This document shows positions 1 to 64,000 of a stretch of 64,000 nt of DNA, piece after piece; positions within the stretch are counted from its first letter, which is position 1, and the number at the start of each line of letters is the position of its first letter. Source of the DNA: Deltaproteobacteria bacterium. GTDB taxonomy: Bacteria > Desulfobacterota > Binatia > Binatales > Binataceae. The stretch lies in assembly GCA_021831785.1 (NCBI GenBank), contig JAKBMB010000007.1, forward strand, positions 186,001-250,000, read 5' to 3'. The notes beneath the pieces were generated by a model. It saw nothing but the letters and a program-made list of their open reading frames with translations. It did no database searches and had not been told where the DNA came from. A program made the translations under genes and the position numbers.

Positions 1-450
1 GCCTTTATCGAGATGGGAGATTTCGCCGGCTACGCGGCCAATTGGGCGGCGCGCAAGGGCGTGCGCCACGCGATCTTCGCCGGCATGATAGGCAAGCTGT
101 CCAAGATCGCCGACGGCAAGAAAATGACCCACGCGGCGGGCTCCAAGGTAAATCTCGAGTTATTGGCCGCTATGGCGCGAAAGCTCGGCGCAGATGCGCC
201 CATTGCCGCACAGATCGAAGCCGCCAACACCGCCCGTCATGCCCTGGAAATTGCGCTGGCCGGCGGGCTCGACGCGCTGCCCGATGAGGTGTGCGCGGCC
301 GCCGCCGAACATCTGCGCCGCTTTGCCGGCGCCGCTCTGCCGATTAGCGTGATGCTCACCGACTTTGACGGCAAGCTCCTGGGGCTCTACGCCGGCGACC
401 CGGCGCTTAACGATCTTAAGGGGGCGCGGCCGGGCGATGCGCGCGCGTAA
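1..450 (+). CDS. cbiD: Cobalt-precorrin-5B C1-methyltransferase CbiD, 3' part only
   Basis: The frame is open from the first base, so the gene is cut by the window and its start lies outside. The visible 149 residues are the C-terminal part of CbiD, which uses SAM to methylate C-1 of the cobalt-corrin ring in the anaerobic (early cobalt insertion) cobalamin pathway. Family signature seen: EMGDFAGYA near the beginning, then FAGMIGKLSKIA and a THAAGSKVN stretch, which in the family mark the glycine-rich and histidine-containing C-terminal core. The next cbi gene starts 45 bp downstream on the same strand, so this is the first visible member of a cobalamin operon. CbiD is diagnostic of the anaerobic route, as the aerobic route uses CobF. 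Confidence 0.93.
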   Translation, partial: AFIEMGDFAGYAANWAARKGVRHAIFAGMIGKLSKIADGKKMTHAAGSKVNLELLAAMARKLGADAPIAAQIEAANTARHALEIALAGGLDALPDEVCAAAAEHLRRFAGAALPISVMLTDFDGKLLGLYAGDPALNDLKGARPGDARA

Positions 451-495
451 AGCAAGCCGCTGCCACGCAGACGGCGGGTCGGCGATGAGGCCTCG

Positions 496-1845
496 ATGGA
501 GCAGATAACCGCCCCCGGCCGCCAGATCGAAGAGGAAAGCTTCGCCACGATCGATCGCGAGGCCGGCGCCCATCACTTCACGCCCGAGCAGTGGCCGGTC
601 GTGCGCCGCGTGATTCACGCCAGCGCCGACTTCGAGTTCAAAGATAACATCGTCTTTCATCGCCACGCGCTCGAAGCCGGCATAGCCGCGCTCGCCTCGG
701 GATGCGACCTGGTGGTTGATGTCGAGATGATCCGCGCCGGCCTTTCGGCCCCGCGCCTGGCCCGCTTCGGCATCACTACGCACTGCTTTATTTCCGACCC
801 GCAGGTAATCGAGGAGGCGTCGCGGCTCAACCTGACACGCGCGGTGGCCGCGATGCGCCGCGCGCGCGCGCTGCTGGCGAATAGCGTGATCGCCGTCGGC
901 AACGCGCCCACGGCGCTGCTCGAGATTGCGCGACTGGCGCGCGAGGAAGGAGTCAGACCGGCGCTGGTGATAGCGGTGCCGGTCGGCTTCGTCAACGCGG
1001 TCGAGTCCAAGGAGGAAGTGCTGCGTCTTGACCTGCCCGCGATCGTCGCCCGCGGGCGCAAGGGCGGCAGTACGATCGCGGTGGCGATTATCCATGCCCT
1101 ACTCGCGCTGGCCGCGCACAGACCGGGCGCATCCCAACAGCAACCCGCCGGCGCGCAAGAGAACGGGCCCGCCGCGCAAAGCGCCGCCGGCGGGCTCGCG
1201 CCGCCGTTTCGGCCGCGAACACCCGCCCCGGTAACGATCGTCGGCATCGGCGCCGGCGGCCCGCAGGATTTGTCGGCGCGCGCGCTCGAGGTCGTGCGCG
1301 GCGCAAGGCTCCTTTGCGGCGGCGAGCGTCATCTGGCGCTATTCGCGGGCCATCCGGCGCGCCGCTTCGTGATTCGCTCCAATCTCCCCGGCCTTGCGCA
1401 GACGCTCGACGATGCGCGCGAGCCGGCCGTCGTTCTGGCTTCGGGCGATCCCAACTTTTACGGCGTCGCCAAGTATTTGGTGAGCAGGCTCGGCAAGGCG
1501 CAGGTCGAAATCGTGCCGGCACCCAGCGCGATGCAAGAAGCGTTCGCGCGAATCAAGGAGCCGTGGGACGACGCGGTCTTGTTAAGCTTCCACGGCCGGC
1601 CGCTCAAGGTTGAACAAATCGTGCCCCATCACAAGGTGGGGATTTTCACCGACCCGTCGAACACGCCGGCGGCGGTCGCGCGCGCGCTGCTCGCGGCGGG
1701 CGCCGCCGGTTACCGCGCCTTTTTATGCGAGGAGCTGGGCAGCTTGAACGAGCGCGTGCGCGAGCTGTCGCTCGAGGAGCTCGCGGGGCTGGAGGCCGTG
1801 TCGGCGCTCAACGTGTTGATTCTCATTGCCGCACAGAGACTGTGA
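496..1845 (+). CDS. cbiC-cbiE: Fused precorrin-8X methylmutase CbiC and precorrin-6Y C5-methyltransferase CbiE
   Basis: One 449-residue ORF carries two enzymes that are usually separate. Residues about 25-215 are CbiC/CobH, which moves the C-11 methyl to C-12 to give (cobalt-)hydrogenobyrinate; the catalytic-histidine motif IHASADFEF (His41) and the GFVNAVESKE segment are present. An Ala/Pro-rich linker (about 215-240) leads to a tetrapyrrole methylase domain (about 242-449) of CbiE type, with VGIGAGGP at its start and LASGDPNFYG as the substrate-loop motif. CbiE methylates C-5, acting with CbiT, which follows directly. A GAGG run 5 nt upstream of the ATG supports this start. Fusion would place successive late ring-modifying steps in one polypeptide. 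Assignment of both halves is firm; the benefit of fusion is inference. Confidence 0.93.
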   Translation: MEQITAPGRQIEEESFATIDREAGAHHFTPEQWPVVRRVIHASADFEFKDNIVFHRHALEAGIAALASGCDLVVDVEMIRAGLSAPRLARFGITTHCFISDPQVIEEASRLNLTRAVAAMRRARALLANSVIAVGNAPTALLEIARLAREEGVRPALVIAVPVGFVNAVESKEEVLRLDLPAIVARGRKGGSTIAVAIIHALLALAAHRPGASQQQPAGAQENGPAAQSAAGGLAPPFRPRTPAPVTIVGIGAGGPQDLSARALEVVRGARLLCGGERHLALFAGHPARRFVIRSNLPGLAQTLDDAREPAVVLASGDPNFYGVAKYLVSRLGKAQVEIVPAPSAMQEAFARIKEPWDDAVLLSFHGRPLKVEQIVPHHKVGIFTDPSNTPAAVARALLAAGAAGYRAFLCEELGSLNERVRELSLEELAGLEAVSALNVLILIAAQRL

Positions 1846-1858
1846 AGCGTCATACGAT

Positions 1859-2485
1859 ATGAAGCGTCTTACGATAGGTTTGCCCGACGAGGCCTTCTTT
1901 CAGCGCAAGCCCGAAAAGGGCCTCATCACCAAGGCCGAGATTCGCGCGCTCAGCGTGGCGCGCCTGGCGCCCGGCGTGGGGGACGTAATCTGGGATATCG
2001 GAACCGCCACCGGCTCGGTCGCGATTGAGGCCGCGATGTTGGTCGGCGGCGAGGGCAAGATCTTCGCGCTGGAAAAAAACGCCGAGGACGCTGAGATCGC
2101 GCGGCAAAACGTGGCCAAGTTCGAGCTCGGCCATGTAATCGAGGTGATTCACGGCCGCGCGCCGCAGGCCCTGGGACAAATCAAGGCCGACCCGGATGCG
2201 GTCTTTATCGGCGGCAGCGGCGGCGAGATGGCCGAGGTAATCAAAACCTCGCTGGCTCGGCTGCGCCCCAACGGCCGGCTGGTGATCAACGCCATCACGC
2301 TCGACAATCTGAGCGCGGCCCTCGACACGCTCAAGAGCGTCGGGTTTAAATTCGACGTCACATTGGTGCAGATTTCCCGCAGCAAGCCCATCCTGGACCT
2401 GCTGCGCTTCGAAGCGCTGAACCCGATCTTCATTATCAGCGCGATTAAGTCCGGCACGAGTCCCGGCGCGCAGCAAGCGACATGA
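1859..2485 (+). CDS. cbiT: Cobalt-precorrin-6B C15-methyltransferase (decarboxylating) CbiT
   Basis: CbiT adds the C-15 methyl and decarboxylates the C-12 acetate side chain, partnering CbiE. The Rossmann methyltransferase motif DIGTATGSVAIEAA (SAM loop) is followed by an acidic FALEKNAED second motif and VFIGGSGGE, as in CbiT. An in-frame ATG lies at 1826 inside cbiC-cbiE, but the protein from 1859 (MKRLTIGLPDEAFF) begins where CbiT homologues do, so 1859 is preferred; it leaves a 13-bp gap after the upstream stop. The stop overlaps the start of cbiL in an ATGA junction, indicating translational coupling. About 208 residues, the usual size for stand-alone CbiT. Confidence 0.92.
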   Translation: MKRLTIGLPDEAFFQRKPEKGLITKAEIRALSVARLAPGVGDVIWDIGTATGSVAIEAAMLVGGEGKIFALEKNAEDAEIARQNVAKFELGHVIEVIHGRAPQALGQIKADPDAVFIGGSGGEMAEVIKTSLARLRPNGRLVINAITLDNLSAALDTLKSVGFKFDVTLVQISRSKPILDLLRFEALNPIFIISAIKSGTSPGAQQAT

Positions 2486-3369
2486 GCGGCGGGGGGGTCG
2501 TGTTTTACGGCGTGGGCGTGGGGCCCGGAGAATTTGAGCTGCTGACGCTCAAGGCCGAACGCGTCCTGCGCGCGGTTGACGTTGTCTGTTATCCGTCGTG
2601 CAAAGCCGGCGGCTCGAGCTACGCGCTGCGAATCATCAAGCCAATGCTTGACCTAAGCCGCCAGCGGCTTGAGGGGCTGCTGTTCCCGATGGACAAGGAC
2701 TTCGCGCGGCTAATCCCCATCTGGCGCGAATCGGCACGCGTGATCGTCGCGCATCTCAAGGCGAACAGGTCGGTGGCCTTTATCACCGAGGGCGATCCGA
2801 TGCTCTACTCCACCTTCCTGCACGTCTACGAGATTATCGCGGATGAGTTTCCCGAGATCGGCGTCGAGATCGTGCCCGGCGTGTCTTCGCTCGGCGCGGC
2901 GGCGGCCGCCGGACGAGTCGCGCTCGGCCAAGCGGACGAGGCGATCGCGATCGTGCCGGCCACTTACGGCAAGCACGAACTCAAGGAGCTGCTCGAGCGT
3001 TTCGACACGGTCGTTCTGATGAAGGTAGGCGCCGTGCTCGACCAAGTCCTCGAGGTGCTGGACGAGCTCGGTCTGCGCGACCGCGCGCTGCTGGCAAGCC
3101 GCGTCGGCACCAAGCAGGAGATAGTTACGCGCGACCTGGAGGCGTACCGCGCCAAGCGGCTCCATTATCTGACCACGCTGATTGTCAGCAAACGCGCGGT
3201 GCCGCTGGTGCGCGCGCTACAGGAAGAAGCCGCGCAGACCAAGCTCGACATCGGGCGAGCGCCGCGCTCCGCCGAGGAGCCGGCCGACGAAGACCGCGCT
3301 CCAGGGATAACCGAGCAGGACCGCGCGCCCGACAGCCTGGTCAAGGCGCAAGCGGGGCCGGCGCGATGA
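2482..3369 (+). CDS. cbiL: Cobalt-factor II / precorrin-2 C20-methyltransferase CbiL
   Basis: Tetrapyrrole methylase that transfers a methyl group to C-20 of (cobalt-)sirohydrochlorin, the first methylation after cobalt insertion by CbiX. The N-terminal GVGVGPGEFELLTLKA motif, FITEGDPMLYSTF substrate/SAM loop and VPGVSSLGAAAA segment are typical of CbiL/CobI. It starts within the cbiT stop (ATGA) and its own stop overlaps cbiF the same way. The C-terminal 50 residues or so beyond the VSKRAVPL strand are charged and Ala/Glu-rich, longer than most homologues and probably disordered. In the early-cobalt setting shown by cbiD, cbiG and cbiX, the substrate should be the cobalt-containing form. Confidence 0.94.
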   Translation: MSGGGVVFYGVGVGPGEFELLTLKAERVLRAVDVVCYPSCKAGGSSYALRIIKPMLDLSRQRLEGLLFPMDKDFARLIPIWRESARVIVAHLKANRSVAFITEGDPMLYSTFLHVYEIIADEFPEIGVEIVPGVSSLGAAAAAGRVALGQADEAIAIVPATYGKHELKELLERFDTVVLMKVGAVLDQVLEVLDELGLRDRALLASRVGTKQEIVTRDLEAYRAKRLHYLTTLIVSKRAVPLVRALQEEAAQTKLDIGRAPRSAEEPADEDRAPGITEQDRAPDSLVKAQAGPAR

Positions 3370-4196
3370 GTTCCGGCAAGGTCTATTTCGTGGGCGGCGG
3401 ACCCGGCGACCCCGAGCTGCTCACGCTGCGTGCCCATCGCATAATCGGGCAAGCAAGCATCATCATCTACACCGGCTCCCTGCTCGACCAGGGACTTTTC
3501 GCCCACGCGCGGGCCGACGCCGAGATTCATGACAGCGCCGGCCTCCATCTCGAGCAACTGGTCGAGCTGATGGTGGGCCGCGCGCGGGACGGCAAGCTTG
3601 TCGCCCGGGTTCATTCCGGCGACCCCTCGATCTTCGGCGCGATTCACGAGCAGATGGTCGCGCTCGAGCGCGCGGGCGTCGCCTATGAGGTAATCCCCGG
3701 CGTCTGTTCGGCGTTTGCCGCGGCGGCGGCGTTGGGCCAGGAGCTCACCGTGCCCGAGCTCGCGCAGACGGTGATTCTGACGCGGGCCGAGGGGCGCACG
3801 CCGATGCCCTCGGGGCAGCGCCTGGGCGAGCTTGCCTGCCATCGGGCAACCGTCGCGGTCTTTCTCAGCGCGACGCTGATTGACCGCGTGGTGGCGGAGT
3901 TGAGCGCCGGCTACGTGCCGGAAACCCCGGTCGCGGTCGTCGCCAATGCAAGCCGGCCCGACCAGCGCATCGTGCGCGGCACGCTCGGTGATATCGCCGC
4001 GAAGAGCAAGGCGGCGGGAATCCGCGCCCAGGCCATGATTCTGGTCGGCGCCGCGCTGGACCCGGCGATCAAGCAGCGCGCGGGCGAACGCAAGTCGCGG
4101 CTCTACGACCCGAGCTTCAGCCACGGCTTTCGCAAGCGCGCGCCAGACCGTGAAAAGACGGCCGGCGCGCAAAAACCCGGCGAGGTGACATCATGA
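3366..4196 (+). CDS. cbiF: Cobalt-precorrin-4 C11-methyltransferase CbiF
   Basis: Methylates C-11 of cobalt-precorrin-4. Seen: the GGGPGDPELLTLRA N-terminal loop, IYTGSLLDQGLF (typical of the CbiF/CobM branch), RVHSGDPSIFGAIHEQM substrate loop, VIPGVCSAFAAAAALGQELT and TRAEGRTPMP. Length (276) is only slightly above the family norm, with a short basic C-terminal tail. ATGA overlaps couple it to cbiL upstream and cbiH downstream, so these three methylases are translated as a block. In the anaerobic pathway this step follows CbiH ring contraction and precedes CbiG. Confidence 0.95.
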   Translation: MSSGKVYFVGGGPGDPELLTLRAHRIIGQASIIIYTGSLLDQGLFAHARADAEIHDSAGLHLEQLVELMVGRARDGKLVARVHSGDPSIFGAIHEQMVALERAGVAYEVIPGVCSAFAAAAALGQELTVPELAQTVILTRAEGRTPMPSGQRLGELACHRATVAVFLSATLIDRVVAELSAGYVPETPVAVVANASRPDQRIVRGTLGDIAAKSKAAGIRAQAMILVGAALDPAIKQRAGERKSRLYDPSFSHGFRKRAPDREKTAGAQKPGEVTS

Positions 4197-5044
4197 ACAA
4201 CGGCCCGCGAGGACGACTTTTTCTGGTGGGCTTCGGACCCGGCAATCACGACCAGATCACGCCGCGCGCGCTCGCCGCGATTCGTCAAAGCGAGGTGGTG
4301 ATCGGCTATTCGACTTACATCAAGCTTATCGCCGAGCTGCTCGAGGGCAAAAGAGTGATCCGCAAGGGGATGACCGAGGAGCTCGATCGCGCCGGCGAGG
4401 CGGTGGAGATCGCGCGCGCGGGCCAGACCGTCGCGTTGGTGTCCAGCGGCGACATTGGCGTCTACGGAATGGCCGGACCAACCTTCGAGTGCCTGCGCGA
4501 GGTGGGATGGAAGCCCGGCGACAACCCGGACGTCGAAGTGATCCCGGGGATCACCGCGCTTTCGGCCTGCGCCTCGCTGATTGGCGCGCCGCTGACCCAC
4601 GACTTCGCTGCGATAAGCCTCTCCGACCTGCTCACGCCGTGGGAGCTAATCGAACGGCGTGTGGAGGCTGCGGCGGCGGCGGACTTCGTGATCGCGCTTT
4701 ACAATCCGCAGTCCAAGCGGCGCAACTGGCAGCTTAAAAAGACCCAGGAAATAATTCTCAAGCATCGCTCCGGCGCGACTCCGACCGGCATCGTCAAGAG
4801 CGCCTACCGCAAGCTCCAGAGCGTGACCGTGTCGGATCTCGCCCATCTGCACGAGCATGAGATCGGCATGCTCACCACGGTGATAATCGGCAACTCGAAC
4901 ACCTACAATTTCGCCGGTCTTATCGTCACCCCGCGGGGCTATACGAACAAGTACGACCTCGAAACCCATGAGGTGCTCGAGGGACAAACGCCCGGCCTTT
5001 CGTTGCGCGCGCCCGTTGAGCCGAGCGCCGGAACGGACGAATGA
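4193..5044 (+). CDS. cbiH: Cobalt-factor III / precorrin-3B C17-methyltransferase (ring contraction) CbiH
   Basis: CbiH/CobJ methylates C-17 and drives contraction of the macrocycle. Motifs: VGFGPGNHDQITPRA at the N terminus, VIGYSTYIKLI, VSSGDIGVYGMAGP, VIPGITALSACASLIGAPLTHDFA and ALYNPQSKRRNWQL, all characteristic of this methylase branch. About 283 residues, a single-domain version without the ferredoxin-like extension found in the Bacillus CbiH60 type. Its ATG overlaps the cbiF stop and its stop overlaps cbiG, so it sits in an unbroken coupled string of cobalamin genes. Confidence 0.95.
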   Translation: MNNGPRGRLFLVGFGPGNHDQITPRALAAIRQSEVVIGYSTYIKLIAELLEGKRVIRKGMTEELDRAGEAVEIARAGQTVALVSSGDIGVYGMAGPTFECLREVGWKPGDNPDVEVIPGITALSACASLIGAPLTHDFAAISLSDLLTPWELIERRVEAAAAADFVIALYNPQSKRRNWQLKKTQEIILKHRSGATPTGIVKSAYRKLQSVTVSDLAHLHEHEIGMLTTVIIGNSNTYNFAGLIVTPRGYTNKYDLETHEVLEGQTPGLSLRAPVEPSAGTDE

Positions 5045-6126
5045 CCAAGCTCGGCGCGATAACGCTCACGCGCCAGGGCGTCGATATTTGTCGGCGAATA
5101 CAGGGCGCCGTGCCCGCGTGCGAGGTCTTCGTGGCGCGCAAGTACGACGCCATCGCGCCCGCGCAATGGCGTCGCTTCGACGGCAAGCTCGCGCCCCTGG
5201 TTCAGGAGATTTTCGGCGCTTACGAGGGTCTGATCTTCGTGATGGCGACCGGGATCGTGGTGCGGACCATCGCGCCGTTCATCGTTGACAAGCGCTACGA
5301 CCCGGGGATCGTCGTGGTCGATATCGCCGGCCGCTTCGCGATAAGCCTCTGCGCCGGCCATCTGGGCGGCGCCAATCAGTTGGCGAACGAGCTGGGCGCG
5401 ATTCTCGGCGCGATGCCGGTAGTCACCACCGGCACCGACGTTAACCAGACGCTCGCGCCGGACATGCTGGCCAAGGAACTCGGCGCCGAAATCGAGAACT
5501 GGGAAGCGCTCAAGACCGTCAGCGGGATGCTGGTCGATGGAGAGCCGGTCGCGGTCTTCGCCGAGGACGGCGCCGGACTGCCCGACCTGGAGCGCTTCGC
5601 GGCCAAAGGCGTGTCCCGTATCGCTTCGCTCGACGAGCTTGACGGCCGTTTCCGGGCCGCCGTAGTAATCTCCCATCGAATCGTCGCCGCGCAAACGCCG
5701 GCCGAGCTTCCCACGCTTTGGGTGCGCCCCAAATCGCTGATCGTCGGCGTCGGATGCGACCGCGGCACGACGGTCGAAGAGATCGAGCGGGCCTTCGAGC
5801 GAGTGCTGCTTGACAACCGGTTCTCGCCGCTGAGCGTGCGCAACCTCGCCACCTACGCCTTGAAAAAGGACGAGCCCGGCCTTTGCGCCTTCGCGCACAA
5901 GCGCGGGCTTACGCTGCGTGCATTCGAGCGCGAAGAGATCAACCGCGTGGAACATCTGATCCCGAACCCCTCGCCCACGGTGCTTAAACACGCGGGCGTG
6001 CTCGGCGTCGCCGAGCCGGCCGCGATGCTCGGCGCGGGGGCGCAAACCGTGCTTGTGCCCAAACGCAAATGTGGGCGGGTGACGATCGCGATCGCGCTTA
6101 TCGAGGAGGGCCGGGCCGCATGCTAA
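5041..6126 (+). CDS. cbiG: Cobalt-precorrin-5A hydrolase CbiG
   Basis: CbiG opens the delta-lactone of cobalt-precorrin-5A and releases acetaldehyde; it is specific to the anaerobic pathway. The N-terminal half contains GLIFVMATGIVVRTIAPF and SLCAGHLGGANQLA, the conserved signature of the family; the middle region has VVTTGTDVNQTLAPDMLA; the C-terminal CobE-like half starts at SLIVGVGCDRGTTVEEI. The length of 361 fits a complete two-domain CbiG. ATGA coupling to cbiH; the next small ORF starts 7 bp before its stop. With CbiD and CbiX it fixes this cluster as early-cobalt. Confidence 0.95.
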   Translation: MTKLGAITLTRQGVDICRRIQGAVPACEVFVARKYDAIAPAQWRRFDGKLAPLVQEIFGAYEGLIFVMATGIVVRTIAPFIVDKRYDPGIVVVDIAGRFAISLCAGHLGGANQLANELGAILGAMPVVTTGTDVNQTLAPDMLAKELGAEIENWEALKTVSGMLVDGEPVAVFAEDGAGLPDLERFAAKGVSRIASLDELDGRFRAAVVISHRIVAAQTPAELPTLWVRPKSLIVGVGCDRGTTVEEIERAFERVLLDNRFSPLSVRNLATYALKKDEPGLCAFAHKRGLTLRAFEREEINRVEHLIPNPSPTVLKHAGVLGVAEPAAMLGAGAQTVLVPKRKCGRVTIAIALIEEGRAAC

Positions 6127-6500
6127 TCGAGCTGCTCGAAGCGCTGGCGGGATGGGATGAAATTCGTTTCGTGGTGCGCAACGAGAGCGCTATCGCCGAG
6201 CTTTGCGGCAAGCCGACCGTGCGCCGCACGGAGGAGTATCTGACGATCGAGCTCAGCGGCAGCCCCGACCATCTGCACGTGCGGCATAGCGCGCTCGCGC
6301 GCGCCGAGGTCGCCGGCGGCGCTGAGCGCAATTGCTTCGTCAGGTTCTTCGACCCGGCCGGAGCGCCGGTGCTCACTTGCTACGTGCCGCGCACCAACCG
6401 CGCCAAGAGCGACTTCGATCCGGCGCGCCGCGCCGCGTTCGAGGCGCTCAAGGCGCGCTGCGCCGACGCCCCGCGCGTGACCGTCGCGGCCGAGGAGTGA
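6120..6500 (+). CDS. Small conserved protein in cobalamin operon, ChuX/HemS-like
   Basis: A 126-residue soluble protein whose ATG overlaps the cbiG stop by 7 bp, so it is almost certainly co-translated with cobalamin genes. I do not know it as a named cobalamin enzyme. The pattern of a short beta-rich core with HLHVRHSALARAEV followed by CFVRFFDPAGAPVLTCYV resembles, by eye, half of a HemS/ChuX/HutX haem-handling domain, in which a phrase such as 'RLFDADG' recurs. No signal peptide or membrane segment. One inference is a tetrapyrrole- or corrin-binding helper; another is an unrelated protein riding in the operon. No reductase fold typical of CbiJ is visible, so it is unlikely to fill that missing step. 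Confidence 0.6.
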   Translation: MLIELLEALAGWDEIRFVVRNESAIAELCGKPTVRRTEEYLTIELSGSPDHLHVRHSALARAEVAGGAERNCFVRFFDPAGAPVLTCYVPRTNRAKSDFDPARRAAFEALKARCADAPRVTVAAEE

Positions 6501-6573
6501 TGGAATTTAAGTTGACGCGGCGCGGCCGGGGCCGCAACGACGGCACGCACTCGGCCGCGCCGGCGAACCAGCC

Positions 6574-7764
6574 ATGAGATCGGTCGCTACCGTGATGGTC
6601 GGCCACGGCAGCCGCGTTGCCGAGGCTAATCGAGCGTTTCTCGACATGGTCGAGGCGGCACGCGCGCGCACCGCGGGGACGCTCGAAGCGGCCTTCGTCG
6701 AGCTTGCCGAGCCGACTCTGCCCCAGGCCCTGGAGCGCGCCGCGCGCGCCGGCGTGCGGGAAGTCGTGGTAGCGCCGTTCTTGCTGCTGGCCGCGGGCCA
6801 TACGAAGTCGGACATACCGCTGCATGTCGAAGCCGCGCGCGCCGGTTTCTCCGGCATACGCTTTAGCCAGGCCGCTCCGCTCGGCGTGCATCCCCTGATG
6901 GTCGAGATTCTTAGCGACCGGATAAGCCAGACCATCGCCGAGGCGCCAAAACGACCGGCTGCCGACACTGCGGTGTTGGTGCTCGGCCGCGGGTCGAGCG
7001 ACCCCGACGCTAACAGCGACCTCTACAAGCTTGCGCGCCTTTTGTGGGAGGGGCGCGGCTTCGCTGCGGTCGATTGCGCCTTTTGCGGGGTCGTCGGACC
7101 GTCGCTTGACCAGGCGCTGCGCAAGCTGGCTCGTTTGCGGCCGCGACGCGTAATCGTCGCTCCGTATCTGTTCTTCGCCGGCGTGTTGGTGCGGCGCATG
7201 GAGGCGGCTGCCGCGAGCTTTCGGCGCGAGTTCCCCTGGATCGAAGTTCTCGTCGCGCCGCCGCTGGGCAATGACCCCCGTTTGCTCGACCTGGTCTTCC
7301 TGCGGGTGCGCGAAGCGCGCGAAGGCCTGACGCGGATGTCTTGCGACCTGTGCAAGTACAAGGTGAGGCTGGCCGGGTTCGAAGACGAAGTAGGCGGCGA
7401 AAAGGCGCTTTTGCGCTCGCTTCAACACGCAAGTATAAGCGCGGCCCCCGAGCAGAACCACGCCCATGGACCGATCCGCAAGCATCTCTTGGTATGCGTC
7501 AACAGCGAATGCGTCAGCCAAGGCAGCGGCGCGCTGCTCGCCGCGCTGCGGCTCAAGCTCAAGGAGCGCGGGCTCGACCGGACAATCCAGACCACCAAGA
7601 CCAGTTGCCTTCGCCGATGCGGCGACGGGCCGCTGCTGGTCGTCTATCCGGACGGCGTCTGGTACCGCAGCCTCAAGCCCTCGGACCTGGACGAAGTGAT
7701 CGAACAGCATCTGTGCGCAAATCGCCCGGTTGGGCGGCTGGTCGACCAGATCATGACCATCTGA
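6574..7764 (+). CDS. cbiX: Sirohydrochlorin cobaltochelatase CbiX, two-domain with C-terminal 2Fe-2S ferredoxin-like domain
   Basis: Inserts cobalt into sirohydrochlorin, the entry step of the anaerobic pathway. Residues 1-125 form a CbiX domain with both metal-handling histidines (VGHGSR, His11; AAGHTKSD, His76). Residues 133-250 repeat the fold but the first His is replaced (LGRGSSDP), so the second copy is probably structural. An MSCDLCKY motif (Cys257, Cys260) matches the MxCxxC iron-sulfur motif of long CbiX proteins. Residues about 303-380 are a thioredoxin-fold [2Fe-2S] ferredoxin domain with Cys308, Cys313, Cys345 and Cys349 (CLRRCGDGP). So two redox centres may be attached to the chelatase. 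73 bp separate it from the preceding small ORF. End of the operon. Confidence 0.93.
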   Translation: MRSVATVMVGHGSRVAEANRAFLDMVEAARARTAGTLEAAFVELAEPTLPQALERAARAGVREVVVAPFLLLAAGHTKSDIPLHVEAARAGFSGIRFSQAAPLGVHPLMVEILSDRISQTIAEAPKRPAADTAVLVLGRGSSDPDANSDLYKLARLLWEGRGFAAVDCAFCGVVGPSLDQALRKLARLRPRRVIVAPYLFFAGVLVRRMEAAAASFRREFPWIEVLVAPPLGNDPRLLDLVFLRVREAREGLTRMSCDLCKYKVRLAGFEDEVGGEKALLRSLQHASISAAPEQNHAHGPIRKHLLVCVNSECVSQGSGALLAALRLKLKERGLDRTIQTTKTSCLRRCGDGPLLVVYPDGVWYRSLKPSDLDEVIEQHLCANRPVGRLVDQIMTI

Positions 7765-7884
7765 GGCGGCGCGTCCCTCTCGCGCGACCCAAGCGCCTCT
7801 CCGAACGGTCGCCGGCCAAAAGCCGCGGCATGCGAGCGAACGTGAAACCGAATGCGCTTTAGGCGAAGGAGCATGTTTTGATTT

Positions 7885-8644
7885 ATGGCCTGCAATGAGA
7901 TCGCCGCGCTGCGTCTGGCCCTGATCGAAGTGCTGGGCGGCCTGCCCGCGCGCACCCAACTCATTTCCCGCACGCGCAAGGACGCCCGACGGTGCCGCCC
8001 CGCCGTGGACGAAGGCCGGCGCATCTACAGCGCGCACAAGTTCACTCCCGAGCAGGTGCGCCAGGACCCGGCCCGGCACGGGCGCATCACCAGGATCTTT
8101 TACGGCGGCAAGCGCCGCTCCGTGCGCTATTAAAGAAGTCTCCGGCGTGCTGTGGCAGGGCGGCGCCCGCACCCGGCCCCTGCGCCTGTTCGTGATCGCT
8201 CCCACCCCCTATCGCAAACGCCGGCGCGGACGCTGGTACTATCGTCAGCCGGCTTATCTGCTGTGCACCGAACTGGCCGCTCCCGCGCGCCAGCTGCGGC
8301 AAATCTACTTCGACCGCTGGCAGATCGAAGTCAATCACCGCGATGACAAAGACACCCTGGGCGTCGGTCAGGCCCAGTTGCGCAATGCCGCCGCCGTCCC
8401 CAGACAGCCCGCTCTGGCTGTCGCCGCCTACTCCGCCCTGCTGCTCGCCGCACTTAAGGTCTTCGCTGCCCGCCGCAGCCCCGCCTTTGCCGCCCTCCCC
8501 AAGTGGCGCCGCAACGCCAAACCCCCTTCCTGCCTCCATCTCATCACCTTGCTGCGCAAACTAGCCGCCGCGCACCCTGAACTGCTACAAAAACTCGGTA
8601 TTCTTACCCCCGCCAACCACTTCATCGCTGCTGCTGCCGCCTAA
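7885..8644 (+). pseudogene. Frameshifted, 5'-truncated DDE transposase (IS4/IS701-like)
   Basis: Two overlapping frames make one transposase. The first ends at 8133 (LPARTQLISRTRKDA ... GGKRRSVRY); the second runs from about 8113 to 8644. Removing one T in the run near 8118-8121 joins them as RRSVRY-KEVSGVLWQGG. The later part contains YFDRWQIEVNHRDDK, with the glutamate of the DDE triad, and the conserved GVGQAQLRN segment. The N-terminal region with the catalytic aspartates is missing, so this is a dead remnant. It abuts the end of the cobalamin operon. The exact IS family needs a database search. Confidence 0.8.
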
Positions 8645-8869
8645 ATATGTAGAAACTCCAGGCACGGGCCTTGCCCGCGCAGCGAGCACCAGGCCCGCGC
8701 CCACGACTGCGCGCCGTATCAATATTTTGCAATGCTCAGCAGGGGAAAGAAACAGCGGTCTTGCGGGCCGCGGTCGAATCGACGGAGTCGTCGTGCGCGC
8801 TAGGTCAACCGGTGCCGCGGGCGCGCTGATTTGACAGGAATTAGAAGGCGGCCTAAAGTCGCAGCTTAA

Positions 8870-8944
<75 letters not shown>

Positions 8945-9146
8945 CTAGTTCATCAACAATTTAGCACTCTTTTCTCTGCGCATCTCAAAAGCCATTAGCA
9001 AGCCAAGCGGTCCTGTCACGCCTCAATCAATCAAACCTGGCGGCTCGGCCGCTCATTTTGCCAGGGGCCAAATCTAAGAGCAGGTCGCAGCGTTTTCACT
9101 CCCCGCTGATCAACTCGTCCATTCAATGACATGAATTTACGGAACA

Positions 9147-9310
9147 GGACACTACGGGGCAGCGGCGAGGTAACCGTTCGAGGGTGTAGATGGTCTCTTC
9201 GAGCCCGTTGAACCAGCGGGCTGCGCCGCCGGACCGTCTGCCGAGATTCACTGATAGAGGTAGTCGAGGCCTCGCTCGGCGCGGAGCGTCAGTTCAACGC
9301 GATACGCCAT
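9147..9310 (-). pseudogene. Decayed ParE/RelE-family toxin
   Basis: Not visible as a long ORF. Reading the minus strand from an ATG at 9310 gives MAYRVELTLRAERGLDYLYQ, a typical ParE/RelE N-terminus, then an in-frame TGA (9248-9250), ISADG, a frameshift, and RWFNGLEETIYTLERLPRRC in the next frame, which matches the middle of the same family. Homology fades near 9147. Stop plus frameshift plus missing C-terminus make it non-functional. It overlaps the 3' end of the antitoxin-like remnant (stop at 9294-9296), the usual gene order and overlap of a type II module. Confidence 0.75.
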
Positions 9311-9458
9311 GGCGCCGGCGCAACTCGTTGAATACCTTGCGGGCCGGTCGCGTCCGTCCGTGGACGATATCGTCCACGCCTTGCCGGACAGCCTCGTAAA
9401 CGTCGGCGCGGGCGGCGCTGTCGAGCAATTGCTGATAGGATTGCGCGTCTTGCACGAC
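9294..9458 (-). pseudogene. C-terminal antitoxin remnant fused in frame to transposase fragment
   Basis: The last 54 or so residues of a 147-residue ORF (9294-9737) no longer look like transposase. From VVQDAQSYQQLLDSAARADV onward, with HGRTRPARKVFNELRRRHG near the end, the sequence resembles the C-terminal half of small antitoxins that precede ParE/RelE toxins, and indeed it overlaps the start of the toxin remnant by 17 bp. The N-terminal DNA-binding part is absent, replaced by transposase sequence. It is thus a chimera made by insertion and deletion; activity is unlikely. Confidence 0.6.
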
Positions 9459-9960
9459 GGCCTCGGCCAGGCAGTGCCTGAGCGTCGGCGCGCGGCGAAA
9501 CGACGCCGCTCCGGCGCTGGCCCGGACCCGGGTCCCGTCCTGCGCCACCCGGCTCAAGCTGACCAACCCCTGATGCATCAGCATCGCCAGCACTTGCGCG
9601 AAAAGGTCATCCAGCGCCGCCCCGAGCGCGCTGCGGAAGTCACTGATTATATGGTAGTTGACCGAGACCCCGCCGCAGACCCAGCGATAGGCGACGTGCA
9701 TCGCGCACCGCCGCCCTACCTCTCCCGCACTGCTCACACCGTCGCTAAGCGCGTAAAGCCACAGCGCGAGCAGAATCCTGGGGTCGGTGGCGTCTTGACC
9801 CGCTTGGCCCTAGCGCCTTGATCGGCCGATAGAACAAGGCCAGCTCCATCCGTTCCAGCACACGCCAGATAGCGCGCATGGGACGGCTCCACTCGATCCG
9901 CGAATCGAGGTCGACCGGCTCCAGTCGAAGTTGTTGCCGCTCAGCAAGCTCGCCCTTCAC
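9459..9960 (-). pseudogene. IS1182-like transposase, N-terminal fragment with frameshift
   Basis: The minus strand from 9960 encodes VDLDSRIEWSRPMRAIW and ALFYRPIKAL, the N-terminal domain of IS1182/IS5-group transposases, then loses frame. With one base omitted near 9810 the reading continues QAGQDATDPRILLALWLYAL and into YRWVCGGVSVNYHIISDFR and VAQDGTRVRASAGAASFR, in the ORF starting at 9737. The catalytic DDE core beyond this point is missing; the frame passes directly into antitoxin-like sequence. A degraded, immobile fragment. Confidence 0.8.
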
Positions 9961-10089
9961 ACACCACCTCGCCCATGCCGGAGTGCATCCATTTGATCAG
10001 CTACCTCAACCCAATGCCATACACTTGCACCAAAAAGATCACACACTCTCGGCATGACGGAGAAAGCGAAAGCGTCTATGAGATAGGCG

Positions 10090-12717
10090 CTAGTCCTGGG
10101 GATACGCGCTGCGATAGCGCCCGCGCAGCTCCTGCTCGACGGCAGAGGCTTCGTCTTCGGTCTTGTAGGGACCGACTTTGACCAGCCAGCGAGCCTCGTC
10201 CTCGCCGGTCGAAACGAGATAGACATTGTATCCCAGCGCCTTAAGCCGCGAGGCTATCTTGTCGGCGTCGGGGCGGTCCATCGCATCTTCGATCTGGATG
10301 CTGTATCCCTTGTGGCGAGCTCTTTTTGAAGCGAGAGAAGCGAGGCCGGAGTCCTCGGCTTCTGCGTCAGGCTTTGCACCGGCAGCCATCTGTTTTTTCG
10401 CTTGCGCAGCGCGCTTGGCGGCTTGTTGCGCTCGCTTCTTGGCCTGCTCGGCCTGCTGCGCCGCGAGCTGTCGCTGCTGTTCCTGCTCGGCGGCCGCGGC
10501 TGCCGCCTCTCTCTGGCGCTCTTGTTCCAAGCGCGCGGCCTGTTCAGCCTGCTGCCGCTTGACCTGCTCCTGTTGCTGGCGCTGCGTCTCGGCAGCCTGC
10601 TTCTTGGCCCGCTCGGCCTGCTGCGCCGCGAGCTGCCGCTGCTGTTCCTGCTCGGCGGCCGCGGCTGCCGCCTCTCTCTGGCGCTCTTGTTCCAGGCGCG
10701 CGGCCTGTTCAGCCTGTTGCCGCTTGGCCCGCTCCTGTTGCTGCGGTTCGGCCGCGGCGGCCTTCGGCGCCCGTTGTTGTTTTAGTTTTTCAGCCTCGGC
10801 GCGCTTTTGAGCTTCAGCCCTTTGGGCCTCCAGGAGGTTATCCTGCTCCAGTTTTTCGAGAGCAACGGTTCGACGTTCTAGCGCCTGTTCGTAACGGAAC
10901 GCGCCATAACCGATGGCCGCCACTACGAGTGCCCCAGCAGCGATCAGCGCTGGCCTAAGCGGAAACGCCGCGCCGGAGCGCTCCGGCTTGACGATCGCTT
11001 GCTTCGGCAATTCCACTTCTGCGGTGGAAGCCGGCGCGGGATGCAAGGGCAGGGTAGCGTGGGGGCAAGTCGGCGCATGACCGGGCAATTCCTCCCCACA
11101 AGTTGCGCAGGCCTTATCGCTCTGGTTCCAAAGCGCTCGATAGAGCTTATGCAGACCCGAGAGGCCCTTGAGCGCTACTTCGCGACCCTCATCGAATCGC
11201 ACGTCGCCGGCCGGCGCAACGACCTCTTTGAAGATAGAGGAGAGCAGAATTTCGCCGCCTTCGGCCTGGCTGCCGACGCGCGCCGCCATAATCACCGCGG
11301 TGCCGAAGAAGTCTTCCGACTCATTGATAGCTTCGCCGACGTGCAAGCCGATTCGCACGCGCAGCGGCTGCTGCGGATGCTCGTCGCTGTAGACCGCGAA
11401 GGCGCGTTGAATCGCCATGGCGCATTGCAGCGCGCGGCGCGCGCTCGAAAATACGACCATGAACCCGTCGCCCATCGATTTCACTTCGCGCCCGCGGTGC
11501 GCGGCGATCTGTTCACGAATGATTGAATTATGGGCCCGCAGCAGCTCTTGCGCCCGCAGATCGCCCAGCCGGTCGTACATCCTGGTTGAGTTCTCGATAT
11601 CCGAGAATAGGATGCTCACGGTGCCGTCGCGGGAGGCGTGCATGCTCAGATTGGGCCGCTCGATCGCGACCGACTTTGCTAGTTGATCAATTCCGCTGCC
11701 CAGGTTGTCGGCGATGGTTTTAAGTTGCGCGTGGACCACGCTGGCGCTTGCCGGCCGGTCTTCGGGCTTTTTCGCCAGGAGGTTAAGTACCAGCGTATCC
11801 AGCGCTTTGGGCACCTCCGGCCGTTCGCGCGAAGGCGGCTCAACCGTCGCGTTGAGATGCTGCGAAAGCGCGCTGAGCAGATCCTGTCCCTTAAAGGGCG
11901 GATGCCCGGTCAGCATCTCGAACAGCATGGCGCCGAGCGAATAGAGATCGCTGCGCGGTTCGGGAGGCGTTCCTTGCACCTGTTCGGGCGAAATGTAAGC
12001 CACCGTTCCGACCATCACGCCCGTTGCAGTAAGCCGCGACAAGTCTCGGGCGAGGGCCAGTCCAAAGTCCCCCAGCTTGCCCCTTCCTTCCCGTGTAAGC
12101 CAAACATTGGCGGGCTTTATGTCGCGATGAACGACCCCGTGAGCATGCGCATGTTCCAGCGCTTGACACACCTCGCCGGCGATTCGGATCGCGTCCGCAA
12201 CCGGCAGGTACTGATGCGGCGAGCGTTCCAGAAGGTTCTCGACCGACCCTCCGGCCATGTACTGACTTACGATGTAGGGCTGACCTTGCTCCTCGCCGAC
12301 ATCATAGACGTTGACGATATGCGGATGGTCGCCGAGACGGCCCATCGCGCGCGCCTCGCGATTGATGCGCTCGCGCCCGGCTTCGTCCAAACCGTGGGTC
12401 CGTATTAGCGCGAACGCAACCTCGCGGTCGAGATTGACGTCGCGCGCGAGATATACGGTTTTGCTGCCGCCTTCACCCAGCAGGCGGATAATCCGATAGC
12501 GCCCGCCGACGAACGATTCAGGCATCTTTGGCTTGGCGCCAGGAGCGCTGGCTGAAGCCGGCGGACTGCCGAGTGATACGCCGCACGACCCGCAGAAGCG
12601 CGCGCTCGGTTGGTTATGGAATCCGCAAGACTGACAGTCCGAATTCAGAAGCGCGCCGCAGTCGGAACAAAACTTCCGGTCTTCGGTGTTGTTTTGACCG
12701 CAAGCTGGGCAGGTCAT
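10090..12717 (-). CDS. Membrane receptor: zinc ribbons, WNK-like Ser/Thr kinase, class III nucleotide cyclase, TM, coiled coil, SPOR
   Basis: 875 residues. Order: two CxxC zinc ribbons (1-48); protein kinase (about 73-335) with catalytic loop HRDIKPAN (Asp200) and DFG (217-219); class III cyclase (about 365-530) with metal aspartates Asp373 (FSDIENS) and Asp417 (MGDGF) and Lys413; a further CxxC/C pair (537-551); one membrane segment (about 588-606); a Gln/Ala/Glu/Arg-rich coiled coil (615-775) with a 55-residue duplication; a SPOR domain (about 804-872). The VAIK lysine is Ala103; instead Lys86 sits in the glycine loop (GEGGSKTVYLA), as in WNK kinases. The usual transition-state Asn of the cyclase is Ile476. 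Predicted topology: kinase and cyclase cytoplasmic, SPOR periplasmic and able to bind stripped septal glycan. Monocistronic; AT-rich DNA upstream. The domain calls are firm, signalling output is inference. Confidence 0.85.
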   Translation of the reverse strand: MTCPACGQNNTEDRKFCSDCGALLNSDCQSCGFHNQPSARFCGSCGVSLGSPPASASAPGAKPKMPESFVGGRYRIIRLLGEGGSKTVYLARDVNLDREVAFALIRTHGLDEAGRERINREARAMGRLGDHPHIVNVYDVGEEQGQPYIVSQYMAGGSVENLLERSPHQYLPVADAIRIAGEVCQALEHAHAHGVVHRDIKPANVWLTREGRGKLGDFGLALARDLSRLTATGVMVGTVAYISPEQVQGTPPEPRSDLYSLGAMLFEMLTGHPPFKGQDLLSALSQHLNATVEPPSRERPEVPKALDTLVLNLLAKKPEDRPASASVVHAQLKTIADNLGSGIDQLAKSVAIERPNLSMHASRDGTVSILFSDIENSTRMYDRLGDLRAQELLRAHNSIIREQIAAHRGREVKSMGDGFMVVFSSARRALQCAMAIQRAFAVYSDEHPQQPLRVRIGLHVGEAINESEDFFGTAVIMAARVGSQAEGGEILLSSIFKEVVAPAGDVRFDEGREVALKGLSGLHKLYRALWNQSDKACATCGEELPGHAPTCPHATLPLHPAPASTAEVELPKQAIVKPERSGAAFPLRPALIAAGALVVAAIGYGAFRYEQALERRTVALEKLEQDNLLEAQRAEAQKRAEAEKLKQQRAPKAAAAEPQQQERAKRQQAEQAARLEQERQREAAAAAAEQEQQRQLAAQQAERAKKQAAETQRQQQEQVKRQQAEQAARLEQERQREAAAAAAEQEQQRQLAAQQAEQAKKRAQQAAKRAAQAKKQMAAGAKPDAEAEDSGLASLASKRARHKGYSIQIEDAMDRPDADKIASRLKALGYNVYLVSTGEDEARWLVKVGPYKTEDEASAVEQELRGRYRSAYPQD
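10441..10770 (-). repeat. 165-bp in-frame tandem duplication in coiled-coil region
   Basis: Two copies of about 165 bp (10441-10605 and 10606-10770; most conserved over the first about 138 bp) encode nearly identical 55-residue blocks beginning KRQQAEQAARLEQERQ. Only a few base differences are seen in the best-matching part, so the duplication is recent or homogenised. It lengthens the periplasmic coiled coil of the kinase-cyclase without shifting frame. Confidence 0.85.
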
Positions 12718-13210
12718 TTTCTCACCGTTGGGGTCGACGGCACAAAATGCCGAAAATTATGCGTCAGCCCAGAGAGCGTGAATTCGGCGTTCTCTTAACA
12801 AAAGCACCTTTTATCACAGAATAGCCCTCTTGTTTACATGTAATCACCTCAATTCTCTTATAGATAATCCCCTGTTATGGGCAATTGCATGCGGCTTGAG
12901 CTTCCGGCCCGCCGCGGAGCGCCGGCGCATCCGGCATCGAACGTTCACGCTTGTCCACTCGCCAGACCACCCTCAGGCCTGAGCTCTCGTGAACGCCCTG
13001 AACCCGAGCAATACATTGACTCGGCGGCCGTTTTGGTCAAAGATGCCGCACGCGCAACGGGGCCGTCGCGCGAGCTTTTTTGTTCGCTTGGCAACTCCAG
13101 GCGGTTCTCTGCTCTCGACACGCTTCTGCTCCATGGGCACGCGGAGTCGAGCCTGTGCCACGCGGGCAACAATCTGACTACCACTTGGGCGCGTATCTGG
13201 GGATGATGCC
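12718..13210. other. Intergenic region between divergent kinase and sigma genes
   Basis: About 490 bp with no convincing gene. It contains the most AT-rich patch in this part of the window (about 12785-12875), suitable for divergent promoters of the kinase gene (-) and the ECF sigma gene (+). A plus-strand ORF at 12877-13206 has no recognisable protein pattern and is not called. Confidence 0.5.
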
Positions 13211-13774
13211 GTGGTTCGTGCCGACACCGAGAGAAAACCGGATGCCAAGTTGGTAGCCGCGATGGCCAATGGTGACGCTCACGCACTGAAGGCGCTTAAC
13301 GCGCGCTACGGTGCGTCGCTGTCAGCGCTAGCCTTCCGCTTCCTCGCCGATCAGGCCGACGCCGAAGAGGTGGTCGCGGACGTGCTCTGGCAGGCCTGGC
13401 GCGAAGCCGCTCTTTACGACCCGGCGCGCGGCTCGGTGGCAGCATGGCTGGTCGCCATGTCGCGCAGCCGCGCAATCGACCGGTTCAGGGCGATTCGGGC
13501 GCGCCGCCTTGCGCCGGGCATAGGCGAGCCCAACCCTGAAGCAACGCCGGACCCGGCTGATGAGCTCGACAGCGCCGAGCGCGGAAGAATCGTAAAGCAC
13601 GCGCTGGAGACGCTTGACCCTAAGCAGCGCGAGCTGTTGGAGCTGGCGTACTTTTCGGACCTGTCGCAGACCGAGATCGCGGCGCGGCTCGCTCTGCCGC
13701 TGGGCACGGTCAAGACCAGGATGCGCGCCGCGCTGCTCAAGCTGCGCCAGATGCTGAGCGGTTTGCCGGAGTAA
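13211..13774 (+). CDS. ECF RNA polymerase sigma factor (SigK-like)
   Basis: 187 residues with the two conserved sigma regions of extracytoplasmic function factors: region 2 (ALAFRFLADQADAEEVVADV, then LYDPARGSVAAWLVAMSRSRAIDR) and region 4 (LDPKQRELLELAYFSDLSQT, then LPLGTVKTRMRAAL helix-turn-helix). The linker is short and lacks extra domains. The frame starts at GTG 13211 with GGGGAT upstream; no in-frame ATG is nearby. The RskA-type anti-sigma gene starts 2 bp after the stop, the SigK/RskA arrangement. It is likely held inactive at the membrane and released by envelope stress. Confidence 0.92.
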   Translation: MVRADTERKPDAKLVAAMANGDAHALKALNARYGASLSALAFRFLADQADAEEVVADVLWQAWREAALYDPARGSVAAWLVAMSRSRAIDRFRAIRARRLAPGIGEPNPEATPDPADELDSAERGRIVKHALETLDPKQRELLELAYFSDLSQTEIAARLALPLGTVKTRMRAALLKLRQMLSGLPE

Positions 13775-13776
13775 CG

Positions 13777-14730
13777 ATGGACCACGCTGAGCTCGAGGAT
13801 TTGCTTGCGCTTGCCGCCCTCGGACGCCTTGATGCGCCCGATGAAGCGGCGCTCGAGGCCCATCTGCGCGAAGGCTGCGCCCAATGCGAGGCGGAACTTA
13901 GAGCGCTCAGAGAGGCGGCTGCGGCGCTGGCGCTCTCGCTTGAGCCGGCGCCAGCCGAACAACGCCTCTGGCTTAAGCTTAAGGCGCGGCTGGACCAAAG
14001 CCTACCGCAAGCTTCACCAGCCGGACGGTTTAGCGCCCCAGAAGTGGGGGAGCGCCAGGCGCAAAGCGCGGAGCGGCCAACGGCCCCGCGCGCGAGCCGA
14101 CCGGCTGGCCACGAGCGTTACGACGCGGCACTGCGCCGAACACCGCGCGTATGGCCGTGGCGAGTAGCCACCGGGATGGCAGCGGCGGCGGCGCTGGTGC
14201 TCGCGTTTTTTGCCGGCGGGGCCGCGCGCGAGTTCGGGCGTATCGACCGGCAGCGCCGGCTGCGTATCGCGCAGTTGGAAAAGCAGGCGCTAAGCCTGTC
14301 TAGCGAACGCTCAGCGGCGCGGACTCAAGCCGTGCGTCTGGAGCAGGCGCTCAACCGGCGCGCGCGGCTGCAGAGCGTCCTGATGGCCTCCGACGCGCAC
14401 ATGATGCATCTTAAGCCGCTCGGCCCCGCCCCTGGCGCGCGCGCGTTGGTTGCGATGAGCGCGACCAGGCGCAGCGCCGTCATCCAGGCCGCAGGTCTAC
14501 CGCCTACGCCCGCGGGCAAGGCTTATGAAATGTGGTGGATCACTAAACAGCACGGGCCTGTGCCGGCAGGGATTTTTCACGCCGAAACCGGGCGCGAAGT
14601 GATTGCCTCGATCGATCCGCCGCCCTCGGGCGAACGCTTGCTGATGGCCGCGGTGACGCTGGAGCCCGCTGCCGGCGTGGCCAAGCCCACCGGTCGGATG
14701 TACCTCAAGGCGCCGATCCCCGCCAACTAG
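13777..14730 (+). CDS. RskA-family membrane anti-sigma factor
   Basis: Partner of the preceding sigma factor, 2 bp upstream. The cytoplasmic N-terminus carries a zinc anti-sigma signature (His29, Cys34, Cys37 in EAHLREGCAQCEAEL), followed by a linker, one membrane helix (about 129-148, WRVATGMAAAAALVLAFF) and an extracytoplasmic RskA domain (about 190-317) with KAYEMWWITKQHGPVPAG. In the family the membrane protein sequesters the sigma factor and is degraded on signal. Length (317) is within family range. 78 bp after its stop begins IS debris, so any third gene of the operon has been lost or never existed. Confidence 0.9.
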   Translation: MDHAELEDLLALAALGRLDAPDEAALEAHLREGCAQCEAELRALREAAAALALSLEPAPAEQRLWLKLKARLDQSLPQASPAGRFSAPEVGERQAQSAERPTAPRASRPAGHERYDAALRRTPRVWPWRVATGMAAAAALVLAFFAGGAAREFGRIDRQRRLRIAQLEKQALSLSSERSAARTQAVRLEQALNRRARLQSVLMASDAHMMHLKPLGPAPGARALVAMSATRRSAVIQAAGLPPTPAGKAYEMWWITKQHGPVPAGIFHAETGREVIASIDPPPSGERLLMAAVTLEPAAGVAKPTGRMYLKAPIPAN

Positions 14731-14807
14731 GCCGGCCGGTCAAAGCCGGCGCGCCCGATCCTCGGCCGCTTCGCTCTGTCGCCATCACACGATCTGGAAC
14801 GACGGCG

Positions 14808-15272
14808 TTGGCCGCGCTCAGCAAAGCGGACGGCGAGTCTCGCCGCAGACCCGGCTTTTACCGCCCACGCCTCGCCGAATGCGAGGCTGCCAAGTCGCGC
14901 TTCGAGACCGAATTTCAGGCCAAGTATCCCAAGGCGGTCGAATCGTTGACCACCCACTGGGAACGCCTGGTTACGTTCTTCGACTTTCCGGCCGAACACT
15001 GGAAGCATCTGCGCACCACCAACGTGATCGAGTCACCCTGCGCCACCGTGCGGCTGCGCGAGCGGGCAACCAGGGGCGCAGGATCGAGAACCAAGGGGCT
15101 GCTGATGGCGTTCAAGCTGCTCGACATGACCCAGCAGCGCTGGCGGCGTCTGGATGGCGTTCACCTGTTGCCGCTGGTCCGCGCCGGCGTGAAGTTCGTC
15201 GATGGAGTTCGCCGCGGCGAAGCCCCAGGCCTCGCCCCTGCGAGCCAGCATCAACCAAGGGAGGCCGCCTGA
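14808..15272 (+). pseudogene. IS256-family transposase, C-terminal fragment
   Basis: The ORF carries the IS256/Mutator C-terminal pattern: YPKAVESLTTHWERLVTFFDF, PAEHWKHLRTTNVIES and the TRGAGSRTKGLLMAFKLLD stretch. Transposase homology starts only about 20 residues into the ORF, and the catalytic core is missing, so it is 5'-truncated. A TTTGACAATAACTCC string just beyond it (about 15296-15310) resembles the ends often seen in this family and may be the right terminus. Confidence 0.82.
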
Positions 15273-15329
15273 TCATCACCGGCCGATCCACGACATTTGA
15301 CAATAACTCCCCCGGGGGCGCCCCGGGCC

Positions 15330-15839
15330 GTCGGCGGCTCAACTACAAGCGGATCTACCGCACCATACCGATCAGTCAGCTGCCGCCGCCGCGTTACACT
15401 GCCCGGCGCGAGAGTAGCCATGACGGCGTAGTGATAACGCTAAGGACTAACCTGCGCTGGTGCTCGGACGTTTTCACCATCCGCTACCGGAACGGGGAGC
15501 CGGTCCAAGTGCTGTCCAGTCTCGATTCTTGCGATCGCAAGGTGATTAGCAGGCTGAACACCACTGGCAGAGTCTCGGGCGGGACCTGAAGAGCGACAGC
15601 CTTGAGTATCGCTTTCCCAATGCGCAGAGCGCACCGCACCCAGCCGAGTGGCTCTCCGACAACAGTCCCTGTTAAACCGCGCGCGAGACCCGCGGGTTCG
15701 CTTGCTCGCTGGGTAGAATGGCGCCTGCCGCCGAAATGATTGCGCAGCTGCCGCCTGGTTCGTGCATCACAACGAGGTCCATCTGGACAAGGGCATGGCG
15801 ACGCGCTCGCCACGCGAGTATCTAAGGACAGTGTCATGA
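15330..15839 (+). pseudogene. IS3-family OrfB remnant, several frames
   Basis: Successive pieces of an IS3-type integrase can be read in different frames: GRRRLNYKRIYR (from 15330), HDGVVITLRTNLRWCSD then a VFTIRYRNGEPVQV segment, LEYRFPNAQSAPHPAEWLSD with an early stop near 15674, TARETRGFACSLG, and finally AAWFVHHNEVHLDKGMATRS ending TVS* at about 15839. The order is that of the rve core to the C-terminus. At least two frameshifts and one stop, so inactive. It directly follows the IS256 fragment. Confidence 0.78.
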
Positions 15840-16075
15840 CCGACCGTGTTGCACGGCAGTCGCGTCAGCGACTGCCTAAGCATCCGTCCAGCCGTAGTGG
15901 CGTCCACAGTCAAAGGCAGCGCAAGCCGACGCGCCCAGCACGCAAACTCTTGACGGCACGCTGGCGTGCAGGCTACCCGGCACTACAAACTAGTACTGAC
16001 TCAACCCTCCAATAGTGTCCCCTTAGGGGCAAATCCAGATCGGAGATCGTACGTGCTTAGCCTACCCAAGCCCTC

Positions 16076-16765
16076 TTACACACTTAAAGCCGCTTGACCA
16101 GAACCCGGGAGGACGTCAAGCTCCATAGTCGCCTTCTTCTGTCTCCGGTGGTTGCGCTCCCTGCACTCTTTCTGCAAGAGAAGCGCATACGACTGTCCCG
16201 CTCGAATCAAGACCTCCAACCCTTTCGCCGAGCGACTGCGATTAGGCTTTGCCAATTCCTGAATCAGCAAACCGTCGATGCCGGCTAGAATGAACCGCGC
16301 AAGAGCAGCACAGTCACTCGCGTTCAATGCTCCAGTTTGTTTCGCCACGTCAAACAGGAGGTCACGATAAAGATTCACGTAGGCGTCATATTGACGCTCT
16401 GCTAGCCACTGTGCGCCTTCGCGAAGGGCATAGAAAGTCAGTTCATACTGAACAAGTTGCAGATCGCGGGTTCGGATCAGGAATAACCATGCTCGCCTCA
16501 ACAGCTGTTCGACACAGGACGCAAGGTCAGCGCTCCTTTTTGCTTCAATACGAAGGGCGGCGGTGGTCTCATCAATAAGATGCTTCAGTACAGCCATCAG
16601 AAGAGCGCTCTTGCTCTCGAAATGATAGTGAAGCGTTGCCAGAGGTACCTTCGCTTCTGCGGCAATTTTGCGAGTGGTAGTCGCTTGTACACCGTTTAAA
16701 CACAGAGCGCGGAGCGCACCCTGTATCACCTGATTAGCGGTTCTTGCGCTCTTTGCGCTTGACAT
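16076..16765 (-). CDS. TetR/AcrR-family transcriptional regulator
   Basis: 229 residues with an N-terminal helix-turn-helix (about residues 10-58; TTRKIAAEAKVPLATLHYHF, followed by SKSALLMAVL) typical of TetR proteins, and a helical ligand-binding C-terminal domain. It lies last in the same orientation after the transporter/aminotransferase genes, 409 bp beyond ald, and is the only regulator there, so control of that operon is likely. Palindromes of TetR-operator type occur upstream of the binding-protein gene (23125-23139) and of the aminotransferase gene (26220-26233). The ligand is unknown. The basic C-terminal tail (RERNHRRQKK) is unusual. Confidence 0.88.
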   Translation of the reverse strand: MSSAKSARTANQVIQGALRALCLNGVQATTTRKIAAEAKVPLATLHYHFESKSALLMAVLKHLIDETTAALRIEAKRSADLASCVEQLLRRAWLFLIRTRDLQLVQYELTFYALREGAQWLAERQYDAYVNLYRDLLFDVAKQTGALNASDCAALARFILAGIDGLLIQELAKPNRSRSAKGLEVLIRAGQSYALLLQKECRERNHRRQKKATMELDVLPGSGQAALSV

Positions 16766-17174
16766 GTCTCACTCCAATGCTGCCCTGGCGGTGGCTCTAG
16801 AAGTTACACCTCTTCTTCACGGAATCAATAGTCCGCAAATTCCGGAGGACGAGATATGCACAGTTGCCTGGACGTTGATGCGCTGGGAGATGTTAGGAAG
16901 CTCAGCAAGACCGACTTTCGCAATTACCGGAACGAACAGCCTGTCAGCCAACTAGCGCAAGCAGGTCAAGCCAGACCGCTGTTGGAAATATCAGCGACAG
17001 TTAGAGCCTGCGCTTAGGTTGCTTCATTCTTAAAGGCATCCAGTGACGATTCTCGTCGAACACGCCCAAGTGTTGGAACGGCGCTGCTTCAAATTTCCGA
17101 AGAGATCAGTTTTGATGACCGTCAGGAACCTTTTTCGAAATCATTGGTCACGGCTACGGCCTCTCCGCTTGATT
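16766..17174. other. Intergenic region, no gene seen
   Basis: 409 bp between ald and the tetR gene. The plus-strand ORF starting at 17043 mostly runs antisense to ald and shows no family pattern. No terminator-like hairpin is obvious. It should hold the tetR promoter. Confidence 0.4.
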
Positions 17175-18281
17175 TCAGTCCCAAGGAGAGTGCGCCTCGG
17201 TGCGCAGCGCCTCAGCAACCGCCGGATGAACAACGTGACCTTCGTAGGTGTTGAGTCCCCGGCGGATAGCCGGATCGCGCTGGCCTGCTTCGAGCACCCC
17301 ATGCTCCGCGATGGCGAGCACGTAGGGCAAAGTGGCATTGGTGAGCGCGTAGGTCGCGGTATGGGGCATTGCCGCGGGCATATTGGCCACGCAATAATGC
17401 ACCACGCCGTGACGGACGTAGGTCGGCCGTTTGTGAGTCGTCGGACGCGAACTCTCGGCGATACCGCCTTGGTCTATCGAGAGATCAACCAAGGCGGCAC
17501 CGTGCTGCATTGAGGTTAGCATCGACTCGCTAATCAGGCGCGGCGCCCGCGCGCCAGGAATCAGCACCGCCCCTATAACTAGATGCGCTTGCCTTAGCTC
17601 TTCCTCGATCGAGGCGCGGTTTGACATCAGCGTTGCGACCCGGCTACCGAGGATGTCATGCACGTAGCGCAGACGCGTCACGTCGCGGTCGACAATCGTC
17701 ACGTCCGCGCCCATACTAGCAGCCGCCTGGCAAGCGTTGGCGCCCGCAATCCCTGCGCCGAGCACAAGCATCCGAGGCGGCTTGACCCCGGTGGCACCGC
17801 TGAGCAGCATCCCGCATCCACCCATCGAGGCGTGCAGGCACCAAGCGCCGGCCAGCACTGCCATGCGTCCTGCCACTTCACTCATCGGCGCCAGCAGGGG
17901 CAAACTATGGTCGTCGAGCTGGATCGTCTCGTAGCCCAACGCAGTCACGCGACGACGCACCAGCTCGCGCGCCAAGGTCTTTTCGGCCGCGAGATGAAGA
18001 TAAGTAAACAGGAGCAACCCCGGGCGTAAGAAACGATACTCGGAAGGCCGCGGTTCTTTGACCTTGAGCACCAGCTCCGAACGCGCCCACAACTCGGCCG
18101 CCGATTTAACCACCTGCGCGCCGCTCGCACGATACTTGCTATCATCGATTCCGCTGCTCAAGCCAGCACCCGCCTGAACCAAGACGTCCTGGCCGTGATC
18201 GCGCAGCGCAATGACTCCGGCGGGGGTGATCGCAACCCGGTTCTCGTCAGCCTTTACTTCTTTCGGAATCCCTACGATCAT
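17175..18281 (-). CDS. ald: Alanine dehydrogenase
   Basis: NAD-dependent interconversion of L-alanine with pyruvate and ammonium. The N-terminus MIVGIPKEVKADENRVAITP and all key residues are present: Arg15, Lys75 (KVKEP), His96 (TYLHLA) and Asp270 (VDLSIDQGG), with the nucleotide loop LGAGIAGANA at about 174-183. Length 368 is standard. The start overlaps the livM stop in an ATGA junction, so it is translated with the importer. In this operon it probably regenerates pyruvate for the aminotransferase and releases ammonium, a pairing known from taurine and beta-alanine degradation. Confidence 0.94.
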   Translation of the reverse strand: MIVGIPKEVKADENRVAITPAGVIALRDHGQDVLVQAGAGLSSGIDDSKYRASGAQVVKSAAELWARSELVLKVKEPRPSEYRFLRPGLLLFTYLHLAAEKTLARELVRRRVTALGYETIQLDDHSLPLLAPMSEVAGRMAVLAGAWCLHASMGGCGMLLSGATGVKPPRMLVLGAGIAGANACQAAASMGADVTIVDRDVTRLRYVHDILGSRVATLMSNRASIEEELRQAHLVIGAVLIPGARAPRLISESMLTSMQHGAALVDLSIDQGGIAESSRPTTHKRPTYVRHGVVHYCVANMPAAMPHTATYALTNATLPYVLAIAEHGVLEAGQRDPAIRRGLNTYEGHVVHPAVAEALRTEAHSPWD

Positions 18282-19375
18282 GTCCTAGTCCAATAATTAT
18301 CTGCGCTACGGCGAAATCCAAACTTGCGCTTGGCGGCACAAACTTGAGTGGAACCGCGTGCGAAGCTAGCAGACGATGCCACGCCTAACCAACCCAGACG
18401 TTCGGCCAAACCCTCTAGCGCACCACAAAGACCCCGAGGCAACAAAAGCACGAAGCCTACTAGGATCAGCCCTAGTCCTACCTCCCTAAATTGCCCTAGC
18501 TCTCGCATCATCTCGTCAGCGCCCATAAGCATCAGGGAGCCGGCTACGGGACCCCAAAAAGAGCCAACGCCACCTACCACAACCATGCTCATGACTAGGA
18601 GCAGTAACGACAGCGAGAAAACGCTAGGCGAGACTGAACGGAAGTGTCCAGCGTACACCCCGCCCGCTAGACCCGTGAAAAACGACGAGAGCGCGAAGAC
18701 CAACAGCTGAAACTTGAAGCGATTGATGCCGCGACAGACGGCTAGGCTGGGATTGTCTCGCAAGGCGCGAAAGGCGAGCCAGAGCGAGCTCTGGAAGACC
18801 AGATACGTGAACACCAATGTAATGATCAAAACAACCAAAACGATGTAGTAGTCGGCGACCAACGCTTGCCACGAATTACCGAACCATGCCCTCGTACCAA
18901 GGTCGCCATACCCGGAAAAGCCCACGGCCCCGCCTGTAAACTGGCGACAAGTCGTGCCCTCCATTCTGAAGCAGTCAGTGTCAGTGATGATCAAGACATA
19001 CAGCGCCTGTGCCACGGCTAGTGTCAGCAGTGCCACGTAGGGGCCGCTCAAGCGAAGGCAGGCTATGCCCATGACGACACTTAGTACGACCGCCGCCACA
19101 GCGCCGGCCAGCATGCCCAGCCACAAGTTCAGGCCAAAGTAATAACCCAACATTGCGGTGACGTACGCCCCGAAGGCAAAAAGTGCAGTTTGAGCCAGAG
19201 AAAACACGCCCGCCACGCCGTAAAGAAGATTCCACTGGGCGGCGATAACCATGTAGAAAAAAAGCAAAATAACTTCGCCCAGAATATAGCGACTATTGAT
19301 GATCAAAGGCAGGTTAACGGCCACTGCCAGGAAAACGCTGGCAAGCCCTGCGTCCAGGCGGCCTTTGATCCTCAT
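18278..19375 (-). CDS. livM: Branched-chain-type amino acid ABC transporter permease LivM
   Basis: Integral membrane subunit of a HAAT (LivHMGF) importer, with about ten hydrophobic segments between residues 10 and 330. The family motif RALRDNPSLAVCRGINRFKF (the loop contacting the ATPase) is present at about 225, along with FFTGLAGGVYAGHF. The C-terminal 35 residues are polar. 20 bp from livH and overlapping ald, so part of a coupled operon. The substrate is not deducible from the permease alone. Confidence 0.92.
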   Translation of the reverse strand: MRIKGRLDAGLASVFLAVAVNLPLIINSRYILGEVILLFFYMVIAAQWNLLYGVAGVFSLAQTALFAFGAYVTAMLGYYFGLNLWLGMLAGAVAAVVLSVVMGIACLRLSGPYVALLTLAVAQALYVLIITDTDCFRMEGTTCRQFTGGAVGFSGYGDLGTRAWFGNSWQALVADYYIVLVVLIITLVFTYLVFQSSLWLAFRALRDNPSLAVCRGINRFKFQLLVFALSSFFTGLAGGVYAGHFRSVSPSVFSLSLLLLVMSMVVVGGVGSFWGPVAGSLMLMGADEMMRELGQFREVGLGLILVGFVLLLPRGLCGALEGLAERLGWLGVASSASFARGSTQVCAAKRKFGFRRSADNYWTRT

Positions 19376-19395
19376 TCCGCAAAGCTCCGACTTGA

Positions 19396-20286
19396 CTACA
19401 ACCGGATAGCGCGCACGCGTCCGAGCACGCCCTGAGGTCTAAGGATCAGGGTGATGATCACTAAGAGCAGAAGAAGCGGAAATCCCCAACGTGCTCCGAG
19501 CGCGAAGGCGACTGTCTGTTCCACTAAGGCGAGAGCAAAGGCCGCGATCGCCGCGCCCGGCACGCTGCCGAAGCCGGCCACGACGCACATGATAAACGCC
19601 TTGAGCATCGGATCATCGCCAAGCGTGGGAGAGAGCATAGTTATGCCGGACAGCAGTAGTCCCGAAATGCTAGCGAGTACGCCTGATATGGCCAGGACTT
19701 GAGCGTAAACGCGCTCTACGGGAACGCCCAGGATTCGAGCAAGCTCGCGATTTTGCGCGGTTGCTCGGATTGCCCGCCCAGTACGCGTTTTAGAGAGCAG
19801 TGCCGCGACAATCATCATGAATAAGAACGAAGCGACCATAACAGCGAGATTTTGCGCCGGAACGTTAATTGTCCTGATAGAAAGGCTTCCCTGGAAGCTA
19901 ACGGGCTGGCCATAAGGCTGCCCCCCGAAGACAAGTAGTACAATGTGCTCCAGCGCGGTGGCGAGACCAACGGTGGCTATGATGACAACTGTATCGAACT
20001 CTGGATTGCGCAAGAGAACACGCGCCACACCATGGTAGATAAAAAAGCCCATCAAAGCTCCTGCGCCCATGGTCGCGACAACAGCCACCGGCCACGGTGC
20101 CCCTGCATAAGTCACGGCCGCGAACGCGACGTAACCTCCCAGCGTCAGAAGCACGCCATGAGCCATGTTAAGCATCCCAAGGGCGCCCCACACCAAAGAC
20201 AAGCCGATAGCCGACAACGCGTACATACCCCCGACCGTAAGTCCGGTAACGAGGATTTGGATCGCAACGTCCATTGGCAAATTCAT
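19396..20286 (-). CDS. livH: Branched-chain-type amino acid ABC transporter permease LivH
   Basis: Second permease of the HAAT importer, 296 residues with eight or so membrane spans. Typical LivH text: GLTVGGMYALSAIGLSLVWG at the N-terminus, LNMAHGVLLTLGGYVAF, and the coupling-loop motif RAIRATAQNRELARILGVP. Its ATG overlaps the livF stop by 4 bp. The N-terminal MNLPMDVAIQ precedes the first helix directly, without a signal peptide, as expected. Confidence 0.93.
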   Translation of the reverse strand: MNLPMDVAIQILVTGLTVGGMYALSAIGLSLVWGALGMLNMAHGVLLTLGGYVAFAAVTYAGAPWPVAVVATMGAGALMGFFIYHGVARVLLRNPEFDTVVIIATVGLATALEHIVLLVFGGQPYGQPVSFQGSLSIRTINVPAQNLAVMVASFLFMMIVAALLSKTRTGRAIRATAQNRELARILGVPVERVYAQVLAISGVLASISGLLLSGITMLSPTLGDDPMLKAFIMCVVAGFGSVPGAAIAAFALALVEQTVAFALGARWGFPLLLLLVIITLILRPQGVLGRVRAIRL

Positions 20287-20999
20287 CCACCGAGATAGGT
20301 GGACAATAATTCGCCGCGCGACATCAGCTCTTGACCGCGTCCTGTCCAGGCGATCAAGCCATCGTCAAGAAGGTGCAACCGATCGGCCATGTCCACGACC
20401 CGGGCGGGATTTTCTTCGACCAAGAGAATCGTACGACCGCTGTTCTTAAGCCTACCGATTAATCTGTAAATGGAATCAGTCACCAGCGGCGCAAGCCCAA
20501 GCGACGGCTCGTCGATTAGCAGCAAGCGACCGCTAGCCATGATCGCGCGCGCAATACCCACCATGCGGCGTTCGCCGCCAGATAAGCAGCGCGCTAGCTG
20601 AGCGCTACGCTCCGATAATTTAGGCATGAGCATGCATACTTCGTCGAGCCGCCTCAAAGCCTCCTTGGCGTTGCGTTCGAGGTAGGCACCCATAAGCAGG
20701 TTCTCTCTCACGGTCATATCCGGAAACAACGCATCACCCTGGGGCACGTACGTGAGGCCAAGCCGGGCGATCTGTTCAGGTGTCAGCCCGCCCAGTGGTT
20801 TACCCAAAAATTCGACTCTACCCTTCCGACTGGGCAGTAATCCAAAAATGGTACGCAAAAGAGTGCTCTTACCGTGGCCGTTAGGACCGATGATGGTTAC
20901 TAGCTCACCCCGCGACACTGCAAGACTGATTCCTCTGAGCACGTCGCGACTCTGGTATCCGCTATGCAGATCGTGAATTTCCAGAACGACCTCGCTCAT
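20283..20999 (-). CDS. livF: ABC transporter ATP-binding protein LivF
   Basis: ATPase of the HAAT importer with Walker A GPNGHGKST, signature LSGGERRMVGIARA and Walker B LLLIDEPSLGLAP, the last typical of LivF. A longer frame begins at 21020, but the ATG at 20999 (MSEVVLEIHDLHSGY) overlaps the livG stop as ATGA and gives the normal N-terminus, so this start is chosen. 238 residues. Stop overlaps livH. Confidence 0.94.
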   Translation of the reverse strand: MSEVVLEIHDLHSGYQSRDVLRGISLAVSRGELVTIIGPNGHGKSTLLRTIFGLLPSRKGRVEFLGKPLGGLTPEQIARLGLTYVPQGDALFPDMTVRENLLMGAYLERNAKEALRRLDEVCMLMPKLSERSAQLARCLSGGERRMVGIARAIMASGRLLLIDEPSLGLAPLVTDSIYRLIGRLKNSGRTILLVEENPARVVDMADRLHLLDDGLIAWTGRGQELMSRGELLSTYLGG

Positions 21000-21778
21000 C
21001 GGCCAGTACTCCCGAGCCATTGCTGAAGCGCTTGCGCCGACCCGACACCGAGATACGTTTCCACTACGGCACTATCAGAAATCATCGCTCGGGGAGCACC
21101 TTCGAATATCTTCTGCCCGTGATGCATTATCATAACCCGATCTGACAAACGAATTAGAAACCGCATCACATGCTCGATGAGCACAATGGTCGTACCTTGA
21201 GCCGCCAATTGCTCAACCAGCTCGGCGATTCGCTCGATTTCCCCAGGGTTTAAACCTCCTACCGGCTCATCCATCAAGACTAATTGAGGGTCGGTAACCA
21301 GCGCGCCGGCAATCATTAGGAGCTTGCGATACAGCACCGGTAGCATTGCTACGGGCTCCTGGCTCATCGAGAGTAAGGCCGTCGCCTCCAGCGCGCCGTC
21401 AACGCGGGCTCGCGTAGCTTTGTCGATCCAAACCGGGGGAATTAACCGAGGCCGGTACCCGAAGCACGACGCCAGGAGTACGTTCTCTCGAACCGTCAAA
21501 CTGTCAAAGGCGGCGTTGAGCTGAAAGGTCCTGGCGACGCCAAGTTGGCAAATGCGGTCCGGCCTTAGACGGGTAATCTCAACGCCGTTTAGAAGAACTC
21601 GACCGGCCGTAGGCCGCACGAGTCCGCAGATGACGTCAAACAATGTCGTTTTGCCAGCTCCGTTGGGTCCGCCGATGCCAAGCACTTGCCCGCGCTCAAC
21701 AGTGAACGACAATCGATCGATGGCAGCCAGGGCCTCGAAGTGTACCGAAATGTCGGCGCATGTCAGGAGCGTGGTCAT
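20996..21778 (-). CDS. livG: ABC transporter ATP-binding protein LivG
   Basis: Second ATPase of the importer. Walker A GGPNGAGKTT, the LivG-typical LRPDRICQLGVARTFQ segment, and Walker B VLMDEPVGGLNPGE are visible. The signature motif is atypical: AMLPVLYRKLLMIAGALVTD stands where most LivG proteins have LSYGQQRRLEIARAL. This may weaken one ATP site. 260 residues, 22 bp after the binding-protein gene. Confidence 0.9.
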   Translation of the reverse strand: MTTLLTCADISVHFEALAAIDRLSFTVERGQVLGIGGPNGAGKTTLFDVICGLVRPTAGRVLLNGVEITRLRPDRICQLGVARTFQLNAAFDSLTVRENVLLASCFGYRPRLIPPVWIDKATRARVDGALEATALLSMSQEPVAMLPVLYRKLLMIAGALVTDPQLVLMDEPVGGLNPGEIERIAELVEQLAAQGTTIVLIEHVMRFLIRLSDRVMIMHHGQKIFEGAPRAMISDSAVVETYLGVGSAQALQQWLGSTGR

Positions 21779-21800
21779 ACTACCCAGCCCGAAGTGTGTT

Positions 21801-23099
21801 CTACAGCTTCACCCACGGCGGCTGCACAAACTTCGCCGTTGCGTACAGCGACGGAGCAATCAGCTGAGGCTCCGCCGTATAGTCTTGATGCTGGCGAAAC
21901 TGATGCGGCATACCAAGGGACGGGTCTCGCACCTGATCCGGGTAGCAGTACGCAGACTGCTCTCCAGGAATATACCGGCAGCTGCCGTTCACACCGCGAT
22001 AGATAAGGCGCAACAGCTTTTCGGCCACCAAGCGTTGCTGCCTTTCGTCGCCCGGCTCTGGCGCGCCACCTGCCAGTGCCGCGGCCAATGCCCAGTGCCA
22101 GACACCGTCGTACGTCTGCGACCCGATAAGAGGCGCCGAATTCGCGCCATACTTAGCTTTATAAGCCTTGTCGAATGGCGCCGCAAATTCATCAGGCAGC
22201 TCACCGATGACGGTGGAATATATCACGCCGTTAACCGCTTCTTTTCCGATTTGACGAAATGCGGGAAGAGACGGCCCGTACTGCATGTAAATCAAGCTTT
22301 GCGTGGGATTCGGCCGGAACTGGAGCATGAATTGCGCCAAATCTTGAGGTAGGTAGTGCGTCACCGTGATCGCCGCCGGCGGATCTTTGCGCAATTTGGC
22401 AAGCGTAGGACCCCATTGATTGTTAGGGTACGGCACTGTCTCGAACAGCGAGACCACAAAGCCATAGTCAGCCGCCTTGGCGCGAATCGCGTTGGCTATG
22501 ACAACCGAATACTCGTTTGCCGAGGTCACTATGGCTACTTTGTTGTTAAGCGCCTTCCACTGGCCCGACTCACTTAAGGTCCTAAGGAACAACAATACCC
22601 CGGGACCGTACCAATATTCCGGAGGGTCGCCTTGAAAGCAGCCGTAGTACTTATGGGTGTCACTCTTCACCTTGTTGTTGTGAGAGATAAGTGTGTTGTA
22701 ATGGATAAACAGAATATGATTATCAGCCGCGACGTCCATCTCTACCATGTTCGTGCCGACATTGTAGCCGTTGATGATCGCTGACACCTTGTACCGGTCC
22801 ACCAAGCGCTGCATCGCCTGCGTCACGACGTCAGCTCCCATCTCTTTCGTGTCCTCGATATGCAGTTGAAGCGGTCGGCCAAGAACCCCTCCGGCAGCAT
22901 TCACGTGCTCTACGGCTAACTCAAGACCATGGCGAAATTCTATCCCGTCCGCGGCGGCGAAGCCCGACAGCGGCAGAGCCGACCCAAAGGGCACTGGCGC
23001 TCGAATGTCGGCCCTGGCCATGGCGTCGTTCAGACTAGCGAGCAGTGTTGCTCCCATGCCGGTCGCGCTGGCCGTCGCAAGGAAACCGCGCCTGGTCAT
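21801..23099 (-). CDS. Periplasmic substrate-binding protein of HAAT importer (Tat signal)
   Basis: 432 residues from the chosen ATG at 23099. The N-terminus MTRRGFLATASATGMGATLL is a twin-arginine-type signal followed by an Ala cleavage region. The mature part starts like a Peripla_BP_6 (LivK/AmiC) protein: PVPFGSALPLSGFAAADG, GLELAVEHVNAAGGVLGRPL. The frame is open up to 23183, but an AAAGGA ribosome site sits about 10 nt before 23099 and a perfect palindrome lies at 23125-23139, so the longer version is disfavoured. This family branch (long proteins near deacetylases and aminotransferases) binds amides, urea or aromatic compounds as well as amino acids; the ligand here is unknown. Confidence 0.88.
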   Translation of the reverse strand: MTRRGFLATASATGMGATLLASLNDAMARADIRAPVPFGSALPLSGFAAADGIEFRHGLELAVEHVNAAGGVLGRPLQLHIEDTKEMGADVVTQAMQRLVDRYKVSAIINGYNVGTNMVEMDVAADNHILFIHYNTLISHNNKVKSDTHKYYGCFQGDPPEYWYGPGVLLFLRTLSESGQWKALNNKVAIVTSANEYSVVIANAIRAKAADYGFVVSLFETVPYPNNQWGPTLAKLRKDPPAAITVTHYLPQDLAQFMLQFRPNPTQSLIYMQYGPSLPAFRQIGKEAVNGVIYSTVIGELPDEFAAPFDKAYKAKYGANSAPLIGSQTYDGVWHWALAAALAGGAPEPGDERQQRLVAEKLLRLIYRGVNGSCRYIPGEQSAYCYPDQVRDPSLGMPHQFRQHQDYTAEPQLIAPSLYATAKFVQPPWVKL

Positions 23100-23120
23100 G
23101 ACGCTTTTTCCTTTGCTCAG

Positions 23121-23145
23121 TTTTCCGACCGATGGTCGGTCAAAA
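23121..23145. promoter_or_regulatory. Palindromic operator candidate upstream of the binding-protein gene
   Basis: Perfect inverted repeat CCGACC-GAT-GGTCGG (23125-23139), flanked by TTTT on the left and TCAAAA on the right. GACCGAC/GTCGGTC half-sites of this length are typical of TetR-family operators. It lies 26-40 bp upstream of the chosen start codon at 23099, and a TetR gene lies in the same cluster. Binding is inference. Confidence 0.55.
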
Positions 23146-23573
23146 TTGCTGCCTTTCGTGGTCAAACCTTTTTGGGATTCCATACGACCTTACCCCTGCA
23201 GATTAAAGTCGGCGGTCGACTCCCCTTCTAAAGTAGTCGCTTCATATTTACCGAGCTTTGCGCCTACGATCGGTTGGGCAACCGCTCTGTGTGGCACGAT
23301 TCGCACCGCAGTCTGCCAGCGTTCATTAGGAATGAAGCTCTAAGGGACCGCCGTAAGCAGATAAAAATGGAACATCTGAGTTCGCCCTAGTGCTCGAGCA
23401 GGCAATCTCCAAACTGACCGCCAACCAGCAATAGTACACTACGGTAATGCGACGAAGCTGATTGAGAACCTCTCCTCGATGACTGAGTTGCTGAGCAAAC
23501 ATTGCGAGGCGCGATCGCTATAAGTTCCATTGCATCTAAACCGGTAGGCTTTACCAGTTCCGTGACGCCCGCC
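23146..23573. other. Intergenic region, leader of the liv operon
   Basis: About 430 bp between the deacetylase gene and the operator of the binding-protein gene. No ORF with a recognisable protein pattern. Its size, compared with the 20-90 bp gaps elsewhere in the cluster, suggests that the transporter genes have their own promoter here. Confidence 0.4.
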
Positions 23574-24674
23574 TTAAGAAATTCGTGCGACTAGAGCGGC
23601 CACCTTATCGATAACCAGGGACTGATGGGGCTGGAGATCTTGCCCGCCCCACGCCATCATCAGCGGCTGCCAAGGATCGTCGACATGCGTCTTGACGCCT
23701 GACAATTCCTCGAGGACCGCAACCCCACAGTAAGGCACATACATTTCCGAATATCCACCCTCGTGCGTCATAAGAATCCGCCCTCCGCAAAGCTCTCGAG
23801 CGGCACTTAGCAACAGGTGCGTTAGCTCGCGATAAGCGCCGGACGACAGCATCATGCGTCCCAGGGGATCGACGCCGGATGCGTCAAACCCCGAGGGAAC
23901 AACAATGAGCTCGGGCTTAAAGCGATGCAGCGCAGGAATGACTACCCGCTCGAACGCCGCACGATACGCAGCAGCGCCGGAACCAGGAGGCAATGGTATG
24001 TTGAGATTGAAGCCCAACCCTCTTCCAGTGCCATTTTCGCTTATTGACCCGGAGTTAGGCGGGTAAAGATTCTCTTGATGCAGCGAGATCGTCAAAACGG
24101 TGGGATCTTCATAAAAGATTGCCTGTGTGCCGTTACCATGGTGTACATCCCAGTCGACGGTGGCAACGCGTCCGACACCAAGCCTGGCCTGGAGGTGGCG
24201 GATAGCGACGGCTGCGTTAGAAAAGAGGCAAAAGCCCATAGCGAGATTCGGTTGCGCATGATGACCTGGGGGACGAATCAAAGCATAGGCGTTGGTCACC
24301 TCACCGGACACGACCCCTTCACCTGCCGCAATGGCACCCCCTGCCGCGAGCAGCGCGATCTCATAGCTGCCAGCACCGAGCGGCGTAAGCCAACTGGCGT
24401 CACCGCCACCGGCGTCGCTCAGGGCCTTGATGTGCGCGATGTGTTCGCGAGTGTGAACCCGAGCGATCTCGTCGGGGGTAGCAGGACGCGGGCTGATCTG
24501 TACAAGATGGTTCAGCAGCCCGCTCACCTCAACAAGATTCCGAAAACGCCGCTTGGTTTCTGGATTCTCGGCGTGCGTCCCCGGCTGAACAGTCAAGCCC
24601 GGCGGAAACACTTGAGCCCAGTTTCCGGTGTTGTGCCACATATAGAGCTCGTGGCAGAGCCATCCCGTCGCCAT
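23574..24674 (-). CDS. HDAC-like deacetylase (class II, acetylpolyamine amidohydrolase type)
   Basis: 366 residues of the zinc-dependent histone deacetylase / acetylpolyamine amidohydrolase superfamily. Visible catalytic parts: IRPPGHHA (His138-His139 dyad), VDWDVHHGNG (zinc ligands Asp176, His178), PSGFDASGVDPLG (third ligand Asp264) and THEGGYSE (transition-state Tyr308). No signal peptide, so cytoplasmic. Bacterial members remove acetyl groups from small amines (acetylputrescine, acetylcadaverine) rather than from histones. It lies between an omega-aminotransferase and an importer, which supports deacylation of an imported N-acyl amine; the true acyl group and amine are unknown. Confidence 0.88.
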   Translation of the reverse strand: MATGWLCHELYMWHNTGNWAQVFPPGLTVQPGTHAENPETKRRFRNLVEVSGLLNHLVQISPRPATPDEIARVHTREHIAHIKALSDAGGGDASWLTPLGAGSYEIALLAAGGAIAAGEGVVSGEVTNAYALIRPPGHHAQPNLAMGFCLFSNAAVAIRHLQARLGVGRVATVDWDVHHGNGTQAIFYEDPTVLTISLHQENLYPPNSGSISENGTGRGLGFNLNIPLPPGSGAAAYRAAFERVVIPALHRFKPELIVVPSGFDASGVDPLGRMMLSSGAYRELTHLLLSAARELCGGRILMTHEGGYSEMYVPYCGVAVLEELSGVKTHVDDPWQPLMMAWGGQDLQPHQSLVIDKVAALVARIS

Positions 24675-24762
24675 TTCAACTACCCTACAAATCTGATATC
24701 ACCGGTGCTGCTTTCAGGTGAGGCGTTGTGTGGCGGGCGCGCGGTTATGTCGACAGCTAAGC

Positions 24763-26139
24763 CTATTCGACCTCGCCGATCGCCTCATCAAACGCGTCTA
24801 CGACGATATCTACGTGCTCCTTGGTAAATGTGAGTGGAGGAGAGATGATGAAGGTATCCGCCAGATTGCGAATGAGCACCCCTTTCTCGACACATCGTTC
24901 CCAGATTCGCGCTCCAAAATCTTCGGACAGATCAAAGGGTTTCTTTGTCTTCCGGTCGGCCACAAGCTCGACCGCAAGCATCAGCCCTTTTCCGCGTACG
25001 TCCCCGATATTGCGGTGCCGCGTCTGAATATCCTTGAGTCGGTCGAGAAAATATTGGCCGACCTTAGCGGCATTCGACGGCAAGTCCTCTTCTTCGACGA
25101 CTCGAAGATTGGCCAGCGCCGCCGCGCAGGCTAGCGGGTGGCCAGAATATGTATTGCCGTGCATAAAAGCTCGTGCCGTGAATTGCGCCTTGTCGTCCGA
25201 TAAAAACGCCTTCTCCACACGCGCGTTGATCAGCGTCGCGCCGAGGGGAACATAGCCGCTGTTGATACCCTTGGCAAAAACCATCAGGTCGGGCTTGACG
25301 CCCCAGGCCCGACAGCCAAACATGTTGCCGATCCGTCCGAAACCGGTCACCACTTCGTCAGAGATCAGCAGCACGTTGTGCCGATCGCAAACCTGGCGCA
25401 CGAGCGGCCAGAAGTTCGACGGCGGAACAACCACGCCGCCGGCACCTTGAACCGGTTCCGCGACGAAGGCCGCAACGCTCCCAGCTCCCTGATGAAGAAT
25501 CTCGCGTTCTAATAGTTCGGCGCAAAGTCGACCAAGCTCGATTGGGTCGGAAGTAAAAGGGTTGCGGTAGACGTGTGGCGACTCGACCTGGAAGAAGCCC
25601 GGCAGCAAAGGCTCGAACTGTTCCCGATAAACCGTCATCCCGCCGGCGGATAGCGCGCCCAGCGTAACACCGTGATATGCACGACGCAGCGAGATGATCT
25701 TGGTCCGCGCGGGTTCATCTGCGAGGCGCCAATACTGCTTAGCGAGTTTGAAGGCGGCCTCCATAGCTTCCGAGCCGCCCGAAGAGAAGAAAGCGCGCCT
25801 CATCCCTTCCTGCTCTGTCAAACGGCAAAGCTCGGCGGCCAGCGCGACGGATGGACTGTTCGTGGTGTTCCCGAATAGCGAGTAGAAACTCAGACGGTCA
25901 AGCTGCTCGACTATCGCTCGCTTGATTTCAGGCCGACCGTGGCCGACATTCACATTCCACAAGCCCGCTTGACCGTCGAGATAGCGCTTGCCCTGCCTAT
26001 CGACCACATAGACCCCATCCCCGCCTTCGATGCACAGAGGCGGATTCTTCGCCAGGAAGTTGACGTTGGCGAAGGGATACATGACATTCCGCGTCAGTCT
26101 GCCGCTCGCTGGATCTTCTACTGTCGACATTTGCGTCAC
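24763..26139 (-). CDS. Class III pyridoxal-phosphate aminotransferase (omega-amino acid:pyruvate type)
   Basis: 458 residues of the class III fold. PLP-binding Lys290 (FAKGINSGYVPLGA), Asp261 in LLISDEVVTGFGR, and SSGGSEAMEAAFKLA for phosphate binding are all present, as is the RAYHGVTLGALS motif. The N-terminal VMYPFANVNFLAKNPP resembles omega-amine/pyruvate and taurine/pyruvate transaminases, which move a terminal amino group to pyruvate to give alanine. Alanine dehydrogenase in the same cluster would close that cycle. It is the first gene of the minus-strand cluster, 88 bp before the deacetylase. Two possible starts, Met1 and Met4. Confidence 0.88.
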   Translation of the reverse strand: MTQMSTVEDPASGRLTRNVMYPFANVNFLAKNPPLCIEGGDGVYVVDRQGKRYLDGQAGLWNVNVGHGRPEIKRAIVEQLDRLSFYSLFGNTTNSPSVALAAELCRLTEQEGMRRAFFSSGGSEAMEAAFKLAKQYWRLADEPARTKIISLRRAYHGVTLGALSAGGMTVYREQFEPLLPGFFQVESPHVYRNPFTSDPIELGRLCAELLEREILHQGAGSVAAFVAEPVQGAGGVVVPPSNFWPLVRQVCDRHNVLLISDEVVTGFGRIGNMFGCRAWGVKPDLMVFAKGINSGYVPLGATLINARVEKAFLSDDKAQFTARAFMHGNTYSGHPLACAAALANLRVVEEEDLPSNAAKVGQYFLDRLKDIQTRHRNIGDVRGKGLMLAVELVADRKTKKPFDLSEDFGARIWERCVEKGVLIRNLADTFIISPPLTFTKEHVDIVVDAFDEAIGEVE

Positions 26140-26219
26140 CCAACAGAAACTTGCTTGAAATGGCCCGAAAAACTCCAGGGCTCTCGTACTCTAGGCACGC
26201 CGCTTAGAATTTGTCAAGC

Positions 26220-26233
26220 GACCAGAAGTGGTC
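26220..26233. promoter_or_regulatory. Palindrome upstream of the aminotransferase gene
   Basis: GACCA-GAAG-TGGTC is a perfect 5-bp inverted repeat about 80 bp upstream of the aminotransferase start; a related GACCAAAAGTC follows at about 26238. It shares the GACC/GGTC half-site with the palindrome at 23125-23139, so both may be bound by the cluster's TetR protein. Confidence 0.4.
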
Positions 26234-26415
26234 TAACGACCAAAAGTCTTTAAGCAGCATAACAACTGACGCAAAGTCGTTAGATAAGGGGGCAACTGTC
26301 GCACTCCACCTCACCGCCAATCATCCATCCCCCCAAGGTCTCATGGTTCTTTTTCGCGCTGGGTAAATGCTCAACGGTGCGGCGACCCCGGCCACCCCGG
26401 GGAGCTATTATCGCG

Positions 26416-27327
26416 TCAAAGAGGTAGTCGGAGTCCTATCCGATGTTGGTCGTGGAGGTAAGCGCATGACCGTAACTCGCGATGCTCTGCCGTGCTGCCT
26501 TGATTTCGAGGCTTCGGGGCTGGGGTCCGGGTCATATCCGATTGAAGCGGGCTGGTCGCCTCGTAGCGCAGGTCATGAAAATGCAGGTCCTCGATGCCGG
26601 CCTTGCGGCAGGCTTTTTGAAAAGCGAGCTGAATAGCATTGGCAGACATGCCGAAAACCGCCTCCTCGTCGCCTCGGCAAGCTTGACAAAATTTCAAGCG
26701 CCGTTGGGAAGAGCGGGAGCTTGCGCGGCTCGCCAGTTTTGGTGTCCGCCAGATAAGCAGTTCGGCTGTTTAGGTCAACATGCTTCCACGTAAGTCCCAC
26801 TATCTCACCCTGGCGCGCCGCGGTTTCCAGGGCAAAAAGGATCACGGCCTGCAAAGGCGGTTTGGCCGCCGCCGACAGGCGCTCCTCTTCGCCCGGTTGC
26901 AAGCGCCGGTCTCGTGCTGGCGGGGGTTTTGGTTCGCGCACGTTTTGGACTGGGTTGGTCAGCGCTTCCATACGCCCCATTCGGTCCTGGCGATGGTAAA
27001 CAGATGCGAGAGCAACTCAAGGTAAAGCCGCACCCGCTGAGGCCCAAGACCTTTTGCCTGCAGGTCTCGGATAAAGGCAGCGACGTCAGCACTACGAATA
27101 GCCGCCAGGAACAAATCAGCGATAGGCATCCGCTGGATGGCGCGAGCGATATAAGTCTCTTTGCTTGACCAACCGCGCTTGGTCGGAGTTATCTCCGCTG
27201 TGTAACGATCCAAAGCCTCCTTGAGCGTGACCTTGTGTGCCTCGGCGGTTAGCACCGGTAGCCCAAGCGCAGGCGCGGCTTCGACCGCATTTGCCCACGC
27301 CTCAGCTTCCCGCCGAATCTTGAAAGT
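26416..27327 (-). pseudogene. Tyrosine recombinase (phage/island integrase), frameshifted
   Basis: Read from the tRNA side on the minus strand: TFKIRREAEAWANAVEA then TLKEALDRYTAEITPTKRGW (SAM-like core-binding domain, to about 26970), a frame change, LQAVILFALETAARQGEIVG then LTWKHVDL (first catalytic Arg), another frame change, and AFQKACRKAGIEDLHFHDLR (HxLR motif). The C-terminal His/Trp and tyrosine box cannot be found. At least two frameshifts and a lost C-terminus mean it is dead. It sits just downstream of the 3' end of tRNA-Arg, the classic position for an island integrase. Confidence 0.85.
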
Positions 27328-27519
27328 ACGGACTTAAGGGTCTCCGGCCGCGGCGCCGAACTTGAACCTGCCATGACACCCGCCCGGTCAACGGTGAGAC
27401 GCGCTTGAAAAAGCTCGCCATGCCAGAGGGTGTTGCAAATTTGTTGCAAATCGGCAAGGCCGGCGGCAAGAGGTGACGTTAGCTCTCTAAAAAGCCTTGA
27501 TCTACGGAGACTTTTCGAG

Positions 27520-27591
27520 CGCCCCGGCCGGGAGTCGAACCCGAACTTGAGGCTCCGGAGGCCTCCGTGATGTCCTTTTCACTACCGGGGC
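27520..27591 (-). tRNA. tRNA-Arg (anticodon CCG)
   Basis: On the minus strand the acceptor arm GCCCCGG (27591-27585) pairs with CCGGGGC (27527-27521), with discriminator G at 27520 and no encoded CCA. D-stem GTGA/TCAC, anticodon stem GAGGC/GCCTC with loop CTCCGGA (anticodon CCG), and T-arm loop TTCGACT fit a normal tRNA. An integrase pseudogene begins about 190 bp past its 3' end. I could not find a duplicated 3' end (attachment site) elsewhere in the window. Confidence 0.93.
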
Positions 27592-27704
27592 GCGATGGCA
27601 AGCCAAGACCGAATTATACCAGCGCGGGCGAAAGCACAAGCACCCAACCGTGCGGTGGATTCGGCGCCTCCTTGACCGCACGAGCGCCGGCGCGGGCCCC
27701 AGCG

Positions 27705-28607
27705 TCACGTCCGTTCCGAAACCGGTGCCGCGACGAAGCTCTTCAGCGTATGCTCCAGCACCGCCATCATCGGGCGATGCAGGCGGCGGTTGGTGGCCAG
27801 GATGTTGCCGGCGTCGAGCTTGAGCGGGCTGCCGTCCATATTGCTCACCCGGCCGCGAGCTTCCTCGACGATCAAGGCGCCGGCGGCGACGTCCCACGGC
27901 TTAAGGCCGAACTCCCAGAAGCCGTCAAGCCGCCCGCAGGCAACGTAGGCGAGATCGAGCGCGGCCGCACCGGCGCGCCGCGTCCCCTGCGTCCGCATCA
28001 TAAAGGCCTTCCAGAAGGCGAGGTAAAAGTCCGCGCGCTTGCGCCGGTCGTAAGCGAAGCCGGTGGCCAAAAGCGCCTGCGCCAGCGATCGCACCGCGCT
28101 CACGCGAATCGGCCGGCGGTTCAAATAAGCCCCCTTGCCGCGCTGCGCCTGGAAAAGCTCGTTTCTGAGCGGGTCGTAAACCACGCCGACCAAAGGGCGG
28201 CCGCCGTGCAAATACGCCAGCGAGACGCAGAACTGGGGAAAGGTGTGCGTGAAGTTGGTAGTGCCGTCCAGCGGGTCGATAACCCATAAGGACTCTTGCT
28301 CCAGCCCCGGGCGATCGCCGGCCTCCTCCTCCGACAAAATACAATTGCGCGGGAAGCGGCTCTTGATGATTCGAAAGATAGCCGCCTGCGCCTCCAAATC
28401 GGCCTCGCTCACGAGGTCGATCGCCGTGGATTTAACCGACACCTTACCGGCGCGTCCCAACCGGTCGCGCAACACGCGGCCGGCCGCTTTGGCTGCGCTT
28501 AAGGCGGTCTTTTCGACACGGTCGAGCATATTGGGGGCGACCCGATTTAGACCATCGCGCTTAAGCGCGGAATTGACCAATGGACGGTCGGCATTTCCGG
28601 AACGCAT
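27705..28607 (-). CDS. suhB: Inositol monophosphatase family protein SuhB-like
   Basis: Mg-dependent, Li-sensitive phosphatase fold. Metal-site motifs: ILSEEEAGDRP, WVIDPLDGTTNF and the later FWEFGLKPWDVAAGALIVEE. Members hydrolyse inositol-1-phosphate or related sugar phosphates, and SuhB also acts in rRNA transcription in enterobacteria; which applies here is open. A GAGG site 6 nt before the ATG at 28607 supports the long start; an internal Met27 would give the more common N-terminus. 300 residues, single gene. Confidence 0.9.
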   Translation of the reverse strand: MRSGNADRPLVNSALKRDGLNRVAPNMLDRVEKTALSAAKAAGRVLRDRLGRAGKVSVKSTAIDLVSEADLEAQAAIFRIIKSRFPRNCILSEEEAGDRPGLEQESLWVIDPLDGTTNFTHTFPQFCVSLAYLHGGRPLVGVVYDPLRNELFQAQRGKGAYLNRRPIRVSAVRSLAQALLATGFAYDRRKRADFYLAFWKAFMMRTQGTRRAGAAALDLAYVACGRLDGFWEFGLKPWDVAAGALIVEEARGRVSNMDGSPLKLDAGNILATNRRLHRPMMAVLEHTLKSFVAAPVSERT

Positions 28608-28673
28608 GCATCACCTCAGGCCATCGAGCCTAAAGCGTACCCCGACCCGCTCCACGGTAGAAGCGGCCTACGC

Positions 28674-28706
28674 CCTGCCTGCGCCGCGTCTGGCGCGGCA
28701 GACAGG
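28674..28706. repeat. Palindromic element, variant copy between suhB and pyrD
   Basis: Begins CCTGCCTGCGCCGC and ends GCGGCAGACAGG; the arms pair around a short centre. It shares the CCTGCCTG...GACAGG ends with the 27-bp element found at 30044, 30224 and 31213. It lies between the 3' end of pyrD and the upstream side of suhB, where it could also act as a terminator. Confidence 0.6.
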
Positions 28707-28791
28707 CCGGTGCGTAAGCCCGGCACGCGGACACCAGGCGAGGGCGGCGCTCATGACTGGGCGTCGTTGCCGCGGGCTCTCGCGGACTGTT

Positions 28792-30033
28792 CTACACCTG
28801 CGTGCCCACCGCATCAGCGATCGAGTTGAAGCCGTCGCGCCGTAGCAGAGCGCACAACCCGCGCTTGATTTGCGTGATCAGGGCCGGCCCTTCGAAGACC
28901 AGGGCCGTGTAAAGCTCGACCAGGCTTGCTCCGGCGCAGATGTGCGCGTAGGCGTCAGCCGCTCCGCCGACCCCGCCGACGCCGACAATCGGCAGCCGGC
29001 CATGCGTATGCCGGTATATCGCGCGAATCACCTGACGCGCGCGCGCCTTAAGCGGCTGACCGCTAAGTCCGCCTTCAGGCACGCCGCGACGCTCGATCGC
29101 CTCGCGGCCCGTGGTCGTGTTGCAGGCCACTACGCCGTCAACGCTCAGCTCAACCAGCACGTCGCAGGCGCGCTCCAGCGCGCCTTGCTCAAGGTCGGGC
29201 GCAAGCTTGACCAGCAAGGGGCAAACACGCCCCGGCGTGGAACTTTGCCCGGGTGCGGCCTTCGCTGCGCGGGGAGCTGCGTCCTGCCTAGATGCGGCTT
29301 CGGGCGCGGGCGCCGGCGGGTGAACCGGAACCACTGGTTGCGCCGACCTGCCTGCCGCGGCGCAGGCAGGCGCGCCACCCGCTCGAACCTGCGCCAGGCT
29401 TAAAGCCGCCGTTCTGGCCTCCAACATCGCCTCAAGCAACTCCCGCATCTCGCGCGCTCCTTGAAGCTCGCGCAGGCCCGGCGTGTTGGGCGAGCTTAGG
29501 TTGACCACGATGAAGTCCGCGAGCGGCGCCAGGCGTCCGATCAACGTCTGATAGTCGCGCGCGACGTGCTCCCGCGACGTGGTTTTGTTCGGCCCCAAGC
29601 TGATCCCGAGCCGGATTCCCAATCCGCGGGCGCGAAGACGCTTGACTCGGCGCGCCACGACCTCCATCCCGGCACTGGGAAAACCCAGTTGGTTGACCAG
29701 CGCCTGCTCCTGCAACAGCCGCCACAGGCGCGGACGCGGGTTGCCGGGCTGAGCCAGCGGCGTGACCGTGCCCAACTCGACGAAGCCGAAGCCCATCCAC
29801 TGCCATCCGCCCACCGCGCGCGCGTCCTTATCCATGCCCGCGGCAAGGCCGATCGGGTTGTGAAACTCAAGCCCCCAAAGATTTCGCGCTAGCTGCGGCG
29901 GGTCCGCCGGCTTGCCAGCGGCCGGAAATAAGCTTAGCGCGGTCACGGCCACGGCATGAGCGGTTTCGGGGTCGAGCCGAAACATAAGGTGACGAATGAG
30001 GCGTCGATAAACCTGATCCACAAGACGTGTCAT
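28792..30033 (-). CDS. pyrD: Dihydroorotate dehydrogenase (quinone, class 2) with a low-complexity insertion
   Basis: Oxidises dihydroorotate to orotate in pyrimidine synthesis, reducing membrane quinone. An N-terminal helical segment (about 1-45) for membrane association, NPIGLAAGMDKDARAVGG and ELGTVTPLAQPGNPRPR for FMN, VVNLSSPNTPGLR (catalytic Ser about 181), CNTTTGRE and GVGGVGG are visible. Between about residues 207 and 269 an Ala/Pro/Arg-rich insert of about 60 residues interrupts the barrel after the LEAMLEART helix, before CPLLVKLAPD. That insert contains a copy of the palindromic element (29347-29370). The insert is in frame and should form a surface loop. 413 residues against the usual 340-360. 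Confidence 0.93.
   Translation of the reverse strand: MTRLVDQVYRRLIRHLMFRLDPETAHAVAVTALSLFPAAGKPADPPQLARNLWGLEFHNPIGLAAGMDKDARAVGGWQWMGFGFVELGTVTPLAQPGNPRPRLWRLLQEQALVNQLGFPSAGMEVVARRVKRLRARGLGIRLGISLGPNKTTSREHVARDYQTLIGRLAPLADFIVVNLSSPNTPGLRELQGAREMRELLEAMLEARTAALSLAQVRAGGAPACAAAGRSAQPVVPVHPPAPAPEAASRQDAAPRAAKAAPGQSSTPGRVCPLLVKLAPDLEQGALERACDVLVELSVDGVVACNTTTGREAIERRGVPEGGLSGQPLKARARQVIRAIYRHTHGRLPIVGVGGVGGAADAYAHICAGASLVELYTALVFEGPALITQIKRGLCALLRRDGFNSIADAVGTQV
29347..29370. repeat. Palindromic element copy inside the pyrD coding sequence
   Basis: CCTGCCTGC at 29347-29355 and GCAGGCAGG at 29362-29370 are perfect 9-bp inverted arms around CGCGGC. It encodes part of the in-frame insert of PyrD (the GGAPACAAAGRSAQ region). 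The ends are shared with the intergenic copies of the element. Confidence 0.65.
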
Positions 30034-30043
30034 GAAAAACCAA

Positions 30044-30070
30044 CCTGCCTGTGCGTAGCACGCAGACAGG
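30044..30070. repeat. 27-bp palindromic element, copy A (upstream of pyrD)
   Basis: Starts CCTGCCTGTGCGTAGC and ends ACGCAGACAGG; an imperfect palindrome. An identical copy in reverse orientation lies at 30224-30250 and one in the same orientation at 31213-31239. It lies 10 bp from the pyrD start codon, overlapping its likely leader. Confidence 0.85.
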
Positions 30071-30223
30071 CCCTAAGCGGCCTCGCCAAGCGCGGACCGC
30101 TGCCGCGTCCGTGACCTCGCCGCCGGGCTCAGGCGCGTCATGCAGGTCCCCGCGCCGATTGGCATAGCGCCGGCCATCGTCGCCGCATCAACCGGCGGCG
30201 CGCCGATCGGCAGGCCCGGTTAG

Positions 30224-30250
30224 CCTGTCTGCGTGCTACGCACAGGCAGG
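30224..30250. repeat. 27-bp palindromic element, copy B (reverse orientation)
   Basis: Exact reverse complement of copy A: starts CCTGTCTGCGTGCTACGC and ends AGGCAGG. Copies A and B enclose 153 bp in the divergent pyrD/thyX intergenic region (30034-30342) and could pair into a long stem. No other gene is seen in that region. Confidence 0.85.
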
Positions 30251-30342
30251 CGGGGCGCCAACTGAGGGCGTGGCGAGCCGCACGCGCGCCGGCTACAATC
30301 AAGGCCACAATCAAATCGATAGATTAAAGGTTTGCGCCGGCG

Positions 30343-31152
30343 ATGGAAGTAAAGCTAATAGATTATGCGAGCGCGCCCTTGGAAAAACTCTACGCGGCCT
30401 TTCGCACCTGCTACTCGTCGGATACGCCGATCGAAATCTGGAACAAGATCAACGACGGCAAGTTCGGCCCCGAAAGAATCCGCGAGTTCATCAAAGAGAG
30501 ACTTAAGACGGGCCACAACTCGCCGCTCGAGCAGGTGGTCTTCTGGTTCGCCATCGCGGGCGTCTCGCGCTCGCTGTCCCATCAACTGGTTCGCCATCGT
30601 ATCGGGATCAGCTTCGAGCAGCAAAGCCAGCGCTACGTGAGATTCAATCAGCAGCGGCTCGGCTTCGTGATGCCTGACTCATGGCGGCGGGCCGGGCTCG
30701 AAGACGAGTTCGAGCAGTTCATGGCGCGATGCTCTGAGCTCTACGCTAAGGCGCTCGGCGCCGGGCTACCCGCCGAGGACGCGCGCTTCGTACTGCCCAA
30801 CGCCGCGCCGACGAACTTTCATCTGATGGTCAATTTCGCCGAGCTGCTCCATATATGCGACGTTCGGCTATGCGTGCGCGCGCAGTGGGAAATCCGCAAG
30901 ATGGCGGCGGCGATGCGCCGGGAAATCAAGCGCGTGCTGCCCGAGCTCGCCCTCTCCCTGCAGCCCAAGTGCGGCGAGAACCGAATGGGCTACTGCGACG
31001 AGTCGCTGGAGGACTGGCGCAAATGCCCGCTCGGCAAGGTGCGTCCGCACAAGTCGAGCCTGTTCGAGCTTTACGACCGATACGGCTCAACTAAAGCCCG
31101 TGCGTTGGGCGATGAAGAGTACCGAGCGGTGGAAGAAAAGGAACAGCTCTAG
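30343..31152 (+). CDS. thyX: FAD-dependent thymidylate synthase ThyX
   Basis: Converts dUMP to dTMP with methylenetetrahydrofolate and FADH2. The ThyX fold is clear: SHQLVRHRIGISFEQQSQRY carries the RHR and the following SxR of the ThyX motif, and ICDVRLCVRAQWEIRKMA the C-terminal substrate residues. There are eight residues between RHR and Ser; I recall seven as usual (RHRx7S), so the loop may be one residue longer. 269 residues, with a C-terminal extension containing QPKCGENRMGYCDESLEDWR with paired cysteines. It is transcribed divergently from pyrD, so both pyrimidine genes share a 309-bp control region. Confidence 0.94.
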   Translation: MEVKLIDYASAPLEKLYAAFRTCYSSDTPIEIWNKINDGKFGPERIREFIKERLKTGHNSPLEQVVFWFAIAGVSRSLSHQLVRHRIGISFEQQSQRYVRFNQQRLGFVMPDSWRRAGLEDEFEQFMARCSELYAKALGAGLPAEDARFVLPNAAPTNFHLMVNFAELLHICDVRLCVRAQWEIRKMAAAMRREIKRVLPELALSLQPKCGENRMGYCDESLEDWRKCPLGKVRPHKSSLFELYDRYGSTKARALGDEEYRAVEEKEQL

Positions 31153-31212
31153 CCGGATGGACGACAAGCCGGCTGCGCCCCGGCCGGGCCGTCATGTTTG
31201 TGGCGGCGCCGA

Positions 31213-31239
31213 CCTGCCTGTGCGTAGCACGCAGACAGG
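31213..31239. repeat. 27-bp palindromic element, copy C
   Basis: Identical over 27 bp to copy A at 30044-30070 and in the same orientation, in the gap between thyX and the DUF309 gene. Confidence 0.85.
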
Positions 31240-31427
31240 TGCGGCCCGAGGTTAGAGGTTTTGCGCAAAAGTCTGAACGCGAACGATTGCGCGACGGATC
31301 GGCGGCCGCCCCGGCTTCGCGCTGCCCGGACTTCCGGCCCGGCTGCGCATGACGCGCGCTCCAGGGCTCGCGAATGCGGCGTGCGCTTAGCGCCGGGAAG
31401 AGTCCCGACGACGCCCGTTCGGCTGAC

Positions 31428-31814
31428 ATGAATCCACGGCTCAAAGAAGCGATCGAGCTTTTCAACCGCGGCGATTACTTCGCGGCGAGCGAGCGCTTCG
31501 AACAAGTCGCCGACGAGGTTGACGCGCCGCTGAAAGATACCGTGGCCGCGCTTAATCGAATCGCCGCGGCGCTCCATCTGCGCTTTGCGCGCGGCTTGCG
31601 TCAAGGGCCGATAAACTTGCTCTCGCAAGCGCTTTTTTCGCTGGAAGACCTTGGGCCGCAGCGCGATGGGATCGACCTTGAACTTTTGCGCAGCGAAGTC
31701 AGCACGTTTGTGGAGCAAATTCGCGCCGCCGGACGCGAAGCCCACGGGATTCGCCACCGCGCTCGGCTTTATGCGGCGCGCCGGCGCGCGCCGAAGATCA
31801 GGCTGCGCGCCTAG
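31428..31814 (+). CDS. DUF309-family small protein
   Basis: 128 residues from the ATG at 31428; the frame is open from 31374 but the family pattern starts at MNPRLKEAIELFNRGDYFAA. ERFEQVADEV and LHLRFARGLRQGPINLLSQA complete the helical DUF309 pattern (a core of helices with an 'FN.G.Y.EAHE'-like first motif, here with AASERFE in place of EAHE). Function of the family is unknown. No membrane segment. Follows thyX by 275 bp, so probably its own unit. Confidence 0.75.
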   Translation: MNPRLKEAIELFNRGDYFAASERFEQVADEVDAPLKDTVAALNRIAAALHLRFARGLRQGPINLLSQALFSLEDLGPQRDGIDLELLRSEVSTFVEQIRAAGREAHGIRHRARLYAARRRAPKIRLRA

Positions 31815-31948
31815 CCCGAGGCGAGGGCGGTGTACGAGGACCTGTCCGCTGGGCCGAGCTTCGCGGCCCCGCCAGGCGGTCGGGCATTAGCGAGCTTGTT
31901 GCGGCCGGCGCGATACGGGGAAATGGGGCGCGAAAAAACGCCGCCCAT

Positions 31949-33448
31949 TTACCGCCGCAGCCGCACTTCAACACCGCGAAGCCGGCTTAGCAAATGGGGA
32001 AAGGACACGGTCAACCGCGCGCGCTCCGACACCGCGACTCCTTGGTCGCCTAGAACGAGAACGGCGGGCTCGTTGGCAACGGCGCCGGCTATCTCGCCAA
32101 TCGATGCCGGCACGAGGCGGGGGTTCGAGACGGCTCGCGAGTGAGCCGGCGCCGTGCTGTAGTAGCAAACGACGTTGACCGCGTATGCGGGAGCGACAGC
32201 GATCGCGCCGGCCGGCCGCGCTGAGGATAGCGCGATCGCCGTAGCCTCGCGCCATTGGGCGTCGTGCGGCCTTAACCCGTAGGCATAGACGTGTCCCAAG
32301 GTCAGCGCGAGACACAATGCCGCCGCCGAGAATCTTGCGCGCGCCGAGTCGATCGCCGCGATCCCCACCGCAGCTAAAATAAAAAAAGGCACGAAGCTGG
32401 AGAGTACATAGCGCTCGACAAAGACCGGCCTTATCAGCAGCGAAAAGGCAAACATTATCAAGACCGGCGCCCACATCCACGCCAGCAAAAACCGAACCTC
32501 AGCTCGCCGCCATCGCCCGGCCCGGAGCGCGCCGGCCGCGGCGGCAAGCGCGATTATCGGAAACGCAAACGTCCCCGTGGCTTTATTGAAGATCGCCAGC
32601 GGCTCCCAGAGCGCCGGCCGTGCAATCCATTGCAGAGCGCCGGTACGGGCCGCGTCGATCGCGGCGCCGAACGCGCCCCAGGCCAGCGGCAAAAGCAACA
32701 GCACACCGGCGGCGAGCGCAAGCGCCGCGTAAAGCGCTCGAGGCTCGCCGGCCTCTCGCGTTGCGACACGCGAAGGCCGGAAAATAAGCAAAAGATAGAC
32801 GGCCTCGGCCCCGAGTAGAAATGCCGCGCTGAAATTGGCGGCGAGCGAAAGCGCCGTGAAGAGCGCGAGCGCAGACCACGGCGCGAGCTTCGGGGCGCGC
32901 TGCACGCGGACAAAGAGAACCACCTGGACAAGCTCCGCGACCAGGAGCAGCGGATACATCCGCGCCTCGCGCGAGTACTTGATCGTGATGAGGCTCAGCG
33001 CAAACAATAGTGCCGCAAAGCCGGACGTTAGGGCGGCGCGCTCTAATGCCGCCTCGGTCCGCGAACCCTTACTGTCTTGCAAAAGCTCCCTGGCGGCCAG
33101 ATAGACCAGCGCGATAGCGGCCACGCCGCAAAGCGCGGAGAGCGCGCGCATCGCGAAAAGCCCATCGCCGAAGAGCGCCATCCAAGCGTGCAGCAGAAGG
33201 TCGTGAAGCGGCAGTTTCCCGGGATTGAGCCCCGTCTGGAGGCTAATGACGCGAGCCACGGTGGGCGCCGCCGCGCTCGCCCAGGAAGCGGCTTCGTCGG
33301 CGGACATCTCGCGCGCGCCCAGGGCCTCAAAGCGCAATACGCTGCCCCACGCGAGCGCCAGGATGAGCAGCGCTGGACCAGCACAGACGCGTCCGGCCCG
33401 CGCATATCCGGCCGACTCCGACGTGTTGGATGCAGGCATGGCGCTCAC
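31949..33448 (-). CDS. Polytopic membrane glycosyltransferase (GT39/GT83-like)
   Basis: 499 residues with some ten to twelve hydrophobic spans. The first periplasmic loop REMSADEAASWASAA and the following NPGKLPLHDLLLHAWMALFG fit the dolichyl/undecaprenyl-phosphate-sugar transferase superfamily (PMT/ArnT type), where an acidic residue in the first loop is catalytic. Members attach sugars from polyprenyl phosphate donors to lipids or proteins on the outer face of the inner membrane; the acceptor here is unknown. The last 120 residues are less hydrophobic. Stands alone between convergent and same-strand genes. Confidence 0.75.
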   Translation of the reverse strand: MSAMPASNTSESAGYARAGRVCAGPALLILALAWGSVLRFEALGAREMSADEAASWASAAAPTVARVISLQTGLNPGKLPLHDLLLHAWMALFGDGLFAMRALSALCGVAAIALVYLAARELLQDSKGSRTEAALERAALTSGFAALLFALSLITIKYSREARMYPLLLVAELVQVVLFVRVQRAPKLAPWSALALFTALSLAANFSAAFLLGAEAVYLLLIFRPSRVATREAGEPRALYAALALAAGVLLLLPLAWGAFGAAIDAARTGALQWIARPALWEPLAIFNKATGTFAFPIIALAAAAGALRAGRWRRAEVRFLLAWMWAPVLIMFAFSLLIRPVFVERYVLSSFVPFFILAAVGIAAIDSARARFSAAALCLALTLGHVYAYGLRPHDAQWREATAIALSSARPAGAIAVAPAYAVNVVCYYSTAPAHSRAVSNPRLVPASIGEIAGAVANEPAVLVLGDQGVAVSERARLTVSFPHLLSRLRGVEVRLRR

Positions 33449-33769
33449 CTTATCTTAGCCCTGAAGCGAAAATAAATCTTAGTGGGGCGGGCCACGGTGC
33501 CCGCCCGTGCCACCGGGGCCCGCGGACCGGGCAACGTCCAACGCACCAAAAACCCGCAGGCCGGTCCTCTGCCTTTGGCGTATGCCGCAGGCCTAGGGCG
33601 CGGACTTCCGAGTCTTCATCGATAAAGTTACTTTCGCTTCAGAGTTAGGAACGCAGGATTATGGCGTCTCGGGAACGCGGTGTTATAGCGCCTCGCCGAG
33701 TGCACTCGCTCGCGCGAGCTTTGCGCGGGAAAATCGTTGGTCCGCAGGACGTCGCGGCGCAAAATTGCA
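33449..33769. other. Intergenic region with a GC-rich hairpin repeat
   Basis: No gene seen. At 33481-33506 a GC-rich hairpin (GGCGGGC ... GCCCGCC) occurs, which has a near-copy at 63856-63881 (23 of 26 bases). Confidence 0.5.
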
Positions 33770-34696
33770 TCAGGCGCGGAGCGAATGCTCCAGCTCGCGC
33801 CAGACCAACCCCCAGCGGACGCCTTGGTCGCTCACAATGAGGCGGTCAACCCCGAAGTGAGCGAGAATGCGCTCGAGAATCGTGACGCCCGCGATGATCA
33901 CATCGGCTCGTCCTTCCATCATCCCGGGCAATGCCTTTCGCTGCTCGAGATTGAGCGCGCGCAGCCATTCGAGCACCTCGACGACACGCCGGCGCTCGAG
34001 CCGCGCGCCGTGGACCGCTTCGTGGTCGTAGTGGTCAAGCCCGAGCGCGACCGCGGCAAGCGTGGTCACGGTGCCGGCGATTCCCACCGCGACCTCAGGG
34101 CGAAACCGCCAGTTGAGCGCGCGCAGTATCGCGTCCGCCGTCTGCTCCAGTTCACGGTTCTCGCTCGGCGTGGGCGGGTCGTGCTTGATAATGCGCTCGG
34201 TCAGCCGCACCGAACCCATTTCGAGGCTCACCAGCTTCAGCGGCACGCCGGCGCGCGCCGCGATAAGCTCGGTCGAACCACCCCCGATGTCGATGATAAG
34301 CAGATCGGCGGCAGGGTCGAGCCGCAGCCCGCGCGCCGAGGCAAGATAAGAAAGATACGCCTCGGTTTCGCCCGAGATGACCTCGAGCTGGACGCCGGTT
34401 GCGGCGCGCACTTGCGCGATAAACGCCTCGCCGTCGCGCGCGTCGCGCAGGGCGCTGGTCGCGGCGGTGACGATTCGTTCGGCGCCCAACGCGCGCGCCT
34501 GGGCGGCAAACTCGGAAATCGCCTCAAGCGTGCGTGCAGCGCACTCAGGGTCCAGATGGCCGGTGCACTCCACGCCGCGTCCCAGGCGGGTTATGCGCGT
34601 GAGTTCCTTAAGCCGCTTCGGGTTGGTCCCGTCAGCGCATTCCACCACCAACATCAACACGGTATTGGTTCCGACATCGAGCGCGGCGAGTTTCAT
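33770..34696 (-). CDS. Exopolyphosphatase / guanosine pentaphosphate phosphatase (Ppx/GppA)
   Basis: 308 residues of the Ppx/GppA fold of the actin-like ATPase superfamily. Phosphate loops DVGTNTVLMLVV at the N-terminus and LLIIDIGGGSTELIAA in the middle, with the catalytic acidic ISGETEAYLSYL and GIAGTVTTLAAV, are present. It lacks the C-terminal HD domain of the long E. coli Ppx, so it is the short form. Substrate, polyphosphate or pppGpp, cannot be separated by sequence. Follows trmFO by 170 bp on the same strand. Confidence 0.92.
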   Translation of the reverse strand: MKLAALDVGTNTVLMLVVECADGTNPKRLKELTRITRLGRGVECTGHLDPECAARTLEAISEFAAQARALGAERIVTAATSALRDARDGEAFIAQVRAATGVQLEVISGETEAYLSYLASARGLRLDPAADLLIIDIGGGSTELIAARAGVPLKLVSLEMGSVRLTERIIKHDPPTPSENRELEQTADAILRALNWRFRPEVAVGIAGTVTTLAAVALGLDHYDHEAVHGARLERRRVVEVLEWLRALNLEQRKALPGMMEGRADVIIAGVTILERILAHFGVDRLIVSDQGVRWGLVWRELEHSLRA

Positions 34697-34866
34697 TTTT
34701 TAGAGCGCCTGACCTGCAATAGTTTTAATCAAGGGTGCGCTCCTTTGTTAACGCGCGCAACTTGGTCATGCGCGCTGCCGCCGCAGCGCACGGCGCGGCG
34801 CCGCGCGTTTGCGCGCGGGGGCGGGTTAGCGCAAGGGCCCGAAGTCGTCCCCATGCCAGGCGCAGC

Positions 34867-36207
34867 TTAGGCATAGAGCCGTTCGGTAGATGGCGGCTCC
34901 AGACCCTGTGCGTCGATCCATGCCTCAAGCGCAGCCAGCGCGCGCATCCCCATCATAAGCTTTTTCTGCCTGCCGCGCGCTCGCGGCTTCAGATCGGGCA
35001 TCAAACCGTAGTTCGCGTTCATCGGCTGAAAATTGCGGCGCTCCGAATCGGTGACATAGGCGACGAGGGAGCCCAGCGCGCTCTCGCGCGGCGGCACTAC
35101 AAGCTGCCGGCCGCAAAGCAAGCGCGCGGCGTTGATCGCCGCGAGCAAGCCGGCGGCGGCGGATTCGACGTAGCCCTCGACACCGATCATCTGCCCGGCG
35201 ATAAATAAGTCGCCGCGAGCGCGCATACGCAGCGTGGGTTCGAGCAGGCTCGGCGAGTCGATGAAGGTGTTACGATGAAGCAAGCCGAAGCGGACGAACT
35301 CAGCCGCCTCAAGCCCGGGAATCATGCGCAGCACGCGGCGCTGTTCGAGATAGGTCATCTTGGTCTGAAAGCCGACCATGTTGTAAAGCCGGCCCTCGCG
35401 GTCGTCCTGGCGCAACTGAACCACCGCCGCGGGCGGGCGCCCGTTGCGCGGGTCGAGCAGCCCCACCGGGCGCATCGGTCCGAAGGCTAGGGTCATGCGG
35501 CCGCGGCGCGCCATCTCTTCGATCGGCATGCAGCCCTCGAAATAGACCGGCCGTTCGAAGGGATGAAAGCTGACCGTCTGCGCCTGCAGCAGCGCATCGA
35601 CGAAGGTTTCGTACTGCGCTTGCGTCATGGGGCAGTTGATATAATCGTCGCCGCCTTTACCGTAGCGCGAGGCGCGAAAAGCGATCCCCTCGTCGATCGA
35701 TTCAGCGACAACGATGGGTGCGATCGCGTCGTAAAAGTAGAGCCGTCGAGGCCCGGTGAGCTTGGACAGCTCGGCCGCCAGCGCGGGGCTGGTCAGCGGA
35801 CCCGTGGCGACGAGCGTCACTCCTTCGGGCAACGCCGTAACCTCCGCGCGGACCACCTCCACCATCGGATGAGCGCTCAGCGCGCGGGTGACTTCGCCCG
35901 CGAACCGCTCGCGATCGACCGCCAGGGCCGCTCCGGCTGGCACCCGGGTGCGGTCGGCAACCGCGATAGTCAACGAGCCGAGCCGGCGCATCTCCTCCTT
36001 GAGCACGCCAACTGCGGTCTCGGTCGAAGCGTTGCGCAAGGAGTTTGAACATACCAATTCGGCGAAAAGGCCGGTGCGATGGGCTTCGGTCATCCGCTGC
36101 GGGCGCATTTCGAACAGGCGCACTCGAAGGCCGCGGCGGGCGAGCTGAAAGGCGGCCTCGCTTCCGGCAAGACCGGCGCCTATGACGTTGACCGCACCTT
36201 CTCTCAT
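34867..36207 (-). CDS. trmFO: tRNA m5U54 methyltransferase TrmFO (folate/FAD-dependent)
   Basis: Makes ribothymidine at position 54 of tRNA using methylenetetrahydrofolate and FAD. The N-terminal FAD loop VIGAGLAGSEAAFQLARRG, LVCSNSLRNAS (with the cysteine used in catalysis in the family), INCPMTQAQY and GYVESAAAGLLAAINAARLL mark it. The frame extends to 36339, but the ATG at 36207 (MREGAVNVIGAGLAG) gives the normal N-terminus. In many bacteria it follows topA and dprA; here about 1.5 kb of foreign-looking DNA lies between. Confidence 0.94.
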   Translation of the reverse strand: MREGAVNVIGAGLAGSEAAFQLARRGLRVRLFEMRPQRMTEAHRTGLFAELVCSNSLRNASTETAVGVLKEEMRRLGSLTIAVADRTRVPAGAALAVDRERFAGEVTRALSAHPMVEVVRAEVTALPEGVTLVATGPLTSPALAAELSKLTGPRRLYFYDAIAPIVVAESIDEGIAFRASRYGKGGDDYINCPMTQAQYETFVDALLQAQTVSFHPFERPVYFEGCMPIEEMARRGRMTLAFGPMRPVGLLDPRNGRPPAAVVQLRQDDREGRLYNMVGFQTKMTYLEQRRVLRMIPGLEAAEFVRFGLLHRNTFIDSPSLLEPTLRMRARGDLFIAGQMIGVEGYVESAAAGLLAAINAARLLCGRQLVVPPRESALGSLVAYVTDSERRNFQPMNANYGLMPDLKPRARGRQKKLMMGMRALAALEAWIDAQGLEPPSTERLYA

Positions 36208-36486
36208 CTTGCAGACCCGCGCTAAGGCGCAACCTCGTGCCGGCGTTCGATTCGGCGCGCTGCCGGCATCCGGGAATTCGCGCCCCGCGGTCACACCCGA
36301 ATCGCCGTTGCAGGGTACGCTGCTTTTTTCGCCGCGCAAGTCTCGTGCGGCGCGCAGCGTGATGCCTGCGGGGGATATGAGGCCGCCGATGGCTGAGGCG
36401 ATTAGCTGTGAAACAAACTACGCCAGCCAGCCTCTCCGGTGAACCCTTACCCAGCTAAGCCTCCGCCGTTTTGGGAGCGCGAGACT

Positions 36487-36710
36487 TAGAGTTTGCCCTG
36501 ATCGGCCTTGGCGACAAAACTTTCCAAAGTGAGAATGTCAGCTTTATCTGCGTCAACGAGGTGACTTTTGAGTCCCCCGGCGATGTAGAAATTTCGAAGC
36601 CTCCATCCTTCGCCGTCGCGCACGAGGTAGGCCTTGGCAAACGCTCCCTGCCGCGTCGCCTCGGCATCGTTGTCCTCCTGGCCCCGAGGACCACACCGAA
36701 GCTCCCTTAC
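36487..36710 (-). other. Possible small coding remnant without a start codon
   Basis: The minus-strand frame between stops at 36713 and 36487 reads as a normal-looking protein end (AFAKAYLVRDGEGWRLRNFY then GGLKSHLVDADKADILTLES), about 73 codons with no ATG, GTG or TTG at its beginning. I do not recognise it. It may be the tail of a gene cut by insertion, next to the PemK fragment. Confidence 0.3.
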
Positions 36711-36750
36711 TCAACTTATCCCCGGTCTAATTCCAGGGTTTTGCGTCACT

Positions 36751-36936
36751 CTAGCCAATAATTTCGTTGAGCCCCTCGATCACCTGACCGAGCGCCTCGG
36801 GCATGGCGCGGCCGAGCCGGCGGCCGATGCGCTCGACGGAAAGCGTCCGAATCCGGCTGATCTTCACCCAGGATCTCTTTGGCAGGCCTTTGGCGTCAAG
36901 CTCGAGGGTCAGCGGGAAACCGGCGCGCTGCGGCAA
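36751..36936 (-). pseudogene. PemK/MazF-family toxin, C-terminal fragment
   Basis: The translated minus strand RAGFPLTLELDAKGLPKRSW followed by VKISRIRTLSVERIGRRLG matches the C-terminal third of PemK/MazF endoribonuclease toxins, including the conserved S/T-Q/R-I-R-T-L motif. Only a TTG is available as start (36936), and upstream sequence runs straight into the 3' end of the HEPN-like gene, so the N-terminal catalytic part is missing. No antitoxin gene remains beside it. Confidence 0.75.
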
Positions 36937-36943
36937 GGCAATC

Positions 36944-37690
36944 CTACATGACTGTCTCCCGTGGAGAGCTTGCTGCGAGGGCCTGAAGTTGAATCAAATT
37001 GAGCCAAGTACAAAGCCCGTTAAGAAATCGAGGGGTCCCCACCAGGACGCCGTGGTCGTCGTGTAAGGTAAGACCAGCTATTGAGGTGGAAAAGCAGCCG
37101 TGCGAAAGTGCGTTCCTCAAACGGCGCACATAGTCGGAATTCAATAGTTTCTGAACCTGTGCGCAGCAGGGCTTGTGCGCCTTAGCACCTCGCATGATGA
37201 GATTGTTGAGCGTGCCTTCCCTCATATACACCAAGGCTACATAGAGCCTCCGCACAAGAGAGCCGACAACGGCCATTCTGACCTTCAAGGAGAAATGTAG
37301 GTTAAGCGCCTCAAATTCTGGTGGTAACTTCGGCATCCCGCCAACACGCTTATCGAGGGAAGCTGCAAGGCTAAACCACAGTACGCCATTCAATAGCCGC
37401 TCGAATTCTGCGTTTGAAGTAGAGGGTACGCCCGAAATCTCGCGCAAGAACTCGTCGTCAGTAAGGCGATTGGCTAGCTCCTCAACAATCGTGCGACACG
37501 TGAGGAAGTCTTTGCGCGAGCAGTCATCCTTGAGGGCGCGTTCAAGAAGCACAAGGTCATGTTGAGACCCAAGAGCGTTACCCACAAGCTGGGAGACGTT
37601 ATCGTCCGAGCTTGGTCTCTCGCCTGGAGCGCCGTAGAAGGCATAAAAGTTGCGCAGAGGGTCGCCAATTGGGTCGAGGTTATCGCTCAT
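36944..37690 (-). CDS. HEPN-like protein of unknown function
   Basis: 248 residues, mostly helical, no signal or membrane segment. Near the C-terminus DYVRRLRNALSHGCF contains an R-x4-H motif (RNALSH), the RNase signature of HEPN domains, followed by a short beta-type segment (GLTLHDDHGVL), an arrangement met in several toxin and defence proteins. Cysteines are frequent (CSRKDFLTC, KPCCAQ). Base composition is clearly more AT-rich than the flanking topA and trmFO. It lies in the gap between topA and trmFO next to a PemK toxin fragment. A toxin or abortive-infection role is inference; there is no obvious partner gene. Confidence 0.6.
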   Translation of the reverse strand: MSDNLDPIGDPLRNFYAFYGAPGERPSSDDNVSQLVGNALGSQHDLVLLERALKDDCSRKDFLTCRTIVEELANRLTDDEFLREISGVPSTSNAEFERLLNGVLWFSLAASLDKRVGGMPKLPPEFEALNLHFSLKVRMAVVGSLVRRLYVALVYMREGTLNNLIMRGAKAHKPCCAQVQKLLNSDYVRRLRNALSHGCFSTSIAGLTLHDDHGVLVGTPRFLNGLCTWLNLIQLQALAASSPRETVM

Positions 37691-37832
37691 AAGTTCGTTT
37701 TCGCCGGAATTTCCGTATATGGACCGTCCTAGATTTAGATGCCTATAGCTCGATTCAGACCCCTAGTGCAGCCGCAGGTCGGCGCGCGCGGGCGCCTCGG
37801 CGGGCCCCCGGTTACGGGCAAGGCAGGTTGCG

Positions 37833-40193
37833 TTAAGTGTTGGGCGGGGAAGCGGAGGAGTCGGCAGAAAAGCCGCTCACGGCCTCGACTTGAGTCTTGT
37901 AGCCGCACCCCGGCTTGGCGCAAGCGAGCATCAAGGAACCATTCTTTTGCGGCTTTTCGACCAGATACGGCGCGCCGCACTTGGGACATTGCCGCGCGAC
38001 GGGTTTGTCCCAGCTTGCGAACTTGCAGGCGGGGTAACGGCTGCAGCCGTAAAAGATTCTGCTGCGCCGGCTGCGGCGCTGGAGGATGTTGCCTTGGCCA
38101 CATTCGGGGCACTTAACGCCGATATCGAGCGCCTGTACGCCGAGCTTTTTGATGCCGTCGCACTGGGGATAACCGCTGCAGCCGAGAAAGGCGCCGAAGC
38201 GCGAGCGCCTGAGCACCATGGGTTTCCCGCACTTCTCACAGATCTCTTGGGTCGCCGGGGGCGCTTGGTCGTCCTCTGCCACCAGGACGTGCCCCTGCTC
38301 GTCGCGGGCGAACTGCTTGGTGTTTCGGCACGCGGGATAGTTAGAGCATCCGAGGAACTCGCCGTTGCGTCCCCACTTGATCACCATCGCGCCGCCGTCG
38401 AGCTCGCATTTTATGTCCGTCTTGAGGCCGGCGTGCTTGACGTCGGGCATCTTCCGTTCCGCCTCGCCCAGACGCTGGGAGAATGGGCCGTAAAAGCGGC
38501 GCAGAATCTCGACCCAGTTTTCACGGCCTTCCTCGACTTCGTCGAGTTTCTCTTCGAGCGACGCGGTAAAGGAGGTCTCGATGATGTCCGGAAACGAGTT
38601 GATCAGCAAATCGCTGACCGTTCTGCCCAGCGTGGTGGGGCGCAGGCGTTTACTTTCGTCTTCCTCAACGTAGGAGCGGTCGAGAATGCTGGTCATGATG
38701 CTGGCGTAGGTGGACGGACGGCCGATGCCCTTTTCTTCCAGTTCTTTGATCAGCGTGGCCTGGGTGAACCTGGGCGGGGGCTGGGTGAAGTGTTGCTCCG
38801 GCTTAAGCTCGAGCAGCCTTAATGCCTCGCCCTCGGCGAGCGCGGGCAAGCGTTCTTCAGGCTCGGCGCCGGCGGCCGCCTTTTTCGGCCCGCGAGCGTC
38901 GTCGCCGTCGTCTTGACCCTCGGTGTAGGCGCGCACGAAGCCGTCGAACTTTAGCACCTGGCCGGTAGCGCGAAAGATTGCGCGCTCGGCTTCGATGTCG
39001 ACCACGGTGCGGTCGTAAACCGCCGGGCGCATCTGGCTCGCAACGAACCGGTTAAAGATCAGCGTATAGAGCGCCAGCTCGTCGCGCTCCAGATACGGCG
39101 CGACCGATTCCGGGTCGCGCGCGAGCGACGTGGGGCGTATGGCTTCGTGGGCTTCCTGGGCCGATTTGGCGGCGCGGTAGAGGTTGGGCTTGTCGGGCAG
39201 GTAGCGCGCGCCATAGCGTTGCGCGATGAACTCGCGCACCGACTCGAGCGCCTGCTCGGAGACCCGCGGCGAGTCGGTGCGCATATAGGTGATGAGTCCG
39301 GTCGGTCCCTCGTCGCCTAAACCCACCCCTTCGTAAAGGCGCTGCGCTATCTTCATGGTGCGCGAGGGTGAGAAGCGCAATTTGCGCGCCGCCTCCTGCT
39401 GCAAGCGCGAGGTTATAAAGGGAGGCGCCGGATTGCGGCGCACCTCCTTGCTCTCGATGCTCTTTACCCGAAAGGTGGCGGGGCGGCAGGATTCGATAAC
39501 CTGGTAGGCCTCGTCGCGCCCAAGCTTGTAATCCTTGTTATCGATGCGCTGGCCGCGAAAGCTGTAGAGACTTGCTTTGAAGGGCGGCGGGCCTTGACCC
39601 TCAAGCTCGGCGTCAACCGTCCAGTATTCCTCGGCGCGAAATGCTTCGCGCTCGCGCTCGCGGTCGACGACGATGCGCAGCGCGACCGACTGCACGCGGC
39701 CGGCGCTCAGGCCGCGCTTGACCTTCTTCCATAAAAGCGGGCTTATCTGATAGCCCACCAAGCGGTCGAGCACGCGGCGCGCCTGCTGGGCTTCGTAGAG
39801 ATGGTGGTTGAGGCTGGTCGGATGGGCGACGGCTTCCTTTACCGCAGCCGCCGTAATCTCGTGCAATAGAACGCGCCGAAGTCTGTCGGCGGGAAGGTCC
39901 AACTTCTCCGCGATATGCCAAGCGATCGCCTCGCCCTCACGATCGGGGTCGGTCGCCAGATAGACGCGCTCCTTGCCGGAAGCGGCCTTTTTGATGTCGG
40001 TAATGACCTTGGCCTTGCCGGGTATGACGTGGTATTCCGGCTTAAAGTCGTCGCGGATATCCACGCCCAGGCGGCTTTTCGGCAGGTCCATAACATGGCC
40101 CACCGAGGGAGCAACCTGAAAGTTTGAGCCCAGAAAGCGTCTGAGGGTTTTGGCTTTGGCTGGGGATTCTACGATTATAAGATTTTTGGCCAC
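37833..40193 (-). CDS. topA: DNA topoisomerase I
   Basis: Type IA topoisomerase relaxing negative supercoils, 786 residues. TOPRIM domain with Glu9 (IVESPAKA) and the acidic triad in TDPDREGEA (Asp82, Asp84, Glu86); catalytic tyrosine Tyr303 in GLITYMRTDSPRVS; a DRLVGYQISPLLW hinge segment. The C-terminus has four zinc ribbons: CELDGG...CSNYPAC (its first pair reduced to one Cys), CEKCG...CSGYPQC, CPECG...CSRYPAC and CPKCG...CAKPGC. 74 bp after dprA on the same strand, so probably one operon. Confidence 0.96.
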   Translation of the reverse strand: MAKNLIIVESPAKAKTLRRFLGSNFQVAPSVGHVMDLPKSRLGVDIRDDFKPEYHVIPGKAKVITDIKKAASGKERVYLATDPDREGEAIAWHIAEKLDLPADRLRRVLLHEITAAAVKEAVAHPTSLNHHLYEAQQARRVLDRLVGYQISPLLWKKVKRGLSAGRVQSVALRIVVDREREREAFRAEEYWTVDAELEGQGPPPFKASLYSFRGQRIDNKDYKLGRDEAYQVIESCRPATFRVKSIESKEVRRNPAPPFITSRLQQEAARKLRFSPSRTMKIAQRLYEGVGLGDEGPTGLITYMRTDSPRVSEQALESVREFIAQRYGARYLPDKPNLYRAAKSAQEAHEAIRPTSLARDPESVAPYLERDELALYTLIFNRFVASQMRPAVYDRTVVDIEAERAIFRATGQVLKFDGFVRAYTEGQDDGDDARGPKKAAAGAEPEERLPALAEGEALRLLELKPEQHFTQPPPRFTQATLIKELEEKGIGRPSTYASIMTSILDRSYVEEDESKRLRPTTLGRTVSDLLINSFPDIIETSFTASLEEKLDEVEEGRENWVEILRRFYGPFSQRLGEAERKMPDVKHAGLKTDIKCELDGGAMVIKWGRNGEFLGCSNYPACRNTKQFARDEQGHVLVAEDDQAPPATQEICEKCGKPMVLRRSRFGAFLGCSGYPQCDGIKKLGVQALDIGVKCPECGQGNILQRRSRRSRIFYGCSRYPACKFASWDKPVARQCPKCGAPYLVEKPQKNGSLMLACAKPGCGYKTQVEAVSGFSADSSASPPNT

Positions 40194-40267
40194 CGGTTAG
40201 TGCCTGACCTCCGGTCTAAGGGCAAAGGATCTTCGCGGCTAAAAACAGGGCCGTCAAGCAGTTTGGT

Positions 40268-41428
40268 CTATCGTGCGGCAAGCGCGAATAGCTTTCCGGG
40301 ATGTTGGGATACGACCCCTTTGAGTTCGAGTTCGAGCAATATTCTCAGCACGATCGGCGCGCGCAAGCCGGACTCTTCGATGATCGAATCTATATGCAGC
40401 TTTTGATCCTCTTTTTTGAGCGATTCCACCACTGCCCGGACCTCCTCGGTCTCGGGCGTGAAGGCTGCGCTCGCGGCGCGCGCGGTCTTTTCGAGACCGG
40501 TCGGTGAAGCGACGCTCGCTGAATTCACCGGCCCAAGCTGGGGCGCCAGTTCTTCGAGGACATCCTCCACACACTCTACCAGCCTTGCGCCGTCCTTAAG
40601 AAGCCGGTTGCTGCCGCGGGTCTTCCCGCTAAGCGGGCTGCCCGGGACGGCGAACACCTGGCGGTCTTGTTCCAGCGCCATGCGCGCGGTAATTAGCGAG
40701 CCGCTGCGCTCGGCAGCCTCGACCACCACTACGCCCAGGCATAGCCCGGAGAGAATCCGGTTGCGCGCGGGAAAGTTCTCGGCGATCGGCGGCATTCCCA
40801 GCGGTAGCTCGGTCAGCAGCGCGCCGCGGCCGGCGAGGATGGCGTCGGCAAGCTTGCGATGCTCAGGCGGATAGATCACGTCGATGCCGCAGGCCATCAC
40901 CGCGATCGTAAGTCCTGCGGCTTCCAGGGCGCCCTGATGGGCTTCGGCGTCGATGCCGCGCGCCAGGCCGCTCACCACCGTCATTCCCTTGGCCGCGAGC
41001 TCACGCCCAAGCCGGCGCGCCATGCCCAGGCCGGCGTCGCTGGCGACTCGCGCGCCGACGACCGCAACGCTGTTGGGCAAGACCGCCTGCAGATTGCCGC
41101 GCAGATAAAAGAAGGGCGGCGGGTCGGCGATATGGCGTAGGTTGTCGGGGTACTCGGCGTCGCACCATCTGACCAAGTGCGCGCCCAATCGCTCGACTTC
41201 GCACAAGGTTCTCTCAAGCGGCGCGAATTGGTCGAAGTTCAGGAGATTGCGCGCGGCATTGATCGGGATGCCGGCGTCGGCCAGCTCGCTCTCACTCGCG
41301 CCAAAGATGCGCTCGGCCGAACCAAATCGCTCGAGCAACACGCGGCATGTGCGCGGACCCAAGCCGCGCACCCCGCGCAGGGCAAGCCAGTAGGTGTCCG
41401 AACTGTGCACCATCGTACTACCGTACAC
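40268..41428 (-). CDS. dprA: DNA processing protein DprA
   Basis: Loads RecA on incoming single-stranded DNA during natural transformation. A helical N-terminal region (helix-hairpin-helix-like GVRGLGPRTCRVLLERFGS) leads to the Rossmann-like DprA core with VVGARVASDAGLGMARRLG, VVSGLARGIDAEAHQGAL, AVMACGIDVIYPPEH and ENFPARNRILSGLC. A C-terminal winged-helix region (about 325-386) follows an Ala-rich linker. Starts possible at Met1 or Met6. Opens the dprA-topA string. With recA in the window, competence is plausible but no uptake pilus genes are seen. Confidence 0.94.
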   Translation of the reverse strand: MYGSTMVHSSDTYWLALRGVRGLGPRTCRVLLERFGSAERIFGASESELADAGIPINAARNLLNFDQFAPLERTLCEVERLGAHLVRWCDAEYPDNLRHIADPPPFFYLRGNLQAVLPNSVAVVGARVASDAGLGMARRLGRELAAKGMTVVSGLARGIDAEAHQGALEAAGLTIAVMACGIDVIYPPEHRKLADAILAGRGALLTELPLGMPPIAENFPARNRILSGLCLGVVVVEAAERSGSLITARMALEQDRQVFAVPGSPLSGKTRGSNRLLKDGARLVECVEDVLEELAPQLGPVNSASVASPTGLEKTARAASAAFTPETEEVRAVVESLKKEDQKLHIDSIIEESGLRAPIVLRILLELELKGVVSQHPGKLFALAAR

Positions 41429-41539
41429 CGCCCGGCAGAGTCTTGCGCTCCGGCACTCCCAGCGTCATCTCGTTTGCAAGGCCTTTCGCCGCTAAGCTAG
41501 GGTATAGAGCAGCCCTGGGCCAAGCAAGCCGTGCCACTT

Positions 41540-41562
41540 GAGCGCTGGGTGTACCAGCGCTC
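41540..41562. terminator. Perfect 9-bp inverted repeat with downstream T-rich stretch
   Basis: GAGCGCTGG (41540-41548) and CCAGCGCTC (41554-41562) form a 9-bp stem with a 5-nt loop; a run of six T occurs about 11 nt further (about 41574-41582). It lies in the 350-bp gap between the divergent dprA and ferritin-like genes, so it could equally be an operator. No gene is seen in this gap. Confidence 0.4.
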
Positions 41563-41644
41563 CATGGCGAGAGTGATTTTTTGCGTCCGGGACTCCGCTG
41601 GGGCGAAATTACCTTGGACGTATTGGTCTATTCGCGACGATGAA

Positions 41645-41686
41645 CTAATATGAGGCGTTCAGATACCCTAATATAAGGCGCTCAAA
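41645..41686. repeat. Pair of 19-bp direct repeats upstream of the ferritin-like gene
   Basis: CTAATATGAGGCGTTCAGA (41645-41663) and CTAATATAAGGCGCTCAAA (41668-41686) agree at 16 of 19 positions, 23 bp apart, close to two helical turns. They end about 90 bp before the start at 41779. The spacing is that of a cooperative repressor or activator site; the regulator is unknown. Confidence 0.55.
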
Positions 41687-41778
41687 GGCCGGAGGCCAAT
41701 AACGCCGCCTGGTGCGCGTAGATGAGCGAAGTATCCGCGACCCGCGCATTCTAGTTGCTTATCCGTTAGGAGCACATC

Positions 41779-42339
41779 ATGAACACTAATTCTACATCCG
41801 CCAAGGACAAGCAGATATTGATTTTCAGCTTTTACCGCGACGCTGAACTTCATGGCGCCCGTCTGCTCTTTAACTTAATCGGACATCTTAAAGATGCTGA
41901 TTCACAGCTTAAGCTTGCGCGCCACTTGGCGGACGAGGTTCGCCATGCGTGGCTATGGACCAAGCACATCGTGGAGCTCGGTGGTACCCCGATCAGCCTG
42001 AGCGACGGCTATCAGCGCCGCCTGGGAGCGCGGCTCGGCCTGCCGAAGGGTATCCTGGAGCTTCTTGCGCTGACGGTGGTTGTCGAGGAGCGCGCGCAAA
42101 ACCGCTACATGGCCCACGTGGCGATGCCGAACACCGAGCCGGAAACCAAGGAAGTGCTCAAAGCGGTCAGCGAGGACGAGTCTTGGCATCTGGCTTGGAT
42201 TGAACGCAAAATGCGGGAGATCGCTGCCCAGCAAGGCAACGAACATCGCGCCGACGAAGCATTGGCGCGCTACCGGGAGATTGAGAAGGAAGTGTACACC
42301 AGTTTGGCTGCGGACGAGGCCGAGTTGATGCGCTCTTAG
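41779..42339 (+). CDS. Ferritin-like di-iron domain protein
   Basis: 186 residues forming a four-helix ferritin-like bundle. Candidate metal ligands: Glu23 (DAELHG), Glu53 and His56 (DEVRHAW), Glu103/Glu104 (VVEERAQ), Glu134 and His137 (EDESWHL). Two ExxH motifs on helices 2 and 4 fit a di-iron carboxylate centre, as in rubrerythrin, MiaE-like hydroxylases and related proteins. No membrane segment. Single gene with its own upstream repeats. Oxidase, hydroxylase or iron-binding function cannot be chosen from the sequence. Confidence 0.75.
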   Translation: MNTNSTSAKDKQILIFSFYRDAELHGARLLFNLIGHLKDADSQLKLARHLADEVRHAWLWTKHIVELGGTPISLSDGYQRRLGARLGLPKGILELLALTVVVEERAQNRYMAHVAMPNTEPETKEVLKAVSEDESWHLAWIERKMREIAAQQGNEHRADEALARYREIEKEVYTSLAADEAELMRS

Positions 42340-42460
42340 ACCGAGGCCGCCTGGCCCCGCCCTAGTTTCATCGCGTTTGCTGCTCGTCATGTTTGCCCGC
42401 CGAGCCTGTCCACTGAACGTAAGTCGATGGCTTACCGATGGCAGACGAAAATCATACATA

Positions 42461-42808
42461 ATGTCGCGGCCTCCGTTCGCCGCGCGGGCTAAGACATCCG
42501 CCGCCTGGCTGACCATCAAACCCGATCGCCTCAGAATCGCGTTGAGTGTACGGCCCGCAGCCGGACGCCAGGCAGTGTTGCGCGTCGATGAGCACGGGCC
42601 CGTGGTGGCGCTCAAGTCGCCGGCCGACAAGGGCAAGGCGAACAATGAGTTGCTGCGCATGCTTGCGCGAGCGGCTCTGGTGCCGGTGGCATACGTGCGT
42701 CTTGCCCGGGGCGAAAAGGGCCGGCGCAAGGAAATCGAGATTCTCACCGCTCATCCGCAGCAGCTTGCCGTCAGGCTTCAATCCGCACTAGGCTCGGCGC
42801 AATCATGA
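42461..42808 (+). CDS. DUF167 / YggU-family protein
   Basis: About 115 residues from the ATG at 42461. The DUF167 core is clear: LRIALSVRPAAGRQAVLRVD and VVALKSPADKGKANNELLRM, then VRLARGEKGRRKEIEI. The frame is open from 42377, but the extra N-terminus has no conserved features. The family is widespread and without established function, often next to division or competence genes. Codes for a soluble protein. Confidence 0.85.
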   Translation: MSRPPFAARAKTSAAWLTIKPDRLRIALSVRPAAGRQAVLRVDEHGPVVALKSPADKGKANNELLRMLARAALVPVAYVRLARGEKGRRKEIEILTAHPQQLAVRLQSALGSAQS

Positions 42809-43083
42809 TTGGTCGCCGGCGCTCGCCTCGGGGCGTCGTCGCGGTGGGCTCAAGGAGCAAGAAAGCTCAAGGCTGATTGCGCCGGCTTCGGGGCTGTGAT
42901 GGACGCCGGCCCCGTGCGCCAATCGATCGATCGGACTTGCTCGACCGAGGGATTAGTCGGAGGGCGCCTCTCTGGTATCATTAAGCCGACATCGTGGAGG
43001 CAAACGGTTGGGGCGGACGTCAATCGTCGGCCTGAGTTGAAGACCCGGGAAAAATGGTTATTAGTCCAGGCGGATGAACTGCT

Positions 43084-43410
43084 ATGCCGATCTATGAATA
43101 TCAGTGCAGCAAATGCGGACTTTTTGAGTGCAGCCAGCGCATTACGGACAAGCCGATTAAGCACTGCCCAACATGTGGCAGCAACGTATCGCGAATTATC
43201 TCCCGTACCTCCTTTGTGCTCAAAGGCAGCGGATGGTACGCCACCGACTACGCGCGCAATGGTTCGAAGCAGACTCAGACGAACCCGACCGCCGACGCTA
43301 AAGGCGCGAGCGCAAACGAGGCGCCGAAAGCCCCGGTCGCCGGCAGTGAATCCAACACCAAGTCGAGCGACAAGGCCTGCGAGCCAAGCCGGAGCGCCGA
43401 GCAGCAATAA
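43084..43410 (+). CDS. FmdB-family zinc-ribbon protein
   Basis: 108 residues. The N-terminal half is the FmdB/CxxC-CxxC regulatory zinc ribbon: [12 protein letters not shown], then [14 protein letters not shown] and the [12 protein letters not shown] segment that follows in the family. The C-terminal 45 residues are low-complexity (Ala, Lys, Thr, Ser), probably disordered. FmdB proteins were first named as possible regulators of formamidase; most have no known role. Confidence 0.9.
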
Positions 43411-43778
43411 TTTATTTCCCGACTTTCTATTCCAGCCCGGCTGCGGTCGCCCAGCTTGGGAGCCATGACCAGCCGGCCGCGGCGCTAGATTCATTACGCA
43501 GGGTCTGACAACCGGCCGCCAGCGTGACCCGGGGTTGTTCGGCTCAACCGGCCGCGTGTGAGTTTCCCTCCAAATCCGAGGCATACCCGAGACCCGGACT
43601 CGCGCTTGGGATGAGGAGATCGCGCGGCGGCGCGAGCAAGCGCCGCCGCCGGGCCCGATTTCGGCACATCATCGAGCGACTGGCGTAAGCCGGTAAGGCG
43701 CAAAGTCGGGTAATTGCACCGACGTTAGGCAATTAACGGCCCTAGAAGGGCGTTGCAGCGCTCTGTTAACGTGTCTCT
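43411..43778. other. Intergenic region upstream of polA
   Basis: 368 bp without a convincing gene; short frames on both strands have no protein pattern. Presumably contains the polA promoter. Confidence 0.4.
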
Positions 43779-46412
43779 ATGACCGAGCGCCGCCGCACGC
43801 TTTACCTGATCGACGGGTCCGGATATGTCTTTCGCGCCTTTTACGCGCTGCCCGCGTTGAGCACCTCTCGCGGCGTCGCAACCAACGCCGTCTACGGCTT
43901 TACTCGGATGCTGCTCAAGCTGCTCAAGCAAGCGCGCCCATCGCATATCGCGATCGCCTTCGACTCGCCGAAAAAAACGTTCCGCGACGATCTGTTCGCC
44001 GATTACAAAGCGAATCGGCCAGGGGCGCCGTCCGCGCTGCTGGCGCAAGTCCCGTATATCTATCGAATCGTCGAAGCCTTGCGGATCAGGCTCTTGCTGC
44101 TCGACGGCTACGAAGCCGACGATGTGCTTGGAACGCTGGCCGTGCGCGCCGCACGCGAGGGCTTCGACATCGTCATCGTGACCGCCGACAAGGACTTCAT
44201 GCAGTTGGTCGGGCCCCATATCAGCTTGTGGGACACCATGCGCGACCGACGCACTACGGCGCACGATATTCGGCAGCGCTTCGGCGTCGAGCCCCGCGAC
44301 CTAATTGACGTGATGGCGCTGAGCGGCGACGCGGTTGATAACGTCAAGGGAGTGCCCGGCGTGGGCGGGAAGACCGCGGTGGCGCTGATCAAAAAATTCG
44401 GCAGCCTCACCAATTTGCTGAGACACTTGGACGAACTTGAAGCGGGCGATTTGCCTGGCGGCAAAAAGCTCGCCGCCCTAATCGCGGGGAACCGGCCCAA
44501 TCTGGAACTCGCGCGCAAGCTGGTACGGATCGACACCGACGCGCCGATTAACGTCGAACCGCATGAACTGGGCTTTGCGGGTCTCGACAGGATTGACCGC
44601 GACGCGCTGTCGGCGCTCGCCCAGGAACTGGAGTTTCATTCTTTGCTGCGCGAGCTGGCGCCGAGTGCGCCCTCGAAAAAGCAGCCGGACACGCTAACGC
44701 CGAGCTCCGCGCTCGAACGCATCGTTGAGCAAATGACTAAAGTCCGCCGTCTGTTCGTCCATTTATCGGACGAGGGTGAGGACGGCGAGGTCCTGAAGTT
44801 AATGGGGGAAGGCGAAGATCGCCCTTTTTGCGCGCTAGAGGCGTCCTCATTCGAAAAGGCGGCGGCGCTGCTTGAGAATGCGCGCCTGCCCAAAGCATGC
44901 CACGACGCGAAATTCCATCAGCGGCGCCTTGGAGCGCGCGGAATCAAGCTCGCCGGAGTTGATTTTGACACGATGTTGGCCGGCTTTTTGATTAATGCTG
45001 AGCGCCCGGAGCCGGCGCTGGCGGCGCTTTATCAGGACCATCTGGTAAGCGGCCGCAACGGCGGCCTCTCCGCCGCAAGCGCGGATGCGCAGTTGGCCGA
45101 CGGCGCGAGCGAGCCCGAGATGGTGGCGACGTTGATGCCGGTTCTGCGCCAGCGCATGCAGGAAGCGGGCTTGCTGGAACTGTTCGCCCAAGTCGAGATG
45201 CCCCTGGCCTCGGTGCTGGCCGCGATGGAAGATGCCGGGATTAAGGTCGACGGGGAAGCGCTGCGGCAAATCTCCGCGCAGTTCGGCCGCGAACTGGCGG
45301 AGTTGGAGAGCGAATGCCATCGGCTGGCCGGCCGGCCTTTTAATCTCAATTCTCCATTGCAGTTGCGCCAATTGCTGTTCGAGGAGCTCAAGCTTCCGGT
45401 CAAGGGGATCAAGAAGACGAAAAGCGGGCTCACCACCGATTCCGACGCGCTGGCCAAGCTCGCGGAGCATCATCCGCTGCCCGAGCGAGTTCTTCGATAT
45501 CGTGCTCTGGCCAAGCTTAAGTCCGCTTACGTGGATTCGCTGCCGGCCCTGATTGACGCCAAGACCGGGCGCCTTCATACGACGTTTCATCAGGCGCTTA
45601 CCGCAACCGGCCGCCTAAGCTCAAGCAACCCGAATCTGCAAAATATACCCCTGCGCAGCGAGGACGGACGTCGCATCCGGCGCGCCTTCGTAGCCGACCC
45701 GGGCAACGTGCTCCTTTCAGCGGACTACTCGCAAATCGAGCTTCGCGTACTGGCTCATCTCTCCGGCGACGAGACCTTGATCGCGGCCTTCCGGCGCGGC
45801 GAGGACATTCATGTTCGCACGGCTACCGAGCTATTGGGAGTCACGCCTGAAGCGGTCGATTCGAACGCGCGCCGGCTCGCCAAGGTGATAAACTTCGGGC
45901 TTATTTACGGGATGGGACCGCAGCGCCTGGCGCGCGAGCTCGGGATCGAGCGCAAGCTCGCCGCCGCATATATAGACCGCTATTTCGAGCGCTTAAGCGG
46001 AGTCAAGCGCTACCTTGAGGCCACATTGCGCCAAGCGCGGGAGACCGGTTTCGTAACCACGATGTATGGGCGCCGGCGCTATTTGCGCGAACTTAACTCG
46101 CCGGCCGCCGAGGTGCGCGCGCAAGCCGAGCGCGCGGCGCTCAATACGCCGGTCCAGGGTACGGCGGCGGAGCTGATAAAGCTGGCGATGGTGCGGCTTG
46201 ACGGGATGCTGCGCGAAAATCAGTCTACGGCGCGACTCTTGCTCCAGGTTCACGACGAACTCTTGCTGGAAGTTGCATTAGACCAGCTTAAGCCGGTTGC
46301 AAGGATGCTTAAGGAAGCAATGGAGGGTGCAGCCGCCTTGAATGTCCCACTCCGCGTGGAACTCAGGTTGGGACCCAACTGGGCCGATCTCGAAGGTCTA
46401 AATCTCGATTGA
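43779..46412 (+). CDS. polA: DNA polymerase I, proofreading domain probably inactive
   Basis: 877 residues. The 5'-3' nuclease (1-290) has LYLIDGSGYVFRAFYALPAL, DGYEADDVLGTLA, VTADKDFMQL and GDAVDNVKGVPGVGGKTAVA. The middle (about 300-480) has the 3'-5' exonuclease fold but lacks the FDTET-type metal motif: LFVHLSDEGEDGE stands there, so proofreading is likely lost, as in Taq polymerase. The polymerase domain has motif A DYSQIELRVLAHLSGD (Asp about 649), motif B RRLAKVINFGLIYGM and motif C QVHDELLLE (Asp about 826). Completes Okazaki fragments and repair. 35 bp before the sigma factor gene. Confidence 0.95.
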   Translation: MTERRRTLYLIDGSGYVFRAFYALPALSTSRGVATNAVYGFTRMLLKLLKQARPSHIAIAFDSPKKTFRDDLFADYKANRPGAPSALLAQVPYIYRIVEALRIRLLLLDGYEADDVLGTLAVRAAREGFDIVIVTADKDFMQLVGPHISLWDTMRDRRTTAHDIRQRFGVEPRDLIDVMALSGDAVDNVKGVPGVGGKTAVALIKKFGSLTNLLRHLDELEAGDLPGGKKLAALIAGNRPNLELARKLVRIDTDAPINVEPHELGFAGLDRIDRDALSALAQELEFHSLLRELAPSAPSKKQPDTLTPSSALERIVEQMTKVRRLFVHLSDEGEDGEVLKLMGEGEDRPFCALEASSFEKAAALLENARLPKACHDAKFHQRRLGARGIKLAGVDFDTMLAGFLINAERPEPALAALYQDHLVSGRNGGLSAASADAQLADGASEPEMVATLMPVLRQRMQEAGLLELFAQVEMPLASVLAAMEDAGIKVDGEALRQISAQFGRELAELESECHRLAGRPFNLNSPLQLRQLLFEELKLPVKGIKKTKSGLTTDSDALAKLAEHHPLPERVLRYRALAKLKSAYVDSLPALIDAKTGRLHTTFHQALTATGRLSSSNPNLQNIPLRSEDGRRIRRAFVADPGNVLLSADYSQIELRVLAHLSGDETLIAAFRRGEDIHVRTATELLGVTPEAVDSNARRLAKVINFGLIYGMGPQRLARELGIERKLAAAYIDRYFERLSGVKRYLEATLRQARETGFVTTMYGRRRYLRELNSPAAEVRAQAERAALNTPVQGTAAELIKLAMVRLDGMLRENQSTARLLLQVHDELLLEVALDQLKPVARMLKEAMEGAAALNVPLRVELRLGPNWADLEGLNLD

Positions 46413-46447
46413 TTCGATTGAATCGACTCCTCCGAAGACACGTCTAA

Positions 46448-47026
46448 TTGACTGGAGAAAACAGATACGCGAGCGACGAACTTGAGCTAATCCAACAGGC
46501 CAAAAAAGGCGACCACCAAGCCTTTGCGGTTCTTGTCAGGCGTTACCAGCGTCGTCTAACCGGAGTTGCTCTGGCGCTTACGCGAAACGCTGACGATGCC
46601 GCCGAGTTGGCGCAGGAGGCGTTCGTACGAGCTTACCAAAACCTCGGCCAGTTCGAGGCCCGCTCGAGTTTTTCGACTTGGCTTTACCGGATCGTGGCCA
46701 ATCTGGCCATCGACTTCCGCCGCCGGGAGAGCCGCCATGTGGTGCTGCGCGGCGAGGAAGCAGAAAACGAGCTGCGCCGGCTCGCGGGAAGTGGCGATAC
46801 CGCGTTCAGCACGACCTTCGGCGGAGAGCTCAAGGGGCGGTTGCGCATGGCGCTCAATGAGTTGACGCCTGAGCATCGCGTCGTGATACTTCTAAGGGAG
46901 GTGGAGGGGCTCTCTTACGAGGAAATTAGCGAGACGTTGGGTTGCCCGCGTGGCACAGTGATGAGCCGCCTGCATTACGCGCGCATGCGGCTGCGCGAAC
47001 AGTTGAAGGATTTTCGCCAGCGGTAG
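46448..47026 (+). CDS. rpoE: RpoE-type ECF sigma factor
   Basis: 192 residues. Region 2 (AFAVLVRRYQRRLTGVALAL, then DAAELAQEAFVRAYQNLGQF and STWLYRIVANLAIDFRRRE) and region 4 (LTPEHRVVILLREVEGLSYE and GCPRGTVMSRLHYARMRLR) are both strong. The start is TTG (46448), the only start-like codon in the right place. The anti-sigma gene follows after 18 bp. This group directs envelope-stress responses. Confidence 0.94.
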   Translation: MTGENRYASDELELIQQAKKGDHQAFAVLVRRYQRRLTGVALALTRNADDAAELAQEAFVRAYQNLGQFEARSSFSTWLYRIVANLAIDFRRRESRHVVLRGEEAENELRRLAGSGDTAFSTTFGGELKGRLRMALNELTPEHRVVILLREVEGLSYEEISETLGCPRGTVMSRLHYARMRLREQLKDFRQR

Positions 47027-47044
47027 CACGCGCGGGAGTGGAAC

Positions 47045-47623
47045 GTGATGATCGAGTGTACCGGGATTGCCGAGTTGCTGGGCGCTTTTCGAGACGGCGA
47101 ACTGGAGCCCGACAAAGTTGCAATCGTCGCCCGCCATCTTGCCGCTTGCACACCATGCGAGGTGCTGCTGAGCGAAATTTGCGAGTTGGGCGAGACGCTT
47201 CGCGCTAGCGCTTACGAGCCCTCTCTGGACGGGTTCACCGAACAGGTGCTAAGCCGCTTGGCGTACCTGCGCGAGCCATTCTCCCGCCGCTTGCGCCGAG
47301 GTCTGGGTGCTTTGGGCTGGAGTTGGCCGGTGGCGGTCACATCCGCTTCGCTGGCCACGGTATTGGCGAGTTGGCTTGCATTGATAACCTTCGCCGAACC
47401 CATCGCAGCGCCCATCGCGCCGGCGGGTTCGAATGCGGTCAATGAAGTCGAAGCGGGCGGCGGCCAGCTAGCGCAGACGCTCGGTCTGGCCGTCCCGTAT
47501 GCCAAAGACCAAGTGGTGATTTCCCGGCTGGAGACGGACCGCCATCACGTCGCGCTCTGGAGCGAGCCCGAGGGCAGCACAACGGTAATCTGGCTGCCGG
47601 AGGAGTCGGAAATTGGCGAGTGA
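47045..47623 (+). CDS. Zinc-finger membrane anti-sigma factor
   Basis: 192 residues. The N-terminal ZAS motif HLAACTPC gives His31, Cys35 and Cys38, upstream of a single membrane helix at about 94-116 (WPVAVTSASLATVLASWLAL). The outside part (about 120-192) is small and ends with HVALWSEPEGSTTVIWLP. It is the expected partner of the preceding sigma factor. Its 3' end overlaps the next gene by 11 bp. Confidence 0.88.
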   Translation: MMIECTGIAELLGAFRDGELEPDKVAIVARHLAACTPCEVLLSEICELGETLRASAYEPSLDGFTEQVLSRLAYLREPFSRRLRRGLGALGWSWPVAVTSASLATVLASWLALITFAEPIAAPIAPAGSNAVNEVEAGGGQLAQTLGLAVPYAKDQVVISRLETDRHHVALWSEPEGSTTVIWLPEESEIGE

Positions 47624-48164
47624 CACGGCGACCGTCAGCAGAGCAGCGGTGGTGCTGCTCCTGGTGCTGGCAGTTCCGGCTCTGGTCGCAGCCGAGCCCT
47701 GCGATAAGACGATTGAAATAAGGGTTAACTGCGTGCTCGCCGCGGACACGAACCGGGGCCTTGACGAGCGCCTGCGTCCGATGGGCGGCCAACTGCAGCG
47801 TCTGTTCCGTTATTCCACATACCGCCTGGTGAGCCATCAGGTGGGAGAGGCGGCCTGCGGTCAGGGGATGGCGTTCTCTCTTCCCGGCGGACGGGTCCTC
47901 CATGTCGATCCGCAAGACGTTGATCACAACACCATCAAGATGCAGCTCGTGCTCTTTCAGGGCGAACGCCCGGTGATGACCACCGAGGTTAAGCTGCTCA
48001 ATCACGGGCTCCTCATCATCGGCGGTTCGCGATACGAAGAGGGGATGCTCATTATCTCCATCCAGGCCATCGTGCCAACGTCGCCCCCGCCCGAGGGCAG
48101 CGTGGCGACGCCCGCGGTTAAGCCCAAGAAGCCTTCGCTCTCGCCTACGGAACTGGTTCCCTAG
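47613..48164 (+). CDS. Secreted protein of unknown function in the sigma-E operon
   Basis: 183 residues starting at a TTG with GGAGGAG 7 nt before it; an N-terminal hydrophobic signal (AAVVLLLVLAVPALVAAEP) with AxA-type cleavage, then a cysteine-containing beta-rich domain (about 27-150; LFRYSTYRLVSHQVGEAACG, FSLPGGRVLHVDPQD) and a Pro-rich tail. I do not recognise the family. Position as the third gene of a sigma/anti-sigma operon suggests a periplasmic sensor or regulator of the anti-sigma factor. Confidence 0.7.
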   Translation: MASDTATVSRAAVVLLLVLAVPALVAAEPCDKTIEIRVNCVLAADTNRGLDERLRPMGGQLQRLFRYSTYRLVSHQVGEAACGQGMAFSLPGGRVLHVDPQDVDHNTIKMQLVLFQGERPVMTTEVKLLNHGLLIIGGSRYEEGMLIISIQAIVPTSPPPEGSVATPAVKPKKPSLSPTELVP

Positions 48165-48517
48165 CGGCGCGCGTCGAGTTGCGCCGCGCGGGCCCGTTCG
48201 CGCGGGTCTTTGGCCGGCGTCTTTTCGGGCGCGGCGACCATCGACCAATCAAGCCGCTCGGACGTTGCGCCTAAGGGCCAGGTTTTTGGCTCCGGCCGAG
48301 CGTTCTGCCCGCCACGCCGCGAGTTTGCAGGTCGTTAGTTTCGCTCGCGTGCCCGTTCCCGGCTTCACCCCTGCGAGTAGGTCCGCCGGCGCGCTGTCGC
48401 TCACCATCGTTGACCGCGGTGTTTGCAACGCGGCCCAGATACGGCAGAATTAGACGAGGCTACGTGACGCCGACGCGTTTTCCAGCGGCGCGCGCAGACC
48501 CCCAGGGGAGGATCACG
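48165..48517. other. Intergenic region upstream of the SOD gene
   Basis: 353 bp with no protein pattern; a run of the SOD frame is open from 48410 but has no conserved content before 48518. An AGGGGAGG site stands about 8 nt before the SOD ATG. Confidence 0.45.
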
Positions 48518-49099
48518 ATGGCATACAAGGAATACACTCCTAAGGATTACTCGCAACTAAAAGGACTGATTGGCATAACCGACGATCAGATTTCGGCTCA
48601 TCTGGACCTTTATCGGGGCTACGTCAAGAGGTGCAACAGCCTCCTCAAAACGCTCCAGGAGCTCGAGCCGTCCACCCAGGCGTGGCAGGAGGAACGCCGC
48701 CGCTTGGGGTGGGAGTTCAACGGCATGCGTCTGCATGAGGTCTATTTTGACCAGATCACGAAAGGCTCCGGCGCGGGCTCCGCAAAGCAAAAGATCAGCT
48801 CGGTGCTGTTGCCTGTCTTCAAAAGCTTCGACGAATGGATCCAGGAGCTCAAGAGCGCTGCCGTCATTCCAGGCATCGGCTGGGTCGCCGGGTATTTAGA
48901 CAAGCTGACCGGGCAGATGCTCACGGTATGGGTCAATGAGCACGACCAGGGGCACCTGGCGGGCCTTCAGTTGGTTTTCATCCTCGACGTATTCGAGCAC
49001 GCCTACGGCAGATATCTGCCGTTTACCGAGCGCAAGAAGTACGTGGACCACTATTTCGAGAACACCAACTGGGAGATAGTCGCCCAGCGGCTGGGCTAG
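48518..49099 (+). CDS. Fe/Mn superoxide dismutase family protein, divergent
   Basis: 193 residues from the ATG at 48518, preceded by an AGGGGAGG ribosome site. All four metal ligands of Fe/Mn SODs can be placed: His28 (ISAHLDLYRGYV), His73 (MRLHEVYFDQI), Asp157 and His161 (ILDVFEHAYG). But the N-terminal YxLPALPY-type segment is replaced and the domain connection is longer, so it belongs to a divergent branch that is often annotated only as superoxide dismutase-like. Cytoplasmic. Neighbour to the OsmC-family peroxidase, so both may serve oxidative defence. Confidence 0.82.
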   Translation: MAYKEYTPKDYSQLKGLIGITDDQISAHLDLYRGYVKRCNSLLKTLQELEPSTQAWQEERRRLGWEFNGMRLHEVYFDQITKGSGAGSAKQKISSVLLPVFKSFDEWIQELKSAAVIPGIGWVAGYLDKLTGQMLTVWVNEHDQGHLAGLQLVFILDVFEHAYGRYLPFTERKKYVDHYFENTNWEIVAQRLG

Positions 49100-49292
49100 C
49101 GGACTGGGCTATGCAACGTGGCGGGACGCTTCGTCGCCCGGGCCGCGGCGGACATGGGGTTTTTGAAACCCTGGCGCCGATAATTTCGCGGGTCATCTCG
49201 ACCCCGGCACTACAACTACGCAGGAGTTGTGCCCGGCTCGGCTCGACAACGGGTGATGCGCTTGGTCGGCGTTTGGGCTTCGGGCGGTAGAT

Positions 49293-49742
49293 ATGGGTGA
49301 CAAACGATATCTGACCGGCGAGGTGCGCACGTACAGCAGCGGCACGCCGGGACGCGCGCTGTGGCGGGCGCGCACGAACCATTTCGTGACCGATGACCTT
49401 ACCGACCACGGCGGCCCGGGCGAGGCAGCGACTGCGATCGAGCTTTTCCTGGGCGGGATTACGGCGTGCGCCGTTTTCATGGTCGAACGCCTGGCCAAGG
49501 AAGGGGGCTTGGCGCTTAAGCGCGCCGAGGTCAGGATGGACGCGATGTCCGATCGACAGGCGCTGCGCAGCGGCCCGCCGGTCTTGGATCGCGCCACGAT
49601 GCATTTCGAATTTGCCGGCATAACTGAGGATGCCGCCGCGAAGCTGGTCAAGACCTTCAAGGACAGGTGACCGCTCTATGGTTCGGTCGCCGTGGCGGTC
49701 GCCGACAAGATGACGGTTACGTTCGAGGTCAAGCCCGACTGA
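49293..49742 (+). CDS. OsmC-family peroxiredoxin-like protein, candidate selenoprotein (TGA at codon 126)
   Basis: The frame has an in-frame TGA at 49668-49670 and continues without change to a TGA at 49740-49742. Joined, it is a full-length OsmC protein of 149 residues: IELFLGGITACAVFMVERLA with Cys59, and LVKTFKDR-[TGA]-PLYGSVAV then KMTVTFEVKPD. In homologues the TGA position is the second catalytic cysteine (RCPLYG); E. coli OsmC uses Cys59 and Cys125. This is the replacement expected for selenocysteine. OsmC-like selenoproteins have been reported from metagenomes. A hairpin 13-35 nt after the TGA could serve as bacterial SECIS. The alternative is a recent nonsense mutation leaving a 125-residue product. 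No sel genes are in the window. Confidence 0.7.
49683..49705 (+). promoter_or_regulatory. Possible bacterial SECIS hairpin after the in-frame TGA
   Basis: TCGG (49683-49686) can pair with CCGA (49702-49705), and CGC (49688-49690) with GCG (49695-49697), around a loop of sequence CGTG, with a one-sided bulge. The apical loop is 20-24 nt after the TGA, within the range for bacterial SECIS elements, and has a G near its 5' side. The stem is short and was drawn by eye; folding energy was not computed. Confidence 0.3.
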
Positions 49743-49824
49743 CGGCGCGCAACCCGGGTCCGCGCGGCAACCTCGGTTCGCGCGGCAAGCCGGGTACGGC
49801 GCTCGACGCGTCGGGCACGCCTAT

Positions 49825-50959
49825 CTATGCGCCGGCGCGGCCGGCGCCGTCGCCTCTGCGTACACCGAGCAGGTAGGCCTCGATAAACTGGTCGATCTCG
49901 CCGTCCAGCACGGCATCCGTGTTGCCTACTTCCAGACCCGAGCGATGGTCCTTGACCATACGGTATGGGGTAAGCACGTAGGAACGGATCTGGCTGCCCC
50001 AGGCGATCTCTTTTTTTGCGCGGCTAAACTCTTCGAGCTTCTCTTGCTGCTTGCGCTGCTCCAGCTCGAACAGCCGCGCGCGCAGAATTTTCATCGCCGT
50101 GGCGCGGTTCTTGTGCTGCGAGCGCTCGTTCTGGCAAGTCACCACGATACCGGTGGGAAGATGGGTGATGCGTACTGCGGAGTCGGTTTTGTTAACGTGC
50201 TGGCCGCCGGCGCCGCTCGCGCGGAAGGTATCGACGCGCAGGTCGACCGGATTAATCGTGACCTCGATTTTCTCGTCGATCGCGGGATAAACGAAGACCG
50301 ACGCAAAAGACGTGTGCCGGCGCGCGTTGGCGTCGAACGGCGAGATGCGCACCAGGCGATGGATGCCCGCCTCGGCTTTCAAATAGCCGTAGGCGTAATC
50401 ACCCTCGATGGTCAAAGTCGCGCTCTTAATTCCGGCGCCCTCGCCCGCCTGGAAATCCACCACTTCGGCGCGATAACCGTGGCGTTCCGTCCACCTGAGA
50501 TACAGCCGCAGCAGCGTCTCGGCCCAGTCTTGCGCTTCGACGCCGCCGGCGCCCGGATGAATCGACATGATCGCTCCCAGTCGATCGTATTCGCCGCCTA
50601 ACATTATTCGCAGCTCCTGCGCCTGGAGCGCGGCGCGCGCCTGGGCCAGGGTCTTAGCGGCTTCGTGAGCGGCTTCGGAGTCCTCGGCGCCCTCCTCTTC
50701 GGCCATGGCGAGAAACAGCGCGGTCTCGTCCAGGAGCTCGCCGAGCTGGCGGCGGAGGCCAAGCTGTTCGTTGATCTGGTCTTGCTCTTTGCTCGCTGCC
50801 TGCGCCGCCTCCGGACGATCCCAGAAGTCGGGCTTGCTTGATTGCGCGAGCAACTCTGCGTGGCGGGCGTTCAGCGCGGGGAGGTCAAAGACGCCTCCCG
50901 AGCACGTCGAAGCGGGTCTGGAGATCCTTTAGTTGTTCCCGCATCTCGTTAAGCGCCAT
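49825..50959 (-). CDS. prfB: Peptide chain release factor 2, with programmed +1 frameshift
   Basis: RF2 recognises UAA and UGA and triggers peptide release. The long frame (to 50853) has the RF2 tripeptide SPF ([15 protein letters not shown]) and the GGQ motif ([16 protein letters not shown]). It lacks a natural N-terminus, which is found in the +1-shifted frame: ATG at 50959, [20 protein letters not shown] then GRRL and an in-frame TGA at codon 25 (50887-50885). Skipping one T (50887) joins it to [15 protein letters not shown]. The slippery CTT-TGA-C and an SD-like GGGAGG spaced as in E. coli are both present. Total about 370 residues. Last gene of the phoH-ybeY-lnt-prfB group. Confidence 0.96.
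50884..50899 (-). promoter_or_regulatory. prfB autoregulatory +1 frameshift site
   Basis: On the minus strand GGGAGG (50899-50894), CGT, CTT (50890-50888), TGA (50887-50885), C. Low RF2 lets the ribosome pause on TGA and slip one base on CTT, aided by the internal Shine-Dalgarno pairing three bases upstream. This is the known E. coli prfB mechanism; all its elements are visible here. Confidence 0.93.
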
Positions 50960-51206
50960 AGCAAACTCTCACCTCAACTCCGATTGCTTTTTTATATAGC
51001 CCTCATATTTATTATCACATATTCAGGTCTTTGGCGTAACCGGCATGGCACCGATGCACCGCGCCGGCGTAATCCGGAGACCGACCTTCTTCAATGGGCC
51101 GCACACGGCGCCGAGAGCCGCGGCTGTGAAGAAGCGGCACGTTTTGGCGCTTTTTCGCATGGAGTCGGACTCGCGAGTATCGGCACCCTTATGCGCGCCG
51201 GCTTTT

Positions 51207-52820
51207 CTAACTGCATCCGTTGAACGAGACCAGGCGCGAGACGCCCACCTCGCTAGGGTTGGTGCGCGCCGGCCGCAGCGAGGCCACGATTAGGCCCAGC
51301 GCGGTGAGCCCGAAACAGGTCTGTGCGAACAAGTCTCCGACTATCGCGTAAAGTGTGCGCCGCGGACGAAACTTGACCGTCACCAAACGGGTGGTGCGCC
51401 TAAAAAGCTCGGTGTTAGCGCGAATTCGGCCCAGCGGATCGATCACGGCGCTGATCCCGGTATTCGCCACCCGCACCATCGGCGTGTGATTTTCAACTGC
51501 CCGCATCGCCGCCATCGACAGTAGCTGATAAGGCGCCGCGGTCGTGCCGTACCAAGCGTCGTTGGTGATATTGACCAGTATATCGGCCCCACCGTCGACC
51601 GCGCGGCGCGTCAGATCGGGGAAGAGGCTTTCGTAGCAGATAAGTATGCCCAGGCGCGCTCCTTTGACGTCGAACAAGGTCTGCTGCCCGCCAGGCGCCA
51701 TCTCGCCGAATCCCGCCGCCACGGCGCTGACGAAGCCGCCGAGCAGCCATCGCAGCGGCACGTACTCGCCGAAGGGAACGAGTTCAATTTTGTCGTAGTA
51801 CGACTCTACACGGCCGTCGGCGGAGACGAGGTAAGCGCGATTGACCGGCGCAAACCCATCGCCGTTTTGACGCAACGCGACGGCGCCGAACAGAATCGGG
51901 AGCTTAGTCTGGCGGGCCAACGCCAGCAGCATCTGACGGTACCGCGCGTCGGCCGCGAGGCTATCCGGATAATTCGCCTCAGGCTGAAAGACAAAGGCGG
52001 CGGCGGCTTCGGGCCAGATGACCAGGTCAGCCTGGTTGCGGGCGGCAAAGACCGTGGCCTGACTGTATGCCTCGAAGCTGTTGGCGCGAAACCGCGGATC
52101 CCATTTAACTTCCTGCGCAATGTTGCCCTGCGCCATCGCTAACTTAAGCACTCCGGCCGGCTCCTGACGGTCCACCTGTTGAATCCTTGCCAGCCCGAAG
52201 GCGGCTGCCGCGACCATCGCGGCGGTCACCGTCGACAGGGCCCAAACCTTGCGCCGCGAGCTACCCTCGCGATGCAGCACCTCGAACAGCACGGCGTTGA
52301 ACAGCATGATCAGCGCGGAGATACCGTAAACCCCGGTGAACTCGGCATATTGGATCAGGACGAGATTTCGATAGGCCGCATCGCCGAGCAAGTTCCACGG
52401 AAAGCCGATGGGGAAGGTCGCCCGCGCCCACTCAAGGCCGGCCCAGGCAAGCGGCAGGGTGACAAAAAGCGCGAGCGGCAAGTTGCGCGAGACGTAGGTC
52501 GCGGCCCATATCGCGAGCGCGCCGTAAAGCGCCTCGATTGCCGCCAGCAGGACCAGCGGCCCGGGCGTGAGCCATAGCGGCATCGAGGTGAAATTATGCA
52601 GCGTGATCCCGATCCAGTACAGCGAAACGACAAAAAAGCTGAAACCCTGCAACCAGGCGTAAAAGAAAACCTGCGCCATCCGCGCATTCGAAAGCGCGTA
52701 GAGCAAAGGGACGAAGGCCACCCAGGCCAATACGCCCAGGTCAACCTTCGGGAACGCCAGCGACAGGAGAAGACCGCTGAGAACGGCTAGGAGCCACCGA
52801 GGCCAGGTTTCAAAAGGCAT
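51207..52820 (-). CDS. lnt: Apolipoprotein N-acyltransferase
   Basis: Adds the third acyl chain to the N-terminal cysteine of lipoproteins on the periplasmic side of the inner membrane. About six to seven N-terminal membrane helices (1-215) are followed by a nitrilase-type domain (about 230-480) with the catalytic triad: Glu about 271 (LVIWPEAAAA), Lys about 343 (YYDKIELVPFGEYVPL) and Cys about 394 (ILICYESLFP). A last helix near residue 500 and a short tail close it. 537 residues. Its presence indicates a diderm with lipoproteins. It starts 3 bp after the stop of the AbiGi-like gene. Confidence 0.94.
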   Translation of the reverse strand: MPFETWPRWLLAVLSGLLLSLAFPKVDLGVLAWVAFVPLLYALSNARMAQVFFYAWLQGFSFFVVSLYWIGITLHNFTSMPLWLTPGPLVLLAAIEALYGALAIWAATYVSRNLPLALFVTLPLAWAGLEWARATFPIGFPWNLLGDAAYRNLVLIQYAEFTGVYGISALIMLFNAVLFEVLHREGSSRRKVWALSTVTAAMVAAAAFGLARIQQVDRQEPAGVLKLAMAQGNIAQEVKWDPRFRANSFEAYSQATVFAARNQADLVIWPEAAAAFVFQPEANYPDSLAADARYRQMLLALARQTKLPILFGAVALRQNGDGFAPVNRAYLVSADGRVESYYDKIELVPFGEYVPLRWLLGGFVSAVAAGFGEMAPGGQQTLFDVKGARLGILICYESLFPDLTRRAVDGGADILVNITNDAWYGTTAAPYQLLSMAAMRAVENHTPMVRVANTGISAVIDPLGRIRANTELFRRTTRLVTVKFRPRRTLYAIVGDLFAQTCFGLTALGLIVASLRPARTNPSEVGVSRLVSFNGCS

Positions 52821-52823
52821 TCT

Positions 52824-53378
52824 CTAAGCGTAAGCGAACATGTCGCGCAGAGGAATTACGCCCGCACACGGCGGATTGCCGTTGAATTGATCGTAGATCG
52901 CTTCGCTGTCATGCCACGTTTCGACCAGCGCCACCACGTGCTTGTTGTGCAACGGCAGGTCGCCCGCCAGGCGCCATTCGCGCTCAAAGCTCCAGTCTAC
53001 GGGCGGGTCGCGATCGAGTTGAAGCGCCACTGCGCGCCACAACTCCTCGCGCGGCAACAGGCCTCGCGCTTCATCCGCAGGCAGGTAGATCACGGGCCTG
53101 GCCCCGTTGCGGAAGGCGTAGCGCCGGTCTACCGCCACCCCGAACGGCTCATAGCGGCGCCGGTTGCGCCGTGTCAGCGCCCGCGCCAATTCTTCGAGCG
53201 ACGCGTCGAAAAAGCAGATGACCGGCCGTTGACCCCGGACCATGCGGCCGCTGGCGCGCAAAACGCCCTCGCGTAATATCGAGACCAAGTTATCAAACGC
53301 GCTGGCCTTCTTGGAGGCGCGGGTGAAATGCGCAAGTGTCGGCCCGCCGACACCAACTTTGAACCAAGAACTCTTCAT
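52824..53378 (-). CDS. AbiGi/DUF2971-like protein embedded in the ybeY-lnt operon
   Basis: 184 residues, soluble. The N-terminal AHFTRASKK and DNLVSILREGVLRASG, then VICFFDASLEEL, YEPFGVAVDRRYAFRNGARP and VIYL, and further on WSFEREWRL recall the AbiGi/DUF2971 group of abortive-infection-associated proteins ('HFT...L..IL..G', 'YG.YGIG', 'EREWR'); this comparison is from memory. The start overlaps the ybeY stop (ATGA) and lnt starts 3 bp after its end, so it is translated with rRNA-processing and lipoprotein genes. In that position a housekeeping use is as likely as defence. No signal peptide. Confidence 0.6.
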   Translation of the reverse strand: MKSSWFKVGVGGPTLAHFTRASKKASAFDNLVSILREGVLRASGRMVRGQRPVICFFDASLEELARALTRRNRRRYEPFGVAVDRRYAFRNGARPVIYLPADEARGLLPREELWRAVALQLDRDPPVDWSFEREWRLAGDLPLHNKHVVALVETWHDSEAIYDQFNGNPPCAGVIPLRDMFAYA

Positions 53379-53893
53379 CGCGCCGGCGCGGTCCGTCTTA
53401 CGCCTAAATTCAGTTTATCAAGACTGCGTTGTAATTCACGCTCCCGCTTGAACATTCGCCGAGCTTCAACGGCCGAGCTTTCGTGATCGTAGCCCAGCAG
53501 GTGCAAAAAGCCATGGATGAAAAGCGCGCGCAAGCGCGATTGAAGCCCCACACCTAGCTCTCGCGCCTGGCGCCGGGCGGTGTCGAGCGAAATCACCACG
53601 TCGCCGAGCAGCAGCGGCACGGAGCCCGACGAGAGCACTCGCTCCGTTCTTGCGCGACCCTTCGCTCTCAGGTCCAGGGGTGAGTCGATCTGCGGGAAGG
53701 CGAGAACGTCGGTTGAGTGGTCCTGGCCGCGAAAGCGGCGGTTCAGTTTGCGCATCGTCCGATCATCGGTAAGTAGCAACGAAAGCTCGTACTCTTCGAG
53801 CCGACACAGTTTCAGCAAGGCCAGCGCTTGCGCGCGCAGTTTTGCGCTCAAAGCTTTGGCGCGAACACCGGTCGCAGCGACCTCAAACGGCAT
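53375..53893 (-). CDS. ybeY: Endoribonuclease YbeY
   Basis: Metal-dependent endoribonuclease acting in 16S rRNA maturation and ribosome quality control. The zinc motif HGFLHLLGYDH (three histidines) is intact near residues 135-146, followed by a MFKRERELQRSL helix; LNRRFRGQDHSTDVLAFPQ is the second family signature. 172 residues, slightly long at the C-terminus. Follows phoH, as in many genomes, after a 196-bp gap. Confidence 0.95.
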   Translation of the reverse strand: MPFEVAATGVRAKALSAKLRAQALALLKLCRLEEYELSLLLTDDRTMRKLNRRFRGQDHSTDVLAFPQIDSPLDLRAKGRARTERVLSSGSVPLLLGDVVISLDTARRQARELGVGLQSRLRALFIHGFLHLLGYDHESSAVEARRMFKRERELQRSLDKLNLGVRRTAPAR

Positions 53894-54089
53894 CGCCAGC
53901 CAGCTTGGGCGCGCGGGTCAATCTCGCCGCCACGCACGCATCGACCCAAACCGGCTCATCATCGAGCGGCAATCGACGAAGCCCATGCTTCGAGCACGAC
54001 GGCCAACCGGCAGCATGCGCAAACGGTCCGCATCACGACGGTGCGCGCGCGGGCGCATGAATTATTCGCCGAACTTCCAAAACACGGCG

Positions 54090-55145
54090 CTAGCTCGCGC
54101 TACCGTTGCCCCCTGGCGCCGCTTCCGCCGCGTCATAGGCGGCGATAATCGACTGCACCAACCGATGGCGAACTACATCGGCCTCATTGAAGTAGATGAA
54201 CGTGATGCCCGGCACGCCACTCAGGATAGTGCGCGCTTCCTTGAGCCCCGAGAGCTTGCCGCTGGGCAGGTCTATCTGCGTGATGTCGCCGGTGATGACC
54301 GCTTTGGAGCTCAAGCCCAGGCGCGTAAGGAACATCTTCATTTGCTCGGTGGTGCTGTTCTGCGCCTCGTCAAGAATGACGAACGCCTCGGTGAGTGTGC
54401 GCCCGCGCATGAAGGCCAGCGGCGCGACTTCGATCGTGCCGCGCTCGATCATGCGGCGCGCCCGCTCGTAATCAACCATATCGTGCAGGGCGTCGTACAG
54501 CGGACGCAGGTAGGGATTCACCTTCTCAGCCAAGTCGCCGGGCAAAAAACCCAGCTTCTCCCCGGCCTCGACCGCGGGCCGGCATAGCACCACCTTCGAG
54601 ACCTGGTTCTTGAGCAGCGCCGACAGCGCCATCGCCATCGCCAAGTATGTCTTGCCGGTGCCCGCGGGGCCCACGCCGAAGACGATGTCATGCTTGCGGA
54701 TGGCGTCGATGTAGCGCTTCTGGTTGACGCTCTTGGGCGAGATCACGCGCTTGTGGGGAGAGACGAAAATCGTGTCGAGAAAGATCTCTTTGAGTTCCGC
54801 CTCGCGGTCCCCGCGCAGGATCCGGAGCCCATATTCGATATCGCCGTTGTAGAGCGTGTAGCCCTGCTTGAGCAGGTCGTAGAGTTCGCCCAAAAGCTTG
54901 CTGGCCAGCGCCTGGTCGCCGTGCCGGCCCGAAATCTTGATTGACGTGCCGGACACGCCGATGCGCACGCCGAGGGATTGTTCGACCGTGCGCACATGAG
55001 CGTCATGCTGCCCAAGTAAGCTGCTGAACAGATGAGGGTCGTCAAACTTTAGTTCCAAGGAGTCGTCGGTCAACTGTTGAGAAATGGCTTTGATGCACCT
55101 CCTCTCGGCCAGAGGCCGGCCAGATGCACTAACTAAATAACGCAA
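54090..55145 (-). CDS. phoH: PhoH-family ATPase (start uncertain)
   Basis: RNA-associated NTPase usually next to ybeY. Walker [35 protein letters not shown], Walker [21 protein letters not shown] and [14 protein letters not shown] are present, and an N-terminal KH-like part ends with ISGRHGD. The frame begins at TTG 55145. An AGGAGG site at 55098-55103 is followed by no in-frame ATG, GTG or TTG at a normal distance (nearest codons are ATC 55094 and ATT 55085), so the real start may be unusual or at TTG 55073. 351 residues as called. Confidence 0.9.
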
Positions 55146-55221
55146 CCGGCATGAATCTTACTTAAGCCATAATTATACGGTTTGAGAGCACTCTGGAAGA
55201 GGTTTGAAGGCACGCTAAACC

Positions 55222-57879
55222 TCAGGCGAGCAAGGCGTAAACCTGCTTTAGGGCTTGCGCGGCCTTTTCGGGCAGCCGCCCGCCGGCTTGAGCGAAGTCG
55301 GGACGTCCGCCACCCGAGCCGCCGACGATCGGCGCGATTTGCCGGATTATCTCACCCGCCTTAATCTTCGCGCTCAAATCCGGCGTGACTGCAACTACGA
55401 GCGCGACCTTGTCGTCGAATTTTGAGGCCAACGCCACCACCGCCGAGCCGTGCTGCTCGCGCAGCCGGTCGGCAAGCTGGCGCATCGCGGCCGGCTGCAC
55501 GCCCTCGAGTTCGCGCGTGATGACCTTGATGCCGCGTATCTCGCGCACCTCGCCGTCGCCGTTGATGGCGCCGGCGCCTGCGATGAGCTTTTGCTCGAGC
55601 GCGCGCACGCGCTTTTCCAGCTCCTTTTCGCGCTCCAAAAGGCGCTCTAGCCGCGCGATAGCGGTCTTATCTCCTCCGGCGCGCAGCACGCGGCCGATCT
55701 GCTCCAGAACTTTCTCGCGCTCCTGGACGGCGTCAATCGCACCTTGTCCGGTGAGCGCTTCGACCCGTCGCACGCCGGCGCCGATTCCCGATTCCCCTTC
55801 CAGCTTGAACAGACCGATCTGACCGGTGCGTTCCACGTGCGTGCCGCCGCAAAGCTCGAGCGAGAAGCCGCCCATCCGCACCACCCGCACGCGGTCGCCG
55901 TACTTGTCGCCGAAAAAGGCCAGCGCCCCGCCCTTGATTGCCGCGTCGTAAGCCATCTCTTCGGCCGTCACGCCGGCGTCTTCGCGGATATGGGCGTTGA
56001 CCTCGTGCTCGATTTTGTAAAGCTCCTCGTCTTGGACTTGCCCAGGGTGAGAGAAATCGAAGCGCAAGCGGTCGGGCGCGACCAGCGAGCCGGCCTGGCG
56101 CACGCTCTTACCCAGCCGCTCGCGCAGGACGGCGTGCAAAATATGGGTCGCGGAATGGTTCAACATCGCCGCTTCCCGCCGCGCACGATCTACGGTTAGC
56201 CTCACCAGCTTGCCGGGTTCGAAATCGCCAGCGGCGCCGCGCTTGATCCGTCCGATATGGAAGATCTGGCTACCCTGCTTGAGCGTGTCGGTCACCTCGA
56301 ATTGCGCGGCACCATCCTGGGTTTCAATCACACCTTGGTCGCCCACCTGTCCGCCACCCTCGGGATAAAATGGCGTCTCTGCGGTGACCGCGATGAGCTT
56401 GTCGCCGTCTGCCGGTACACAGCGTACAATCTTCGACTCCGCCGCGTAGCGCTCATAGCCGACGAAGCGGGAGGTGGCGCCTGGGCTGGGCAAAATCTCC
56501 GGCGCGACAGGCTCTTGCGCGCGTGTGGCTGCGCGCGAGCGCGCGCGCTGCTCCTCCATCAGCCGCTCGAAGCCGGCAAGGTCGACGGTCATACCTTCGT
56601 CCGCAAGAATGCTTCGCGTGAGGTCGAGCGGAAACCCGTGGGTGTCGTATAATCGGAACGCGGCATCGCCCGGCAACTCCGTTTCCCCTCGAAGGCGAAG
56701 CCCATCGATTCTTGCGGTCAGTTCCTGCTGGCCCTGTTGAATGGTCGACGAGAACTGGCCACCCTCTCGCCACACGACTTCTTCGATAGCTTTCCGAGCC
56801 CCAAGCAGTTCAGGGTAGGCGCCGCGCATGGCCTCAACCACCTTGTCGCAGCAGTTGGGGAGGAGCAACGGATTGTCCACCTCAAGGCGCCGGCGATGCC
56901 ATACGGCACGCCTGATGAGCCTGCGCAGGACGTATTGCCGCCCGTCGCGTCCGGGTCTCAGCCCTTCCGCCACCAGGAAGGTTATTGCCCGGACGTGATC
57001 GGCGATTGCCCGGAACGACACGTCGCTTTCAGCATCCTTGCCGTAATGCCTGGCGGGAGCGACGAAAGGCTCAATCGCGCGGATTATCCCTTGGAACAAG
57101 TCGATGTCATAGTTGCCGAGCAGGCGGCCGGTCTCCAGGCTCTGCAGCACCGCCGCGATCCGCTCCAAGCCCGCGCCCGTGTCAACATGCCTCATCGGCA
57201 GCGGCGAGAGCGTGCCGTTCCGGTCGCGGTCGTACTGGATAAAGACCAGATTGGCGAGCTCGACAAAGCGCGCGCAGCCCGCAACGTTCACGCCGCAGGG
57301 CTTGCCCGGATGCGTTTTGCCGATGCATGCGCGATCGCCGCGGTCGAAGTGGATTTCGGAGCACGGACCGCACGGCCCGATGTCGCCCATCTCCCAGAAA
57401 TTGTCTTCTTCGGCAAAGCGCAGGATTCGCTCGCGCGGCAGAACCTTGAGCTTCAACCAGGCCTGCGCGGCCTCGTCGTCGTCGGTGTAGACCGTTGCCC
57501 ATAGCCGCTCGATCGGGAGCTTCCAGACCTCGGTGAAGAGCCGCCAATGGAACTCGACGGCCTCGGCCTTGTAGTAGTCGCCGAACGACCAGTTGCCGAG
57601 CATCTCGAAGAACGTGTGATGGTAGTCGTCGCGGCCAACGGCCTCGAGATCGTTATGCTTGCCCGAGATGCGCAGACATTTTTGGCAGTCGGCGGCGCGG
57701 CGATAAGGCGGTGTGCGCAGCCCAAGAAAATAGTCCTTGAACCGCACCATCCCGGCGTTGGTGAAAAGCAGCGTCGGGTCGCCCTCGGGGATAAGCGAGG
57801 CCGAGGGCACGATCGTGTGGCCCTCGCGGGCGAAGAAGTCGAGAAACGACTGGCGAATTCGATCAACAGTCCAATGCAT
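55222..57879 (-). CDS. alaS: Alanyl-tRNA synthetase
   Basis: 885 residues, complete. Class II catalytic part: RQSFLDFFAREGHTIVPSAS, TLLFTNAGMVRFKDYFLG, and the HHTFFEMLGNWSFGDYYK motif. Editing domain with HSATHILHAVLRERLGKSVR (zinc His pair) and LELCGGTHVERTGQIG (Cys and His). C-terminal DHHA1 domain with GGSGGGRPDFAQAGG. Charges tRNA-Ala and removes mischarged Ser/Gly. Downstream of recA on the same strand; the recX gene that often stands between the two is absent. Confidence 0.96.
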   Translation of the reverse strand: MHWTVDRIRQSFLDFFAREGHTIVPSASLIPEGDPTLLFTNAGMVRFKDYFLGLRTPPYRRAADCQKCLRISGKHNDLEAVGRDDYHHTFFEMLGNWSFGDYYKAEAVEFHWRLFTEVWKLPIERLWATVYTDDDEAAQAWLKLKVLPRERILRFAEEDNFWEMGDIGPCGPCSEIHFDRGDRACIGKTHPGKPCGVNVAGCARFVELANLVFIQYDRDRNGTLSPLPMRHVDTGAGLERIAAVLQSLETGRLLGNYDIDLFQGIIRAIEPFVAPARHYGKDAESDVSFRAIADHVRAITFLVAEGLRPGRDGRQYVLRRLIRRAVWHRRRLEVDNPLLLPNCCDKVVEAMRGAYPELLGARKAIEEVVWREGGQFSSTIQQGQQELTARIDGLRLRGETELPGDAAFRLYDTHGFPLDLTRSILADEGMTVDLAGFERLMEEQRARSRAATRAQEPVAPEILPSPGATSRFVGYERYAAESKIVRCVPADGDKLIAVTAETPFYPEGGGQVGDQGVIETQDGAAQFEVTDTLKQGSQIFHIGRIKRGAAGDFEPGKLVRLTVDRARREAAMLNHSATHILHAVLRERLGKSVRQAGSLVAPDRLRFDFSHPGQVQDEELYKIEHEVNAHIREDAGVTAEEMAYDAAIKGGALAFFGDKYGDRVRVVRMGGFSLELCGGTHVERTGQIGLFKLEGESGIGAGVRRVEALTGQGAIDAVQEREKVLEQIGRVLRAGGDKTAIARLERLLEREKELEKRVRALEQKLIAGAGAINGDGEVREIRGIKVITRELEGVQPAAMRQLADRLREQHGSAVVALASKFDDKVALVVAVTPDLSAKIKAGEIIRQIAPIVGGSGGGRPDFAQAGGRLPEKAAQALKQVYALLA

Positions 57880-58040
57880 ACTGCTCGCTAACCGAAGTCT
57901 ATTTTAGCGGCAAGAAGGCCGAGATGGCTACGGGCGCCGAAAACCGCTGCCGAGGTATCCGGCGAAAGTCCCGATAAGCATGTGGGCGGGCTTCAAAAGG
58001 ACGCCCTCGAAGCGCGTCTCGACGCGCCTCGGCGTCTGTT

Positions 58041-59066
<1,026 letters not shown>

Positions 59067-59199
59067 TTCGGTTCATTCTCCTCGGGGCATTCTCGCGCTA
59101 CCCGACGAACCTCTTTATAGCGCTACCGCGCCGGCTTTGGGAACCTTAACCCATGGGCTTATCGTTGGGCAAACGAGAATTGCGACGTCCTGCTCCTCG

Positions 59200-59580
59200 A
59201 AAACCGATGGCAGGCCAAGTACCGCGGGCCGAAGGTCTCGGAAGCGCGGCGGCTTAGACAACTCGAGGATGAGAACCGGCGGCTCAAGCATCTGGCAGCC
59301 GACCTGACGCTGGACCACCAGGCGCTCAAGGGGTTGGTCAACCGAAAGTAGCCAAGCCCACAGCCCGACGGGAGGCCGTGGGCTGGATGCGGCAAGCGTA
59401 CGGGTTGGGCGAGCGGCGGGCGTGCGGATTAGTTGTTGTGTGGCGCTCGACGGTGCGATATCAGAGCAGGCGGGCGGAGCCGGCCGAGCAGATCGCGATG
59501 ATGAAACTATTGGCGGTTGAGCATCCGCGCTATGGCTCTCGGGGTCTGCAGGTGGTGATGGTGCGCCAGGGCTGGCGGTG
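59200..59580 (+). pseudogene. IS3-family OrfA/OrfB remnant
   Basis: In one frame KYRGPKVSEARRLRQLEDEN then LKHLAADLTLDHQALKGLVN and a stop is the C-terminus of an IS3 OrfA. In the next frame ARREAVGWMRQAYGLGERRA and VVWRSTVRYQSRR then EHPRYGSRGLQVVMVRQGW is the N-terminal domain of OrfB, ended by a TGA at 59579-59581. The rve catalytic domain is missing. It is the typical -1 frameshift arrangement of this family, now truncated on both sides. Confidence 0.82.
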
Positions 59581-59932
59581 AGAAGGCGCGGGCGCAAACG
59601 GCCGACGCAAGCTCGTGTGCCGCGGGCCGCATCGGTGCGAGACAATCAAAGGAGCGCGCCGGCGAGCAACCCAAGGCGAACAAGGACGTTCTGGACCGCA
59701 ACCTCGAATTGCGGCTTGACCTAGCTAATGTGCCATCCAAGCGCGATCTTCACGAGCTGCGCGATCGGCGGGAGCACTTCACCGGCCGAGAGGAAGCAAC
59801 TGCCGCCCCTTCCCTACAGAGCGCCCTTTCCCTACAGTATCTTGGACCGAAAAAGCCTTAGGGCAATTCCGGACAGAAGGACCCTGATGACCAGAAAGGC
59901 CAAACCGGAAATTGCGGTTTGAGGAGGTCTCT
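59581..59932. other. Region between IS3 remnant and the hydratase operon, with a 15-bp direct repeat
   Basis: No gene recognised. GCCCCTTCCCTACAG (59805-59819) and GCCCTTTCCCTACAG (59823-59837) differ at one base and are 18 bp apart, about 95 bp before the first hydratase gene. They may be a regulatory site of that operon. Confidence 0.45.
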
Positions 59933-60355
59933 ATGAGTTCAACCCTCTATGCGGCGCTGCTGCAGAGCATCAGGGCGCATGCGCCTCAAGAACGCCACGA
60001 AGCGGATTTACCGCTCACCATTTCCCAACGGCGCGCCGAGGCGATGCTGCACGTGGTCCACGATCTCGGCGGGCAACCTGACGGGCCGCTCGATAAGTCG
60101 CTCCACAAGACGGCCCTCTGGGAGAAGCGCACCCACTGCACCGCTGAGTGCCTGGCATGGCGTGGCGTGTGGGTCAGCGAGGAAAGACGCCGGCGTGAGA
60201 ACGACCTGGGCGAGACGCTCTATTTCGGCACCCCTTACTATGCGCGATGGCTTCTGGCCGCGGCCAAGATGCTCATCGATAAAGGTCACATCACCCCGGA
60301 CGAGCTGATCGCGAAAATGGAAGAGGTCCGCGCCCGAGAGGAGGATGCGGCATGA
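59933..60355 (+). CDS. Thiocyanate hydrolase beta-like / nitrile hydratase beta N-terminal-like subunit
   Basis: 140 residues from the ATG at 59933, which has a strong GAGGAGGT site 6 nt upstream; the frame open from 59912 is not used. The sequence matches the N-terminal helical part of nitrile hydratase beta (LGGQPDGPLDKSLHKTALWE, ETLYFGTPYYARWLLAAAKM, LIDKGHITPDELIAKMEEV). In thiocyanate hydrolase of Thiobacillus thioparus this region is a separate protein, ScnB, followed by ScnA and ScnC, the order seen here. It contacts the metal subunit and helps form the active-site entrance. ATGA overlap with the next gene. Confidence 0.78.
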   Translation: MSSTLYAALLQSIRAHAPQERHEADLPLTISQRRAEAMLHVVHDLGGQPDGPLDKSLHKTALWEKRTHCTAECLAWRGVWVSEERRRRENDLGETLYFGTPYYARWLLAAAKMLIDKGHITPDELIAKMEEVRAREEDAA

Positions 60356-60663
60356 GCAAGTTCGAGATCGGCGATCGGGTCACCGTCCGCAACCTGCCGG
60401 CCTTGTTCCACACCCGCACCCAGGGCTACACACGGGGTCACACCGGTGTCGTGGTAGGGCTGCGGCCCAAGTGGGTCATCCCCGAGGACGAGGCGTGGGG
60501 TCGCTACGAAGGGCGCCGGGAGCCTTTCTACATGGTCCGTTTCAACCAGCGCGAGCTGTGGCCCGACTACGGCGGGGCCGTTATCGACACTTTGGAGACA
60601 GAGTTCTCCGAGCGCTGGCTCGAATCCGCCGCTGCGGAGAACACCGCGGGGAAGACTCCCTAA
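60352..60663 (+). CDS. Thiocyanate hydrolase alpha-like / nitrile hydratase beta C-terminal-like subunit
   Basis: 103 residues corresponding to the SH3-like C-terminal half of nitrile hydratase beta: FEIGDRVTVRNLPALFHTRT, GYTRGHTGVVVG and FYMVRFNQRELWPDYGG. As a separate gene it equals ScnA of thiocyanate hydrolase. Overlaps the upstream gene in ATGA and precedes the metal subunit by 30 bp. The split of the beta chain in two genes is more frequent in thiocyanate hydrolases and toyocamycin-type hydratases than in normal nitrile hydratases. Confidence 0.78.
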   Translation: MSKFEIGDRVTVRNLPALFHTRTQGYTRGHTGVVVGLRPKWVIPEDEAWGRYEGRREPFYMVRFNQRELWPDYGGAVIDTLETEFSERWLESAAAENTAGKTP

Positions 60664-60693
60664 CCAGGGCCAACGCGATCAAGAGGTTGTTAT

Positions 60694-61389
60694 ATGAACA
60701 CGTCACACCAACATACCGACGCGCACACGCCCATTGAGGGGCGCGATGAGGCCATTGAGTTCGAGATTCTGGAGACCGCCGTTCGCGAACTGTCCATCGC
60801 CAAGGGACTGTTCTCGGCTGAGGATCACCGCCGCTTCATGGAATGGTACGACAACATCGGCCCCACCGGCGGCGCCCGCGTAGTGGCCCGCGCCTGGGTC
60901 GATCCCCAGTTCAAGCAGCGGTTGCTCGCCGACGGCGTCGCTGCTTGCAAAGAGCTGGGAATCGACTGGATGGCGCCGACGGGCCACGGCACCCCCAGCG
61001 ACTTCACCTGGCTGGTCGCGTGCGAGAACACGCCGAAGCTGCACAACGTTATCGTCTGCACGCTGTGCTCCTGTTACCCGAGGCCCTTGCTCGGACACTC
61101 GCCCGCCTGGTACGAGAGGCCGAACTATCGGCGCCGGGTAGTCCGCTGGCCGCGTCAGGTGCTGGCCGAGTTCGGCCTCATCATCCCGCCCGACGTCGAG
61201 ATCCGCGTTCACGACTCGAACCAGAAAACGCGGTACATCGTTCTGCCCATGCGCCCCAGCGACACCGAAGGCTGGAGCGAAGAGAAACTCGCGACCATCG
61301 TTACCCGAGACACCATGATCGGCGTGGCCGTCCCCAGGATCGACTGGACCACCACGTCCACGCCCTCGGGGCAGGCACGCGCCGAATAG
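60694..61389 (+). CDS. Metal subunit of thiocyanate hydrolase (gamma) / cobalt nitrile hydratase (alpha)
   Basis: 231 residues. The metal-binding claw VCTLCSCYPR (Cys122, Cys125, Ser126, Cys127) is the cobalt-type motif, in which two cysteines are oxidised to sulfenic and sulfinic acids. LVACENTPKLHNVIVCTLCS and RWPRQVLAEFGLIIP agree with nitrile hydratase alpha / ScnC. With Co-type centre it hydrates SCN- to COS and ammonia, or nitriles to amides; the three-gene organisation favours the former. The activator protein that normally inserts cobalt is not found downstream, where a convergent regulator gene lies 13 bp away. Confidence 0.82.
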   Translation: MNTSHQHTDAHTPIEGRDEAIEFEILETAVRELSIAKGLFSAEDHRRFMEWYDNIGPTGGARVVARAWVDPQFKQRLLADGVAACKELGIDWMAPTGHGTPSDFTWLVACENTPKLHNVIVCTLCSCYPRPLLGHSPAWYERPNYRRRVVRWPRQVLAEFGLIIPPDVEIRVHDSNQKTRYIVLPMRPSDTEGWSEEKLATIVTRDTMIGVAVPRIDWTTTSTPSGQARAE

Positions 61390-61402
61390 GGAGGGCTTAG
61401 GT

Positions 61403-62779
61403 TCAGCGCAAGTGATGCTTGGTCAGAAGGCGCCTTACGGTCTTGCGGTCCACTCCGGCCGCGCGCGCTGCCTGTGAAATGTTTCCGCCTTTGCTCCGTA
61501 GAATTTCAAGGATGTAGGCCGACTCAAGCTCGCTCATCCATCGCGCTTTAGCGTCCCTAAGCGTGAGCGCGCTGCTGCCAAGCGCCGGCAGAGCGTTTGT
61601 CGTCGCTTCGCGATCCCTAATGTGGCGGGGCAAGTCGGCAAGCGTAATGGTGTCGTTGTCCGCCAGCGCGCAGGCACGCTCGATCACGTTTTGCAGTTCG
61701 CGCACATTGCCTGGCCATGAATAGGACTCAAGCACTTCCAAGACGCCTGGCTCAAAGCCCCGTATCTTCCGCTCGCCGGCTTGCCCGTGCTTCCTGAGGA
61801 AAGCATGAGCGAGCAGGGCGACGTCCCCGGCGCGTTCGCGAAGTGGTGGCAGCGCTATGTCCACCACGTTCAAGCGATAGTAAAGCTCTTGGCGAAAACG
61901 GCCTTTTGAGCATAGCACATGCAGGTTGCGGTTGGTGGCGGAGACAACGCGGACATCGACGTCGATCGCGCGAGTACCGCCAACACGGCGAATTTCCCGT
62001 TCTTGCAGCGCGCGCAAAAGTTTTCCCTGTAAATTTAGCGATAGCTCGCCGATTTCATCCAGAAACACCGTGCCGTGATGGGCCATTTCGATAAGACCCA
62101 TCTTCGTGCCAACCGCGCCGGTAAACGCCCCCTTGTCGTAGCCGAACAACTCCGACTCCAACAAATTCTCCGGCAGCGAGGCGCAATCGACCGCAACGAA
62201 AGCCTGGGCGGTGCGGGCGCTGTTGGCATGGACGGCGCGCGCGATCAATTCCTTGCCCGTTCCCGACTCGCCCAGAATCAGGATATTTGCCTCTGAACGC
62301 GCCGCTTTTCTCACCAGCTCCAGCACCTGCTGTAAGGCCGGGCTGCGCCCGATGATGTTTTCGAAACCGTAGGTGCCGCGCAACTGTTCCTTAAGGTGCT
62401 GGTTTTCCAGCGTAAGGCGACGCTGGTTGAGCGCCCGGCCGACGACCAGTTTGAGTTGGTCGATGGAAAATGGCTTGGCCAGATAGTCGAACGCGCCCCC
62501 CTTTACCGCGACCACTGCGGACTCAATCGTGGCAAAGGCCGTGATCACCACGACCGGACAGTTCGCGTCTATAGCGCGCGCGCGATGAAGCAATTCCAAC
62601 CCGTCCATCTCGGGCATTTTAAGGTCGGTTAGCAGCAGCGAAGGACGCTCCGTCTCGAGCAGTCGCAGCGCGTGTTTGGGGCTTGTCGTGCCGAGACATT
62701 CGTAACCCTCCCGCGCAAGTATGCGCCGGCAGTTTTCGAGCATGTCGGCTTCGTCGTCGACGATCAAAATGCGTTCCAC
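61403..62779 (-). CDS. NtrC-family sigma-54-dependent response regulator
   Basis: 458 residues. Receiver domain (1-120) with phosphorylation Asp52 (LLTDLKMPEMDG), AAA+ domain (about 143-370) with Walker A GESGTGKE, the sigma-54 contact loop GAFTGA and GTVFLDEIGELSLNLQGKLL, and a Fis-type HTH (AYILEILRSKGGNISQAARA, then AGVDRKTVRRLL). It activates sigma-54 promoters when phosphorylated. No histidine kinase gene is within the window upstream. It converges on the hydratase operon, so its target may be elsewhere. Confidence 0.94.
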   Translation of the reverse strand: MERILIVDDEADMLENCRRILAREGYECLGTTSPKHALRLLETERPSLLLTDLKMPEMDGLELLHRARAIDANCPVVVITAFATIESAVVAVKGGAFDYLAKPFSIDQLKLVVGRALNQRRLTLENQHLKEQLRGTYGFENIIGRSPALQQVLELVRKAARSEANILILGESGTGKELIARAVHANSARTAQAFVAVDCASLPENLLESELFGYDKGAFTGAVGTKMGLIEMAHHGTVFLDEIGELSLNLQGKLLRALQEREIRRVGGTRAIDVDVRVVSATNRNLHVLCSKGRFRQELYYRLNVVDIALPPLRERAGDVALLAHAFLRKHGQAGERKIRGFEPGVLEVLESYSWPGNVRELQNVIERACALADNDTITLADLPRHIRDREATTNALPALGSSALTLRDAKARWMSELESAYILEILRSKGGNISQAARAAGVDRKTVRRLLTKHHLR

Positions 62780-62977
62780 TGTTGACCCGTTGCCGGGCGG
62801 TTCGACTTCGGCGATCGCCCGTAATCAACCAATAGGCTCATCGTCCTTTCACCCGACAGTCCGAGAGAGATAAGCCGCGGGTCGCCATTCGCGAAGTCCG
62901 CCGCCGGCTTCGGTTCGCGCTTGCCTCCTTTAGCGCTCAGCGCCGAGCTTAAATCGCAGCTTCATCAGCAATCCGCG

Positions 62978-63214
62978 CTAGAAGCCTTGAAACGGCTGCG
63001 CCACCAGTCGCGGCGGCAAATGACTGACCAAAAACGGCCCGTATATTACTGCGATTAGCGCGAACGACAGCGCAATCCAGTAGCTCAGACGATCCATCGC
63101 CGGTTGCCATCCGTGCAGGCCAGGCGGTTGAACCGTTTCGGTGAAAGGGATGTCGCGAACTTCTTTGCTTTTGCCGAACCAAACCGTCATTGCCAAGACG
63201 ACGAAAAACAGCAC
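62978..63214 (-). pseudogene. Membrane protein C-terminal fragment, haem-copper oxidase subunit I-like
   Basis: About 78 residues with two hydrophobic segments (FFVVLAMTVWFG and a second around ALSFALIAVIYGPFLVSHL) separated by KEVRDIPFTETVQPPGLHGW. The pattern recalls the C-terminal end of bacterial cytochrome c oxidase subunit I-like proteins from memory. The frame is open upstream to about 63290 but loses any protein character, so I read it as a truncated remnant; a small real membrane protein is possible. Confidence 0.35.
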
Positions 63215-64000
63215 CGCGCCAACGCCCGGCCCCCTCGTGCTCTTTGCCTTTTCTCGACGCTCAGCGCGCCCCCACGCTGCGGCTCGATACCGCCGCCGAT
63301 GCTGCTGCGAACAATGCCGCTGTCGCCGAAGTGTCCAGACAACAGCGACCGGCTAACAACTGGTCCCGTGCGTTTTTTACCCCAGCTACCATGATCGGTC
63401 CGGAAAAAGAGTATTTCAACCGTCGCCAAAGCCGATCGGCTTGTCGGAGCACCAACCCCGCGTGCTGATGTCCGCAACTCCAGCCAGACCAATAAGGGTA
63501 GCCCGTCATCACAAAAGTCGCCGGCTCGATCGCCGGACGCGGCGAGCTGGCATTTTTCATCGGGCACCGGCTGGCTCGCGCTGTTCGGCAAACACCCCGG
63601 TCCGCGTCTTAACCCTTTCCTCGCTCCTGCCCTCCTATGCCGGACTCGACAAGCATGCCGCAGGAAGGAAGCATTTTTCGGACCGGTTATTTGGAGCTGC
63701 CCCCAAGCCTCTTCGGCGAGTCGTTCGGCGATTGGTGGGACATTCAGGGGACAATGTGGGGCATCGATTACCCAGTTGACGATCGCCGCGTTCAGAGCCG
63801 GTGAATTTTCGGCAAGCTGCCGCATGCCGCCGTGGGCCGCACCCGATGTGTCTCTAGTGGGGCGGACCGCCGTGCCCGCCCGGTCGCCGGTGATTCATTG
63901 GCCGCGCGGGCGTGGCGCCCGCGCATCATGGCGAGCACCGCGGCCCCCCCACTACTCAAAAACTCACCAACTCTCGGTATGAAGCGGCAAAGGACCGAGG
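63215..64000. other. Terminal region without recognised genes
   Basis: Several overlapping frames on both strands, none with a recognisable protein pattern. A hairpin repeat at 63856-63881 is a near-copy of 33481-33506. The window ends in this region, so a gene could begin just beyond. Confidence 0.4.

Follow-up and report, generated by a model that had tools for sequence, protein, structure and literature searches.

The window, that is, the whole stretch of 64,000 nucleotides that was analysed, carries on its minus strand an open reading frame of 875 amino acids that starts with the ATG at position 12717 and whose stop codon ends at 10090. The features of this gene, with the basis on which each was called, are as follows.

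10090..12717, minus strand: whole gene, 875 aa, in the order double zinc ribbon (DZR), kinase, class III cyclase, transmembrane (TM) segment, linker and SPOR domain (ORF and Pfam)
12580..12711, minus strand: DZR, residues 3-46 (Pfam, 43.3 bits)
11728..12498, minus strand: protein kinase domain with a PknB-like fold, residues 74-330 (Pfam Pkinase, 171.6 bits)
12460..12462, minus strand: Lys86, the relocated lysine, at the PKA-55 / WNK1-K233 position (alignment and model)
12409..12411, minus strand: Ala103, which replaces the beta3 VAIK lysine (alignment)
11164..11637, minus strand: class III nucleotidyl cyclase, residues 361-518 (Pfam Guanylate_cyc, 74.0 bits)
11056..11109, minus strand: possible third zinc ribbon, CxxC..CxH, residues 537-554 (sequence reading)
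10897..10953, minus strand: single putative TM segment, about residues 589-607 (hydropathy only)
10318..10884, minus strand: Ala/Gln/Glu/Arg-rich linker, about residues 612-800 (sequence reading)
10111..10311, minus strand: SPOR domain with diverged glycan-contact positions, residues 803-869 (Pfam, 35.7 bits)

The DZR, Pkinase, Guanylate_cyc and SPOR matches all exceed their Pfam cut-offs, and no Pfam match was found at the possible third zinc ribbon. The segment at about residues 589-607 is the one hydrophobic stretch of the chain, and hydropathy is the basis of the predicted topology; the flanks on either side of it both carry a weak net positive charge. The preliminary description had listed zinc ribbons, a kinase, a class III cyclase, one TM segment, a coiled coil and a SPOR domain in a single chain, and this layout stands except for the coiled coil, which by composition is a low-complexity Ala/Gln/Glu/Arg linker formed in part by a 165-bp tandem duplication at 10434-10743.

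Lys86 lies within LGEGGSKTVYLA, in the motif GGSKTVYLA; most canonical relatives carry LGxGGMGxVYxA-like loops at this place. Ala103 stands at the site expected for the VAIK lysine. An alignment with PknB gives the identical register for both residues without a gap, and a count along the G-loop puts Lys86 at PKA position 55, where it replaces a small G-loop residue. In the AF2 model of the kinase region (mean pLDDT 87.8; Z up to 33 with PknB and Stk1), residue 26 (Lys86) begins beta2 and residue 43 (Ala103) is placed in beta3. The domain has the fold of a Hanks-type kinase together with the alphaC Glu, the HRD Asp, the Lys and Asn of the catalytic loop and DFG, and the beta3 lysine is absent. 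The claim that Ala103 occupies the VAIK place and Lys86 that of WNK1 Lys233 is thus borne out by the gapless register and by every one of the 30 clade members described below, and the structure prediction that had been proposed for the kinase region returned a PknB fold with the two residues at the predicted positions given above.

WNK kinases have DLG in place of DFG, whereas DFG is found in 30/30 kinases of the window clade. The best listed matches of the window kinase are bacterial (PknB, StkP, PknA and Stk1), followed by other eukaryotic kinases, and no WNK is among the listed matches. Membership of the WNK family was considered and is not claimed, in view of these nearest listed relatives and the DFG motif; as judged from sequence, the window kinase is probably a convergence on the WNK solution rather than a WNK kinase, the kinase tree on which the relationships below are based comprising no WNK sequence. 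The term 'WNK-like' holds for a convergent mechanism with a lysine at PKA 55, and not for family membership. In the available part of Kannan et al. (PMC1821047), the WNK lysine (K233 in WNK1) is placed at PKA position 55 with none at position 72, which is the arrangement of the window kinase; the beta3 residue of WNK, given as Cys in the part of PMC12599244 at hand, differs from the Ala or Ser of the window clade.

PknB/StkP-type kinases cross the membrane once and carry an outer domain of the wall type. The window protein has the kinase fold and lineage in common with them (StkP, E 4.9e-59; PknB, E 4.9e-52; Z up to 33), but they keep the beta3 lysine, have neither zinc ribbons nor a cyclase, and bear PASTA rather than SPOR domains.

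The lysine swap is a fixed character of a clade. In a clade alignment of 32 rows, 30 of them distinct (L001 repeats the window protein and L239 repeats L023), Lys is found at position 86 in all 30, position 103 is Ala in 23 and Ser in seven, and Glu121 of alphaC, HRD, Lys201, Asn204 and DFG are kept throughout. Since a clade of several phyla has fixed the relocated lysine and keeps the other checked catalytic residues, catalysis by Lys86, as the preliminary description had proposed, is the best reading of the sequences. The swap itself is the strong result of this sequence analysis, and its recurrence in every distinct member read goes far past what chance would give.

An alternative is that the kinase domain binds ATP without phosphorylating and gates the cyclase, as in the animal receptor guanylyl cyclases, which combine an outer domain, one TM segment, a kinase-type domain and a cyclase in one chain. 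The kinase adjoins the cyclase in all four of the SPOR-bearing members described below, which is compatible with such gating. However, the kinase-homology domains of receptor guanylyl cyclases are devoid of the catalytic Asp and the window kinase retains HRD. The two proteins belong to separate families with a reversed domain order, and in the window protein the kinase residues are intact and those of the cyclase are of the ATP type. Loss of the beta3 lysine usually marks a pseudokinase, according to the part of PMC12599244 available to us, and by this rule the window protein would be labelled as one. Against this, the lysine is replaced and not lost in 30/30 clade members, all of which have invariant catalytic residues, and we consider a pseudokinase-regulated cyclase unlikely.

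The search for relatives with the relocated lysine, which had been suggested at the outset, recovered the clade in several bacterial phyla, including Chloroflexota and Actinomycetota, and the SPOR layout in four genomes. Three genome surveys, in which the best 6-8 candidates per genome were scored so that the counts are lower bounds, found a clade member in at least 4 of 395 genomes of the host phylum (swap members 419-501 bits, next match 257.7), at least 3 of 301 genomes around a Dehalococcoidia genome and at least 10 of 396 around an Actinomycetota genome. By sequence, the clade is rare but wide.

Seventeen mostly planctomycete loci (L025, L028, L031, L032, L035, L040, L041, L042, L044, L046, L053, L063, L065, L066, L074, L084 and L103) appeared to have neither lysine. 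This was rejected, as a one-residue gap had shifted the first pairwise table and the realigned letters show VALK/VAIK-type lysines in 17/17.

The window genome encodes a second swapped kinase (locus L003, 516 aa), which reads GGGGMKLVY and CALAEM and has no beta3 Lys. Relatives of it are present in 39 of the 40 host-family genomes, the best match per genome being 68-100% identical, and the swap is present in all 30 loci of this family that were read. The window genome also encodes three paralogues with the canonical lysine (L002, L004 and L005; 46-52% identical), and 20 further related kinases divide into nine swapped and 11 canonical. In a tree inferred without the trait columns, canonical kinases separate the two swap groups from each other. 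Although this was a quick tree with some long branches (e.g. L072 and L227), forcing both groups together cost 115 log-likelihood units and was rejected (p-AU 1.4e-5); because of this rejection, the second clade is taken, at the level of sequence, to have gained the swap independently of the window clade. The lysine state changes three times in all on the tree, which leaves room for repeated gain or loss of the swap inside the second group.

A hand-picked alignment of 87 kinases from the loci comprised 42 swapped members (position 103: 36 Ala, 5 Ser and 1 Val) and 45 canonical ones, and none of the 87 had both lysines or neither. This distribution bears on the suggestion that the window protein is a conventional receptor kinase of the PknB type whose swap is neutral or compensated elsewhere, a phylogenetic mark without function. 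The overall similarity to PknB is in keeping with that suggestion, but two independent origins of the identical pair of changes, and the complete coupling of the two positions in the alignment, make it very improbable.

The closest solved relative of the cyclase by sequence is Ma1120 (4wp3, E 1.2e-43). The metal-binding Asps are present (D373 and D417), and K413 and D469 form the ATP-specifying Lys/Asp pair, in register with K101 and D157 of Ma1120. Of the Asn-Arg transition-state pair, R480 is kept and the Asn site is I476. According to the part of PMC4215837 that was available, K101/D157 is the substrate-specifying pair of Ma1120, an active adenylyl cyclase that does without the Asn and whose activity falls drastically once an Asn is inserted there; Ma1120 is thus like the window cyclase in its Lys/Asp pair and in an Arg without the Asn, and the position holds Ala in the former and Ile in the latter. 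Unlike Ma1120, the window cyclase shares its chain with a kinase and a membrane anchor. Because the ATP-type residues are kept and the domain resembles an active enzyme that itself has no Asn, cAMP is the likely product as far as sequence can tell. The cyclic nucleotide output that had been put forward for this protein finds support in its metal and ATP-type catalytic residues. One protein with a cNMP-binding domain is encoded in the window genome and is a possible reader of cAMP.

Other kinase-cyclase fusions exist. The TOMM_kin_cyc family (TIGR03903) is a distant example, for which the window protein scores 148.1 bits against an NCBIfam cut-off of 705.75. The kinase-AAA-cyclase giants of Chloroflexota and Actinomycetota have a kinase of the same clade as the window protein and a related cyclase, but Pfam searches of two of them (L012 and L034) placed the cyclase far C-terminal after an AAA domain, in one case with TPR as well, and gave no SPOR domain.

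The same domain order as in the window protein occurs in three other genomes, with 80, 46 and 48% identity (Pfam was run on two of the three). SPOR proteins are found in 40/40 genomes of the host family and a kinase-borne SPOR domain in four (G000, G030, G018 and G019), which belong to two of 17 genera; the four proteins form one group in the kinase tree (SH-aLRT 94). The Ala/Gln/Glu/Arg linker is restricted to the window's genus (two members), and that of the other genus's two is Pro/Ser/Ala-rich.

That the C-terminal region folds as SPOR, as had been described, agrees with both profile and model. The SPOR match of the window protein compares with a Pfam cut-off of 21, which all four kinase-borne members exceed. 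The AF2 model, of middling confidence (pLDDT 71.9), has a predicted beta-alpha-beta-beta-alpha order with the final strand absent; VIA-align gave the SPOR domain of RlpA as its best match (6i05, Z 8.7, 67 residues, 2.1 A), and Foldseek placed the SPOR domains of CwlC and RlpA first, with a best E of 0.017 and no match at or below 0.001. The fold is one that the kinase-borne domain has in common with the SPOR domains of RlpA, FtsN and DedD. A profile built from the four kinase-borne SPOR domains matches 22 small SPOR proteins resident in the family (E 2e-30 to 1.4e-14), open frames of 205-346 aa; the six that were read each carry a single hydrophobic segment close to the N-terminus. This grouping by sequence suggests that the kinase-borne domain was borrowed from the resident small SPOR proteins.

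Within this common subfamily the ligand-contact positions differ. The position of RlpA R309 and FtsN R285 holds Leu, Leu, Ala and Ala in the kinase SPORs, whereas the resident proteins have Arg in 21 and Lys in one; that of FtsN W283 (RlpA L307) holds Arg, Arg, Arg and Gln, against Trp in 22/22. Gln808 corresponds to RlpA Q270 and FtsN Q251 and is kept within the window's genus (two members) but is Glu in the other two, and the resident proteins have this strand-1 Gln in 19 of 22. The position of RlpA R311 is Lys or Arg in all four. Amidase_3, a common source of denuded glycan, went undetected in both genomes of the window's genus, whereas the search detected it in 37 of the other 38 family genomes, including both of the other kinase-SPOR genus. 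Assembly gaps could account for this absence, although the two genomes of the genus agree in it.

These positions bear on the proposal that the SPOR domain recognises denuded glycan where the cell divides and so switches on the kinase and the cyclase there. A SPOR domain above the Pfam cut-off with the fold of RlpA is what such a sensor would have, and Gln808 matches RlpA Q270, a key residue according to the part of PMC6895207 available, from which the weight given to the other contact positions is also taken. Set against this, the denuded-glycan residues are present only in part, with the strand-1 Gln in two of four members and the R309/R285 Arg in none, the W283 position is lost in all four, and the window's genus has no detected Amidase_3. 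The earlier statement that the protein converts division-site cell-wall state into signals thus fares poorly, the sequence case for septal peptidoglycan as the ligand is weak, and a septal sensor is in our judgement improbable. The domain may respond to some wall-derived signal, but denuded septal glycan is not the favoured reading, because the contact residues are changed and Amidase_3 was not found in the genus. Since the glycan-contact residues have diverged, the kinase-borne SPOR domain probably reads a changed ligand or partner.

The genomic setting was also considered. The window gene faces a gene for an ECF sigma factor with an RskA-type anti-sigma gene, and a fragment of a Mutator transposase lies nearby. 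No neighbour gene was common to the window and its congener; the comparison covered window positions 1-24000 against L009/L088, L010 and L090 (ORFs of at least 90 aa, E 1e-6), and none of these had a neighbour in common with the window. At L010 and L090, a GST-domain gene adjoins the kinase gene, which offers no functional lead. Promoter and terminator scans gave nothing that clearly exceeded shuffled sequences, and no plasmid match to the protein was found at E 1e-60. Phage records matching it numbered 25, and the five listed span the kinase part only, at 38-40% identity. An anti-phage kinase was considered and rejected: PADLOC returned 35 families (top PD-T4-6, 290 bits), but the matches lie within residues 56-384, as judged on the 25 families listed, and are read from this as generic kinase similarity. 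By Pfam, no defence genes were found among seven window ORFs and 10 neighbours of the relatives, six of the 10 having no Pfam family at all.

With moderate confidence, we favour the reading that the window protein is a bitopic receptor with two outputs, comprising a Lys86 kinase, an adenylyl cyclase and a diverged SPOR domain. It would be a single-pass chain of the inner membrane with two cytoplasmic enzymes and, borne on a flexible stalk, a SPOR domain in the periplasm. A Ser/Thr kinase of the PknB lineage would grip ATP through Lys86 from beta2, in the manner of WNK. Class III cyclases work as dimers, and the Ma1120-type adenylyl cyclase beside the kinase would do the same. We infer that the SPOR domain would bind a changed periplasmic ligand or partner, and that this binding, or clustering driven by SPOR, would pair two chains; pairing would then allow trans-phosphorylation by the kinase with Lys86-assisted binding of ATP, and dimerisation of the cyclase with formation of cAMP.

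Parts of this arrangement are already known, namely kinase-cyclase fusions, SPOR proteins and outer wall-type domains on kinases, and it is the convergent lysine that is of interest. A 2009 paper reportedly names kinase-cyclase fusions in its title. In the open-licence literature of PubMed Central, we found no report of a WNK-placed lysine in bacterial kinases and none of a kinase-SPOR fusion. YARHG and PASTA are outer wall-type domains known on kinases, as given in the part of PMC3355149 available.

Two bacterial clades place the lysine at the WNK site, and standard rules would mislabel the first of them, because every other checked catalytic residue is kept there. More tentatively, bacteria may have reached the WNK lysine solution at least twice, one lineage being a transmembrane receptor with a working kinase and adenylyl cyclase in which a re-purposed SPOR domain reads the periplasm, and the emptied beta3 site may serve as a regulatory pocket as in WNK. 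The fusion would represent a bacterial receptor that combines two likely outputs, phosphorylation and cAMP, in a single chain.

The exchange of lysines seen in the kinase gene, in which the glycine loop carries a lysine and the beta3 lysine is replaced, also characterizes a second kinase family, represented in the window's genome by L003 (G000:C2:19314-20090, minus strand; swap motifs GGGGMKLVY and CALAEM) and present in 39 of the 40 host-family genomes searched. The origin of the swap in this family is separate from that in the clade of the kinase gene. An additional relative of the second family, L227 (G008:C44), has a glycine-loop lysine within an unusual loop, LEGGSGKWVY, and valine at the beta3 site.

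Other kinases of the same family (L093-L099, L101 and L103-L111; 338-369 aa) have a degraded glycine loop, resembling ARSGMASIFKA in most of them, and the beta3 lysine is retained despite this degradation in the carefully aligned L093, L094 and L103. Within the clade of the kinase gene itself, the member L018 is broken into two frames of 218 and 698 aa, probably because of a frameshift or an error in sequencing.

The kinase gene has a tandem duplication in its linker, and an ECF sigma/RskA-type anti-sigma pair is divergent from the gene. Features noted in the window are as follows:

8870-8941, plus strand, tRNA gene (Rfam)
10434-10743, 165-bp tandem duplication within the kinase-gene linker (1.9 copies, 95% match)
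13211-14730, plus strand, ECF sigma factor gene, then RskA-type anti-sigma gene
14808-15269, plus strand, Mutator-family transposase fragment
27520-27591, minus strand, tRNA gene (Rfam)

The sole cNMP-binding-domain protein found in the window's genome was L249, which adjoins frames judged by eye to resemble hydrogenase-type subunits.

Amidase_3 (PF01520) had no match in G000 or G030, both genomes of the window's genus, and was matched in 37 of the 38 remaining host-family genomes. A small SPOR protein (L154 and relatives, including L162, L169 and L157), which starts near MRFEI and has a single hydrophobic segment close to its N-terminus, is conserved in the host family and is a likely source from which the kinase acquired its SPOR domain.

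Follow-up and report, generated by a model that had tools for sequence, protein, structure and literature searches.

In Ohr, the first of the two active-site cysteines is activated by a glutamate and an arginine. Across Ohr/OsmC proteins, reduction of a peroxide leaves the two cysteines joined in a disulfide, which is in turn reduced by lipoylated proteins or by AhpD (PMC8945050). Selenocysteine (Sec) also occurs in this superfamily: a UxxT motif is given for the OsmC-like selenoproteins known so far (PMC1088965, PMC2398784, PMC9312934, PMC13188914), and NCBIfam has a model for OsmC-related (seleno)proteins (NF041052, OsmC_like_Se, cut-off 95 bits). We have identified a candidate selenoprotein gene of the same superfamily in a stretch of 64,000 nucleotides from a member of Binataceae, hereafter the window. 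Its product (P0001) reaches 32.4 bits against NF041052, below the cut-off, and its in-frame TGA lies at the other active-site cysteine.

The osmC-type coding sequence spans 49293-49742 (+) and translates as MGDKRY...KDR-U-PLYGSVAVAV...KPD, 149 residues including the predicted Sec126, with a terminal TGA at 49740-49742. The internal TGA, codon 126 (49668-49670, +), is followed by 23 sense codons, and the first active-site cysteine, Cys59, is encoded by TGC (49467-49469, +). In a joint alignment Cys59 and U126 fill both OsmC active-site cysteine columns, the column of codon 126 being occupied by Cys in 30 of 37 Cys-type OsmC homologues. The earlier note on this DNA had already reported that the OsmC frame goes on beyond the TGA, that the TGA falls on the second cysteine of homologues and that Cys59 is retained; all three observations hold, as do its coordinates. 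The read-through protein matches the Pfam OsmC profile (PF02566) over residues 41-133 with 43.2 bits (E 5.7e-11; cut-off 27.5), whereas the product ending at TGA126 scores only 32.0 bits (E 1.7e-7); since the score falls in the truncated product, the stretch after the TGA belongs to the domain. With a probability of about 95%, we propose that this gene encodes a small protein of the stress-protection type, an OsmC-superfamily selenoprotein of 149 residues with Cys59 and Sec126, in which UGA126 is decoded by SelB and tRNA-Sec(UCA) under guidance of a downstream hairpin.

A protein search of 41 genomes of the family recovered 12 other carriers, 50-81% identical to the window protein in the search alignment (49-82% in the multiple alignment) and with one internal TGA each, and an alignment-based search of 148 genomes of the class added a fourteenth copy from another family (L046 in G439, on a small contig of an assembly 88% complete), which also has the TGA. 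The orthologue set thus comprises the window gene, 12 genes from other genomes of its family and one from a different family of the class; two copies from a separate collection (L002 from isolate FK3.bin99 and L003 from Centralia_MAG_33) were taken to be the same as G030 and G024 and were not counted twice. The DNA, read directly, has TGA at codon 126 in all 14 orthologues, in the context K(R/D/N)x-TGA-PL(Y/F)GS, and a Cys codon (TGC or TGT) at this position in none of them. A profile search of 395 genomes of the phylum returned only family members already known and no close Cys-form orthologue that could have supplied a closely matched Cys/Sec pair, and neither tblastn against plasmids nor a scan of viral contigs gave any relatives. 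A TGA carried by every one of the 14 orthologues is more than chance.

The gene has no counterpart in 28 of the 41 family genomes. It lies directly upstream of alaS on the same strand in 7 of 11 neighbourhoods compared, and its neighbour in the window and in the two closest relatives is prfB, within an lnt-ybeY-phoH-alaS cluster (neighbour identities were established partly by profile scan and otherwise read from the encoded sequences). Because the locus is conserved beside alaS, phoH, ybeY and lnt, the distribution speaks for a gene inherited vertically over a long time at one fixed place, with scattered losses, and not for recent transfer.

Several features of the surroundings deserve mention in their own right. 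The convergent prfB gene (49825-50959, -), just downstream of the osmC gene, encodes release factor 2, which reads UGA, and has the classical autoregulatory frameshift site CTTTGAC after a GGGAGG motif (TGA at 50885-50887). Two different UGA recoding sites are therefore found about 1.2 kb apart, which is probably a coincidence. Directly upstream of the osmC gene is a gene for a protein with a Fe/Mn superoxide dismutase C-terminal domain (48410-49099, +; PF02777, 50.2 bits), an arrangement that is not conserved in relatives. A small gene at 52824-53378 (-) shows a weak, below-cut-off similarity to AbiGi (PF10899, E 8e-4); its position between ybeY and lnt is conserved in four compared neighbourhoods. 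A degenerate 18-bp tandem repeat of 2.9 copies (49745-49795) lies just past the osmC stop.

Purifying selection is equally strong on either side of TGA126: over all pairs of the 14 orthologues, pN/pS is 0.41 5' of the TGA and 0.39 3' of it, so that the relaxed selection after the stop by which a decaying gene might have been recognised is not seen. Within the downstream part, pN/pS is 0.19 in codons +1 to +11 and 0.50 further on. Cys59, position 126, P127, L128, G130, S131, A133, V134 and A135 are invariant in the 14-sequence alignment, as are R21, E50 and V146. These data bear directly on a pseudogene, in which TGA126 would be a nonsense mutation of a TGC or TGT codon. A single base change turns a Cys codon into TGA, and errors are possible in metagenome-assembled sequence; but the TGA is common to 14 genomes from two families at identities down to 49%, the downstream codons are under selection just as strong, and the silent sites of the hairpin described below are conserved. 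Conservation of the TGA in 14 of 14 orthologues already refutes this explanation, to which we assign a negligible probability and which the earlier note had rightly considered the less likely one.

The published bSECIS model demands a loop of 3-9 nt with G in the first two loop positions, a stem of 4-16 bp, a distance of 16-37 nt from the UGA and a minimum free energy (MFE) of -7.5 or lower (PMC13188914). A hairpin of this type is predicted at 49684-49701 (+), with a 7-bp stem (49684-49690/49695-49701) and a 4-nt loop, CGUG (49691-49694), 20 nt after the TGA. All 14 copies have G in the first two loop positions, the 4-nt loop and the 20-nt spacing, and their consensus is CGGUCGC-NGUN-GCGACCG. 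Across the 14 sequences 96.9% of cells pair in this hairpin, compared with 18-64% in slid controls. Pair 19-32 is G-C in 11 sequences, A-U in two and G-U in one, and the covariation score was reached in 14 of 500 shuffles. Only six of 129 scorable third-codon positions are invariant (-48, -4, +5, +6, +9 and +10), and the last four coincide exactly with the wobble sites of the hairpin stem (hypergeometric P 1.4e-6, a guide value, as the stem was defined from folds of the same 14 sequences); the wobble sites of the linker (+1 to +4) and of the loop (+7, +8) vary.

Folding the region with a bSECIS model, as had been suggested for this gene, gave a divided answer: the hairpins of 13 of the 14 orthologues fit the model in every respect, whereas that of the window agrees in loop, spacing and pairing but reaches only -5.8 kcal/mol against the limit of -7.5. 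It is the weakest of the 14, the others ranging from -9.4 to -12.5 kcal/mol, because it contains two tandem G-U pairs. The unconstrained MFE of the window copy favours a different fold (-16.8), its MFE z-score taken alone is weak (-1.6 to -2.3), and when the hairpin codons are shuffled synonymously, P is 0.25 for this copy vs 0.005-0.09 for the others. A search of the region against Rfam yielded no match. A stem formed by nt 2-7/28-33, part of the window MFE fold, was considered as an alternative conserved element and rejected, with 69% of cells pairing and no covariation. The window element may be weaker than those of its relatives, or the lower stem of the alternative fold may contribute. 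This weak hairpin is the softest part of the Sec case.

The same constraint on downstream silent sites would also be expected if TGA126 were a real stop, the 125-residue product being functional and the sequence beyond it owing its conservation solely to an RNA or overlapping element; the truncated product, moreover, still exceeds the Pfam OsmC cut-off (32.0 vs 27.5 bits). However, downstream pN/pS stays at 0.39, and past the hairpin it is 0.50 with V146 invariant, and a protein ending here would lack the second cysteine site as well as the final helix and strand of the fold. We therefore regard a genuine stop as very improbable.

The machinery for selenocysteine, which the earlier note had proposed to look for, is complete in the genome of the window: SelA (E 4e-159), SelB (378 bits), SelD (383 bits; its gene directly adjoins selB) and a tRNA-Sec with the anticodon UCA (71 bits). 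The selD gene (L031, G000:C4:205303-206229) is itself a selenoprotein gene with an in-frame TGA (CKAAG-U-AGKLG) followed by a hairpin, UUAGGUCC-GGC-GGACCUAA. SelA occurs in 13 of 13 family carriers of the window gene and in 38 of all 41 family genomes, so that its co-occurrence with the gene is consistent with the Sec reading and, at such a frequency, not informative. Near-cognate read-through could in principle place another amino acid at UGA126, by Trp or Cys suppression or under a changed code. Yet the UCA-anticodon tRNA found is tRNA-Sec, the Sec machinery is complete and a SECIS-like constraint is present. TGA ends 16 of the 37 long non-overlapping ORFs of the window; its use as an ordinary stop there disposes of a changed genetic code as the explanation, and decoding as an amino acid other than Sec is exceedingly improbable. 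With the machinery, the TGA in all orthologues, the selection and the hairpin-type RNA constraint taken together, the proposal of the earlier note that UGA126 is Sec is supported: the internal TGA is almost certainly read as selenocysteine, the gene being a candidate selenoprotein by every computational test available.

The predicted structure of the window protein (pLDDT 74.7, with low confidence around residues 17-22 and 35-37) finds 6mjn in Foldseek (E 9.4e-7), along with E. coli OsmC (1qwi) and P. aeruginosa Ohr (1n2f). We infer that the protein would act as a dimeric thiol/selenol peroxidase or a related reductase. A peroxide or hydroperoxide would oxidise one member of the Cys59/Sec126 pair, and a selenenylsulfide, Cys59-S-Se-Sec126, would then form, by homology with Ohr/OsmC, and might be reduced by a dithiol of lipoyl, AhpD or thioredoxin type. 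The likeliest division of labour is that Cys59 attacks and Sec126 resolves. In the reading that we prefer, placing Sec at the resolving-type position would make both resolving and recycling faster and guard against overoxidation.

Within the selenoprotein reading, the roles may also be reversed, Sec126 attacking the substrate and Cys59 resolving, with the OsmC catalytic order inverted. Sec is usually placed at the attacking nucleophile, and the alignment does not clearly place the catalytic Arg and Glu of Ohr in register with the window protein, E50 standing 9, not 10, residues before Cys59. Cys59, however, is invariant and stands in the peroxidatic column, and the invariant R21 and E50 could activate it; on balance, the inverted order seems rather unlikely. 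The predicted model is too poor at 17-22 and 35-37 to settle which residue attacks. Cys59 as the attacking and Sec126 as the resolving residue stays our preferred assignment.

The position of Sec matters, as the chemistry of the redox pair depends on it, and one fold in which selenium was gained twice, once at each active-site position, would offer a natural experiment on its attacking versus resolving use. If the inverted order were true, the two OsmC selenoprotein lineages would be natural mirror images. It is a tentative idea, and a doubtful one in this full form, that an OsmC selenoprotein lineage arose independently a second time in the window clade, with selenium at the resolving-type position and with Sec126 attacking and Cys59 resolving. 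There is also a practical side: standard gene calling would end the members of the clade at residue 125, and the UxxT family model misses them, the score being far under its cut-off, while the 14 sequences at hand suffice for a family model that recovers them. Compared with the literature searched, in which the deep-Sep paper makes no mention of OsmC, and with NCBIfam, we claim the predicted Sec at the second OsmC cysteine as new, although it may be mentioned in recent papers on selenoprotein families.

With the Ohr, OsmC and YhfA thiol peroxidases, of which Ohr and OsmC depend on lipoyl groups, the window protein shares the fold and both active-site positions. Those enzymes differ in having two cysteines, and the window sequence scores far under the NCBIfam Ohr and OsmC cut-offs (21.7 bits for P0001 with the Ohr model NF052637, cut-off 240; the orthologue L020 has 18.8 bits with TIGR03561, cut-off 88.85). 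Closer at hand is a Cys-containing paralogue of the same bacteria (L050, L117: PGDAWSPEHL...C, SC-LVSAS), which is the nearest Cys group to the window clade in a maximum-likelihood tree of 59 OsmC proteins (95/87 support). It has two active-site cysteines; it differs from the window clade by an identity of about 28% (L025), the lack of an in-frame TGA and a glutamate 10 residues before the first cysteine, vs 9 for E50.

Among genes of the NF041052 type, the searches of the phylum and the class found 11 with a TGA, which lies at the first active-site cysteine in every case, the second active-site residue being Cys throughout (EQGCYVMQ). Examples of their Sec contexts are ALSIGF-U-LLTQLSR (UxxT) and VGF-U-MFSQL (UxxS); two of these 11 first-Cys selenoproteins (L056 and L133) depart from the published UxxT motif with a UxxS (U-MFS). 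In the joint alignment, for which U was entered as C, the correspondence is unambiguous: the Sec of the UxxT proteins falls in the Cys59 column and their Cys in the Sec126 column. The tree, in which some deep branches are long and their exact order is unsure, groups the 14 rows of the window clade and the 8 of the UxxT clade each into a single clade with 100/99 support; the two Sec clades do not join, and at least two Cys/Sec changes are needed.

The earlier note was thus right that OsmC-like selenoproteins had been described, but those carry Sec at the other active-site cysteine, and the window gene therefore represents a different kind. The two have in common the OsmC superfamily, Sec at one active-site cysteine, a bacterial SECIS or, in the window clade, a predicted hairpin of that type downstream, and the Sec machinery. 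They differ in that the UxxT proteins have Sec at the first cysteine (SLAF-U-LLTQL) and keep the second, whereas the window clade pairs Cys59 with the predicted Sec126. In its predicted sequence, the window clade is a mirror image of the UxxT proteins, and not another member of that family.
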